DNA from: a virus
DNA: 41,697 nt
IMG/VR virus record: IMGVR_UViG_3300044644_001050
Coordinates: 1 to 41,697 of that record
Strand: one strand, 5' to 3'
Below, in pieces: positions 1-41,697 of this stretch (position 1 is the first letter of the stretch; each line of letters opens with the position of its first letter). A program made the position numbers and the translations under genes. Below the pieces are notes generated by a model. That model searched no databases. It had not been told where the DNA came from and worked only from the letters and a program-made list of their open reading frames with translations.

Positions 1-1
1 T

Positions 2-160
2 ATTTTAAGCATTTGTGTAATTAAAACTATTGATTTGTATTATGAAATTCAGAATAATAAGAATGTTAAAACAAGAATAAGCGATAATGTTTTTTCATAT
101 ATTCATTGGGATGATTTACCTGTTGATAAAATAAAAATATACAGAACACAAATACTTTAA
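2..160 (+). CDS. C-terminal end of an unidentified protein (partial)
   Basis: The frame starting at base 2 is open from the window edge to a TAA at 158-160, giving 52 residues that end in YRTQIL. The composition (HWDDLPVDKIKIYRTQ) looks like real protein and no competing frame is better, so this is probably the 3' end of a gene starting upstream of the window. I do not recognise a family. The ParB-like gene at the other end of the window is read in a different frame, so this is not simply its continuation. Confidence 0.45.
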   Translation: MLSICVIKTIDLYYEIQNNKNVKTRISDNVFSYIHWDDLPVDKIKIYRTQIL

Positions 161-242
161 TTAACTTTTTCTTGCAACTTTAAACTTTTTATTACTACCT
201 TTGCCATTACGGCAGCCTGCTGCTAAAAACGTTCTTTCTACT

Positions 243-459
243 TGTTAACATCATGTTACACCAATTGTAACGCTTAAAACGCTGATAATCATAGCTTGTT
301 ACGCTGTTACACTTGTTACACCATTTCAACACGTATATGCGTGTATTTTTTATGTTCATTCTCACATATATGTAGAATATAGTGTAACATACGTAACAGT
401 GTAACATGTACTATATATCAATACTTTATGTGTTACACTTAATGTAACAAGTGTTAACA
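243..459. repeat. Large inverted array of twelve TGTTAC-type sites
   Basis: Two arms of six short sites each face one another around a centre near position 351. Left arm: TGTTAACA 243-250, TGTTACA 254-260, TGTAACG 266-272, TGTTACG 297-303, TGTTACA 305-311, TGTTACA 314-320. Right arm, mirrored: TGTAACA 383-389, CGTAACA 392-398, TGTAACA 400-406, TGTTACA 431-437, TGTAACA 443-449, TGTTAACA 452-459. Spacers from the outside in are 3, 5, 24, 1, 2 on the left and 2, 5, 24, 1, 2 on the right. The middle (321-382) holds a small ACACG/CGTGT hairpin. The array lies just upstream of the terminase genes. Replication origin, packaging site, partition site or operator are all possible. Confidence 0.85.
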
Positions 460-512
460 ATAATAATAAATAATAATAATAATATAAAATAATAATACTA
501 ATAATAATATAG
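460..512. repeat. TAA-rich low-complexity tract, possible DNA-unwinding element
   Basis: This stretch is built almost only from TAA/TAAT units and contains no G or C apart from one C. It directly adjoins the right edge of the inverted site array. AT-rich tracts beside clustered protein-binding sites are typical of replication origins, but that role is inference. The rest of the gap to the terminase start (513-612) shows no gene or clear promoter. Confidence 0.5.
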
Positions 513-612
513 ATAATAGCCTATAAAGCATTTAAAAGCTGTTTTAAGGCATTTTTATATTAAAGTGGTGTATAGATATCAAAAAGTATTAAAAGTTGCT
601 TAAAACGAAAAT

Positions 613-1038
613 ATGAAAGAAAGGGGAAGGCCTTTGAAGTTTAATTCACCTGAAGAATTACAAAAGAAAATTGAAACTTATTTTCAATGGTGCGATTCAA
701 GAACACGAATTAAACATTTAGTTACTAAAGACGGTGTGCAGGAAGTTGTCGAAAGTTTTCCACGCCCTTATACTGTTGAAGGTTTAGCAGTTTACTTAGA
801 TACATGCCGCGATACTTTGATAAATTATTCAAACAAGGAAGATTTTTTCGACGTTGTTAAACGCGCAAAGCAGAAAATACTGGCTAATAAGGTTGAGGGC
901 GGCTTAGATAGAACTTACGATATGGGTGTTGCTAAGTTTATGCTTATCAATAACTACGGCTTTAAGGATAAGCACGAAACAACCGAAGATGACAAAAACA
1001 TTAACATAAACATTCAGTATCCACCTGAATCTAAGTAG
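613..1038 (+). CDS. Terminase small subunit
   Basis: This 141-residue protein is the DNA-recognition component of the packaging motor. It opens with GRPLKFNSPEELQKKIETYF, the N-terminal signature of the small-terminase family common in Bacteroidota phages (GP3-package-like), followed by a helix-turn-helix-like region (YTVEGLAVYLDTCRDTL, about residues 53-69). Its TAG stop overlaps the GTG start of the large subunit by one base, so the two are probably translationally coupled. The site array upstream is a candidate binding target. The ATG is preceded by A-rich sequence without a Shine-Dalgarno motif, as throughout this window. Confidence 0.88.
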   Translation: MKERGRPLKFNSPEELQKKIETYFQWCDSRTRIKHLVTKDGVQEVVESFPRPYTVEGLAVYLDTCRDTLINYSNKEDFFDVVKRAKQKILANKVEGGLDRTYDMGVAKFMLINNYGFKDKHETTEDDKNININIQYPPESK

Positions 1039-2489
1039 TGCCGCGTAACATAAATATACAACTGTTTAAGCCGCACTCAGGGCAAAAACGAATATTAGAT
1101 AATAAGCGCAGGTTTAACTGTATAGTTTGCGCGCGCCGTTTTGGTAAAACAGAACTTATTACTTCGGTTGCGCTGCCGCTTATAAGCCCAGCAGTATTTG
1201 AAGGCAAGTTTGTAGGTATCTTTGTCGATGACTTTAAAGATTTTGCGCAAAGCTGGAATAAGATTGTAGATACTTACAAAACTATATCAGAAGGCGGAAT
1301 CATTAAACATAAAGATGAAACCTCAAAGATAATGCAGTTTTTAAACGGGGGCGTTTTAGAAGTGTGGTCCATCGGCGATGAAGGGCGAAAAGACAAAGGG
1401 CGCGGGCGTAAATATCACCGCGTTATCTATGAAGAAACACAAAAGATACCAAGCCACATATTAGAATATCATTGGAAAACTGTAAGCCGCCCTACCTTGA
1501 CTGACTACAAAGGTGAGGCGTTTTTTATTGGTACCGCAGCGGGCAAAGATAACTATTGGTATGAACTATGTAGAAACGGCGCTAAGGCTGGCAATGTCGA
1601 AAAGAATTGTTATAATGACATAGACTTACCACAAAGCGAAAACGGTTCTGAAAGTTGGATAACGTTTCGCATGGAAACAACCGATAACCCAAACATCGAC
1701 CCCGACGAAGTAGCCGATGCAAGCCGTGACCTTGACCGCCTAACATTTGAACAAGAATACAAATCTGTATTTGTTGACTATTCAGGTGAAGCATGGGTTT
1801 ACGTTTTAAAGGATAAAAGCATACAGCAAAAAGTCTTTCAGCCTTCAAAGAAAATCAATTGGGAAACGGAACAAATTTATGTTTCTTTTGACTTCAATAA
1901 GATACCTATGACCGCCGCTGTTATGCGCAAAACTACATTGGCGCCTGATGTATCGGCACGTTCACGTTATCGCTACGGCGTGCATATTGTAAAGGAATTT
2001 AAGATAGGTAGTGAAGAACGCGGCGAAGCATCAATATATGATACATGCCAGGCTTTTAGGGAATGGGTATTTGCCGAAACAAATAAGAAAATAGGGCGAT
2101 GGTCTGATACTGCTATTTACCCCTGCACTATTCCGCTATTGATAACAGGTGATGCGAGCGGTGACCGTTCCGATGGTAGGCAGCGCGTATCTAAAACATA
2201 CTACGAAATAATACAAGAAGAATTGCAGTTACCCGCGCGGTTTTTTGTAGTGCCTAAAGCTAACCCGCTTCATGCTGAAAGTTACGTGCAAACAAATACT
2301 ATTATAAGCATGTGCCCCGACTTTCAGATTTATGAAGACAAATGCCAGGGCTTGCGCATGGACTGTTTGCGTATTAAATCAGATAACAGCCGCAGAATCA
2401 TTAAAGGCAAAGGTGAAGAAAGGCAAGCCGACTTACTTGATAACCTTAGGTATTTACTCAATACATTTTGTCAAGACATTAAATTATAA
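1038..2489 (+). CDS. Terminase large subunit
   Basis: This 483-residue ATPase/nuclease translocates DNA into the capsid and cuts it. The Walker A-like motif CARRFGKT lies at residues 31-38 and Walker B VIYEE at 129-133, with the catalytic Glu directly after the acidic position. The C-terminal half is RNase H-like: candidate metal ligands are in VSFDFNK (about residue 284), ITGDASGDR (about 372) and the C-terminal ADLLDNLRY. The GTG start at 1038 overlaps the small-subunit stop; the next Met would cut into the conserved N-terminus. Length is typical for the family. Confidence 0.93.
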   Translation: MPRNINIQLFKPHSGQKRILDNKRRFNCIVCARRFGKTELITSVALPLISPAVFEGKFVGIFVDDFKDFAQSWNKIVDTYKTISEGGIIKHKDETSKIMQFLNGGVLEVWSIGDEGRKDKGRGRKYHRVIYEETQKIPSHILEYHWKTVSRPTLTDYKGEAFFIGTAAGKDNYWYELCRNGAKAGNVEKNCYNDIDLPQSENGSESWITFRMETTDNPNIDPDEVADASRDLDRLTFEQEYKSVFVDYSGEAWVYVLKDKSIQQKVFQPSKKINWETEQIYVSFDFNKIPMTAAVMRKTTLAPDVSARSRYRYGVHIVKEFKIGSEERGEASIYDTCQAFREWVFAETNKKIGRWSDTAIYPCTIPLLITGDASGDRSDGRQRVSKTYYEIIQEELQLPARFFVVPKANPLHAESYVQTNTIISMCPDFQIYEDKCQGLRMDCLRIKSDNSRRIIKGKGEERQADLLDNLRYLLNTFCQDIKL

Positions 2490-2493
2490 CCCC

Positions 2494-3330
2494 ATGTTAT
2501 ACCGCCCTAAAATTAAAGTGCATTCTAATGAAGAAGTAGAATATTGGAAAAACCTAATAAATGAAAAGCGCCGACAAAACAAAAGTTTGCAGCGCTGGTT
2601 AGTAATTTCAGATGTTCATAGACCGTTTCACAATCAGATATTATGGCAAAAACTACTAAGGCTAATTAGTGAAATGGGAACAACTTTGCATGGTCTTGTT
2701 TTAGCGGGTGATTATTTAGACCTTTATACTTTAGGCAGTTATAATGCTGAATCATTAGCTAACTTATCGGGCCTTACATTGCAAGATGAATACATAGATG
2801 GATTGCAGGGCATTGATGATATTAACAGCGCGTTCAAAGGTGCTAAGAAATATTTTTTATTTGGCAACCATGAAGACCGATACTTTAGGCATATTAAAGA
2901 AAAAGACAATGCAAAATACGGCGGCGCTTTAATAAACCCATGCGAGGCCTTATATCTTCATGAACGTGGATGGGAAGTTAAAACAGATTGGCAGTCTGAT
3001 TATTTTACACTTGGTAAACACTTAGATATAGTTCACGGCGTTTACACTTCTATTCATGCAGCAAAGGCGCATTTAGATAAAACGCAGCATAGTGTTATGT
3101 TTGGACATACACACCGCGTTCAATGCTATCATACTGGGAACAAAGCCGCGTTTAACATCGGCGGTTTATTTGATATAAAGTCTAAAGGCTTTTCATATAT
3201 GCCACGTTTTCAAAGGCAATTATGGGCTAATGGTTTTGCACTTGTTAATGTCGATGACCAGGGAAACTTTTATGCAGAACAGGTTAACGTTTGGGCTGAT
3301 AAGTTTTTGGCTAACGGAAAAATGTATTAA
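2494..3330 (+). CDS. Calcineurin-like metallophosphoesterase
   Basis: This is a 278-residue predicted two-metal phosphoesterase. All family motifs are present in order: D40-x-H42 (SDVHRP), GD72-73 (AGDYLD), GNHE 124-127, H181 (IVHG) and GHTHR 204-208. I chose the ATG at 2494, five bases after the terminase stop. The frame is open further upstream but that part lies inside terminase and reads as shadow sequence. In phages such proteins may act on nucleic acids or nucleotides; the substrate cannot be read from sequence. It is transcribed with the terminase genes and is the last plus-strand gene before a convergent minus-strand operon. Confidence 0.88.
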   Translation: MLYRPKIKVHSNEEVEYWKNLINEKRRQNKSLQRWLVISDVHRPFHNQILWQKLLRLISEMGTTLHGLVLAGDYLDLYTLGSYNAESLANLSGLTLQDEYIDGLQGIDDINSAFKGAKKYFLFGNHEDRYFRHIKEKDNAKYGGALINPCEALYLHERGWEVKTDWQSDYFTLGKHLDIVHGVYTSIHAAKAHLDKTQHSVMFGHTHRVQCYHTGNKAAFNIGGLFDIKSKGFSYMPRFQRQLWANGFALVNVDDQGNFYAEQVNVWADKFLANGKMY

Positions 3331-3346
3331 CGTTTTGTTGATTCCA

Positions 3347-3372
3347 CCATATCGTTGACGTTAACGAAATGG
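3347..3372. terminator. Imperfect hairpin between convergent genes
   Basis: CCAT (3347-3350) pairs with ATGG (3369-3372) and TCGTT (3352-3356) with AACGA (3363-3367), with one A-A mismatch and a 6-base loop. It occupies the 43-base gap between the phosphoesterase and the minus-strand gene that ends at 3374. There is no good T-run on either side, so a bidirectional terminator role is only a guess. Confidence 0.35.
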
Positions 3373-3373
3373 T

Positions 3374-3757
3374 TTACCTTATAAACATAGATGTATAAGG
3401 ATGCCCGCCGCCTGTAAACATTGGACCTTCATAAGGCCATTTAATATAATTGCTTATATGCTGTTGCCAATGCTGCCAGGGAGTTTTAAACTTCGGCTCT
3501 TGAAAGTCAAGCCAAAAATATGCGCGATGCGTTTTAAGTTCGTTGTTCAATAGTGCAACCCATGAATAATAACGTGATTCAGATACTAATACTGAATAGT
3601 GCCGCGATGGATACCAAAACTTTAAGCGCTTATATTTTCTGTAAAACTTACGGGTTAACGGAAAATAGTTAAACGAATCATTCAGGATTAAACCAAGTTC
3701 AATTGTATCGGGTTGCCCGCTTAGTATCAGTTCCCTAACCCATTTGGATTCTTGCAT
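3374..3757 (-). CDS. Hypothetical protein after the sigma factor gene
   Basis: This 127-residue protein of no recognised family is rich in aromatic residues (many Trp, Tyr and Phe) and is basic in its middle (RKFYRKYKRLKFWYPSRHY). It shows no signal peptide or membrane segment. Its ATG lies inside the last codons of the sigma-factor gene (23-base overlap), so it is the promoter-distal gene of the operon that starts near 5330 and is probably translated by coupling. A role tied to the sigma factor (co-factor, anti-sigma or host RNA polymerase modifier) is possible from position alone; nothing in the sequence proves it. Confidence 0.7.
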   Translation of the reverse strand: MQESKWVRELILSGQPDTIELGLILNDSFNYFPLTRKFYRKYKRLKFWYPSRHYSVLVSESRYYSWVALLNNELKTHRAYFWLDFQEPKFKTPWQHWQQHISNYIKWPYEGPMFTGGGHPYTSMFIR

Positions 3758-4505
3758 ATTGATTTTTTATTTTGTCTAATGCCTGATTATTTAATTGCCT
3801 TGCACGTTCACCTGTTACGTTTATCATTTGCCCTATTTGCTTATAGTCTTTTGCAAAGCCTTCTAAATATCTATGCTGAATAACTTTGTATTCAGAATCA
3901 TTTAAATATTTGATTAGGTAGTTAAACACCTTTTGGTTATCTGACTGCAAAGCTATTGCATCAGTTTGTGAATCAGACGCGGGCGAATACAACTCATTGC
4001 CATCATCATCGACATGGTCAAGACTTACAAAGCCTAACATATTTTTAGCCATGTTCACATAATGTTCTGATGCCTTTATTTTTTTGGCTATGTTCTCAGT
4101 TGTTTCATCATGAATATTTCGCATCTGATGTTTAACTATATATGCCTTATCAGGATAGCGTATAATATCGCGTTTGCTATTTATAAAGTTTTGAATTTCT
4201 GAGCGCATCTGATAAACCGCAAATGATATGAACTTATATTCACTATTACGGTCAAACTTATCGGCCGCCTTAATTAGTCCTATCATTGATTCACTAATTA
4301 TATCCATGATGTCAACCGATGTGACATAATGCCTAAACGCAACAGTTATGGCAAACATCATATTATGATTTATTAGTTGTTCACGTGTAGCCGTGCGCTC
4401 TTCTTCGAATGTCAAAGGCTTGTATCTGTTGGCCTCTAATAATAAACGCTGTAGTATTCCCTTCTTTTGATGCACAACGTTAAATCTTATATCAATTGCT
4501 TTCAT
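3735..4505 (-). CDS. Sigma-70-like RNA polymerase sigma factor
   Basis: This 256-residue protein would redirect host RNA polymerase. Residues about 45-115 look like region 2: AFRHYVTSVDIMDIISESMIG, then KFDRNSEYKFISFAVYQMR, the core-binding and -10 recognition helices. Residues about 195-250 resemble region 4, with a helix-turn-helix (YKQIGQMINVTGERARQL). I start it at ATG 4505, because the longer frame reads through the preceding SPOR gene in shadow. It overlaps that gene by 14 bases and the next by 23. The operon promoter is host-like, so a likely role is switching from host-read early promoters to late structural genes; that is inference. Confidence 0.85.
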   Translation of the reverse strand: MKAIDIRFNVVHQKKGILQRLLLEANRYKPLTFEEERTATREQLINHNMMFAITVAFRHYVTSVDIMDIISESMIGLIKAADKFDRNSEYKFISFAVYQMRSEIQNFINSKRDIIRYPDKAYIVKHQMRNIHDETTENIAKKIKASEHYVNMAKNMLGFVSLDHVDDDGNELYSPASDSQTDAIALQSDNQKVFNYLIKYLNDSEYKVIQHRYLEGFAKDYKQIGQMINVTGERARQLNNQALDKIKNQYARIQMG

Positions 4506-4809
4506 TGGTATAGAATTTTTTAAGTTGTGAAGCCTGCGCAAAAGTACGGCGGCAAATAAAAGCATCTGAATAAGCACGCTGCCATGAAGCCAAAGATATT
4601 TCAGCTTCAAACAAATCTGTATAAACAATCATAAGCCTGTAATAATTGCCAGCCTGTTCATACATAACCGTGTCGAATGGCATAATATTAAGTTGTTCCG
4701 CTGTTACGTATTCAGGTGTTTTTGTGCTAAGTATCTGAATGCAGTATAGCGTGTCTGTTTGCGCGTATGCTGCGGCGCTAAATAGTAAAATAAAAAATAA
4801 TGTTTTCAT
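4492..4809 (-). CDS. Exported SPOR-domain-like protein
   Basis: This 105-residue protein has an N-terminal signal peptide (MKTLFFILLFSAAAYA, cleavage likely after residue 16). The rest fits the SPOR fold: YCIQILSTK (strand 1, residues 22-30), then a segment with GNYYRLMIVYTDLFEAEISLA (54-74) and a final SDAFICRR (81-88). SPOR domains bind glycan strands stripped of peptide side chains, usually at division septa. A secreted phage copy could direct the lytic enzymes encoded here or affect host division; both are inference. It lies directly upstream of the sigma gene with a 14-base overlap and 20 bases after the small gene at 4830-5000. Confidence 0.68.
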   Translation of the reverse strand: MKTLFFILLFSAAAYAQTDTLYCIQILSTKTPEYVTAEQLNIMPFDTVMYEQAGNYYRLMIVYTDLFEAEISLASWQRAYSDAFICRRTFAQASQLKKFYTNESN

Positions 4810-4829
4810 GTGTGAAGTGATTTTATTTG

Positions 4830-5000
4830 TTAACCTATATAAGAATCTAAAATTTTATTATCTAAGTCTATTTGTCTGTAAGTAAAACAAGCGCCTGAAA
4901 TATATTGAACTTCAAATTTATCAGCATAGATAGTTACTACTTTACAAACTAAATTGCCATCTTTAAGATACTGTCCGATTTTTAAGTTTTGAATAGTCAT
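4830..5000 (-). CDS. Small hypothetical protein (56 aa)
   Basis: A 56-residue frame runs from ATG at 5000 to TAA at 4830. It reads MTIQNLKIGQYLKDGNLVCK and ends in LDSYIG. It resembles the 73-residue neighbour upstream: both have an IG-x-x-(L/I)-x-x-G-x-x-V-x-x-V core and share the DNA word AATCTAAAATTTTAT near their 3' ends, so the two may be diverged duplicates. It sits between a terminator-like hairpin (5026-5048) and the SPOR gene in the same orientation, so it is probably a small early gene of that operon. Confidence 0.6.
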   Translation of the reverse strand: MTIQNLKIGQYLKDGNLVCKVVTIYADKFEVQYISGACFTYRQIDLDNKILDSYIG

Positions 5001-5025
5001 GTTATTATGTTTTAAAAGTTAAAAG

Positions 5026-5048
5026 TTCGGTTTTGTAGGTTGACCGAA
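5026..5048 (-). terminator. Terminator-like or attenuator hairpin
   Basis: TTCGGT (5026-5031) is inverted as ACCGAA (5043-5048) with an 11-base loop. On the minus strand it is followed by CTTTTAACTTTT, a weak T-tract. The sequence is clearly related to the hairpin at 33227-33247, which follows the other small early gene behind a near-identical promoter. Since four co-directional genes lie downstream without an obvious promoter, partial read-through (attenuation) is more likely than full termination. Confidence 0.5.
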
Positions 5049-5061
5049 AACCTGGATGTTG

Positions 5062-5283
5062 TTAATCTAAAATTTTATAATTATTGCTATAATGTGGGTT
5101 TAAAAAGTTTTCATAAGATAGACACATTTCAGATTTAGTGTTATATTTTAAAAAAGCATATTCAGAATAACCTTTAATACATTTAGGTGTAATTTCAGTT
5201 ACTATCATAACTTGTTTGCCGCCTTGAATTCTTGAACCGATTTGGATTTGTGCTGCTAATTTGATTGCATTTAAAGTTGTCAT
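5062..5283 (-). CDS. Small hypothetical early protein (73 aa)
   Basis: The protein begins MTTLNAIKLAAQIQIGSRIQ and ends SNNYKILD. The frame is open back to 5436, but a consensus promoter lies at 5334-5364 inside that longer frame. The transcript should therefore begin near 5327, leaving ATG 5283 as the natural start with a leader of about 45 bases. The leader and first codons (ATTATGACAACTT) match those of the 58-residue gene at 33259-33435, although the proteins differ afterwards. It is the first gene of the small-gene/SPOR/sigma operon. Function unknown; small early phage proteins often act on host targets. Confidence 0.68.
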   Translation of the reverse strand: MTTLNAIKLAAQIQIGSRIQGGKQVMIVTEITPKCIKGYSEYAFLKYNTKSEMCLSYENFLNPHYSNNYKILD

Positions 5284-5333
5284 AATCTTAATTTTTTGAA
5301 GTTTTTTAAATTCGTTTCCGTTGTATTGTGATA

Positions 5334-5364
5334 CAAAGATAGTTACTCTTTTCATAATTGCAAA
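5334..5364 (-). promoter_or_regulatory. Consensus Bacteroidota promoter with operator-like downstream sequence
   Basis: On the minus strand TTTG (5364-5361) is followed after exactly 19 bases by TATCTTTG (5341-5334), a full match to the -33/-7 consensus of Bacteroidota primary sigma factors. Directly downstream TTGTATCACAA forms a small inverted repeat (TTGT-ATC-ACAA) across the expected start region. The same arrangement recurs at 33478-33508. It should drive the operon 5283 to 3374. Confidence 0.85.
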
Positions 5365-5434
5365 TAATTTTATTAAAATTTTATAAAAATATTTATCTTT
5401 TTTTGAAATATCTTTACAGCTAAATACTAAACAC

Positions 5435-5995
5435 ATGATTTTCAGAAAGCGAAACAGAGCAGAACAAAACGAAAAGAACTATTCAAAGTGGCTTAAAACC
5501 TACATTCCCGAAACAACAAAGCAGCGTATTGAGTTAACAAGGGTATTCACAGACCGCCAAGGTAATAACTTCTACATTCTTAAAAACCCTGCAAACTTAA
5601 CGCGTGAACGTGCGCAAAGGATTGAAGAAGCTATGACCGCTATTGACTTTGGTATTCATAAAAACGAAGTAGTTGAAAAGCTATCATGTATTTTAGAAAC
5701 TGTTGAGGATATGCCATGGCAAAACATGACACGCGATAAGCTAAAGGAATTTCATACTAAGTCAAAGGACCAATTGAATGATATTATTTATAGGCTTAAA
5801 AGTGTTAAGATAGATGACCTATTACTTGAAGCTGGTTTATATTTTTTCTATATTGATAATGAAAACCCATACATAATAAATTCAGAAACGCAACAGCGCA
5901 AAATGGACGCAATAAAAAAAGATGATGAATTGCGCGCTTTTTTTTTGAACAGTATAGAGCAAATCTTGAAAGGTTCGACCGCTTCAAACGTTTAA
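5435..5995 (+). CDS. Tail assembly chaperone, short form
   Basis: This 186-residue soluble protein lies directly upstream of the tape measure gene, the usual place of tail assembly chaperones (lambda gpG position). The sequence is mostly helical and charged, with no signal or membrane segment. The zero frame ends at 5995, but near its 3' end a run of nine T residues (5938-5946) allows a -1 slip into a long open frame that ends exactly at the tape measure start. The short form would be made by most ribosomes and the fused form by a minority. The family is called from position and frameshift layout, not from residue motifs. Confidence 0.65.
   Translation: MIFRKRNRAEQNEKNYSKWLKTYIPETTKQRIELTRVFTDRQGNNFYILKNPANLTRERAQRIEEAMTAIDFGIHKNEVVEKLSCILETVEDMPWQNMTRDKLKEFHTKSKDQLNDIIYRLKSVKIDDLLLEAGLYFFYIDNENPYIINSETQQRKMDAIKKDDELRAFFLNSIEQILKGSTASNV
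5938..5946 (+). other. Predicted -1 ribosomal slippery site (T9)
   Basis: In the zero frame the codons read GCT TTT TTT TTG; the heptamer T-TTT-TTT fits the X-XXY-YYZ slip pattern. A -1 shift leads into a frame open from 5929 to 6240. Transcriptional slippage on nine T residues is an alternative mechanism with a similar outcome. Confidence 0.65.
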
Positions 5996-6240
5996 ACTTT
6001 CCAAGGCTAAACAAAATAGACCCAAAAGCAAAACCGATTAAGAAACCGCAAACATACCAACACGCTTTACAAAAACTAAAAGAACAAAACCGCGAAAATG
6101 ATTATATAATAACTAAGGGCGACCCGGTACAAATGGCAAATGTTAGGTTTTGGGTTATTCGTGATTATTACGCGGCACTTGAACAAATATTAAAAGATAA
6201 TGATAGGGCAGAACAGGCTCAAAAAAATATAAAAAAGTAA
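5944..6240 (+). CDS. Tail assembly chaperone frameshift extension (gpT-like)
   Basis: This frame adds about 98 residues to the first 170 of the short chaperone, giving a 268-residue fusion. It reads FEQYRANLERFDRFK after the slip and ends QAQKNIKK, with convincing amino-acid composition and no stop. It has no usable start: the only ATG is at 6133, near its end. Its TAA overlaps the tape measure ATG (TAATG). Lacking its own start, having a slippery run at the junction and preceding the tape measure gene together match the G/GT system, in which the T part contacts the tape measure and recruits tail tube subunits. Confidence 0.7.
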   Translation, partial: FEQYRANLERFDRFKRLNFPRLNKIDPKAKPIKKPQTYQHALQKLKEQNRENDYIITKGDPVQMANVRFWVIRDYYAALEQILKDNDRAEQAQKNIKK

Positions 6241-8954
6241 TGGCAGAAATTAAAGATGTTTATAGTTTAGAATTTAATAGTTCACAGTTTCAAACTGAAA
6301 TAAATTCAGCTATTGCAAGTATCGACCAACTAAATACAGCTATGGCTGAGGGCGTTGATGTTGCCGATGAACTTGAAGAAGCACAAGCGAACTTAGTTAA
6401 CGTTTTAGGAACTGAGGCTAAAGGCGTTGAACAATTAAACCAAAAGCGTAACGTTTTAGTAAATACACAAAAACAAGTTAACGCCGAATCTAAAACAGGT
6501 GTAACAGTTGGCAGGCAATTAGATACTACAAATAAACAGATAGCAGTAAGTACAGGACAGGCGGCAACACAGCAAAGGGGATTTGGTCAAACGCTATTAT
6601 CTGGAACACGTGCAATAGGTCAAATGCGCCGCGTCACTTCGACCTTGACATTTGCGTTTAGGGCTTTATCGGCTGCAATTCCATTTGGTTTTATACTTAG
6701 TTTTGCAGGGCCTATTATAGAATTTTTTAGTAATTTGTTTACATCGACTGACAACACAGCCGATAACATGGAAAGGTTAAATGATACTACATTAAGCTTA
6801 TCAGAACGTATAGGTATAGCAGAAGTTGAACTTGAAAAGCTAAATGCTATTGAAAGTAACCGCGGCAAACTTACAGATGAAGAAGAAAAAAGAAGGCGCG
6901 AATTAACAAAAACATATGAAGAAACTTCTAATGAAATTGTAAGAATAGAACAAGAACGCGCGGATAAAATTAGAGAAATAGAATTTGCTTTAGCTGATGC
7001 ACGTATTCAGTTATTAGGTGATACTTCACAAGGTATTATTGAATCTGCTGAATTGCAAACACAAAAGTTGTATAATGAAATTAGTGAAAGAATAGCTGAA
7101 TCAAATAAAAGAAGAATTGAAATTCAAAAAGATTTAGCACAAGCTCAAGCTGAATTTGCTTTAACAAGTAGCTCTGATGCAGCAATTAGAATTAGAAATT
7201 TAGAAGATTTAGTACAAAAATCATTTGCAGCTGAACAAAAAATATTTCAAGAACAAGATTTACGTGAACAGGTTATTCAAAAGGAAAAAAACAAACGCCT
7301 TAATGATATAGCAGAAAAAAACAGACAGGACCAACGTAAAAAAGCACTTGACGCTGCGAATAAAAATATTGAAGACGAAACAAACAGATTAAAACTTGAA
7401 ATTTTAAGAACACAAGAAGGTAGCATTGAGCGTGTAGAAGCCGAAGCTAATTTAATTGACCAATTGTTAATTTTAAGACAGAAATATGCAAAGGAATTAG
7501 AACTTGACGATACTGAACTTAAAATTATGCAATTAGAAGGTTTAGAAGAAAGGGAAAAGCTATTTGATAAATACTATGAAAATTTAAAAGAAAAGAAGGA
7601 CAAAAATAAAGATGCTATCATAGGACCAACTAAAGAAGATTTAATTCAAAAGCTAAAAGAATTAAACGATGCTTTGAAGGCTGAATCAGATTTGATTGAA
7701 AATAATAATGAAGCTAATTTGGCTAAACAGTTGGCAGCGCTTGAAACTGAACGAAATGATAAATTGATTTATGCCGCGCAAAATATTAGCGACCAAGAAC
7801 AACTTGCTAAGGCTTTTGAAGATATTGATGAAGGGTATAATAATGCACGAAAAGAAATTGAAAAGAAAGCAAATATTCAAATTCTAAATGATAGGATTAA
7901 GCTATTAGAATCTTTAAAGTTAGTAGCTACAAATTCAAATGACAAAGCAGCCGAAGCCGAACTAAACAAACAGATTGAACAGGCTAAATTGCAAGTCATT
8001 GAATTAAACAAAATCAATACCGATGGTGCAAAGGAAAATGCAGACCGCACTAAAGCTGAACAAAAGCAAAAAGAAGAAGATGATAAGGCAATGCTCGACA
8101 AACAAAAAGAACTTATAGACCAATCGGCACAACTAATACAAGGCGTGTCAGATAATGTGTTCAATGTTCTTAACGCGCAAGTGCAGGCATATATTGCAGG
8201 GCTTGACAAGGCAATAGATAAAAGCAAATCGGCATTAGATGAAATACGTTCTAATAGTGAAAATTACAACGCAAGGCAATTAGAAATTGAAAAGGAACGT
8301 TTAGAAAAATTGGAAGCTGAACGGGCACGCGCTGTTGAACGCGAAAAGAATTTAGCATCTGTTCAGTTGGCAATAAATGCAGCGATAGCAATTTCAAAAG
8401 CGGCGGCTGAAGGTGGTGTGGCTGCACCTATTACGATAGCCCTTACACTTGCGTCACTTATTGCAGGTTTAGCACAAGCACGTGTAGCCGCTGGCAATGC
8501 GTTCTTTCATGGTGTTGAATACTTAGAACGTGGACAAAACAAAGCAGGGCGCGACACAATACCTGCAATGCTTAACGAAGGTGAACGCGTTATTACAACC
8601 GATACGAATAATAAATATTGGGATGTTCTTAGCGCTGTACACAATAACAGAATCCCTGCCGATGTGCTGAATACATTTTCAAAAGCATATCAGCAGGGCG
8701 GCATTAAAAACGCTTTAGGTGCGTTTGGCGATAACGTTAGTCTTAGTTCTGAATTAGGGCAAAAGTCTATCTTTGTAAATGTCGCGCAAACTTACGGCGG
8801 TCTTGAAAACAGATTAGAACGTATCGAAAATGTTTTAACTGAATTGCCAAAATACATGCCGCGCACAACAGTTAGCGCAAATGCAAACGGTATCTTTAGA
8901 ATTGTAGAACAAAGACAAGCCCGTAAAAACTTTTCGCGTAATTGGTCAAAATGA
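6240..8954 (+). CDS. Tail tape measure protein
   Basis: This 904-residue protein sets tail length. Residues about 1-120 form an N-terminal region with Gln-rich helices. A hydrophobic segment follows (about 135-172, ALSAAIPFGFILSFAGPIIEFF), then a very long coiled-coil region rich in Glu, Lys and Ala (about 190-640). A second hydrophobic patch (about 720-755, IAISKAAAEGGVAAPITIAL) is followed by the block GRDTIPAMLNEGERVIT, seen in Bacteroidota phage tape measures. At roughly 1.5 angstrom per residue the tail would be about 130 nm, an estimate from the usual rule. It follows the chaperone extension with a one-base overlap. Confidence 0.88.
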   Translation: MAEIKDVYSLEFNSSQFQTEINSAIASIDQLNTAMAEGVDVADELEEAQANLVNVLGTEAKGVEQLNQKRNVLVNTQKQVNAESKTGVTVGRQLDTTNKQIAVSTGQAATQQRGFGQTLLSGTRAIGQMRRVTSTLTFAFRALSAAIPFGFILSFAGPIIEFFSNLFTSTDNTADNMERLNDTTLSLSERIGIAEVELEKLNAIESNRGKLTDEEEKRRRELTKTYEETSNEIVRIEQERADKIREIEFALADARIQLLGDTSQGIIESAELQTQKLYNEISERIAESNKRRIEIQKDLAQAQAEFALTSSSDAAIRIRNLEDLVQKSFAAEQKIFQEQDLREQVIQKEKNKRLNDIAEKNRQDQRKKALDAANKNIEDETNRLKLEILRTQEGSIERVEAEANLIDQLLILRQKYAKELELDDTELKIMQLEGLEEREKLFDKYYENLKEKKDKNKDAIIGPTKEDLIQKLKELNDALKAESDLIENNNEANLAKQLAALETERNDKLIYAAQNISDQEQLAKAFEDIDEGYNNARKEIEKKANIQILNDRIKLLESLKLVATNSNDKAAEAELNKQIEQAKLQVIELNKINTDGAKENADRTKAEQKQKEEDDKAMLDKQKELIDQSAQLIQGVSDNVFNVLNAQVQAYIAGLDKAIDKSKSALDEIRSNSENYNARQLEIEKERLEKLEAERARAVEREKNLASVQLAINAAIAISKAAAEGGVAAPITIALTLASLIAGLAQARVAAGNAFFHGVEYLERGQNKAGRDTIPAMLNEGERVITTDTNNKYWDVLSAVHNNRIPADVLNTFSKAYQQGGIKNALGAFGDNVSLSSELGQKSIFVNVAQTYGGLENRLERIENVLTELPKYMPRTTVSANANGIFRIVEQRQARKNFSRNWSK

Positions 8955-8989
8955 CATGCTTTTGTATAAACATTTAAACATTATAAACT

Positions 8990-9115
8990 ATGCCTATTAA
9001 AAAATGCTTACCCGGCGATAACAAATGCATTTCAAAAGTTATTAAGCAATTAGTTGCTGAAGGTTACCCACAGGAACAGGCCGTTGCAATCGCTTTAAAT
9101 ACTGTTAAGAAATGA
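8990..9115 (+). CDS. Small hypothetical protein (41 aa)
   Basis: A 41-residue frame runs from ATG 8990 to TGA 9115. It begins MPIKKCLPGDNKCISK and continues with a helical GYPQEQAVAIALNTVKK. Two Cys residues lie eight apart. Its stop overlaps the ATG of the next gene in the classic ATGA pattern, and it fills the otherwise empty gap after the tape measure gene, so I consider it real. Function unknown; its place suggests a minor tail or lysis-associated factor. Confidence 0.6.
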   Translation: MPIKKCLPGDNKCISKVIKQLVAEGYPQEQAVAIALNTVKK

Positions 9116-9441
9116 AATACTTAATAGCTATTGTTATAGTGCTAATATCTGTACTGCTTTACATTACAATTGATAACAGCAACAAGCTACACAAACAAAT
9201 ACAAAAAAATGAACAGCGAACCCGTGACAGTTTGTCGCAAATATATGCTAAATTTGTGACAAAATCGGATAGCCTGCAAGCGCATATAGATACGATGCAA
9301 TCAGCATTAGACAAACAAATAAAACACTTTAGATATGACTTACACAGAATTAAGATTATTCAAATACCGAGTGTTAATTATAGCAACGTTACTGACACTT
9401 TGCTCATTGGTCGCCTCTTGTCAAATTACAAAGGTCGATAA
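9112..9441 (+). CDS. Inner-membrane anchored coiled-coil protein, possible i-spanin
   Basis: This 109-residue protein has one N-terminal membrane segment (residues 4-21, LIAIVIVLISVLLYITI) followed by a helical, coiled-coil-like periplasmic part with QAHIDTMQSALDKQIK. This is the shape of Rz-type inner-membrane spanins. It overlaps the next gene, a lipoprotein, by 107 bases in another frame, as Rz and Rz1 genes do. Spanins fuse inner and outer membranes in the last step of lysis. Against this, the gene lies in the tail cluster, not next to the holin, so a membrane-bound tail or superinfection role remains possible. Confidence 0.5.
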   Translation: MKYLIAIVIVLISVLLYITIDNSNKLHKQIQKNEQRTRDSLSQIYAKFVTKSDSLQAHIDTMQSALDKQIKHFRYDLHRIKIIQIPSVNYSNVTDTLLIGRLLSNYKGR

Positions 9442-9781
9442 TGGTTTTTTAATTAGCCGTGACTATGCTGAATTTATAGCCGCGCGTTTTGATAGTTTAG
9501 AAACTTATAAGAAATACGCTGGCAAACTTGAAACCTGTGATAGTATATTATATAATGCAGAAATGGTTATTTCAGCCATGAAAGTACAATATAATATGCA
9601 AAGCGACATGCTAAAATTAAAAGACGCTATGATTGAAAGTTATGAACGCGGCAACGTAATATGTAATGACTATGCAAAGCAAATCAAAAAAGAAAAGCGT
9701 CTTAAAAAAGTGTGGAAAATAACAACTTACGCGTTTATTAGTGTATCTTTGGGCGCGTTAACATATTTAATATTTAAATGA
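9335..9781 (+). CDS. Lipoprotein with C-terminal membrane helix, candidate unimolecular spanin
   Basis: This 148-residue protein starts with a lipoprotein signal (hydrophobic residues 12-26, lipobox VASC with Cys29). A helical central part rich in charged residues follows (about 40-115), and the protein ends in a membrane helix (about 126-147, KITTYAFISVSLGALTYLIF). An outer-membrane lipid anchor plus an inner-membrane C-terminal helix is the defining layout of u-spanins such as phage T1 gp11. It begins inside the previous gene and its TGA overlaps the next ATG. A lipoprotein tethered for another purpose is the alternative. Confidence 0.55.
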   Translation: MTYTELRLFKYRVLIIATLLTLCSLVASCQITKVDNGFLISRDYAEFIAARFDSLETYKKYAGKLETCDSILYNAEMVISAMKVQYNMQSDMLKLKDAMIESYERGNVICNDYAKQIKKEKRLKKVWKITTYAFISVSLGALTYLIFK

Positions 9782-11475
9782 ACGGCTTACTAATATTTTT
9801 TGATGGCATACCTCAGGACTTAGATAACTTCAACGGTACTGAATCCGCAAGTTTTGTATTTCGCCGCAAAGATGAAGCGGGTGATTCGGCTTTTAGTTTT
9901 GCCCCTGAATTAACTGTTGTTGGCGATACCTACGAATATGTCAGACAGCAAATAATTAACGCGCCAAATCCAAATATAGCAGCCATACAAGTATTGATTT
10001 ACGATACATGCTGTACAAATCCCGATGGCTCAGACCGTTTATTATTTACGGGAAAAATTGAAGGCGGTTCTGTACGTTGGTGCACGTTCCCGACATGTGA
10101 GGCACAAGTTACTGTAGTAGATAATAGTGTAGATGCTGAGGCTATTAGGTGTTTAAAAAATCATTTTCCGTGGGATATTGAAAACAAAGATAATAATATT
10201 AGCACCCTTGGAATAGATGAGTTTAGATATGCGCCTTGGATGTATTATTGTAATGATGTTAAGCCAAGCGGAACGCAAGAAGCAATGATGATTTTAGGCA
10301 TTTTTATTTTTATATGGTCAGCGCCTTTATTATTATTTGCTCAATTGTTAAATATTGCAATAGGCAATAACTTAAATATTTTTGAAGGGTTAAGTAATTT
10401 TATTGTGGGTTGCGGTCGCAGGCATACAGCACCATATTTAGATAGTCAGTTTAAAAACCTTTGCAAGTTATGCAATATAGGTTATCAGTCAAGTTTGTTT
10501 AATGTCGGCGGTTATTATCATGATACGGTTAGAATGGATATTGGTTTTGTTCCTGGTAACCTTGGAGTTTTGCCGCAAGAATTACCAAAAGATACAAGTA
10601 CAAGAAATGATAATAAGGCTAATTTAAACGGCATTCAATTTTTAGATGACCTAAAACAATGGAATATAGAATGGCGTGTTATTAACGGCGTTTTACAGAT
10701 TGAGCGCAAAGATTATTTTGTAGGTGTTGAATGGTTTAATACTGATAATTTAGGCGATAATCAATTACTATCTATTTGCTATGAATCATTAGGACAACGA
10801 CCTGCAAGTTATGCTGAATATGAATACCCTAAAGATGGTGTTGATAATAGCGGCGATGAAGTCGCTAAACGTTGGACAGACCGCGTAATAGATTGGAATC
10901 CTACAAATAACCCACAGCAAACAGGATTGTTTAGTAAGAAATTTACATTTTCAGCATCACAATTTAGATATGATTTTAACGCTCCCGATGTTAACCCAAT
11001 TGATAAGCCATTCTATGTAGCGTTTTATCCTTTTGTTCAATCAGTAGAAAATGAAGTAGCAATGTTTTTGGAAAAGGGTATATCAGCATTCCCAAAGTTA
11101 ATTGGTTTACGCGAAGTTTTAAATCAAAACATAAACAATAATATAATTGAACGTGGTATAGCTGTTCCCGATGTTGCAGGAATGCCAAATGGCAAACGTG
11201 CTTATAATTATAAATGGTATGTAAAAGAATTGCCGTTTGTAGATGGTGCTGGAACATCATTCGACACCGCCTACCAAAAACTATTTTATATCGATGACCC
11301 ACGCCTGACATCTGTAAAAACGCGCAAAGTTACCATATCAATTTCAGCGGATTGCGATTTACTAACTACTTTAGATATTGACAAATACGTTACAACTTCG
11401 CAGGGTCAAGTTCAAATAACTGAAATAACTTACGATACAAATAATAATTCATTAACTATTCAAGGCTTAATTTAA
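9778..11475 (+). CDS. Tail tip / baseplate hub-like structural protein
   Basis: This 565-residue protein follows the tape measure cluster, the usual position for distal tail and hub proteins. Its N-terminus (GLLIFFDGIPQDLDNFNGTE) and the LFTGKIEGGSVRW segment (about residues 86-99) are compatible with a baseplate hub fold. Residues about 166-195 are strikingly hydrophobic (MMILGIFIFIWSAPLLLFAQ) and could insert in the host membrane during DNA ejection. The C-terminus is beta-rich (LTTLDIDKYVTTSQGQVQIT). Several Cys pairs occur near the N-terminus. The call rests on position and composition; I do not recognise a specific family. Confidence 0.5.
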   Translation: MNGLLIFFDGIPQDLDNFNGTESASFVFRRKDEAGDSAFSFAPELTVVGDTYEYVRQQIINAPNPNIAAIQVLIYDTCCTNPDGSDRLLFTGKIEGGSVRWCTFPTCEAQVTVVDNSVDAEAIRCLKNHFPWDIENKDNNISTLGIDEFRYAPWMYYCNDVKPSGTQEAMMILGIFIFIWSAPLLLFAQLLNIAIGNNLNIFEGLSNFIVGCGRRHTAPYLDSQFKNLCKLCNIGYQSSLFNVGGYYHDTVRMDIGFVPGNLGVLPQELPKDTSTRNDNKANLNGIQFLDDLKQWNIEWRVINGVLQIERKDYFVGVEWFNTDNLGDNQLLSICYESLGQRPASYAEYEYPKDGVDNSGDEVAKRWTDRVIDWNPTNNPQQTGLFSKKFTFSASQFRYDFNAPDVNPIDKPFYVAFYPFVQSVENEVAMFLEKGISAFPKLIGLREVLNQNINNNIIERGIAVPDVAGMPNGKRAYNYKWYVKELPFVDGAGTSFDTAYQKLFYIDDPRLTSVKTRKVTISISADCDLLTTLDIDKYVTTSQGQVQITEITYDTNNNSLTIQGLI

Positions 11476-13925
11476 TGTCTTATACTTACGATAATATACA
11501 ATTAGATTGCATCGATAGCAGCGGAACTGTATTATATAACATTGCAACGTTTACGGCTGCGACTATTCCCGCCGTGCCCGTTGAAGGCTTGGCAATAGGC
11601 ATCAAAGTTCGGCTTACATTTACTATAAACAGTTCGGGCGCTAATAGCTTTTTGAATAAACAGTTAAGATTTAACCCAGGTCTTTATGTATTATCTAATC
11701 CTATTAACGCTTTAGATTTTGGATATGAAACATTAAACCCATTAAGCACCACGCCACAACAAGCTGTTTTAAGTGTTCCTAATCCGCCGTTGCAAAATAT
11801 CTATTGTGAGATGTCAAAGAATGCAGCGCCTCACGATGAAGCTACAGTACTATTTGAATTTTACGTTACAAATGATACTACTAACTTTATATTTGGCAAT
11901 TCATCTAATTCAAATGTCAATAGATTTTTAGCGTCAAGTTCTTTAGGTTTGCCTAATAACATAGGTCAAATTGTTTACAACCAAACAAAGAATTTAAGTT
12001 TAGGATGTAAAGTTTTTGATTCAGCAGGTTTTGACATGGTTGTAACTACACCCGTTGGCGCAAGATTTGCAAACATACTTGTAGATGCACGTTGGTACAA
12101 TTCCGACTATTTAGGGTATAGCTTATTGATGCGATATATTCGTGAACTTGAAATTAGTTCAGCATCACAATTAGCTGCAAGTTTGCCACTACTTACCGAT
12201 GCAACAGCAACAGCGGCACAGCCTAATTTAGCAACAATACCAAACGCTATTTTTACCGTTACGAATAATCAGTTAGCTGTAGGTGAAGATAATACAGTAA
12301 GAATATTATTAAGGGGCGAAGCATACAACGGCTCAGTTGCAAATCCTGCAATAACTGATATTCGCGTTTTATTTTTTAGGGTTGACACGGTTTTAAACAA
12401 TACAGATTTTGTTACTGACTTACAATTATCTGATGCCGTAATACCACAGGCAACACCTGGCAGCGGTCAACTTAACGGCGCTATTTATTCGCCTTCGGAT
12501 TGGTTTGAAGATGTGCCAAATTCCGATGACATAGAAGTGCAATTTACTATCGATGGTTCACAGCTACAAATAAACGGGCAATATTATATAGTTGTAAATA
12601 TTCATGACAGCGCAAATCCTGAATATGTAACTTCGCATTTAAGCCCATTATTAACGGCTACATACACAGCGCCTGCAATACCAACGCTAACGGGATTTAT
12701 TAGCACTTACAATACTGAGTATAGCGGTAACGAATTAACAATAGCACCGCACCAACGTATTAAGGCACGTTTAGAAATTGACAAAGCAAGCTATGTAACA
12801 GCGCTAAATGCAATAGGTTTAGTAGGTAGTTTTGATGGAAGTTTAGCGGGCATTATTTGTAGGCTTACAAACGTTCCAGGCGTTGTTAACCAAGTGCAGG
12901 CTTTAATACCTGCCGCGCCACCAATTACAACGGCTGATATGACTATTGTTTTAAATGATGCAACCGATTTAGTTTTAGATTGTATCTTTAGAATAGCTGA
13001 AGAATATGCAGGCACATCGACTGAAATAACATGGACTATTAGTTTAAATCAGCCGACTTCAACAAATGGAATAACACAATTTACACAAATAGATTTTGTT
13101 CAAAAATTAGATATTGATGTTTTTGAAAATGACGCGGTTAGCCCTAACTTAGTAAGTATTAAATTTTACGATTTAGCTGATTATATTTTAGGCATTAAAA
13201 CCGAAATAATTGATATTTGCGATGCTGACCAAATAATAGCACAAGTAGAAAAAGACCCAGCGTTTACAGGTTCAATAAATTTTATAGCTACTATTTACCC
13301 TGCAAATGAATTAGGCGATACAAATAATAATGCAATTGAAGAAGAATCAAGTTGGCAACCTATTGTAGTACAAATGCAACAATTAGTTAGTGGTAAACTT
13401 GACGATGTCGATGCATCATTTGCGCCTTCAAATGAAGCTATTTTCAAAATAAACGTACAGCAATTAACGCAAGGGCAACGTTATTGGGTTACAGGTATTG
13501 CATATCAGCAAGTGCCCGATTATTGCCCTATCGGCTTAGTTGCATTAACAAGTACTTCAACTTATAGAACTGTTGGCGTTTTACCTTTGTGGACAATTAC
13601 AGGCAATCCAACGGCGGTAATAGCTGAAATATTAGCGCATCCCGATTATGTAGGCGGTATAAATGTTGTTCAAAATAACTTTGTCGATAATGCAAATAGT
13701 CCCATAGGCGTTTTAAGTTACGCAGGCAATGTAGTAACAGCTATAAAGATTAGCGATACAATTCCAATAGCTTATTATAGATTTATAGTTGATGCTGATT
13801 TTGACCCAGGTACAGGCCCGCACACAATTAGACATGAAATTTTAATGGCTGTTCCAATTCCTGCACCAAGTTTAATACCTATAGTTACTTTTGATAATAA
13901 CTATAAATGTAGTGATTTAGGTTAA
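11475..13925 (+). CDS. Large beta-rich tail protein (fibre or tail-tip adhesin)
   Basis: This 816-residue protein is made of Thr-, Asn- and Ser-rich beta strands, with several segments that resemble Ig- or fibronectin-like repeats. Examples are the ITDIRVLFFRVDTV region and the later ANELGDTNNNAIEEESSWQP region, which recalls sandwich-domain loops. There is no signal peptide. The ATG overlaps the stop of the previous gene by one base, so it belongs to the tail-tip operon. A tail-tip or side-fibre role is inferred from size, composition and place. No catalytic motif is visible. Confidence 0.5.
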   Translation: MSYTYDNIQLDCIDSSGTVLYNIATFTAATIPAVPVEGLAIGIKVRLTFTINSSGANSFLNKQLRFNPGLYVLSNPINALDFGYETLNPLSTTPQQAVLSVPNPPLQNIYCEMSKNAAPHDEATVLFEFYVTNDTTNFIFGNSSNSNVNRFLASSSLGLPNNIGQIVYNQTKNLSLGCKVFDSAGFDMVVTTPVGARFANILVDARWYNSDYLGYSLLMRYIRELEISSASQLAASLPLLTDATATAAQPNLATIPNAIFTVTNNQLAVGEDNTVRILLRGEAYNGSVANPAITDIRVLFFRVDTVLNNTDFVTDLQLSDAVIPQATPGSGQLNGAIYSPSDWFEDVPNSDDIEVQFTIDGSQLQINGQYYIVVNIHDSANPEYVTSHLSPLLTATYTAPAIPTLTGFISTYNTEYSGNELTIAPHQRIKARLEIDKASYVTALNAIGLVGSFDGSLAGIICRLTNVPGVVNQVQALIPAAPPITTADMTIVLNDATDLVLDCIFRIAEEYAGTSTEITWTISLNQPTSTNGITQFTQIDFVQKLDIDVFENDAVSPNLVSIKFYDLADYILGIKTEIIDICDADQIIAQVEKDPAFTGSINFIATIYPANELGDTNNNAIEEESSWQPIVVQMQQLVSGKLDDVDASFAPSNEAIFKINVQQLTQGQRYWVTGIAYQQVPDYCPIGLVALTSTSTYRTVGVLPLWTITGNPTAVIAEILAHPDYVGGINVVQNNFVDNANSPIGVLSYAGNVVTAIKISDTIPIAYYRFIVDADFDPGTGPHTIRHEILMAVPIPAPSLIPIVTFDNNYKCSDLG

Positions 13926-13950
13926 AATTTTTTAATTTAATTTTTATTTG

Positions 13951-13958
13951 TATCTTTG
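13951..13958 (+). promoter_or_regulatory. Possible -7 promoter box before the 13966 gene
   Basis: TATCTTTG matches the -7 consensus but no TTTG lies 19 bases upstream, where the sequence is T-rich only. If used, transcription would start at or just before the ATG at 13966, giving a nearly leaderless message. The 40-base gap is very AT-rich. Confidence 0.35.
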
Positions 13959-13965
13959 CGAATAT

Positions 13966-14919
13966 ATGTTAGTAAATTATTCTGTTTCATATACGCCCGA
14001 AATTAGTAGGACATATTCTTTTAGGCAGCCTGTACCGATTCGGTATGCTTGCCCTATTTTGCCTGGCAATTTAATGCAAAACGAAACCGACGCGTGGAAC
14101 TGTAATTTGTGCGGTTCTGATTTACCGTTTTATATTCCTTATGTTGAGGGCGATATAATACCGTTTCAAACTCAGGTTACTGATAATTATAATCAGCCAA
14201 ATACCGTTTTAATTGCAGGATTTCAAACAAGTACAAGCACTTCGCATTATGTTGTTGTTAGTTTATATGATTGTTGTGGTACACTAATAAGTGAATTTAT
14301 AGATGACTTTTCAGATAGTTACCATGTAGGTCAAAGCCTTGCAACAGGTAGCATACAAACGTGGTTTGTTAATACGGGTTTGTTCCCTGCTGATTTGGAT
14401 TGCTTTAGATTATATATTGATTACTACAAAATAAATCAGATAACCTTAGAACCTGAATTAGATAAAAGGTTATTTACAGAATACTATAAAAAAGTTGAAG
14501 GCTGTGGAAACTTAAACGACACTTCATTGATTTATAGTACTTACGCAAATTATGATTGCAACGGTAATTTTTACGGAACTTTGACTAACTATTTAGGTTC
14601 TAATAATACGCCGTTTTATAATTCGCTTCGCATCTTTGGAACTGTTGAGTTCTTTGGAGATACTGAAGCGATAACAGAAAATGACAGAAATGTAGTTATC
14701 AGTAAAGATATAACAGAAAATTACGGTATTATTTCGGGCGCTGTGCCACCGTTTTACATTAAGTTACTACAACAAGCTGTGAGAGGCAATTACGTAACTG
14801 TTGACGAAGTGCAGTATCAAAACTTTAGATATGATTCTAAACCTGAAGACAACCGTATGTTTTTGTTAGACCTGACATTTGATAAAAGATGTCGATTAGA
14901 TAACAAGCAATGTAGGTGA
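13966..14919 (+). CDS. Structural protein, function unknown
   Basis: This 317-residue beta-rich protein follows the large tail gene. I start at ATG 13966 (MLVNYSVSYTPEISRTYSF); the frame is open from 13948 but that part overlaps a -7-like promoter box. Cys pairs near the N-terminus (WNCNLCGSDLPFYIPYVEGD, about residues 44-63) and in LYDCCG (about 101-106) are conspicuous. The segment PFQTQVTDNY is typical of beta-sandwich virion proteins in Bacteroidota phages. Probably a tail or tail-fibre component, from location between tail-tip and Ig-domain genes. No enzymatic motif is seen. Confidence 0.5.
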   Translation: MLVNYSVSYTPEISRTYSFRQPVPIRYACPILPGNLMQNETDAWNCNLCGSDLPFYIPYVEGDIIPFQTQVTDNYNQPNTVLIAGFQTSTSTSHYVVVSLYDCCGTLISEFIDDFSDSYHVGQSLATGSIQTWFVNTGLFPADLDCFRLYIDYYKINQITLEPELDKRLFTEYYKKVEGCGNLNDTSLIYSTYANYDCNGNFYGTLTNYLGSNNTPFYNSLRIFGTVEFFGDTEAITENDRNVVISKDITENYGIISGAVPPFYIKLLQQAVRGNYVTVDEVQYQNFRYDSKPEDNRMFLLDLTFDKRCRLDNKQCR

Positions 14920-14957
14920 GGTCGTATTCATTTACAAATATTTTAAAAACAAAAAAC

Positions 14958-15836
14958 ATGAATAATATTTCTTTTATAAATGGGTTTTTGGGCGCTTTCG
15001 GTGTTTGCCCGCCTTGCATAGACGAGGATAACGCCCCTAATTATCTTTGCGACCCGTGCGATTCAACTGTTTATTCAGGTGGTATCGCTGGTTGGTTTGC
15101 AAAAAAATGTAACTACGAATTTGCTGATATTACAGATTCTACTGAGTGGGAAACTGCAATAGCTGATAAAAACGTTTTTGGCCGCGTTAACGGTAGCCGT
15201 ATTAGCGGTGGTTTGCCTGCACCTGAATTTACTACAAAAAAACGTGGTAGTTGCGGTCAGGAGGAGGTAGTAAAACAGTCGCGTGTTGTATCACTTACCG
15301 ATGCTGAAAATGACCTTACATTTACTATTGACGCTCTTTATAACTTCCTTTCAAATCCTGCTAAAGCTGCGGGTTATGAATTTGGTTTTGTAACTTGCGA
15401 TGGTCGTTTTTTAGGTTGGTATTCAAACGTAACTGTTCGCCCGTTCTATCAGATTGCTGAAACTGATGAAGACGATGCTTATTGGACAGTTGAATTTAGA
15501 TATAACGAACAATTAGGTACATTTAGCCAATTGTCTTTAGACTTCTTGCTAACATTGCCTTATAACGTTTGTTGGGTTACTTCAATTGTTGTAACAGGAA
15601 CAGGTGGTTTAACAACTATTGCTGATGGTGCTACGTTGCAAATGCTTGCAGCTATTCTACCATTGAACGCTACTGATTCAACTGTTACATGGTCGGTTGT
15701 TAACGGCACAGGTACAGCTACTATTAGCGTGGGCGGTTTGCTTACTGCTACGGCCCCTGGTACTGTTACTGTAATTGCTACAGCTAACGATGCTTCGGGC
15801 GTAACTGGTTCACTTGTAATTACAATTACACCATAG
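14958..15836 (+). CDS. Probable major tail tube protein with C-terminal Ig-like (BIG_2) domain
   Basis: This is a 292-residue protein. The start is ATG 14958 (MNNISFINGFLGAFG), after an A-rich leader; the frame opens further upstream but overlaps the preceding gene. Residues about 1-215 form a structural domain with CPPC and CDPC motifs. Residues about 216-292 are a clear group-2 bacterial Ig-like domain, from SIVVTGTG through TVTWSVVNGTGTATIS to VIATANDASG. Lambda tail tube protein gpV also carries such a C-terminal domain. A dedicated terminator follows, as for other highly expressed virion genes here. A head decoration protein is the main alternative. Confidence 0.55.
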   Translation: MNNISFINGFLGAFGVCPPCIDEDNAPNYLCDPCDSTVYSGGIAGWFAKKCNYEFADITDSTEWETAIADKNVFGRVNGSRISGGLPAPEFTTKKRGSCGQEEVVKQSRVVSLTDAENDLTFTIDALYNFLSNPAKAAGYEFGFVTCDGRFLGWYSNVTVRPFYQIAETDEDDAYWTVEFRYNEQLGTFSQLSLDFLLTLPYNVCWVTSIVVTGTGGLTTIADGATLQMLAAILPLNATDSTVTWSVVNGTGTATISVGGLLTATAPGTVTVIATANDASGVTGSLVITITP

Positions 15837-15844
15837 TATTTATA

Positions 15845-15871
15845 AGGGCGGTTATTTAATGTAGCCGCCCT
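15845..15871 (+). terminator. Hairpin terminator after the Ig-domain gene
   Basis: AGGGCGG (15845-15851) pairs with CCGCCCT (15865-15871) around a 13-base loop; the following TATTTAAAA is only a weak T-tract. It fits between two co-directional genes and may limit read-through from the Ig-domain gene into the portal gene. Confidence 0.6.
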
Positions 15872-15888
15872 ATTTAAAATTAAATATA

Positions 15889-17646
15889 ATGAACTTAGAA
15901 CAGTTTTATCAATTTTTAGATTCTGTAAATGCTACAATACTAAACCCGCCCGTGCATCCATTTCGCGCGGATTGGAAACGTATTTATGAAAGCATAAAGC
16001 CTCACTTCTATGGTGAAGTGCCGCCCGCGTTGGATAAGGCTTTTCCAAATGAAGATGAACAGATTTTAGCTTATAGAAAAAATACCTATCAGCCTAAAAC
16101 AGAATCGCCACTTGTTAAAGCTATAACCGAATTGCATAGGTTGCTAAGTTCTGCTAAACATTCTGTACGTTTTGAAAATACAGATATGAAAGAATTTGGC
16201 GAAAATGAAAAGTTTGGCGATTCTACTTTACAAAATTATATATTTTCTGTTTTTATTCCGAACCGCGTACTTGACCCTAACGCCGTTCTACTTATCGAAC
16301 CTAAAGGCGAAGGTATTGAAAGCGATAACGTGCGCGTTAATGTAGATATGAAAGTAATACAGTCTGATAGGATTGTTTTTAACGACCCCGAATACAGACT
16401 ACTAATATATAAAGGCATATCAAAAAATAAATATGCTACGTTAGGTATTGAGAATCCGCTATATTATCACATTGTTACCGATATGTTTTACGCACAGGCG
16501 CGCGCGTATGGGGATAAAACAATGTTTGAAGTTATATATGAACATAACAGCGGAATAATGCCGTGGGTAACTTTAGGCGGTCGTGTTGTACCTAAATATG
16601 ATTCTTATGGCAATACGTTCAAAATTTATAAGTCTGATTTTAGCCCTGCAATACCTTATCTTAATGATGCTGCTATTTTTGACAATCAGCATAAATCGGT
16701 TATGCTTGCGACATGCTTCCCTATTAAATTTGTTGAGGGGGTTGATTGTAACAGTTGTAATGGTGTTGGACGCGTTCCAGACCCTAACAACTCCGATAAT
16801 AGCATAACTTGTAAAACATGTAACGGTCATGGCAAAATATTAAGCATAACGCCGCTTGCAGCCTATAACTTAAATCCTACTACTTCGAAGTTTGGAGATA
16901 ATGATAAGCAACAAGTAGAACCGATACGTTATTATAGCCCTGATGTTTCGACTATTCAGGAAACAAACAAGGTGGCAACAGAATCATTAGGCAAAGCGGA
17001 ACAGGTGTTAAATATTAACCGTTCGCTTAAAGCTGCTCAGTCGGGTGTTGCAAAAGAATTAGACCGCGAACCTGAATATATAGAAGTTGGTAAAATTAGT
17101 GATGATGTTTATGCACGTTATAAAGAAGTCTTGCGTATTATTCAGGCTATAGTTTTTATGGATACTGAAAGTCCTATTTTTGTAAATCCGCCAATTAGTT
17201 TTGACCTAAAAACAGAAACTGAGCTAATGGCAGAATTTGCATTATCACAGCAAGGCTTACCAACTGCTATACGTTACGAATCATATATAAGCTATGTTGA
17301 CCGCCGTTATAATGCTGATGCAATAGCACGCCAAATAGCCACCATTTGCGCTATGTATAATAGTGCATATCTTTATACAGTAGATGAACGTGTACAGCTT
17401 TTGGCTTCGGGACAAATAACTGAAAAGGATGCAATTAGCGCACAATTTGTTTTTGACGCTGTTACTGAATTGTATTATGATGAAGGCTTTGATATTATGG
17501 GTAGCGAATACACAGCTATTAAAGAAGCTATTGATGAAAAGTTGGCGCCGCGTTTTGATGCTGTTGCAAGTAATGTAGTTCCTGAGGTTAATATGGATGA
17601 ATTTAATAATTCAGATAATTCAGATAACGAAGAAGATAATAACTAA
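15889..17646 (+). CDS. Portal protein with inserted zinc-finger-like motif
   Basis: This 585-residue protein is called portal from its size, its position right before a MuF-type head gene, and features such as HPFRADWKRIYESIKPHFYG and the long helical C-terminal half ending in an acidic tail. It would form the dodecameric ring through which DNA is packaged. Unusually, residues 287-314 carry two CxxCxGxG units (C287/C290 and C308/C311), the pattern of DnaJ zinc-binding domains. The ATG at 15889 follows a terminator hairpin by 17 bases. The stop overlaps the next ATG by one base. Confidence 0.8.
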   Translation: MNLEQFYQFLDSVNATILNPPVHPFRADWKRIYESIKPHFYGEVPPALDKAFPNEDEQILAYRKNTYQPKTESPLVKAITELHRLLSSAKHSVRFENTDMKEFGENEKFGDSTLQNYIFSVFIPNRVLDPNAVLLIEPKGEGIESDNVRVNVDMKVIQSDRIVFNDPEYRLLIYKGISKNKYATLGIENPLYYHIVTDMFYAQARAYGDKTMFEVIYEHNSGIMPWVTLGGRVVPKYDSYGNTFKIYKSDFSPAIPYLNDAAIFDNQHKSVMLATCFPIKFVEGVDCNSCNGVGRVPDPNNSDNSITCKTCNGHGKILSITPLAAYNLNPTTSKFGDNDKQQVEPIRYYSPDVSTIQETNKVATESLGKAEQVLNINRSLKAAQSGVAKELDREPEYIEVGKISDDVYARYKEVLRIIQAIVFMDTESPIFVNPPISFDLKTETELMAEFALSQQGLPTAIRYESYISYVDRRYNADAIARQIATICAMYNSAYLYTVDERVQLLASGQITEKDAISAQFVFDAVTELYYDEGFDIMGSEYTAIKEAIDEKLAPRFDAVASNVVPEVNMDEFNNSDNSDNEEDNN

Positions 17647-18497
17647 TGGACTTTAATAAACCCGAAAGAATTAACGACAAAGCACTTGAAATTTTACAAA
17701 AGCGGTTTGATAAAGTAGAACCTAAATTTGTAAAACAGGTTGTCGATTGGATTAGTAAATTTAGGACAACATCTGGAAATTTAGTAAGGTCAAAGGAAAA
17801 CTTAGCGCGTTTAGGTTCGTTTAAAACTGCACTTAATAGGTTCTTAGAAAAAACTGGATATAATGTAATGGTTTCGGGTTTCTTAGAAAACTTTGACGAA
17901 ATAGGGGCGAATACTCAGCTTGTTCAACAAGAATTAAACGGCTTACAAATAACAAAAAGTTTTTTAAACCCATTTAAAAGATATGCTGTTAATAATGTAA
18001 TTGCTGCAATGCAGGGACAGGGATTGAATACAAATTTAATAAACCCGCTTAAAAATGAATTGCTAATTGCAGTAAATCAGGGCAGCAGCCTTACAGATGT
18101 TGTTACTTCAATAGCAGGTCAATTAACAACAAGCGAGGCACGTCAAGGCGTATTAAAAAGAATTAGTTTGCAGGCCTCACGTGACGCGTTATTACAATAC
18201 GATGGCATAGTAAATGAAGCGGTGCGAAAAAGTTATAAATTAGATGCCTTGTTATATGTTGGTAGTTTAGTAAAAGATAGCAGATTGCAATGTGAAGAAT
18301 GGGTAAATTATGATAAAAACGGTAAAAAAGGTTTAATATTATTTGAGGAATTAGAAGAACAAATTTTATTTGCAGAAAATGAAGGCACGGGTATGATACC
18401 AAATACAACGCCCGAAAACTTTTGTCAAAATCGCGGCGGTTATAATTGTAGGCATATTGCTTACCCAGTACGTTCAGAGAATTATAAGAAAAAATAA
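17646..18497 (+). CDS. Minor head protein, MuF / SPP1 gp7 type
   Basis: This 283-residue protein begins MDFNKPERINDKALEILQKR. The C-terminal half matches the Mu gpF/SPP1 gp7 family: KDSRLQCEEW (about residues 214-223), a helical linker, then FCQNRGGYNCRHIAYPV (about 258-274) with the conserved Cys and GGxNCRH block. Such proteins bind the portal inside the head and may be ejected with DNA. It overlaps the portal stop by one base. No toxin or protease domain is fused to it. Confidence 0.85.
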   Translation: MDFNKPERINDKALEILQKRFDKVEPKFVKQVVDWISKFRTTSGNLVRSKENLARLGSFKTALNRFLEKTGYNVMVSGFLENFDEIGANTQLVQQELNGLQITKSFLNPFKRYAVNNVIAAMQGQGLNTNLINPLKNELLIAVNQGSSLTDVVTSIAGQLTTSEARQGVLKRISLQASRDALLQYDGIVNEAVRKSYKLDALLYVGSLVKDSRLQCEEWVNYDKNGKKGLILFEELEEQILFAENEGTGMIPNTTPENFCQNRGGYNCRHIAYPVRSENYKKK

Positions 18498-18503
18498 AAC
18501 ACT

Positions 18504-18695
18504 ATGTTAGTGATAAAAGCAAAGCATAAAACAAGCGGTACTGAATATCAGTTTACACCTGCACAATGGTACGCGGAACAACAAACAGGTAATTATAATT
18601 ATTTAGGTACAATTCACGTATCAGAACCCGCACAACCCATTCAAAGAACAGTAACCCCCAAACGCGGCTGCGGCTGCGCAAATAAACGTAGATAA
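18504..18695 (+). CDS. Small hypothetical protein (63 aa) with Cys-rich tail
   Basis: This 63-residue protein begins MLVIKAKHKTSGTEYQFTPA and ends in a basic GCGCANKRR. The middle (FTPAQWYAEQQTGNYNYLGT) suggests a small beta/alpha fold. It is packed between the MuF gene (6-base gap) and the next gene (1-base gap), so it is transcribed with the head genes. The family is unknown to me. A minor head or packaging accessory role follows from position only. Confidence 0.6.
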   Translation: MLVIKAKHKTSGTEYQFTPAQWYAEQQTGNYNYLGTIHVSEPAQPIQRTVTPKRGCGCANKRR

Positions 18696-18696
18696 T

Positions 18697-19056
18697 ATGG
18701 CACGTTGGTATAAGTTTGTTATTCAATTAGAATACAATGAAGAACCGTTAACACTTGAGGAACTTCAAAGCGATTTTGATAACGCTGTACAATGCGAAGA
18801 CTATAATGCAGCGGCAAAAATCAAAAAACAGATAGATGAAAGATTATTAGATGATGAATCTAAATTTATAATTGAACTTGAAGACTATTGTTATATTGAC
18901 CTTGACGAAGTTGCAACGTTCTATAAGTCACAATGGGAAAACGGCGATGAATTTACAAAGATTATTTTAAAGGGCAGTTCTGAATTGCCGCTTAGTATAA
19001 AATTTGATGAGTTTACAAAATTATTTTTTAAATTAAACACACATGAAAATGCTTGA
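18697..19056 (+). CDS. Hypothetical protein with a UVR-like motif
   Basis: This 119-residue acidic protein holds, at about residues 19-48, LEELQSDFDNAVQCEDYNAA followed by AKIKKQIDE. That matches the UVR motif (leucine, then Ala-Val, then an acidic/aromatic-x-AA-x-x-(K/R) stretch) used by UvrB/UvrC and McsA proteins for protein contact. The rest, ESKFIIELEDYCYIDLDEVA onward, is unrecognised. It lies just before the scaffold gene with a 14-base overlap, so it may help assemble the head. Function is not established. Confidence 0.55.
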   Translation: MARWYKFVIQLEYNEEPLTLEELQSDFDNAVQCEDYNAAAKIKKQIDERLLDDESKFIIELEDYCYIDLDEVATFYKSQWENGDEFTKIILKGSSELPLSIKFDEFTKLFFKLNTHENA

Positions 19057-19873
19057 CAAATTTGTAGAAAAATTGGGAATAGAACCCGAACTAATTTCAA
19101 AATTAGAATCAAACGAAATTACATTAGATGAAGCCGTAACGGGTTATGTATCTAAAATTGAACGTACTGTTCAGGAACGTTTAGGCAAACAGATTGAAGA
19201 AGCTAAAAGCGCTGAACTATTTGGCGCTGCTTATGCTAAAACAGAAAAACAGATTGCCGATGCTTTTGCTATTGACCTAAAGAAATATGAAATGCTCGAC
19301 AAAAAAGATAGGTTTAAAACTATTGTTAACGATTTGAAAAATAGCCAGTATGAAACAATTGAAAAGCTTAAATCTGAATACACTTCAGCCGATGCGCAAA
19401 AGTTGCAGCAATTAACTCAACAGTTAGAATTAGCCAATGCAAAACTAACTGAAAAGGAAATGATAATGCAACAGGCTATTAAAGAAGAACAGGGCAAATT
19501 TCAAAGCTACATTAAGAATCAGCAAATAGATAAAGTGCGCGGTTCATTAGTTGAATCTGTAAAAAATGCACGTTTAGCACCAAAGGAAATGCGCGCAATT
19601 TTAGAAGCTGAAATTCGTGAACGTGGTTTAGATTTTGAAATAGATTCCGATAATAATATTTGGGTAAACAAAGATGGAAACCGTGTAAAGCATCCATCTA
19701 AGCCTACTGAAAATTTAAAGTACGAAACACTATTTGAAATTATAGCAGCTGAGTATAATTTTGAAAAGCAATCAAACGGCGGTCAACCAAAATCATTTGA
19801 AATTGACGATAAGGCAAAAAGCGGAATGCACCCCGCCCGTTTAAAATACTTACAGGAAAATGGCATGATTTAG
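19043..19873 (+). CDS. Probable capsid scaffolding protein
   Basis: This 276-residue, highly charged helical protein has a long coiled-coil stretch (about residues 75-165, ELFGAAYAK to QAIKEEQGKF) and a basic C-terminal part ending in KSGMHPARLKYLQENGMI. It lies two genes before the major capsid gene, the usual place for scaffolds, and is followed by a strong terminator. No protease catalytic residues are visible, so it looks like a pure scaffold and not a protease-scaffold fusion. The ATG overlaps the previous gene by 14 bases. The function is inferred from position and composition. Confidence 0.7.
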   Translation: MKMLDKFVEKLGIEPELISKLESNEITLDEAVTGYVSKIERTVQERLGKQIEEAKSAELFGAAYAKTEKQIADAFAIDLKKYEMLDKKDRFKTIVNDLKNSQYETIEKLKSEYTSADAQKLQQLTQQLELANAKLTEKEMIMQQAIKEEQGKFQSYIKNQQIDKVRGSLVESVKNARLAPKEMRAILEAEIRERGLDFEIDSDNNIWVNKDGNRVKHPSKPTENLKYETLFEIIAAEYNFEKQSNGGQPKSFEIDDKAKSGMHPARLKYLQENGMI

Positions 19874-19892
19874 TTTAGTTAGTTAATAGTTT

Positions 19893-19918
19893 GGGCAGTT
19901 CGAAAGGGCTGCCTTTTT
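19893..19918 (+). terminator. Rho-independent terminator after the scaffold gene
   Basis: GGCAG (19894-19898) pairs with CTGCC (19909-19913), loop of ten bases, followed by TTTTT (19914-19918). It ends the plus-strand head transcript before the opposed ParB-like gene. Confidence 0.75.
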
Positions 19919-19923
19919 AAATT

Positions 19924-19949
19924 AAAAAACCCCGCTATTTTGCGGGGTT
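19924..19949 (-). terminator. Rho-independent terminator of the ParB-like gene
   Basis: AACCCCGC (19928-19935) and GCGGGGTT (19942-19949) form a perfect 8-bp stem with loop TATTTT. The A-run at 19924-19929 gives a T-run on the minus strand. It lies seven bases beyond the stop of the minus-strand gene. Confidence 0.85.
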
Positions 19950-19955
19950 AACTAT

Positions 19956-20756
19956 TTAGTATCTAAGGTTTACTTTATTTCTACTTCTAAAATTATAAAT
20001 ATCTTCAATTAGTGTTTTGTATTGGTCACGATTTGCACAATCTACTAATGCTGTAGGTTGTAATCTTAATTTGTGCATAAACTCATTAAAATCAAAATTA
20101 TTATTTTGAAATAATGTAATCATTGTTCCAATAAAAACAGCTCTATTATAATTTGAATAATATGGTTTAATCATTCTAATTTTATTTGCCCAATCTTGAG
20201 CTAATTCAAAATCTTTACCATTCCATGTTCCTTCTTCAAATACACTTAAATTTTTATATTTATATTTTTTTGATAAAAAATAATTTTGACCAGCTGAATG
20301 ATTAGAACACAAAGACAAACAATCTGAAAAATTATAATCATTATTTAAATTATAAAAATCTCGTAATTTAATATAAGATTCTATACCCATATTTGCATAT
20401 CCTTCCATAAAATCTTTTTTTGACCAATTCATTTGATTCAAATTTAAAGTATGAACTTCGCTTAAAGTATAACCATTTAAAATTATGTAATAAACAAAAC
20501 TGTTTACTTCTTTTGCTGCCATTAAACGGTGTTGACCATCTATAACCTGCATATTTTCATTTACTAAAATAGGATTGCATTTCATTCCATAAATTCTTAT
20601 AGAATCTGCTAAACGTTTAATGTGTTGCAAATTTGGAACTCGATTACCATCAATTGCTTTAAAAATTGATAAATCATCTGTTTTGTAAACCATGTTTACT
20701 AATTCGCTTTTTTGAACATGGTTTTTAACCATTGGTTCGCTTTGAAATGTATTCAT
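19956..20756 (-). CDS. ParB-like nuclease-domain protein inserted among head genes
   Basis: This 266-residue protein has the ParB/sulfiredoxin-fold core: NLQHIKRLADSIRIYGMKCN PIL (about residues 47-69), then VIDGQHRLMAAKE (about 76-88), where DGQHR corresponds to the ParB arginine motif. The C-terminal half is helical and shows no typical ParB dimerisation domain. It lies opposite to the late genes, with its own promoter and terminator, which marks it as a self-contained insertion (moron). A regulator, nuclease or immunity role is possible; a classical partition role is less likely because no ParA is seen. Confidence 0.72.
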   Translation of the reverse strand: MNTFQSEPMVKNHVQKSELVNMVYKTDDLSIFKAIDGNRVPNLQHIKRLADSIRIYGMKCNPILVNENMQVIDGQHRLMAAKEVNSFVYYIILNGYTLSEVHTLNLNQMNWSKKDFMEGYANMGIESYIKLRDFYNLNNDYNFSDCLSLCSNHSAGQNYFLSKKYKYKNLSVFEEGTWNGKDFELAQDWANKIRMIKPYYSNYNRAVFIGTMITLFQNNNFDFNEFMHKLRLQPTALVDCANRDQYKTLIEDIYNFRSRNKVNLRY

Positions 20757-20808
20757 AATAAAATATGGGTTTGATAAGTCCGCCCAGAACTATAATTATA
20801 TAATGTCA

Positions 20809-20838
20809 CAAAATTACTAACTGTTTTTAAACTACAAA
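20809..20838 (-). promoter_or_regulatory. Promoter of the inserted ParB-like gene
   Basis: On the minus strand TTTG (20838-20835) is followed after 18 bases by TAATTTTG (20816-20809), fitting the TTTG / TAnnTTTG consensus. The leader to the ATG at 20756 would be about 45-50 bases. Unlike the early promoters at 5334 and 33478 it lacks the CACAAT element. Confidence 0.7.
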
Positions 20839-20882
20839 ACTTTTTATAAAAAAATTATAAAATATTTTACAAAAATACCTTT

Positions 20883-21003
20883 TATCTTTGCAGTAACGAC
20901 CTCTCACAAAATAGGGTGCTAAGGCACAGAAAAAAAACAGAACGCTGGCAGCGTGGAAAATGCCAAACAAAAAACAATTTTTTATATTATTAAATTACAA
21001 TAA
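20883..21003 (+). promoter_or_regulatory. Capsid gene promoter box and structured leader
   Basis: TATCTTTG (20883-20890) is a good -7 box in the gap before the capsid gene; no TTTG lies at the standard -33 position, so a phage sigma factor may be involved. The 110-base leader contains two small hairpins: GTGC-TAAG-GCAC (about 20915-20926) and ACGCT-GGC-AGCGT (20942-20954). The second competes with TGGCA (20946-20950) pairing with TGCCA (20961-20965). Alternative structures could tune or stabilise the message of this highly expressed gene. Confidence 0.55.
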
Positions 21004-22722
21004 ATGTCAACTATAAAACTCGCTGATGCGTGGAAAATTATAGACATATCGCTAAATAATAATAGCGGTATGCGCTCCATGCCATCGCCAAATATCGGAC
21101 TATTGCAATTGCTTGTTTCAGCTGCTAATAAATCCGCTTCACAAGTTAAACTCGGTAACGTTCAGGCTGTTGAACAAGGTAACGGTAAAGTTTACAAAGT
21201 TTCACGCCGTTTTTTCCCGCGTTTGGCTGAATCTAATGCTACTTCGCTTGAATATTGCCCTACTGACGGCGATGTTGTTAAGCCTTTGTATGATGAAATT
21301 GAAATTACAAATAAAACAGTTTCACAGAAAATTAAGATTGACGATGAGTTAATTCGTTGTATCAAAGAAAGCCGCGCCGATTATCAAAACAGCTACGTTA
21401 ATGAAGTTCTAAGAAATCACATTAACAGACTTGGTAAAGAAGTTTCAACTGTTGTAGCTAATAACGGTTTTATTGGTTCATTCGTTAAATGCGATTGTGC
21501 TGACCCTGCTGTAACTTCTAAGTCTTTGCCTTTGTTCCTTTCAAGTGGTTTAGGTATTAACCCTGTTGGTGAATCTATTTTAGATAGCGACCGAAAACAA
21601 GCTGAAATTGAACAACAAATGATTCTTATCGGTGGTACTTTGCTTGACCAATACCGTAAAGCCCGTGCAATTGCAAGCGGTAATGATAACGGTTTTGACG
21701 CGTCACTACTTGACATTACACGTTCAATTTTCTACGATACTAACCTACCTGCTGCACTTGGTAATACCAATGAAATTATTGCAATGGCACCAGGTGCGCT
21801 TCAACTTGTAACTTACGCAAAGAACAAAGGTCAATTCACTTATGACTTTGAAGACCAAATGCGCACTACAGTTGTTGACCCTTGGTTAGGTATTGAACAT
21901 GATGTTGTTATGTCTTACGTTAAGTGTAATGATGAAATTGAACTATACATCCAATTCGCTACTAATTGGGCCGTAGTTGGTATGCCTAAATGTTGGGCTG
22001 TTAACGATTGTTTGTTTGATGGTGTACTTGATGTATTCAAATATGAAGTTGTTTGTGCTGACACAGGATACTGCGATATCGAACCAGCTTGCGGTGCTGC
22101 AGGTGCACCTGTTGCTACTGATGCAACTTTCTGCGAATCTGCTGATGCTTGCGATGTAGCTTGTAGTGCTTTGTTCTACTCAAGAGAAGTTGAAGTTGAG
22201 CAATTTGAAGGTATTGAAGTTGATGTTACTGATGCTATTGCAATTCAAATTAACGGCTTACCATTCTCAGTTGGTGGTACTTTTGATACAGGTACTTCAG
22301 GTGGAGCTAATGGTTTTGTAGCTGCTGCACAGGCTGCACTTGCAAGTGTAGGTTCTATTTACACAGTTGCAGGTGGTTGGGATGGAACAGCATTAACAAT
22401 CTATGTTTTAACTAATGCTACTGTAACATCGGTTGTTATTGTTTCTGCCACAACTACAGATGTTGCGCTTACAGTTTCTACTGAAACACTTTACAATGTT
22501 TATAGTGCTTCAACACCTTCAACAGGTGCAACGCTTACTAACCTTGACTGGGTTTTAGATTCAAATTCATTTGACGGTGCACCTAATGCACAAATTTTAG
22601 GTGAATCAAATGTTTATGGAACTTATAGCAATTTCTACACTACAAGTACTAATACAGGTGCTGCACAGCTTATCATTACTGATAGCGCTGCATGTAACGA
22701 TACTTTTAACGGTACAATTTAG
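21004..22722 (+). CDS. Major capsid protein with C-terminal extension
   Basis: This 572-residue protein is called major capsid by position (after scaffold, before neck genes), by its own promoter and strong terminator, and by its N-terminal region (MSTIKLADAWKIIDISLNNN) with PRLAESNATSLEYCPTDGDV (about residues 72-91). Residues about 1-350 would be the shell domain. A Cys-rich linker follows (VCADTGYCDIEPACG, about 349-363). The C-terminal part is Thr/Ala-rich beta sequence suggesting an exposed decoration domain. Codon use shows a high proportion of preferred codons, as expected for an abundant protein. Confidence 0.8.
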   Translation: MSTIKLADAWKIIDISLNNNSGMRSMPSPNIGLLQLLVSAANKSASQVKLGNVQAVEQGNGKVYKVSRRFFPRLAESNATSLEYCPTDGDVVKPLYDEIEITNKTVSQKIKIDDELIRCIKESRADYQNSYVNEVLRNHINRLGKEVSTVVANNGFIGSFVKCDCADPAVTSKSLPLFLSSGLGINPVGESILDSDRKQAEIEQQMILIGGTLLDQYRKARAIASGNDNGFDASLLDITRSIFYDTNLPAALGNTNEIIAMAPGALQLVTYAKNKGQFTYDFEDQMRTTVVDPWLGIEHDVVMSYVKCNDEIELYIQFATNWAVVGMPKCWAVNDCLFDGVLDVFKYEVVCADTGYCDIEPACGAAGAPVATDATFCESADACDVACSALFYSREVEVEQFEGIEVDVTDAIAIQINGLPFSVGGTFDTGTSGGANGFVAAAQAALASVGSIYTVAGGWDGTALTIYVLTNATVTSVVIVSATTTDVALTVSTETLYNVYSASTPSTGATLTNLDWVLDSNSFDGAPNAQILGESNVYGTYSNFYTTSTNTGAAQLIITDSAACNDTFNGTI

Positions 22723-22735
22723 TTTTAATGATTCG

Positions 22736-22758
22736 GGGGCGGGAAACCGCCCCTTTTT
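22736..22758 (+). terminator. Rho-independent terminator after the capsid gene
   Basis: GGGGCGG (22736-22742) pairs perfectly with CCGCCCC (22747-22753) around a GAAA tetraloop, followed by TTTTT. This is the strongest plus-strand terminator in the window. Confidence 0.9.
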
Positions 22759-22771
22759 AAAATAAAAACAC

Positions 22772-23152
22772 ATGGTAAACTATTCAAAAAAGATAGCACA
22801 AGCATTAACAATAATTCGTAAATATTACGGCGCTATAAATGTACAGCGTACCGATAACGAAGATGTTGTTTACTTATTCGACTATACAACACAAAAGAAA
22901 ACAATAGGAAGCGAAAAGATTAACAAGGCTGTTGAAAAGGCCGTAAAGCAAAATGATTTTCCTAAAGATATTTATTATTCAGATGGGTTATTATCTGTAA
23001 TTAAAATAGAAGAAAATGTACAACAATACCAACAACCCGAAACCATCGAAACCGAAGCCGATGAAACCCTTGAAGCCGAAGAAATAACCGAAACTGAAAA
23101 GCCTAAAAAACGCGGTCGCAAAAAACAAACTGAATTAGATGCTGAATCTTAA
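22772..23152 (+). CDS. Hypothetical protein with AT-hook-like tail
   Basis: This 126-residue protein begins MVNYSKKIAQALTIIRKYYG. Residues 1-80 look like a compact alpha/beta domain; then comes a very acidic Glu-rich stretch (about 92-108) and a basic KPKKRGRKKQ (about 110-119) that resembles an AT-hook. It follows the capsid terminator and overlaps the next gene by 14 bases. A head-completion or DNA-contact role is possible from position and the basic motif. No known family is recognised. Confidence 0.6.
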   Translation: MVNYSKKIAQALTIIRKYYGAINVQRTDNEDVVYLFDYTTQKKTIGSEKINKAVEKAVKQNDFPKDIYYSDGLLSVIKIEENVQQYQQPETIETEADETLEAEEITETEKPKKRGRKKQTELDAES

Positions 23153-24119
23153 TACACCTACTTGTTTAGAAAACTACATAATAAGTCTTAACGGCTGTTA
23201 TCCTGAAAATACGGTACCGACTTCGGGTTATTATTTAGAAAACCTTGAAGGGTTAACTATAAATAATGTCGCGGCAGTTAGTTCTGAGGCGCTTATTTCT
23301 GCTACTTTGACAGTACAGGAAAAAATGTATTTTGCAGCTGATGTGGTTGAAAAACGTTTAAAAGCTGTTTTAAATGCAAGGGGTATAAAATTAAATAGCA
23401 TCGGTTCTAAATATGCTGTTTGCAGCGCTTCAAGTATTTCTGATATTCCCGTTGCTGCTAACCGTGGCATCAAAATATCAAAGAAGTGGATAGATAGCCC
23501 GCAAAGTAGAATATTTATTGATTCAATTAAATTTAAGGCAACAAATAACGGTAATACAACTATTTACGTAACTGATTATGCAGGGAATATATTATTTAGT
23601 CAGACTGTTACTGTTTTTGCAGATACGGAAATGCACATTTTTGTTAAAAAATATTTTAAAGAAGATGTATTATTAGTAACTATTGACACTACTAATATAG
23701 CGCCTTACTTATACACGTGCAACGCTGCTACAAATTGCAAGCCATGCGGCGATACTGTTTTAGATGTTACGGGTTGGAACGGTGTTAGCGCTTCGCCTTC
23801 GGGTTATTTAGGCGCGTGTGTACGTGTTGATTGTGTCGATACTGATATTATATGCCAGTTTTTAGACCGTTTAGGCATGGCAATTTTATATCAAACAGGC
23901 GTGCAAATATTAAAAGAATGGGTTAGCCCTAATAACCGTTTGAATTTAATTAAAACACACGGTAACGAATGGGCAAATGTCAAAATAGTTGAATGGGAGA
24001 ATGCAAGCATTGAGGCCTTAGATAACGAAATTGATAATATTATTCAGCTATTAGAAGCTGACCGCTTTTGCTATAGATGTGAACCAAGATTGAGAATGTA
24101 TCCAATGTTCCCAGGCTAA
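23139..24119 (+). CDS. Structural protein, probable head-tail connector region
   Basis: This 326-residue protein begins MLNLNTPTCLENYIISLNGC. It has a helical segment (about residues 50-85, SSEALISATLTVQEKMYFAA) and beta-rich middle and C-terminal parts. Cys pairs appear at NCKPCGD (about 200-206) and FCYRCEP (about 310-316). It is placed between the capsid gene and the gpG-like neck gene and overlaps both neighbours, so an adaptor or neck component is likely. I do not recognise a named family. Confidence 0.5.
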   Translation: MLNLNTPTCLENYIISLNGCYPENTVPTSGYYLENLEGLTINNVAAVSSEALISATLTVQEKMYFAADVVEKRLKAVLNARGIKLNSIGSKYAVCSASSISDIPVAANRGIKISKKWIDSPQSRIFIDSIKFKATNNGNTTIYVTDYAGNILFSQTVTVFADTEMHIFVKKYFKEDVLLVTIDTTNIAPYLYTCNAATNCKPCGDTVLDVTGWNGVSASPSGYLGACVRVDCVDTDIICQFLDRLGMAILYQTGVQILKEWVSPNNRLNLIKTHGNEWANVKIVEWENASIEALDNEIDNIIQLLEADRFCYRCEPRLRMYPMFPG

Positions 24120-24685
24120 TGACTTTATCTGAACGTTTAGAAATACTATCAGAAGTTGTAAATAATGACAACACGGCCCGCAGAATTTCGCAGGTTGCCG
24201 CTATTCAAGTTATTGCAGAATATAAACAAAGAATATTTTTTAACGGTTTAGATTCAAATGGTAGTGCAATAGGTCAATATTCAGTAAATCCATTTTATAT
24301 AAATCCATTAAGCCTTACAACTGTTTCAGCAGGCGGCATAAAGCCCGAAGGTAAAAATGGGAATACTGTTTTTAAAAATGGCAATCCGCACAAAACAAAG
24401 TATTTAACACAAGGTTATAGACAGTTAAGGGATTTAACGGGCCGACAATCTGAAACAGTTGATTTAAATTTTAGCGGTTCATTATTTCAAAGTATTAAAG
24501 TAACTGAAAGTGGATTGAATAGCGCTATTACTTATACGAATGATGAATTAGCAGGCATAATGGAAAGTAACGAAGCGCGTTTTGGCAAAGACATTTCAAC
24601 CGTTTCAACAGATGAACGCGAATTAGGCGAAACGGCCGCACGAAATGAACTATTAGCAATTTTAGAAGAAATCGATTTACTATAA
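24119..24685 (+). CDS. Phage virion morphogenesis (tail completion) protein
   Basis: This 188-residue protein resembles the Mu gpG/HK97 gp10-like neck family. It has an N-terminal helix (MTLSERLEILSEVV), QRIFFNGLDSNGSAIGQYS (about residues 40-58), the YRQLRDLTGRQSETVDLNFS block (about 100-119) and FQSIKVTESG, then a C-terminal helix. Such proteins join heads to tails or complete the tail top. It is packed with one-base overlaps to both neighbours. The fit is by motif pattern, so family identity is likely but not certain. Confidence 0.68.
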   Translation: MTLSERLEILSEVVNNDNTARRISQVAAIQVIAEYKQRIFFNGLDSNGSAIGQYSVNPFYINPLSLTTVSAGGIKPEGKNGNTVFKNGNPHKTKYLTQGYRQLRDLTGRQSETVDLNFSGSLFQSIKVTESGLNSAITYTNDELAGIMESNEARFGKDISTVSTDERELGETAARNELLAILEEIDLL

Positions 24686-25257
24686 TGTACGTAACACAAG
24701 ATATAATAACCGAACTAATTAAACAGATTGATACTGCAATGGCAGCCGTAAATGTAAACGTTAACGGTAATGGCATTGCTGTCAAAGATACTTCAAGTCA
24801 GGTTGTTACTTTGAATGTTACACAAAACGGCACACGAAACTATGTTGGCATCACAGACACCGCGCGAACGGGCTATTATATCCGTGTTAATGGTATTATT
24901 TCGGAAACAAGAAAAGCCGCGAATACTAAGCGCGGAAGTTGTGGAATCGAATTGGATGTGCGTGTTCCACTTAAATTAGTTTTTTGGCATCTTTGCGCTG
25001 ACCCGCGTATGTTATTAGATTCTGTTAAGTTTGCTGTTTACGGTGCGAATTTTAAAGGCATACAATGGCAATATGCTATAGTTAACCCGCGTTTGTTCCC
25101 GGTAAGTAATGAAATACTACCGTGGACTGTTTACGCCGCTGAAACAGGCAAAGACCCGAAAACGCTGTTAAGCCTTATGCAAATAGTTAGCTTAGATTTT
25201 GAATTACGATATGATTTTGCACTAACTGAAAAGTGTAAACCGTTCACGATATGTTAA
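24685..25257 (+). CDS. Probable neck or tail terminator protein
   Basis: This 190-residue protein begins MYVTQDIITELIKQIDTAMA, an N-terminal helix followed by beta strands (NVNVNGNGIAV) and the segment GSCGIELDVRVPLKLVFWHL (about residues 93-112). That helix-then-sheet layout is common in tail terminator proteins, which cap the tail tube. It follows the gpG-like gene directly and is succeeded by a terminator. Function is inferred from order; no diagnostic motif is seen. Confidence 0.5.
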   Translation: MYVTQDIITELIKQIDTAMAAVNVNVNGNGIAVKDTSSQVVTLNVTQNGTRNYVGITDTARTGYYIRVNGIISETRKAANTKRGSCGIELDVRVPLKLVFWHLCADPRMLLDSVKFAVYGANFKGIQWQYAIVNPRLFPVSNEILPWTVYAAETGKDPKTLLSLMQIVSLDFELRYDFALTEKCKPFTIC

Positions 25258-25300
25258 GATTCACTATGCCGCCAAGTTTCGCTACCTTAGGCAATTAGTA

Positions 25301-25328
25301 GGGGGTTGGAATAAATACCCCTTTTTTT
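25301..25328 (+). terminator. Terminator after the neck genes
   Basis: GGGG (25302-25305 region) pairs with CCCC (25318-25321) around an AT-rich loop, followed by a run of seven T. The short stem makes it weaker than the terminator after the capsid gene. Confidence 0.65.
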
Positions 25329-25351
25329 AAAAAAAATTAAACTTTATATAT

Positions 25352-25675
25352 ATGGCTTGTTGTAATTGTTGTGAAAATACGTTAAATTTGGGCTGTCTTA
25401 ACGCTTGCGATGCTGTTTATAATACGGGCATTGTTGTAGATGCTTTAACGGAAGGCGTTTGGGTTTTGCAACTTAGTTTTGGTAGTGTTTCTCTTTATTA
25501 TAGTACAACTGTTGTAGATGGTGAAACAGTTATTTTTACACTTACAAATCTAAACGAAAACTACACTTACACAGGACAAATAATTGACCCTAACGGCGAA
25601 ATTGTTAAAGTTGAAGTTAATGGAATTGAATATGATTGTATTGAATTTAGCACTAAAATAATAATTAACCAATGA
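25352..25675 (+). CDS. Small Cys-rich structural protein
   Basis: This 107-residue protein starts MACCNCCENTLNLGCLNACD, with seven Cys in its first 19 residues, then beta-rich sequence (VWVLQLSFGSVSLYYSTTVV, DGETVIFTLTNLNENYTYTG). The Cys cluster could bind metal or form disulfides in the virion. It lies after a terminator and before a long fibre-like gene, so it may connect fibre and tail. The next gene starts within its last codons (ATGA overlap). Family unknown. Confidence 0.58.
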   Translation: MACCNCCENTLNLGCLNACDAVYNTGIVVDALTEGVWVLQLSFGSVSLYYSTTVVDGETVIFTLTNLNENYTYTGQIIDPNGEIVKVEVNGIEYDCIEFSTKIIINQ

Positions 25676-26883
25676 TTGACATAGTAAAACTCGCAAACGG
25701 CAATGTAGCTATTTATGATTCGACTTCGGGCGATTTTATAAACAGCTTAAGCCCTGACATCGTAGAAATTGAATGTAACGTAAACGGCAGCGTTAAAGTA
25801 GTTCAAGACAATGGCAGCGTTGAATACATCGACCCTGCTACGGTTCAAAATACGGAAGTAGTACCTGCTGCACCAATTGCTTTTTCGGGTGATTGTGCAG
25901 ACTTAGCCCAATTGTTAAGTACAGATTTTTTTTTTGTAGTTAGCGGTGGCGGTGGTTCACAAGACTTAGCAAGTGTTTTAGGTATTGGTAATTCGGCAAA
26001 TGCTGGAATTATAGACTTGGATTACTTAGATTTTGACACAGCAGCAGCACATTCAGTTGGGGTTGGTGAATTGGCGTGGAATAGCACAGATGGTACTTTA
26101 GATTTAGGTTTGCAGGGCGGTTTAAAAAATAAACTTGGTCAGCAATTAGTAGTTAAGGCACGTAATACAAGCGGTTCTTTGATTAGTAAGGGCAGCGTTG
26201 TTCGTGTTGTGGGAGTAGCAGGCGGATTTGTTGGTATAAACTTAGCACAAGCTAATAATGTAGCAAATAGCGAAACAGCCTTTGGAATTGTTGCCGAAGA
26301 TATCGCAGATAGTTCTAACGGCTTTGTGGCGATTAACGGAATAATTCACGGAGTTAACACAAACGCATTTACTGAAGGTGATATTTTGTATCTTAGTCCA
26401 AGTGTAGCAGGAGAAATAACAAATGTTAAACCTGCATCACCTAATTATATAGTTATAATCGGATATTGCGCAAAGAAAAGCGCAGTAGATGGACACATCT
26501 TGCTACACGTTGAGAACGATACAAGACAAGCTGTCGAGATACAACTTGCTGCAAGCGATGAAACAACAGCACTAACAACTGGAACGGCTAAAATGACCTT
26601 TAGAATGCCACACGCTATGACATTAACTTCGGTTCGTGCTTCATTAACAACGGCACAGGCTTCGGGTTCTATTTTTACGGTTGACATAAACCAAGGCGGT
26701 AGTTCTGTACTCGGCACTAAATTGACCATTGACAATACAGAAAAAACAAGCGTAACGGCCGCAACAGCTGCAACGATAACAACATCTGCCTTAACTGACG
26801 ATGCCGAAATTACAATAGACATTGACCAAATCGGGAATGGAAGCGCAACTGGTCTTAAAATAACTTTAATCGGAACAAGATGA
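25672..26883 (+). CDS. Tail fibre / receptor-binding-like protein
   Basis: This 403-residue protein begins MIDIVKLANGNVAIYDSTSG. It holds a beta-rich middle (about residues 150-280, GQQLVVKARNTSGSLISKG through GDILYLSPSVAGEIT). Such domains recur in phage fibres and often in surface-exposed virion proteins. The C-terminal domain (AASDETTALTTGTAKMTFRM to the end, about 290-403) is also a widespread fibre module. No catalytic residues are seen. Position before another adhesin-like gene supports receptor binding, but neither partner nor receptor can be read from sequence. Confidence 0.6.
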   Translation: MIDIVKLANGNVAIYDSTSGDFINSLSPDIVEIECNVNGSVKVVQDNGSVEYIDPATVQNTEVVPAAPIAFSGDCADLAQLLSTDFFFVVSGGGGSQDLASVLGIGNSANAGIIDLDYLDFDTAAAHSVGVGELAWNSTDGTLDLGLQGGLKNKLGQQLVVKARNTSGSLISKGSVVRVVGVAGGFVGINLAQANNVANSETAFGIVAEDIADSSNGFVAINGIIHGVNTNAFTEGDILYLSPSVAGEITNVKPASPNYIVIIGYCAKKSAVDGHILLHVENDTRQAVEIQLAASDETTALTTGTAKMTFRMPHAMTLTSVRASLTTAQASGSIFTVDINQGGSSVLGTKLTIDNTEKTSVTAATAATITTSALTDDAEITIDIDQIGNGSATGLKITLIGTR

Positions 26884-27674
26884 TTATAAATCCTTATTCT
26901 TTTGGGGTTGCTTATGACCCCGATGCTCAGGCGTTCATTACGGCAGCAGGCTTGACAGATAACACGCAAAAAAGTGCTATCAATACCTTAGTACTATCAC
27001 TAAAGGCTAACAATATTTGGCAAAAATTTAAAGCTATTTATCCTTTCGTGGGTGGCACAGCTACAACGCATAAGTTTAACCTAATAAATCCTGCTGATAC
27101 TAATGCAGCGTTTAGGTTAGTTTTTTCAGGTGGTTGGACACATAGCAGTACAGGAGCAACTCCAAACGGCATTAATGCCTATGCGGATACTTTTTTAGTG
27201 CCTAATACGATTTTAACTCAAAACAGCACTCACGTTTCATATTACAGCAGGATAAATAGCAACTTAACAGAAATTGAAGTAGGTGCATCTAATGGACCAA
27301 ACGCTGCTGATGATAAATTAGTTTTAGAAATTAGAACAAGTGGAGTTACTTATTACAATATAAATTCAACAACTACTTATATTTCACACGCTGATACTGA
27401 TAGTAAAGCTTTTTATATAGGCAATAGAACAGCATCAAATGTTGTAAATGGTTGGCGTAATAGTTCTAAACTTGCAACGGGAACAACAGCATCAACAACT
27501 CCTTCAACTGCAAAGGTTTATTTAGGTGCTTTTAATAGAGTAGGGTCAGTTGTTTTTTATTCTACAAAACAATGCGCCTTTGCTTCTATCGGTGACGGCT
27601 TAACAGATTCAGAGGCAGCTAATTTTTATACAGCCGTTCAAAATTTTAACACAAGTTTAAGCCGCCAAGTATGA
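26880..27674 (+). CDS. Tail fibre tip / adhesin-like protein
   Basis: This 264-residue protein begins MIINPYSFGVAYDPDAQAFI. Its remainder, with ATTHKFNLINPADTNAAFRL and later AFYIGNRTASNVVNGW, looks like a lectin-type (concanavalin-like) beta-sandwich domain common in the last fibre gene of Bacteroidota phages. It overlaps the previous gene by four bases. The region is a good candidate for host-range variation. The call is from composition and position. Confidence 0.58.
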   Translation: MIINPYSFGVAYDPDAQAFITAAGLTDNTQKSAINTLVLSLKANNIWQKFKAIYPFVGGTATTHKFNLINPADTNAAFRLVFSGGWTHSSTGATPNGINAYADTFLVPNTILTQNSTHVSYYSRINSNLTEIEVGASNGPNAADDKLVLEIRTSGVTYYNINSTTTYISHADTDSKAFYIGNRTASNVVNGWRNSSKLATGTTASTTPSTAKVYLGAFNRVGSVVFYSTKQCAFASIGDGLTDSEAANFYTAVQNFNTSLSRQV

Positions 27675-27895
27675 TACAAGTAGGACTATTAACAGAATCG
27701 CAAAAGAATGAGCTTGTCGGTCAGCTTTACGATGAGGACAGCTATTTCAACCCAATTCAGGATGACTTCGACCAATGGATAATTTCAGTAGAGGAAATGG
27801 AATTTTGCGTTAATCCTGAATTTCAATGGGTAAAAACATTACCTTTGATAGAATATAAACCAAAGCCGTCACCTCCATTCCCACCAATAGACTAA
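27671..27895 (+). CDS. Small hypothetical protein after the fibre gene
   Basis: This 74-residue acidic protein begins MIQVGLLTESQKNELVGQLY and ends in a Pro-rich KPKPSPPFPPID. It overlaps the fibre gene by four bases (ATGA). Small genes after the fibre adhesin often encode fibre assembly chaperones, which would suit its acidic character; that is inference only. Confidence 0.58.
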   Translation: MIQVGLLTESQKNELVGQLYDEDSYFNPIQDDFDQWIISVEEMEFCVNPEFQWVKTLPLIEYKPKPSPPFPPID

Positions 27896-27896
27896 C

Positions 27897-28385
27897 ATGC
27901 TATCACTTATAACACTATCAATTTTTGCAGCCTGCATAATTAAGTTTTTGCATTATTGCATCGGTTCACCTGTGCAGGGCGAATACTATACAGGGCGTAT
28001 ATTTTCCGCTTACGGCAAGTTTATATCTAAACGTTACTTAGACTTCGAAGACAAAGAAAAAAACAACGTGTGGGCAAAATATAACGCGTGGAAAATACAA
28101 CGTGATAGTAAACTAAAGGGTCAACTTGAAAATAAAACCGCTGAACAAGCCGATAGTATTTACAAAGACTATTTGCAGCAAGTTGAACACGTTTATAATG
28201 ATGTCGAAAACAATATGAAAAATAACCCGTGGTCAATGCTTGGCGCTTGCCCTATTTGCTTTGGTACATGGGTTTCACTATTTACATTTACATTCTTTGT
28301 TATATTTGTTCCCCTGCCGTGGTGGTATATCTTCATTGGTACACCAACCGCTGTTATTGTTTCACGCTATATTAAAATCTCATAA
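27897..28385 (+). CDS. Integral membrane protein with CPICFGTW motif
   Basis: This 162-residue protein has an N-terminal membrane helix (about residues 1-20), a long charged helical middle (about 50-105, EKNNVWAKYNAWKIQRDSKL and following) and one or two C-terminal membrane helices (about 118-158). The motif GACPICFGTWVSLF (about 115-128) at the membrane border carries two Cys that could bind metal. It immediately precedes the holin gene with a one-base overlap, so it may be part of lysis control, for example an antiholin or second holin. No certain family. Confidence 0.55.
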   Translation: MLSLITLSIFAACIIKFLHYCIGSPVQGEYYTGRIFSAYGKFISKRYLDFEDKEKNNVWAKYNAWKIQRDSKLKGQLENKTAEQADSIYKDYLQQVEHVYNDVENNMKNNPWSMLGACPICFGTWVSLFTFTFFVIFVPLPWWYIFIGTPTAVIVSRYIKIS

Positions 28386-28825
28386 TGGATTCCCTGAATA
28401 TTACCGCCGATTCGCTTAACTTTTTTATGAAAGTTTTGCCAGAAATAAAGCAACAACTTTTTATTTTAAAGCCGCTTATTATTTGCCTATCATTTTTACT
28501 TTTAGTAGATTTTTTAACAGGCGTTCGAAAAGCAAAAGCATTAAAAGAAAAAATACAGTCGCGCGGTTTTAGAAGAACCATTTCAAAAATGAATGATTAC
28601 TGTTTAGCAATTATAAGTAGTCAAGTTTTTACCTGGATGCTTGACCTTGAATTTACGCTTAGTTATTACGTTGCTTTATTTGTTTGTGGCATTGAGCTAA
28701 AATCAATATTCGAAAATGTTTCACAAACTACAGGCGTGGACATTATCGGTTATTTTAAAGGCTTTATTCCTAACCCTAAAGATATATTAAAAAAGCCTGC
28801 AAGCGATAAACCTGCAGGCGAATAA
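28385..28825 (+). CDS. Holin (phage_holin_4-like)
   Basis: This 146-residue membrane protein shows the pattern of toxin-secretion/phage lysis holins. It has a first membrane helix LIICLSFLLLVDFLTGVRKA (about residues 32-51) with the D-F-L-T-G-V motif, then SRGFRRTISKMNDYCLAIIS (about 59-78), and a second hydrophobic stretch (YYVALFVCGIEL). It would make holes that release endolysin. It is the last plus-strand gene before a convergent minus-strand block. Its C-terminal codons KPASDKPAGE also encode the minus-strand terminator hairpin at 28789-28819. Confidence 0.75.
   Translation: MDSLNITADSLNFFMKVLPEIKQQLFILKPLIICLSFLLLVDFLTGVRKAKALKEKIQSRGFRRTISKMNDYCLAIISSQVFTWMLDLEFTLSYYVALFVCGIELKSIFENVSQTTGVDIIGYFKGFIPNPKDILKKPASDKPAGE
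28789..28819 (-). terminator. Minus-strand terminator inside the holin coding sequence
   Basis: GCCTGCA (28795-28801) and TGCAGGC (28813-28819) form a 7-bp stem; the A-run at 28789-28794 gives six T residues on the minus strand after the stem. It sits 30 bases beyond the last minus-strand gene, so it ends the early operon and lies within the opposed late gene. Confidence 0.8.
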
Positions 28826-28848
28826 TTTACTGTTTTGCTCTTTTGTTT

Positions 28849-29031
28849 TCATGTGTTCTCAGGCCGTTGCGTAGTGATATGCAGCGGTTTTTCTGTTTGT
28901 GCTAACTTATGAAAGTTTCTAAGCCAAAGTTCATTTACTATTATATAGCCGTTATTATAAAACTTTTTGTTTTCGCCCGCTTCAAATAATTGGCGTTCAA
29001 AAGTTTCTTCAAATGTCGGTAAATCTTTCAT
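28849..29031 (-). CDS. Small hypothetical protein (60 aa)
   Basis: This 60-residue protein begins MKDLPTFEETFERQLFEAGE and continues NKKFYNNGYIIVNELWLRNF. It has an acidic N-terminal helix and no membrane segment. Its ATG overlaps the stop of the preceding gene by four bases, so it is the last gene of the minus-strand block, just before the terminator hidden in the holin gene. No family is recognised. Confidence 0.6.
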   Translation of the reverse strand: MKDLPTFEETFERQLFEAGENKKFYNNGYIIVNELWLRNFHKLAQTEKPLHITTQRPENT

Positions 29032-29426
29032 TTCTTAGCTATCAGTATTTCGTGTGTTTCAAATTTTATTAACGCTGCAACCTGTACTACTTTGTGACGC
29101 TTAAAAAATTCATCAGCATCGTGTTCTATGTCATTAACTACAACCGTGTTTCTATCCCATAGTGCAAACTCACAATGCAATTTAAACCTATCATTCATTT
29201 GCGAATGAAACAGAAATAAAGGTATATAATCATTCGTTTTAGGTAGCTGCCTTGTTAAGTCAAAATTTAAGCATTTGTAATGGTTGCAATAAACAGGCCA
29301 AACAGATAATTCAGTAGGTATCATGCGTTGAATATCTCCCATGCCAACGCCTAAAGTTCTATTATGAAATTCGCTGGTATCCAAATTAGGAAACAATTTA
29401 TTCACCGCTATCGCTACACAGTTCAT
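29028..29426 (-). CDS. Hypothetical protein, possibly cysteine-peptidase-like
   Basis: This 132-residue protein begins MNCVAIAVNKLFPNLDTSEF. Cys3 followed by VAIA, plus H84 in LHCEFALWDRNTVVVND (Asp99 near the end of this segment), is reminiscent of C39/papain-like peptidase cores. However, the catalytic Cys would lie unusually close to the N-terminus and an oxyanion Gln is missing. I rate this similarity as weak. It overlaps the preceding gene by 29 bases and the next by four, in the compact minus-strand operon. Confidence 0.58.
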   Translation of the reverse strand: MNCVAIAVNKLFPNLDTSEFHNRTLGVGMGDIQRMIPTELSVWPVYCNHYKCLNFDLTRQLPKTNDYIPLFLFHSQMNDRFKLHCEFALWDRNTVVVNDIEHDADEFFKRHKVVQVAALIKFETHEILIAKK

Positions 29427-29808
29427 TTTGTGATTTATTAAAAGCTACATAAGTTAATTTTTTGCATTCATCTAAATACCATTCAATTTGCGATTCAGGT
29501 AATGTTATTGCCATGGCTATCAATTCAGCAACCGCGCCAACGTTCTCATAAGAAGTAGTATTTAACAATTCGCGTTCATCGGGATTTGCAGCTTTTTCAA
29601 ATGTATTAACAAATAGATTTATAGCTGAACGCAAATCTAAAAAACGCTTTTTCATTTCAAATTTTAGCTTGTTTGGTTCGAACTGTGCAATGGCATATTT
29701 TGCAGCTTTTAGCGACCCTAATAATAACCAAATGTTTTGCGTCAATTCGTTTACTTTTTGCTCACCAACTTTAGCGATTAGTGCCGCTTTTTTTTCTTCA
29801 TTAGTCAT
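29398..29808 (-). CDS. Hypothetical helical protein (136 aa)
   Basis: This 136-residue, mostly helical protein begins MTNEEKKAALIAKVGEQKVN. Segments such as LLLGSLKAAKYAIAQFEPNK are amphipathic, with no membrane helix. It overlaps the 58-residue gene upstream (its ATG lies in that gene's end) and the next gene by 29 bases, so the whole block is probably co-translated. Function unknown. Confidence 0.6.
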   Translation of the reverse strand: MTNEEKKAALIAKVGEQKVNELTQNIWLLLGSLKAAKYAIAQFEPNKLKFEMKKRFLDLRSAINLFVNTFEKAANPDERELLNTTSYENVGAVAELIAMAITLPESQIEWYLDECKKLTYVAFNKSQNELCSDSGE

Positions 29809-29977
29809 GTCCTTTCAGTTTGTTTTCAAGTTCTTCAATTTTATGTAAATATATGTCAATCCTTAGTTCTAATTCTTCATCATAAGGTTCTTCATTTTGA
29901 ATCCATAGCAGCGCGTCACAATAGCCTTTTTTGTATTCCAAAATTCGCCTTAATCGGTGTTTTTCTGTTTGTGTCAT
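29801..29977 (-). CDS. Small charged hypothetical protein (58 aa)
   Basis: A 58-residue frame runs from ATG 29977 to TAA 29801, with sequence MTQTEKHRLRRILEYKKGYC at its start and a helical, Glu/Lys-rich end (HKIEELENKLKGHD). It fills the gap between the amidase and the next gene, overlaps the amidase stop by four bases (ATGA) and the following start by eight. The tight overlaps and protein-like composition support a real gene. A short coiled-coil binding partner is possible. Confidence 0.62.
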   Translation of the reverse strand: MTQTEKHRLRRILEYKKGYCDALLWIQNEEPYDEELELRIDIYLHKIEELENKLKGHD

Positions 29978-30684
29978 ATCTTTAGTTTGCTTGACCAGTT
30001 AGCAATGTTAAAAGCAGGTATTTTAATTGATTCCAAATATTTAGGAACGTCAAAACTTGGACATGCTTTATTCTGTACTTGGTTATGCCCTGCAATAATT
30101 ATTTTTGGGTTATGCTTTACAATATCATGAACGTAATTATACATGGTCAATAATTGACCAGGCGTGCGCGTATCTTTAGGCATTCGCATATCGGCTGTCA
30201 TGCCACCGATATAACAAACGTGGCGGGCATTTCTATTTAGTAAAGTTGTGCCTAATACGCCCCAAGTTTGTTCCCATTCGTTTATTAGATTATCTTCATT
30301 GTATTTCCAAATGTTAACAAGTTTGCCGCTTGTTTCAATAACATCAGCATAGCCAGGCTTAGACCAACCGCGGCCGCCTTTTGAAACGGGTAACGTGTGC
30401 ATAGCTATTATTTGTTCAGCTTTAGCATCGCGAAATTCAGGGCCCGCAGAACAATGCAAAAACAAGGTATGGAATCCATCGGCACAAACAGTATTAGCAA
30501 CGGTTAAGGTTTTTGGCCCTGCTATTCCATCGGGAACTAAATTATAATGTTTTTGAAATTCTATAACATCATTTCGCATTGTTTCATCATAGAATCCATC
30601 AATTAAACCAGCATAGAAGTCAAGCTGTCTAAGTTGCATTTGTAGCCTTACAACGGCTAAAGAATTAGAATTTAGTGTTAGCAT
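29974..30684 (-). CDS. N-acetylmuramoyl-L-alanine amidase endolysin with peptidoglycan-binding domain
   Basis: This is a 236-residue protein. I start at ATG 30684; a TTG nine bases upstream is the alternative. Residues about 5-60 form a PG_binding_1 domain (AVVRLQMQLRQLDFYAGLID, then GIAGPKTL). The rest is an amidase_2/T7-lysozyme-like domain with zinc ligands H77 (FLHCSAG), H200 (IAGHNQ) and C208 (KACPSFD), and the conserved GRGWSKPGYADVIE block (about 104-117). It would cut the link between glycan and peptide. There is no signal peptide, so it needs the holin for release. It sits among early minus-strand genes, not beside the holin's late operon. Confidence 0.88.
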   Translation of the reverse strand: MLTLNSNSLAVVRLQMQLRQLDFYAGLIDGFYDETMRNDVIEFQKHYNLVPDGIAGPKTLTVANTVCADGFHTLFLHCSAGPEFRDAKAEQIIAMHTLPVSKGGRGWSKPGYADVIETSGKLVNIWKYNEDNLINEWEQTWGVLGTTLLNRNARHVCYIGGMTADMRMPKDTRTPGQLLTMYNYVHDIVKHNPKIIIAGHNQVQNKACPSFDVPKYLESIKIPAFNIANWSSKLKI

Positions 30685-30754
30685 CAAGTTCAATAATTTT
30701 AAGTTTTAGTAATTCAATTTCTTTATCTTTAGTTTTTATAATTTCAGCACCTGA
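30665..30754 (-). other. In-frame open extension after a TAG stop
   Basis: Directly after the TAG at 30755-30757 the same frame stays open for 29 codons (AEIIKTKDKEIELLKLKIIE and on) to a TAA at 30665. The residues form a convincing coiled coil, and the extension ends 20 bases inside the amidase gene, like the other overlaps in this operon. It looks like the original C-terminus of the upstream gene, cut off by a nonsense change or reached by read-through. Confidence 0.5.
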
Positions 30755-31222
30755 CTATATAAATCTTACCAATTCTGTTTTTATTTCGCTGTCTATGTCA
30801 TTTTTAACCGTTGTTCGAATCGGAACTTCAATGGCTTTATTTTTCTTTATGCTTTGCATTATTTTAGGTCTTGAAATTCCAAAAAATAAACATGCTGCAT
30901 CAATTGACATAAACGTGCTAAATGTTTCATCTGAAAATATCGCCTTAACTTGTCGATTTTGTTTTGGTATTTTACCTAACTTTTGCTTTAAATCGCTGCG
31001 ATGCTGGATATAATTATAAACTGATTCGGCATTGACTAAGCCTTCAGTTTTTATGTTGCCTAAACTTATATAAGAATCAAAATGCTTTACAAATATTTCG
31101 GGTTTCCCCTCGGTTAAATATCCAAAATTTATTAACTGTCTTATTCGTGTTGCTGCATAGTTTGCATTCTTAGCGCCGTTTGGCTTTATCAATTGCATCG
31201 CTTGTTCAAAGGTAAAATACAT
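30755..31222 (-). CDS. Putative DNA-binding regulator, possibly truncated by TAG
   Basis: This 155-residue protein begins MYFTFEQAMQLIKPNGAKNA. Two segments look like helix-turn-helix units: ANYAATRIRQLINFGYLTEG (about residues 20-39) and SIDAACLFFGISRPKIMQSI (about 106-125), the second followed by basic KKNKAIEV. It ends at a TAG, after which the frame continues open for 29 codons. A terminator hairpin (31235-31267) lies just upstream of its start, so its expression may depend on read-through or an unseen promoter. Regulator function is inferred from the helix-turn-helix-like segments. Confidence 0.6.
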   Translation of the reverse strand: MYFTFEQAMQLIKPNGAKNANYAATRIRQLINFGYLTEGKPEIFVKHFDSYISLGNIKTEGLVNAESVYNYIQHRSDLKQKLGKIPKQNRQVKAIFSDETFSTFMSIDAACLFFGISRPKIMQSIKKNKAIEVPIRTTVKNDIDSEIKTELVRFI

Positions 31223-31234
31223 ATCTTATTTTTT

Positions 31235-31267
31235 AAAAAAAACCGCCTGAACTTCAAAAACAGGCGG
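31235..31267 (-). terminator. Minus-strand terminator after the SSB gene
   Basis: CCGCCTG (31243-31249) pairs with CAGGCGG (31261-31267); the A-run at 31235-31242 gives a long T-run on the minus strand. It lies between the SSB gene and the regulator-like gene, separating the early block into two parts. Confidence 0.85.
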
Positions 31268-31329
31268 CCCAAACCAAAAGACTAATGAAAACTAAAATAA
31301 AAATAAGATAATTATTTAATATTTACAAG

Positions 31330-31692
31330 TTAAAAGGGCAAATCAGCATCATTATTTTTAACTGAATTGCTTATGACTTCAACTTCTACGGGCGTGGCTT
31401 TTTGACCCGTGTTTATTTTTCTGCAATACGAAGCGATAATATCAGTATAATATTTGCCTTCATGTTCACGGTATTCTACTTTGCCCTCAATGAATAACAT
31501 ATCGCCCTTTTCAATTGTAATGTTATTCCAATAGCTGACTTGATGCCATTGTGTTTTTTCCTGCCATTCGCCGTTTTTGTCTTTGCTACTTTCAGATGTT
31601 GCAAAGCTAAATTTTGTTAGCGTTTTTTCGCCAAATGTTTTTTGTTCAGGTTCTTTTCCGACCCGACCGATTAGTGTAACGCGGTTTACCAT
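31330..31692 (-). CDS. ssb: Single-stranded DNA-binding protein
   Basis: This 120-residue protein has an OB-fold start, VNRVTLIGRVGKEPEQKTFG, then LTKFSFATSE and EKTQWHQVSYWNN (about residues 45-57), all conserved in bacterial SSB. The acidic C-terminal tip DADLPF would dock replication and recombination partners. It coats single-stranded DNA during phage replication and fits the nearby helicase, nuclease and annealing genes. It overlaps the preceding gene by 47 bases and is followed by a strong terminator. Length is short for SSB because the linker is reduced. Confidence 0.92.
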   Translation of the reverse strand: MVNRVTLIGRVGKEPEQKTFGEKTLTKFSFATSESSKDKNGEWQEKTQWHQVSYWNNITIEKGDMLFIEGKVEYREHEGKYYTDIIASYCRKINTGQKATPVEVEVISNSVKNNDADLPF

Positions 31693-31906
31693 CGTATTTT
31701 GTTTTTAGTGTTAAAGAATGATTATTAGGTTTTAATTTTCCTTTTGTCCATATTTCGCAATCATCGAAAAAAAAGTTTCTAACTGAGCCTAATTTATAGA
31801 CTTTAGTTTGACGCGTGCAAATAGCTTTATAATTGCCCGCTGGCAATTGTTCGACTACATACCACTCATCGCCTTTTATTTTATCATGGAAAAATTGGAA
31901 AATCAT
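31646..31906 (-). CDS. Hypothetical protein overlapping SSB
   Basis: This 86-residue protein begins MIFQFFHDKIKGDEWYVVEQ and ends in a basic PRYTNRSGRKRT. It covers what would otherwise be a 190-base gap between the glucosaminidase and SSB genes. It overlaps the former by 23 bases and the latter by 47, longer than most overlaps here. Composition is protein-like with Trp and Tyr residues, so I consider it probably real. The basic tail may contact nucleic acid. No family is recognised. Confidence 0.52.
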   Translation of the reverse strand: MIFQFFHDKIKGDEWYVVEQLPAGNYKAICTRQTKVYKLGSVRNFFFDDCEIWTKGKLKPNNHSLTLKTKYDGKPRYTNRSGRKRT

Positions 31907-32405
31907 ATTGCCAAAGGTCGTATTTTTCTATTACAGAAATTAGTATTTCAGCATATTTTTTTTCGGTTGCATAACCGCACTTTTTTAAACCGTGTGCCCA
32001 TGCTTTATAATTTAATCTATTTAGCCGTGTGAGGTGTTTGTAACGCTTTGAAGTTAGTAGTTTACTATGGGCCCGATATGACCACCACGGCGATTTGTAA
32101 ACTTGGAATCTATCGCGGGGTGTATCATCTTTGTAAATTGCATATTTGCCTTTTCCGCTGTGTTTAATACCAAAGTGGTTGTTATGTTTGCGGCTAAGTG
32201 ATGAACGCCCTGCATTGCTTTCTATAATGCCCTGCGCTAATGTTATGCTAACAGGTATGTTAAATAGCTTAGCTTCGTTTTGCGCTGTCTTTAAAAAGCG
32301 TTTTATGTAGCTATCTATGTATTTTGGTGCAGGCTGCTTTTTTAGCGCGGGAAACGTTCCCGATGTAAATAATATTACTGCTAAGATTAAAAGTATTGTT
32401 TTCAT
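31884..32405 (-). CDS. Exported endo-beta-N-acetylglucosaminidase (glucosaminidase family)
   Basis: This 173-residue protein has an N-terminal signal sequence (about residues 1-20, MKTILLILAVILFTSGTFPA). The mature part matches the FlgJ/LytG-type glucosaminidase fold: TLAQGIIESNAGRSSLS with catalytic Glu62, NNHFGIK (75-81), then GYAT (144-147). It cleaves glycan strands of peptidoglycan and, unlike the amidase, can leave the cell without a holin. Its position in the early block suggests a role before or beside classical lysis. It shares a 23-base overlap with the next gene. Confidence 0.85.
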   Translation of the reverse strand: MKTILLILAVILFTSGTFPALKKQPAPKYIDSYIKRFLKTAQNEAKLFNIPVSITLAQGIIESNAGRSSLSRKHNNHFGIKHSGKGKYAIYKDDTPRDRFQVYKSPWWSYRAHSKLLTSKRYKHLTRLNRLNYKAWAHGLKKCGYATEKKYAEILISVIEKYDLWQYDFPIFP

Positions 32406-32440
32406 AGTTTAGTAGTTTAGTTTTAAAATGCGTTTTTAAA

Positions 32441-32542
32441 TTATCCCCTGAACGCTAACAGTGCCAACATACGATTTGGAATACTTATTTGTATTATCTT
32501 CGTTCCATACTCAGCGCTAAGCAGATGGCTTGTAGGTTTCAT
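32441..32542 (-). CDS. Very small hypothetical ORF (33 aa)
   Basis: A 33-residue frame runs from ATG 32542 to TAA 32441, begins MKPTSHLLSAEYGTKIIQIS and starts in an ATGA overlap with the membrane gene upstream. It lies in the gap before the glucosaminidase gene. The overlap supports it but its length and lack of motifs leave it doubtful. It could be leftover sequence. Confidence 0.35.
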   Translation of the reverse strand: MKPTSHLLSAEYGTKIIQISIPNRMLALLAFRG

Positions 32543-32694
32543 TTCTTTTTATCAATTAACAAAATTAAACCGATTCCAAGGCATATGCCGCCAATAAATG
32601 CAAGTGCTAACATAAGATATAATTTTTCGAGTGTTAAACCAGCTGTTAAGCCGAATAAAATGCCAATTAAGGCACTAATAATAATTGTTTTCAT
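32539..32694 (-). CDS. Small two-helix membrane protein (51 aa), possible holin
   Basis: A 51-residue frame runs from ATG 32694 to TGA 32539. It consists of a membrane helix (residues 3-20, TIIISALIGILFGLTAGL), a short charged turn (LEK), a second helix (about 26-47) and a basic end (DKKK). This hairpin form with a positively charged tail is typical of small class II holins. It sits directly upstream of the exported glucosaminidase in the same operon. Other small inner-membrane roles, such as superinfection exclusion, are possible. It overlaps the preceding gene by 20 bases. Confidence 0.65.
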   Translation of the reverse strand: MKTIIISALIGILFGLTAGLTLEKLYLMLALAFIGGICLGIGLILLIDKKK

Positions 32695-32992
32695 ATTGTA
32701 GTTCGTTATATAGTTCATAATCTGATTCTAATTTATCGCCTAAAGCATCCTGTATCATTTCACTTACATAGCTAAAGGAATAGTCTAATAGTTCTGCAAG
32801 TTCATGTATAGAATAATTCTTATCGCCGATGTAAATGTCATCAATAATAAAATGTGCATCAAAATCAGGTTCTAAAGGCACGCCAAAACTGTCACGTTCA
32901 CCGCGTTCAAAATCTACATATTCGGCTGTAATTTCAATAAGATAAGCGTTGTTATCATTATCGTATTCGGTTATTTCTGTTTGTACTTTCAT
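32675..32992 (-). CDS. Hypothetical acidic protein (105 aa)
   Basis: This 105-residue, very acidic protein begins MKVQTEITEYDNDNNAYLIE. It has an alternating beta pattern in the first half (ITAEYVDFERGERDSFG) and helices in the second (IHELAELLDYSFSYVSEMIQ). It resembles small phage proteins with no defined role. It overlaps the genes on both sides, in the minus-strand early block. The strong negative charge could mimic DNA, a speculation based on composition only. Confidence 0.6.
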   Translation of the reverse strand: MKVQTEITEYDNDNNAYLIEITAEYVDFERGERDSFGVPLEPDFDAHFIIDDIYIGDKNYSIHELAELLDYSFSYVSEMIQDALGDKLESDYELYNELQYENNYY

Positions 32993-33198
32993 GATTCTTT
33001 TTCTAAGTTAAATTTGTTAGCAATAGATTGTTTTAAGACTTTGAAGTAGTCGGCTTCATCTTCGTAATTGTCCAAGTCTGATTCGTTGGTATTGTAACCG
33101 CGTTTAATATCGACTTGAAAAAATAAATCTTTGCCCGCTTGATTAACTTGATGTATCATTAAAGTACCATCATAAGCTAAATACATTTTTAGTTCCAT
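32989..33198 (-). CDS. Small hypothetical protein (69 aa)
   Basis: This 69-residue protein begins MELKMYLAYDGTLMIHQVNQ. It has a beta-strand-like first half and an acidic helical second half (ESDLDNYEDEADYFKVLKQS). It is the first gene after the terminator hairpin of the 58-residue gene upstream, and overlaps the next gene by four bases. Its leader, TTCAAAACTAACTAACA before the ATG, resembles the leader of the 56-residue gene at 4830-5000, in line with duplication of the surrounding cassette. Confidence 0.6.
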   Translation of the reverse strand: MELKMYLAYDGTLMIHQVNQAGKDLFFQVDIKRGYNTNESDLDNYEDEADYFKVLKQSIANKFNLEKES

Positions 33199-33217
33199 TG
33201 TTAGTTAGTTTTGAAGT

Positions 33218-33247
33218 TTAAAAAAATACGGTTTGAGGATAACCGTA
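33218..33247 (-). terminator. Minus-strand terminator of the 58-residue gene
   Basis: TACGGTT (33227-33233) and AACCGTA (33241-33247) form a perfect 7-bp stem with a 7-base loop; the A-run ending at 33226 gives seven T residues on the minus strand. The surrounding sequence (AGGTTT upstream, AAACCG in the stem) is related to the hairpin at 5026-5048. Confidence 0.82.
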
Positions 33248-33258
33248 AACCTGTGGGT

Positions 33259-33435
33259 TTATAAATTTTCTAAAAGATTTGATATTTTAGACATTTCGTT
33301 TTGAATTTCTTCAAGTTTTTGTTCTAAGTCCCAAGTGCATTGTGTCATTGCAATTGCATTCATTTGCTTATCAATTTTAACATATTCTTTGTTAAGTTTT
33401 GTAAACTGCTTGCTAAGTTTTTCTGAAGTTGTCAT
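33259..33435 (-). CDS. Small coiled-coil protein (58 aa) in its own transcription unit
   Basis: A 58-residue frame runs from ATG 33435 to TAA 33259. The protein is almost all helix: MTTSEKLSKQFTKLNKEYVK at the start, LEQKLEEIQNEMSKISNLLE near the end, with heptad-like spacing of Leu and Ile. A near-consensus promoter (33478-33508) lies 43 bases upstream and a strong terminator directly downstream, so it can be made from a transcript of only about 250 bases. Promoter, leader and terminator match those of the 73-residue gene at 5062-5283, though the proteins differ. Function unknown. Confidence 0.7.
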   Translation of the reverse strand: MTTSEKLSKQFTKLNKEYVKIDKQMNAIAMTQCTWDLEQKLEEIQNEMSKISNLLENL

Positions 33436-33477
33436 AATTTTGAAGTTTTTTTGTTGTGTTATAAATCAATTGTGATA

Positions 33478-33508
33478 CAAATATACAACCCTTTTTTATA
33501 ATTGCAAG
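33478..33508 (-). promoter_or_regulatory. Early promoter, duplicate of the one at 5334-5364
   Basis: On the minus strand CTTG (33508-33505) is followed after 19 bases by TATATTTG (33485-33478). The -33 flank TTGCAATTAT and the downstream TTTGTATCACAAT are identical to those of the promoter at 5334-5364. The TTGT-ATC-ACAA inverted repeat may be a repressor site overlapping the transcription start. Confidence 0.8.
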
Positions 33509-33525
33509 CTTTTTTATAAAAATTT

Positions 33526-35241
33526 TTATAAATTTTTTAAATTTATTGAAACGCAACGCCCCGACATACCAGCGGCAAAACGCGTATTACTTCGGCGTGA
33601 TGCACCTTTAAGCCTTAATAATATAGTATTCCATGATATTTGCCAAGGCGTATTATTCAAAACTTTTTTTACAAAAACTGAATTATTTAGTATCAATAAA
33701 TCATCAGCAATAACGCGAATCCCTAAACGCATTAACCTTTCGTTTGCTTCTGCTTGCGATGGTCTTACACTTGGCTGATAGTTGTGTGCGCATTCTACAA
33801 GTTCACCAACGGTTTTTGTGCCTACGTAGTTTTCCGCTTCTATTCGTATTTCCTGACTTAAAATCTGCTGCAAACATCTTTGTTCATCTGTTAAATCTTC
33901 TTTGTCTTCTTCATATTTGCGCATGTCCAAAATTGTAGCCGCTTCTTCTAATGCTACTTCGGGCGTTACAGGGTCATCGTGTAACGTATGCCACCAACCG
34001 CCCATAAGCGCCCCGAACTGGTCACCAACTGCCCTGTCTTCAGTTATAAGCGATACGGCGTGTGTAAATAGCTTTATGCTTTTTTGTATGTTATCTGCTA
34101 AATTTAGCATTCGCGCCTGAAAACGTGGTCCAAAGTCTTCGAATATTATTTTATTCTTTAGCTTTTCAACTTCGTTAAATTGTTTAGGGTCTGCTAATTT
34201 CTTTAGTTCTAAAACACAAAAACGGCGCTTATCAGAATCATTTACAAGTTGTGGGTTTATGCTTACAAATAAAAAACAGCTACGTACAAAATAATCAATA
34301 GCTTTTCCATCTTTGCCACCTTTAGCAATTGCGGGCGATTTTTCAGAACTTGCCGCCCTGGCTAATCCTATTATTTCCTGCATACGTTGTGCCGACCGTT
34401 CATCATTACCTTCACCCTCATCAATTGTAACAGGTAGTGCATCGCTATTTAGTTTTTGCCTTACTGCTGGTTCAGTTGCGGCCGTGCCCTGAACACTTAC
34501 AGCAATGTTTCCTATAATTTCATTTACTATATTTTCTAAAACCCAACTTTTGCCATTTCCGCGCGGGCCCGTTATCCAAATGTGAGGCCGCCACTTTAAA
34601 ATACCGCTAATCGGTGCTAAGGCTAACCAACCTGATAAAAAAATTGCATCGGCCTTAGTTTGCCAATTTAGCTTATTTAATATCTTTGGCAGCATTCCCG
34701 CCTCTGTAGGTAATAACGGCGCTTCAATAGGCATATCAATAGCCTTGTTATAAACATAGCTATATTTTGTATCTAAGCCGCCTAAATTGTAGCGCTTTTT
34801 ATCTTGTATAAGCTGTTGACCTGCATGAAATACAACGCCGTTTTTTTCCTGCCATGCACCGCGACCGCGTATGTTTTCAGTATTGTAAAATCCTACATGA
34901 TTGCAGAAATTTATAAGATAATCCGCCGCCGTTGTTACATCGTAATTACTACTGTCGCGGTTCGGAAATGACAAAAGCCAAAATTCTAAAGGCGCAATGC
35001 TCAATAAATTAGCCTGGTTTATTGCTGCAGCTTTATACTTTACTATCGACATTGTAGAACGAATGTAAAAATAATATAGCATTTGCCCGTCTTCAATGCC
35101 CCAACCAAGCGGCCTAAAATATCCACCTATAAAGCCTTTTTTATCGGTTTCAGGTGCTACTGCTGTTGCACGTTCTGCTTTAGGTTTTTTTGTATTTTGT
35201 TTTGGTTTTTGTTCCCAGTCTATCGGTTTGTCTTGTTTCAT
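33526..35241 (-). CDS. P-loop ATPase, DUF927-like replication helicase candidate
   Basis: This is a 571-residue protein. The N-terminal 30 residues are basic and disordered; residues about 40-215 form a domain with NGVVFHAGQQLI and YNLGGLDTKYSYVY. Walker A GPRGNGKS lies at 225-232 and Walker B VTIDEGEG at 271-278, followed by a FLFVSINPQL sensor-like strand. This resembles DUF927/DUF5906-type phage ATPases thought to act as helicases. It directly follows a gene for a stand-alone DnaB N-terminal domain and overlaps it by four bases, so the two may work as a split replicative helicase. No primase motif is visible. Confidence 0.75.
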   Translation of the reverse strand: MKQDKPIDWEQKPKQNTKKPKAERATAVAPETDKKGFIGGYFRPLGWGIEDGQMLYYFYIRSTMSIVKYKAAAINQANLLSIAPLEFWLLSFPNRDSSNYDVTTAADYLINFCNHVGFYNTENIRGRGAWQEKNGVVFHAGQQLIQDKKRYNLGGLDTKYSYVYNKAIDMPIEAPLLPTEAGMLPKILNKLNWQTKADAIFLSGWLALAPISGILKWRPHIWITGPRGNGKSWVLENIVNEIIGNIAVSVQGTAATEPAVRQKLNSDALPVTIDEGEGNDERSAQRMQEIIGLARAASSEKSPAIAKGGKDGKAIDYFVRSCFLFVSINPQLVNDSDKRRFCVLELKKLADPKQFNEVEKLKNKIIFEDFGPRFQARMLNLADNIQKSIKLFTHAVSLITEDRAVGDQFGALMGGWWHTLHDDPVTPEVALEEAATILDMRKYEEDKEDLTDEQRCLQQILSQEIRIEAENYVGTKTVGELVECAHNYQPSVRPSQAEANERLMRLGIRVIADDLLILNNSVFVKKVLNNTPWQISWNTILLRLKGASRRSNTRFAAGMSGRCVSINLKNL

Positions 35242-35849
35242 TGTCTTATGATTTGTTTGCCTACATTAAATTTTTTAATATTTTGCATTAGCCCTCGCAC
35301 CGTTTCAAAAACATCTTCAGTATCAGCCATTATAGTATTTATCATTTCTACAGATGTTTTTATTAGTTCCCGCTGCACATGCTTTTGAATTAGTATCCTG
35401 GCATGGTATTCTAAATTTGCAGCACTACATACACGGTTAGTCAATTCAGCCAAATATGCAGGCCCGCCGCACCGGTATTTTAATTTTTCAGCCACGGTAA
35501 TTATATCTACTATTTCGACCGATTGGCAAAGTTCAAAAATAAGTTTGTGATTTTCAAAATAAAAATGTTCAGGACTTAAAAAATTAACTTTGTCGCGGGC
35601 GTTATTATCTACTAAGATAGCACCTAAAATTAGTTGTTCTAAGTCTTTTGAATGTGGAAACGTGATTGACTTTTCAAAAATACTTTGTTCTTTTTCTTCA
35701 AGTGCAATAATAATATTTTGTAGCGTCAAAAGTTGCCGTTCTTTCAATTGCCTGTAATTTTGGCGCTTAGTATCATCTTTGATATAAGCATCCATTTTTA
35801 ATGCTTCATCTTTTAATTCTGATAGTAGGTTTTCCGCTTCGTTGGTCAT
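35238..35849 (-). CDS. Stand-alone DnaB N-terminal (primase/loader-binding) domain
   Basis: This is a 203-residue protein. Residues about 62-165 fit the DnaB N-terminal domain: HSKDLEQLILGAILVD, then FLSPEHFYFENHKLIFELC, VDIITVAEKL and GGPAYLAELTNRV, ending in the linker helix region with YHARILIQKHVQRELI. The RecA-like motor that normally follows is absent: no Walker A occurs. The N-terminal 55 residues are a charged coiled coil. The next gene encodes an unrelated P-loop ATPase. It may recruit primase, replace a helicase domain, or interfere with host DnaB. Confidence 0.82.
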   Translation of the reverse strand: MTNEAENLLSELKDEALKMDAYIKDDTKRQNYRQLKERQLLTLQNIIIALEEKEQSIFEKSITFPHSKDLEQLILGAILVDNNARDKVNFLSPEHFYFENHKLIFELCQSVEIVDIITVAEKLKYRCGGPAYLAELTNRVCSAANLEYHARILIQKHVQRELIKTSVEMINTIMADTEDVFETVRGLMQNIKKFNVGKQIIRQ

Positions 35850-36220
35850 ATCTCATCTGCTTTAAAGTCTTCATCTACCCAGCGCAAAATATCACCGATA
35901 CCGCCCGATTTTCTGACTTGTTTAATAAAATTTATTTGTTCTTTTGTAGCTTTACCGCTAAGGTTTTTTACTTCAAGGGCTGTAAATATAGCAATTTTTT
36001 GTCCTATCATGTCTTTAGTTATAATTTTTTCAGTCCATCCGATTAAATCAGAACTACCAACGCAAAGCCCAAAAGTTATTTGCCGCGGCTCAGTTATAAT
36101 TGGGCGGCTGTTTATTACCGCCCGTTTGCCCTGAAATGCTGTGCCCGTATTATTTCGAAATAAAATGCCATGTTTACTATGCCGCGCTTGAAGGGCTTTA
36201 TATAGGTTTTGTTCTTTCAT
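35846..36220 (-). CDS. VRR-NUC domain nuclease
   Basis: This 124-residue protein is a minimal PD-(D/E)XK nuclease of the VRR-NUC family. Visible motifs are FRNNTGTA (residues 21-28), GSSDLIGW with D58 (55-62), the ALEVK strand with E83 and K85, and SGKATKEQINFIKQVRKSGG with Q95 (88-107). Members act on branched DNA such as Holliday junctions. It overlaps both neighbours by four bases in the replication block. Length is typical for phage versions without extra domains. Confidence 0.87.
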   Translation of the reverse strand: MKEQNLYKALQARHSKHGILFRNNTGTAFQGKRAVINSRPIITEPRQITFGLCVGSSDLIGWTEKIITKDMIGQKIAIFTALEVKNLSGKATKEQINFIKQVRKSGGIGDILRWVDEDFKADEI

Positions 36221-36486
36221 AGCTTTGATAAATCTGATTTTAAACGTTCTATAAATGATTCTTCACCATCATCACCTGCTAAAAACCAATCAACACGGTG
36301 CGCATAAACATAAGCCTTTTTAAGGCATTCAATAGCATCTTGCAATTGTTTTATAACTTCAGTTTCAAATGTTTGATGTTCATCACCCCATTCATCTTTT
36401 TTACCTTGCAAGTCTATATATGATTCTATTGTTTCGTAAATATCGCGTATTCTGTGCTGCGAATAATCAAATGTGCCGCCGCTCAT
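36217..36486 (-). CDS. Hypothetical protein, MSGGTFDY family
   Basis: This 89-residue acidic helical protein begins MSGGTFDYSQHRIRDIYETI, a start seen in many small phage proteins of unknown role. The C-terminal half (AYVYAHRVDWFLAGDDGEES) includes a Trp-rich patch. It overlaps the VRR-NUC gene and the next gene by four bases, suggesting coupled synthesis. No catalytic motif is visible. Confidence 0.65.
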   Translation of the reverse strand: MSGGTFDYSQHRIRDIYETIESYIDLQGKKDEWGDEHQTFETEVIKQLQDAIECLKKAYVYAHRVDWFLAGDDGEESFIERLKSDLSKL

Positions 36487-36767
36487 ACCTTCTTTGTTTT
36501 AGGTGAACAACCAAGCCAAAAACTAAATTGGAATGCTTTAGCTCTGTGGCCTTTAATTTTATACTTTGCTATTGTTTCCTGCAAAATGTTTTCCATTACA
36601 TCGTGCTCGCATTGGTATTCTAAAAACTTTATAACTTTTTCGCCGCGCTCGTTAATTTCGGCATTTGCTACAAGTTCATCGAAATCAGCAGGCGGTTCGC
36701 TAACTGCATAAACGCGTCTGTAAATTTCTAAAAGAATTTCGTAATCTGTTAATTTTTTCTTTGGCAT
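36483..36767 (-). CDS. Hypothetical protein (94 aa)
   Basis: This 94-residue mainly helical protein begins MPKKKLTDYEILLEIYRRVY and has GHRAKAFQFSFWLGCSPKTK near its end. Charged residues dominate; there is no membrane segment. It overlaps the transglycosylase-like gene upstream by 19 bases and the next gene by four. Function unknown. Confidence 0.6.
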   Translation of the reverse strand: MPKKKLTDYEILLEIYRRVYAVSEPPADFDELVANAEINERGEKVIKFLEYQCEHDVMENILQETIAKYKIKGHRAKAFQFSFWLGCSPKTKKV

Positions 36768-37222
36768 TGTTCAAATTTTTTAAGGTAATTTAATGTAGTT
36801 TGTTTTTGATGTCCATTAGGGCCACCGTTCCACATACGCGCAAGTTCACTGTAATTAGGATATTTACCGTACTTTTGTGCATAAGTGTAACAATGTAAGC
36901 CCATAGCTGCCCAAAATACGCGTTCAGATTTAACTGAATCAAACATATCTTTGTGCTGATAATTTAGCAAGTTTTCAAGTCCCGAACCTGTTACACAAAC
37001 CGCGTGCATCTGATACCTACCATAAGCCCTGCCGCTATCTCCTATAAGTGAATCAGTATTTAGGGTTTCAATATGTCCGATGGCATTTATAAAATCGCTG
37101 TCAGTATCGCAGGTGTCGCGTGTTATGTAAACCTTTTCAAAGATAACTTCGGGCTTAGGTTTGTAGCCAGCGTAAATAATAGCACATATAAGTGCTGAGA
37201 TTAGAATTATGTCTTTAAGCAT
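36749..37222 (-). CDS. Membrane-anchored lytic transglycosylase-like protein
   Basis: This 157-residue protein has an N-terminal signal anchor (about residues 4-19, DIILISALICAIIYAG). The remainder fits lysozyme-like transglycosylases: FINAIGHIETLNTDSLIGDS with catalytic Glu52, GRAYGRYQMH (64-73), and RMWNGGPNG near residue 130. It would cut glycan strands from the periplasmic side. This is the third peptidoglycan-acting enzyme in the early block. It lies one base from the helicase gene and overlaps the next by 19 bases. Confidence 0.78.
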   Translation of the reverse strand: MLKDIILISALICAIIYAGYKPKPEVIFEKVYITRDTCDTDSDFINAIGHIETLNTDSLIGDSGRAYGRYQMHAVCVTGSGLENLLNYQHKDMFDSVKSERVFWAAMGLHCYTYAQKYGKYPNYSELARMWNGGPNGHQKQTTLNYLKKFEQCQRKN

Positions 37223-37223
37223 A

Positions 37224-38735
37224 TCAATGTTTTTTAGTTTTATAAAATTCGTTCCATTTTCTTAATACAGCAGCTTTTAAATCATCGCGGTTTATAGCGT
37301 TCAAACCGTGTTTATTATTTATGTATTCAATAGAACCTTTATCTTTTAATACCCGGCTTTCAAATACAAAATAAACCCATTTATCTTTGTGGCCGCGCTG
37401 AATTTTTAACTGCCATAAGTCTTCAAGTGTTCGGCTTTTTGCCTGCTCAGTACGTTTCGCTTTCAACAATTCATCAAGTGTAGTTTCATCTTTTACGGCA
37501 ATGCCTGCAACCTGTTCAATTTCGCTAACCTTTACAGGTTCAACAAAACCGCAATAAGGACATGCAGCGTGTGTTTTTTCATAAGTTCTAAAGCATTCTG
37601 TACAGTCTTTGTATTCATTATCTATCTGTTCATCTGTATCTTTACGTTTTCGCTTTTGCATTCCTTCCAATGACCATTCTCGTGTTATTAGTGGATGCCC
37701 ATGTAGTTTTTGATTCCCAACGTGGTCAAGTATTAAACAGCGGTCTTTGCCTTCCATCGGCCTTAATCCGCGGCCTACAATCTGTAAATATAAACTAAGC
37801 GACATAGTACGTCTAAGCATGCCTACAACTGATACAGCTGGTATATCTGTGCCCTCGCTTATCAAATCGCAAAACGTTAGAATCTGAATATCGCGAATCG
37901 CGAACCGCGATATAATTTCTTTAACCTCGCTTTCATGAAAGTTTCCATTTATAGAAACCGCCTTAAAACCAGCTTCATTGAATGCCGCTGCAACATTATC
38001 GGCATGTTTAATATTTACGCAACTATAAATTGCAGGTTCACCCGGCGCTAAACGTTTGTATTCTTCAACAGCATTGCCCGTTATAGCAGGTTTATCCATT
38101 TCTTTAAATAGGTCATCCGCTTTGTATTCGCCGTTTTTATCTTTTTTAATCTTTGTAAAATCCGCCAATGGTTTGAAGTTGTAATATTCAGGCATCACTA
38201 AGTTACCAATTTTAACCAACTCAGCAGGTAACGGCCCTAAAACTAAATCACTAAATACATCGCCTAATCCTTGACCATCGCCGCGCCACGGGGTTGCAGT
38301 AACGCCTAAAACATAAACAGAATCCGCATAAAAATCCAAAATATCTTTCCATGTTCCCGCGTTGGCGTGGTGCGCTTCATCTATTATTAGTAAGTCAGGT
38401 TGAGGCACTTCATTAAGGCGATTCTTTAAACTTTGAACGCTGCATACCTGTGCTGGTAAATAATACTGCTTTGGTCTGTTGCCCGCTATAAAACCGTGCC
38501 TTAATCCGTATCTTTTGCAACGTTCCGAAATCTGATTGACAAGGTTCTTTTTATGCACTAAGAAATAAACGCGTTTACCTTTGCCAACTGCTTCCATTGC
38601 CATATAAATGAACGTTTCAGTTTTGCCGCCGCCCGTTGGTAACACAAATAGAACTTTTTTATTCCCCTGTCGGTAACTCTCTCTTATGTCGCTTACGCTT
38701 TTCGATTGATATGGCCGTAGCTGTATTGTGTTCAT
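37224..38735 (-). CDS. DEAH-box superfamily 2 helicase with C-terminal zinc ribbon
   Basis: This is a 503-residue SF2 helicase. It contains an LRPYQ segment (residues 6-10), Walker A PTGGGKT (33-39), DEAH (119-122), TAT (146-148), EGTDIP (about 294-299) and motif VI QIVGRGLRP (318-326). Four Cys in CTEC (378-381) and CPYC (392-395) form a probable zinc ribbon. It is likely to remodel DNA at forks or during recombination. The ATG lies 77 bases inside the preceding HTH gene, but LRPYQ requires this start. One base separates it from the next gene. Confidence 0.9.
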   Translation of the reverse strand: MNTIQLRPYQSKSVSDIRESYRQGNKKVLFVLPTGGGKTETFIYMAMEAVGKGKRVYFLVHKKNLVNQISERCKRYGLRHGFIAGNRPKQYYLPAQVCSVQSLKNRLNEVPQPDLLIIDEAHHANAGTWKDILDFYADSVYVLGVTATPWRGDGQGLGDVFSDLVLGPLPAELVKIGNLVMPEYYNFKPLADFTKIKKDKNGEYKADDLFKEMDKPAITGNAVEEYKRLAPGEPAIYSCVNIKHADNVAAAFNEAGFKAVSINGNFHESEVKEIISRFAIRDIQILTFCDLISEGTDIPAVSVVGMLRRTMSLSLYLQIVGRGLRPMEGKDRCLILDHVGNQKLHGHPLITREWSLEGMQKRKRKDTDEQIDNEYKDCTECFRTYEKTHAACPYCGFVEPVKVSEIEQVAGIAVKDETTLDELLKAKRTEQAKSRTLEDLWQLKIQRGHKDKWVYFVFESRVLKDKGSIEYINNKHGLNAINRDDLKAAVLRKWNEFYKTKKH

Positions 38736-38907
38736 TTTCGATTTGGTTTAAAGCATTCATAAGTTTAAAATAGATAGTCAATGTTTGTGGTTCTACCTTA
38801 GACCAGTATTCAACTGTTTGCCGCCCTACATCGGCACGCCTACAAAGTTCAGAAATACTGATGCCTAAAATGTCGCATCTAATAGATAGCTGTTCAAATG
38901 TTTTCAT
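38659..38907 (-). CDS. Small helix-turn-helix protein (XRE-like)
   Basis: This is an 82-residue protein with a compact HTH: ILGISISELCRRADVGRQTV (about residues 13-32), then EYWSKVEPQTLTIYFKLMNA, the layout of XRE-type repressors. The last 25 residues are basic and read through the start of the helicase gene in another frame (77-base overlap). It lies second in the operon from the early promoter, so it could be the repressor of the TTGT-ATC-ACAA-bearing promoters. That link is inference. Confidence 0.7.
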   Translation of the reverse strand: MKTFEQLSIRCDILGISISELCRRADVGRQTVEYWSKVEPQTLTIYFKLMNALNQIENEHNTATAISIEKRKRHKRELPTGE

Positions 38908-39551
38908 AAAAATAATTTTGTTTGTGCTGAGTGATTTAAAAAACGTTTTTTTGCGCCTTCGTAGTATTCAGTATCTAATTCGCAGGCTGTGAGTTCAAAG
39001 CCGTAATCGTGGCAAGCAATGGCTATTGAACCGCTGCCAAGGTGTGTGTCAAGTATTTTATCGCCTTGTTTGGCGTATTTATCTAAAATCCATTTGTAAA
39101 GTTTAATAGGTTTTTGAGTTGGGTGTTGCGTTCCGCCTTCAACCAATAATTGACCTCTATTTATTATTTTTTTACGCATAGCAACTTGAAAAGATGTAAA
39201 AGCTAATTCGCCATCACTCATTGTTAAATCTTGTCCTTTATCCCAAAAAATACAACCCATTGAAGCTGGTAAATATTGAGTAAAATAATTAGCACCCCAA
39301 ATAATTTGATTTTTAGAAACTCTAAATAATTCTTTAAAATATTCTATTGAAGGTATTTCATTATCCCAATCTTTCCATTGATGTGCTTTCCAATTATGTT
39401 TTGGATTTTTAGCCTTTACTCCGTTATGCCCACTTCTACCTATCCCATAAGGAGGGTCAACAATAGCCAAATCAAAATACTTATCAGAATAGCGTGCCAT
39501 TAGCTGCATATTGTCTTCGTTTGTTACCGTTATTTTATCTGACCAGCGCAT
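38904..39551 (-). CDS. DNA methyltransferase (N4/N6 type)
   Basis: This is a 215-residue protein. The catalytic motif DPPY lies at residues 32-35 (IVDPPYGIGRSG), a WDKGQ motif at 103-107, TQHPTQKP at 141-148, and the AdoMet-binding motif DTHLGSGS at 168-175, where most relatives have DPFxGSG. The order (motif IV before I) is that of the beta class. It likely modifies phage DNA to resist host restriction. It is the first gene of the long minus-strand block, about 25 bases after the predicted transcription start. No cognate nuclease is nearby. Confidence 0.9.
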   Translation of the reverse strand: MRWSDKITVTNEDNMQLMARYSDKYFDLAIVDPPYGIGRSGHNGVKAKNPKHNWKAHQWKDWDNEIPSIEYFKELFRVSKNQIIWGANYFTQYLPASMGCIFWDKGQDLTMSDGELAFTSFQVAMRKKIINRGQLLVEGGTQHPTQKPIKLYKWILDKYAKQGDKILDTHLGSGSIAIACHDYGFELTACELDTEYYEGAKKRFLNHSAQTKLFL

Positions 39552-39579
39552 AAATTTTTTATTTTTTCGTTCAATTGTG

Positions 39580-39609
39580 TTGCAAAGTTAAAAAACCTTT
39601 TTAAATTTG
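39580..39609 (+). promoter_or_regulatory. Plus-strand promoter for the recombination genes
   Basis: TTG (39580-39582) is followed after 19 bases by TAAATTTG (39602-39609). The expected start lies near 39615, giving a leader of about 27 bases to the ATG at 39642. It overlaps the minus-strand promoter next to it. Confidence 0.75.
39583..39590 (-). promoter_or_regulatory. Minus-strand promoter of the methyltransferase/replication block
   Basis: TAACTTTG on the minus strand (39590-39583) matches the -7 consensus, with no clear TTTG at -33. It is followed by CAACACAATTG, close to the TATCACAATTG found after the -7 box at 33478. The three early promoters may therefore share one regulator. Confidence 0.68.
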
Positions 39610-39641
39610 TGCTATTATTTAATAAAATATTTTTAAAATTT

Positions 39642-40397
39642 ATGACAAACCAAGAGTATCACCGTAAAACTGAGTACATCAGTAAATCACTTTTAGACTT
39701 AGTACATAAGTCACCCGCGCACTATAAAGCCTATATTGAAGGCGAAAAACAAGCGCCAACATCAGCTATGAACTTAGGTAGTTTAGTTCATAGTGTTGTA
39801 TTTAACCAAGATAATTACGCCGTTATGCCAGAATGCGGCCGCCGTACAAAAGAAGGTAAAGCAATTTATGAATGTTTTATGGCAGAATCAGAAGAAAAAG
39901 AATTATTTGTATCGCATAAAGATTACGAATTAGCCCTAAACATTAGAAACGCTGTTTTAGCACATCCGAAGGCTGCTATACTTTTAGAACAAGGCCAAGC
40001 AGAATTGCCTATATTTGGTAAAATTGCAGACATTGACGCAAAGTGCAAAGTAGATTTTTTAAACACTAAGTATAACGTTTGCATCGACCTTAAAACAACA
40101 ACTAACTCAGCGCCTAACGAATTTGCAAAATCTGTTTGGAATTATCGCTATCACGTTCAAGCCGCGTTTTATATGGACTTAACAAAGACTGAACGCTTTA
40201 TATTTATAGCTGTTGAAAAAGAAGCGCCGTTTAATGTAGAACTTTATGAACTTGACCCCGAAGCTATTGAACGCGGGCGACAGGAATATTTAGCCGATAT
40301 CCAAACGCTAAAAAAATGCAAGGAAACAAATAATTTTCACGGCTATACAACAGATAATAAAATACATATTCTTTCATTGCCTAACTGGGTTAAATAA
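39642..40397 (+). CDS. RecE-like PD-(D/E)XK exonuclease
   Basis: This 251-residue protein starts at ATG 39642; the earlier GTG at 39609 lies within the promoter and is rejected. It carries the RecE/Cas4-type nuclease motifs: LGSLVHSVV with H50, ELPI with E121, KVDFL with D138, IDLKTTT with D149 and K151, and YHVQAAFYMD with Q173. It should degrade one DNA strand to expose 3' ends for the annealing protein encoded directly downstream. Together they form a RecET-like recombination pair. Length matches the stand-alone nuclease domain. Confidence 0.87.
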   Translation: MTNQEYHRKTEYISKSLLDLVHKSPAHYKAYIEGEKQAPTSAMNLGSLVHSVVFNQDNYAVMPECGRRTKEGKAIYECFMAESEEKELFVSHKDYELALNIRNAVLAHPKAAILLEQGQAELPIFGKIADIDAKCKVDFLNTKYNVCIDLKTTTNSAPNEFAKSVWNYRYHVQAAFYMDLTKTERFIFIAVEKEAPFNVELYELDPEAIERGRQEYLADIQTLKKCKETNNFHGYTTDNKIHILSLPNWVK

Positions 40398-40406
40398 TTT
40401 CAAACC

Positions 40407-40940
40407 ATGACACAACTAACTAAACTTCCGACACTTCAGGAACTATTAGTAGAAAATGAAGACAGCCTTAAGCAAAATGCGCTAACTGTATTATTGAACC
40501 AAGACCCGCCTGCAAAGTGGTTAGTTCAGCACCCAATGATTCGCGATTATAAATATATTCCTATTGAAAAAATAGAATATCTGTTAACGCGTATCTTTGG
40601 CAATTTTAACGTAGAAATACGCTCAACACAGATAGTAGCTAATTCAGTAGTAGTAACTATAAGGCTGCATGTAATAAACCCTATATCAGGACAGCCAATG
40701 TGGCAGGATGGAATAGGTGCTGCACCAATTCAAACAGATAAAGGTGCAGGCGCAACCGATTGGAACGCCGTTAAAACCGATGGTGTGCAAAAAGCTGCAC
40801 CCGCCGCCGAAACTTACGCCGTTAAAGATGCTGCTGAAAAGTTTGGTAAAATATTTGGCCGCGATGTTAGCCGTAAAGGTTCTATGAATTATACCGATTT
40901 GCTGAAAAAATCAGCGTTTAATGATGAATTAGAAAAATAA
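40407..40940 (+). CDS. Rad52-like single-strand annealing protein
   Basis: This is a 177-residue protein. Residues about 45-150 resemble the Rad52/Sak core: IPIEKIEYLLTRIFGNFNVE, VVTIRLHVIN, then AAPAAETYAVKDAAEKFGKI and FGRDVSRKG (about 129-157), the helical block with conserved K-x-A-x-K-(L/F)-G. It pairs with the RecE-like nuclease ten bases upstream, and SSB is also phage encoded. Annealing proteins of this type drive phage recombination and replication. The family assignment is by motif, moderately firm. Confidence 0.75.
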   Translation: MTQLTKLPTLQELLVENEDSLKQNALTVLLNQDPPAKWLVQHPMIRDYKYIPIEKIEYLLTRIFGNFNVEIRSTQIVANSVVVTIRLHVINPISGQPMWQDGIGAAPIQTDKGAGATDWNAVKTDGVQKAAPAAETYAVKDAAEKFGKIFGRDVSRKGSMNYTDLLKKSAFNDELEK

Positions 40941-40946
40941 AAGTGT

Positions 40947-40954
40947 TATATTTG
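40947..40954 (+). promoter_or_regulatory. Promoter -7 box before the structured RNA
   Basis: TATATTTG (40947-40954) matches the -7 consensus and begins seven bases after the annealing-protein stop. No TTTG is seen at -33. The expected start, about 40959-40961, falls at the first base of hairpin 1 of the predicted RNA. Confidence 0.55.
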
Positions 40955-40959
40955 TGAAC

Positions 40960-41050
40960 GTTCTGCAACCACAAAAAGAACTAAAAGATATTTAAAGCCC
41001 TGGATGATATAGGTCGTGGTTGCCCTATTGATTTCGGGGCTTAGTTTTTT
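40960..41050 (+). ncRNA. Candidate structured RNA with kissing loops
   Basis: Hairpin 1: GTTCT (40960-40964) pairs with AGAAC (40977-40981). Hairpin 2: ATAGG (41009-41013) pairs with CCTAT (41024-41028), enclosed by AAGCCC (40995-41000) with GGGCTT (41037-41042). The loop of hairpin 1 contains GCAACCAC (40965-40972), the exact complement of GTGGTTGC (41016-41023) in the loop of hairpin 2, so the two can kiss over eight base pairs. A T6 run (41045-41050) follows, giving either a terminated small RNA of about 90 bases or a cis-acting leader of the ParB-like gene. Its class is unknown to me. Confidence 0.62.
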
Positions 41051-41061
41051 AAAAATATGTT

Positions 41062-41697
41062 ATGGAACTTAAAATTAAAGAAGAATTTAAAAAGCTGATT
41101 CCACCGCTAACGCCCGATGAATACAAACAGCTTGAAACAAATTGCATTGAAGAAGGTATTCGCGATGCTATTATTACTTGGAATGGTTATATTATTGATG
41201 GGCACAATAGATATAAGATAGCACAGGATTGGTGTTTAGTGTTTAAATTAGAACCTAAAGAATTTAAGTCTGAACAAGATGTTAAAGTTTGGATGATATT
41301 AAACCAATTTGGAAGGCGTAATATAGGCAATTATACACGTGCAAAATTAGCCTTAGAACTTGAAGATATTTTTAGGGAAAAAGCTAAAGAAAATTTAAAA
41401 CTTGCAGCTGAAAAAACTAACACGGGTTGTCAGATATCTGACAAGGCGTTAGATTTATTTAGTGAAGAAAAGCCTGTTAAAAAAATTGAAATTCAGCCTA
41501 TTGATACAAAAAAAGAAGTTGCTAAGGTTGCTAACTTATCACACGATACAATAGCAAAAGTTAAAAAAATTGAAGAAAAGGCAGCACCTGAAATTAAAGA
41601 AAAACTTTTAACAGGCGAACTTTCAATTAACCAAGCTTATCAGGATATCAAAAAAGAAGAAAATAAAATAATTCTTGAGCATAAAAAAGAAGAAAAT
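41062..41697 (+). CDS. ParB/Spo0J-like protein (3' end beyond window)
   Basis: At least 212 residues, open at the window edge. The N-terminus has the ParB nuclease-like core: LIPPLTPDEYKQLETNCIEE and IIDGHNRYKIAQDW (about residues 46-59). Then come LNQFGRRNIGNYTRAKLALE (about 79-98) and a Lys/Glu-rich region with a probable HTH (KKEVAKVANLSHDTIAKVKK, about 151-170). Such phage proteins may regulate transcription or act on DNA sites. It starts 20 bases after the candidate RNA; an ATG five bases earlier is out of frame. No ParA is visible. Confidence 0.8.
   Translation, partial: MELKIKEEFKKLIPPLTPDEYKQLETNCIEEGIRDAIITWNGYIIDGHNRYKIAQDWCLVFKLEPKEFKSEQDVKVWMILNQFGRRNIGNYTRAKLALELEDIFREKAKENLKLAAEKTNTGCQISDKALDLFSEEKPVKKIEIQPIDTKKEVAKVANLSHDTIAKVKKIEEKAAPEIKEKLLTGELSINQAYQDIKKEENKIILEHKKEEN

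Follow-up and report, generated by a model that had tools for sequence, protein, structure and literature searches.

Why does one phage genome carry, at two separate places, nearly the same control sequences around small ORFs that encode different proteins? The two loci, cassette 1 (5363-5026) and cassette 2 (33507-33227), both lie on the minus strand of the window, the whole stretch of DNA analyzed here, which covers the IMG/VR record of a freshwater phage in full (41,697 bases). The initial annotation regarded them as copies of a mobile or amplified unit, composed of a promoter, a small ORF and a terminator, for early takeover proteins.

The window encodes tailed-phage genes, among them a terminase, a portal protein, a tape measure protein, a sigma factor, a primase, and a DnaB N-terminal domain, as well as a helicase, an SSB, endolysins, an exonuclease VIII-like nuclease, and a Rad52-like protein. 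The sole genome match is a Bacteroidetes MAG contig, and a megablast comparison of the 4-10 kb region with GenBank phages gave zero matches. The promoters of the window, TTG-N19-TAnnTTTG, match the Bacteroidota sigma-A consensus TTTG/TAnnTTTG (PMC6847099) and thus fit this phylum.

Shared control blocks around unrelated small ORFs

Cassette 1 begins with the promoter TTGCAATTATGAAAAGAGTAACTATCTTTG (5334-5363, minus strand), which is of the Bacteroidota sigma-A type (TTG-N19-TATCTTTG; consensus TAnnTTTG) and is preceded by an A/T-rich tract that extends upstream to about 5400. Cassette 2 begins immediately past the primase gene with TTGCAATTATAAAAAAGGGTTGTATATTTG (33478-33507, minus strand; TTG-N19-TATATTTG). 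A promoter is therefore present in both cassettes, as first described, but the two are not identical because the -7 boxes, TATCTTTG and TATATTTG, are one nucleotide apart. The 13-base block TTTGTATCACAAT, which overlaps the -7 box and covers the presumed start region, has only two exact copies in the window, one in each cassette (5337-5325 and 33481-33469, minus strand). Transcription is predicted to begin at about 5325-5330 in cassette 1 and at about 33469-33475 in cassette 2. The leader of cassette 1 (5281-5324, minus strand) is A-rich, lacks a Shine-Dalgarno sequence, and contains AAAAAACTTCAAAA at 5307-5294; the leader of cassette 2 (33436-33468, minus strand) contains the same word at 33451-33438. 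Another common block, ATTATGACAACTT, is located at 5286-5274 in cassette 1 and at 33438-33426 in cassette 2.

Alignment of promoter, leader, and start between the two cassettes yielded a score of 64, whereas no other place in the window scored above 38 and none of 2,000 shuffles above 41, and blastn of one cassette region against the other gave an E value of 3e-11. The 3' elements of both cassettes aligned with a score of 27 (at most 24 in 2,000 shuffles). The encoded proteins, however, are unrelated, with an alignment score of 18 that is equalled by 90% of the shuffles. The duplicated cassette is thus real: its control blocks are shared far beyond chance and its proteins are not. Part of this likeness is common host-type promoter sequence, because the second-best match to the cassette 1 promoter in the window is the promoter of a ParB-like gene, near 20816. 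The region of that promoter (20758-20877, minus strand) has a cassette-like A/T-rich upstream tract and TAnnTTTGtnnCA.

The ORF in cassette 1, henceforth payload 1, encodes 72 aa (MTTLNAIKLAAQIQIGSRIQGGKQ...; 5062-5280, minus strand). It is followed in the operon by a 56-aa ORF without assigned function (4830-5000, minus strand) and, farther downstream, by a phage sigma factor with Sigma70 regions 2 and 4 (3735-4628, minus strand). A suspicion raised by eye, that payload 1 is a paralogue of the 56-aa ORF, was dropped, as no alignment was found. Payload 2 is a 58-aa ORF (33259-33435, minus strand) with a predicted coiled coil. It resembles the effector-associated domain EAD9 (E = 3e-4), a match that lies below the Pfam cut-off and may be coiled-coil noise; payload 2 might possibly be a conflict-system decoy. 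Functional annotation of the payloads against PHROGs, Pfam, and PADLOC yielded none, and the predicted structure of payload 1 has a mean pLDDT of 58, too poor for a structure search. Of the proposed early takeover function, the early part is plausible, as the host sigma-A promoter type suggests early expression of the payloads, but takeover found no counterpart in these annotation searches.

Replacement and movement of the payloads

Relatives were collected by a TerL search of IMG/VR that returned 127, of which the best 80 were taken. The divergent gene at 5435 served as the anchor of site 1 and the 3' end of the primase gene as that of site 2, and the first ORF past the promoter was taken as the payload of each relative. 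The shared blocks, on whose presence in relatives the initial annotation had made its proposal depend, are found there. The 82 cassettes recovered from the IMG/VR relatives carry payloads of 43 families without mutual similarity (25 at site 1 and 20 at site 2, with 2 at both), although a few of the 25 site 1 families represent the next operon gene rather than guests (L034, L038, L039, and L081). The first three of these relatives resemble empty slots, in that the leader of the following gene directly adjoins the promoter; in L081, site 1 begins with the sigma gene.

Replacement is precise. For 150 pairs at site 1, the ORFs are unrelated, while the 140 nt upstream are at least 85% identical and the 50 nt past the stop codon at least 75% identical. 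For example, the flanks of the window and L047 are 99% identical upstream and 94% identical downstream, with unrelated ORFs between them. The breakpoints coincide with the start codon, often behind the common ATGACAACT, and with the stop codon. On a backbone tree of 44 tips built from TerL and the 5435 gene, by a quick search that left many forks weakly supported, the payload at site 1 changes at least 31 times. These comparisons demonstrate that what changes is the payload as a whole, from the start codon to the stop codon or the 3' element, and that the payload may be missing. The notion of conserved control parts around exchanged small ORFs is thereby borne out.

Payloads also travel. Payload 1 recurs in L005, likewise at site 1, and in L115 and L004, there at site 2; the site 1 copy of the window and the site 2 copy of L115 share 96% nucleotide identity, and in L115 the site 2 form of the 3' element then follows. 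Similarly, one 44-aa payload was found at both sites. Payload and sigma gene can differ widely in their similarity: the payloads of L014 and L040 are 100% identical at the nucleotide level with sigma genes at 66%, those of the window and L005 are 95% identical with sigma genes again at 66%, and those of L059 and L071 are 99% identical with sigma genes at 64%. L153, L209, and L212 have payloads 91-94% identical, and L221 and L232 have payloads 75-76% identical; these are five contigs with few or no other window genes within the DNA retrieved. A TerL match is absent from the records behind L153, L209, L212, and L232, several of which are fragments. Judged from these sequences, payloads move between both slots and between phages. 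The sigma gene itself occurs in two forms in close relatives (about 95% versus 66% nucleotide identity), despite a nearly constant terminase, so that it also seems to be exchanged.

The description of a mobile cassette found no support: neither an integrase nor a transposase nor repeat ends came to light. The pattern of exchange fits homologous recombination in the shared flanks.

The 3' element as a pseudoknot

The structure behind the gene was first described as a shared hairpin. The elements are indeed alike in the two cassettes, but covariation supports two interleaved helices instead of a plain hairpin. At site 1, this element of about 27 nt, denoted PK1, reads AGGTTTTCGGTCAACCTACAAAACCGAA (5026-5053, minus strand) and lies 8 nt past the stop codon of payload 1; at site 2, the variant AGGTTTACGGTTATCCTCAAACCGTA (33227-33252, minus strand) is followed by T7. 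The strict pattern AGGTTTNCGGTNANCCTN{1,3}AAACCGNA matches 90 IMG/VR stretches, with chance matches estimated at fewer than one (the size of the collection is not stated with this estimate); for looser patterns, abundances are "at least" figures among the matches listed. Many matches sit in contigs of 20-180 kb without relation to the window, some that have Shine-Dalgarno sites and some that do not, and the core is constant across phages whose base composition differs widely.

Three pairs of helix S2 are Watson-Crick in 65, 72, and 89 of 93 listed copies with independent flanks, compared with 39, 25, and 51 in shuffles. The outer pair of helix S1, which was left free in the last scan, is Watson-Crick in 105 of 138 listed copies, compared with 73 in shuffles (standard deviation, 3.7; maximum, 91), and comprises A:T (86), G:C (11), T:A (4), and C:G (4, two of which are reverse-complement readings). 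The inner GG/CC of S1 and the GGT/ACC of S2 were fixed by the search patterns and hence lie outside this test. Mismatches of the G.U type outnumber A.C mismatches by 23 to 7, which fits an RNA of the strand of PK1. Because the helices interleave and covariation extends to both across about 138 copies with independent flanks (independence being judged by dissimilarity of the flanks, not by phylogeny), an H-type RNA pseudoknot is the better reading of the 3' element.

With the Rfam 15 covariance models, at gathering and relaxed thresholds, no family matches PK1, and a description of this pseudoknot was not found in the literature searched, which was covered in part. A scan of 395 Bacteroidota genomes gave one match, equal to the reversed-pattern control. 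Among GenBank phages, short queries with the element gave a clear intergenic copy only in the Polaribacter phages P12002S/L, which are isolates; matches in Bacillus, Listeria, and Puniceispirillum phages were inside genes or too weak.

PK1 is missing in about half of the site 1 relatives and in most of the site 2 relatives, and because so many lack it, it cannot be essential for exchange. Some of these relatives have no element, whereas others often have, at the same place, a second one, denoted PK2, which reads CGGGGCGCAGTATCCGACCAACTGCAA at site 2 (L094, L099, L100, and L105) or AGGGCGCAGCATCTTACACTGCA at site 1 (L058, L064, L077, and L080). It also occurs in L399, L406, L410, L411, and L416, and at least 28 copies were counted in viral contigs. 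Its core, GGGG-S2-YATCCGACCA-S2'-AA, lies behind stop codons, and its S2 is changed on both sides across phages (GCAGT/ACTGC, CCGCG/CGCGG, GAGCG/CGCTC, and GTGCG/CGCAC). PK2, for which Rfam gave no convincing match, thus looks like a second pseudoknot type. There is about an even chance that PK1 and PK2 belong to an unnamed, broad family of phage mRNA pseudoknots, of at least these two types, that would serve behind stop codons as a portable 3' module, making genes exchangeable singly.

Position of PK1, rival readings, and a proposed mechanism

PK1 typically starts 5-12 nt past a stop codon, ahead of ribosome-binding sites, promoters, or tRNA genes. In 92 of 137 listed copies with independent flanks, a reading frame on the same strand, 50 codons or longer, stops 4-15 nt before PK1, compared with 3.6% of random positions and with 9 in the mirror control. 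In seven unrelated contigs (L259, L271, L303, L326, L424, L445, and L448), PK1 is followed within about 10 nt by a tRNA gene, and in an eighth case the tRNA gene is somewhat farther away. A T-rich tract, defined as at least 5 T in the next 8 nt, follows 33 of the 137 listed copies. Given this position and the rarity of T-tracts, PK1 is to be assigned to the 3' end of the gene before it and is in most cases no canonical terminator. The alignments show that it recurs among phages, is tied to that 3' end, and has undergone compensatory changes in both helices.

The initial annotation had called the element a terminator, a reading under which each cassette would be an independent, moron-like transcription unit. 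The stem is stable, the 7-bp stem with T7 at site 2 resembles an ordinary intrinsic terminator, and in some unrelated phages a sigma-70-like promoter lies within 60 nt past PK1 (11 of 137 listed copies, compared with 2.6% of random positions). Site 1, however, does not look terminator-like and has no solid T-tract behind it, and most PK1 copies do not combine a GC-rich stem with a T-tract. In the window, the next start codon lies 25-28 nt past PK1 (25 nt at site 1), and between 5450 and 3700 the minus strand has no complete TTG/TAnnTTTG site other than the promoter of cassette 1. Full termination would therefore leave the sigma-factor operon without a complete promoter, so that this operon most likely depends on readthrough. 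Furthermore, the second helix and the conserved S1 would both be superfluous in a terminator, and the phage has strong canonical GC-rich hairpins with T-tracts on both strands elsewhere, at the ends of convergent genes (19893-19949 and 28795-28890), which are unlike the pseudoknots. The terminator label is accordingly not supported for PK1, and termination as its general role is considered unlikely, if still the most serious of the alternatives.

Strong sequence conservation with covariation, and a start codon that often follows within 10-30 nt, would also suit a cis-regulator of the downstream gene, such as a riboswitch or a protein-binding leader. The spacing to the upstream stop codon is tighter, though, tRNA genes or promoters may follow in place of an ORF, the downstream genes share no type, and there is no Rfam relative, all of which makes such a role distinctly doubtful. 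It is more improbable still that the element serves chiefly as DNA, as a recombination site or a linker, with an incidental RNA fold: it does border the exchanged segment, but the interleaved compensatory changes and the excess of G.U on one strand point to RNA, and the place behind stop codons is fixed also in phages without known exchange. ToxI-like antitoxins of type III toxin-antitoxin systems are small H-type pseudoknots, and the element might, by virtue of this broad fold class, be a decoy for such host RNA-based systems. Such antitoxins stand as tandem pseudoknot repeats next to a toxN gene. Single copies in the window without tandem repeats around them, the lack of an Rfam match, and a core that stays identical in phages of widely differing base composition render a decoy role very improbable.

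The reading that we favor, and consider quite likely, is that of two promoter-proximal slots, each with a small ORF exchangeable by recombination, in which PK1 acts as a protector or insulator of the mRNA 3' end. In the window, each slot opens with a sigma-A promoter and an A-rich leader that ends in ATGACAACT; one exchangeable small ORF and the pseudoknot follow, and past them the operon continues into the sigma factor at site 1 and into small genes after the primase at site 2. The conserved promoter-leader and 3' blocks would be where recombination, homologous or of the annealing type, exchanges the payloads, with help from enzymes of the phage. The candidates are an exonuclease VIII/RecE-like nuclease (39642-40397, plus strand; PHROG 412, E = 2.6e-75) and a Rad52/22-family annealing protein (40407-40940, plus strand; PF04098, E = 1e-4), its candidate partner; together (39642-40940, plus strand), the two genes are probably a phage recombination pair. 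The least certain step is that the pseudoknot would shield the 3' end of the payload message, blocking 3'-5' decay and separating the next cistron. Protection is suggested by the place right after stop codons and right before tRNA genes, where RNase P cutting at the following tRNA would leave the pseudoknot at the end of the message. With a protected 3' end, any ORF that enters the slot could be expressed without tuning.

Several known systems share features with these slots. In PeSLs (promoter early stem-loops), a stem-loop and a promoter stand together between genes. They are known from T4-type phages (Arbiol 2010 and Comeau 2014, cited in PMC4503421) and form, as a title puts it, a composite promoter-terminator motif. 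The likeness lies in conserved early promoter and RNA-structure blocks with small genes shuffled between relatives; here, too, a host-type (sigma-A) promoter is part of the conserved block at both sites, and both slots show gene shuffling between relatives. Unlike in the composite PeSL block, however, each of the two fixed slots has a single ORF between a promoter of the Bacteroidota type and a downstream RNA element, and this element is a pseudoknot. Morons of temperate phages are extra single genes with their own promoter that vary between close relatives. The slots likewise have their own promoter, and an apparently empty allele in L034, L038, and L039, but they occupy the first place of an essential-looking operon; site 2 looks terminator-like, whereas site 1 probably lacks a complete terminator. 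The intercistronic CUUCGG hairpins of phage T4 are, like PK1, recurrent stable RNA structures right behind stop codons in phage messages; PK1 differs in sequence and in its pseudoknot fold, and is found in many unrelated phages. Finally, SAS/ESAS, the start-associated sequences of cluster K mycobacteriophages, likewise place conserved control words ahead of small genes that are unlike one another; these are other sequences and precede many genes, whereas here two exchange slots are framed.

PK1 is a phage RNA element with covariation in both helices that is apparently missing from Rfam and is essentially absent from the Bacteroidota genomes sampled. The two loci are clean, natural plug-in gene slots, in which the address, the promoter, and the start are constant and dozens of different small genes come to reside. 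The many genes that visit such a constant slot are immediate candidates for a role in host takeover or counter-defence.
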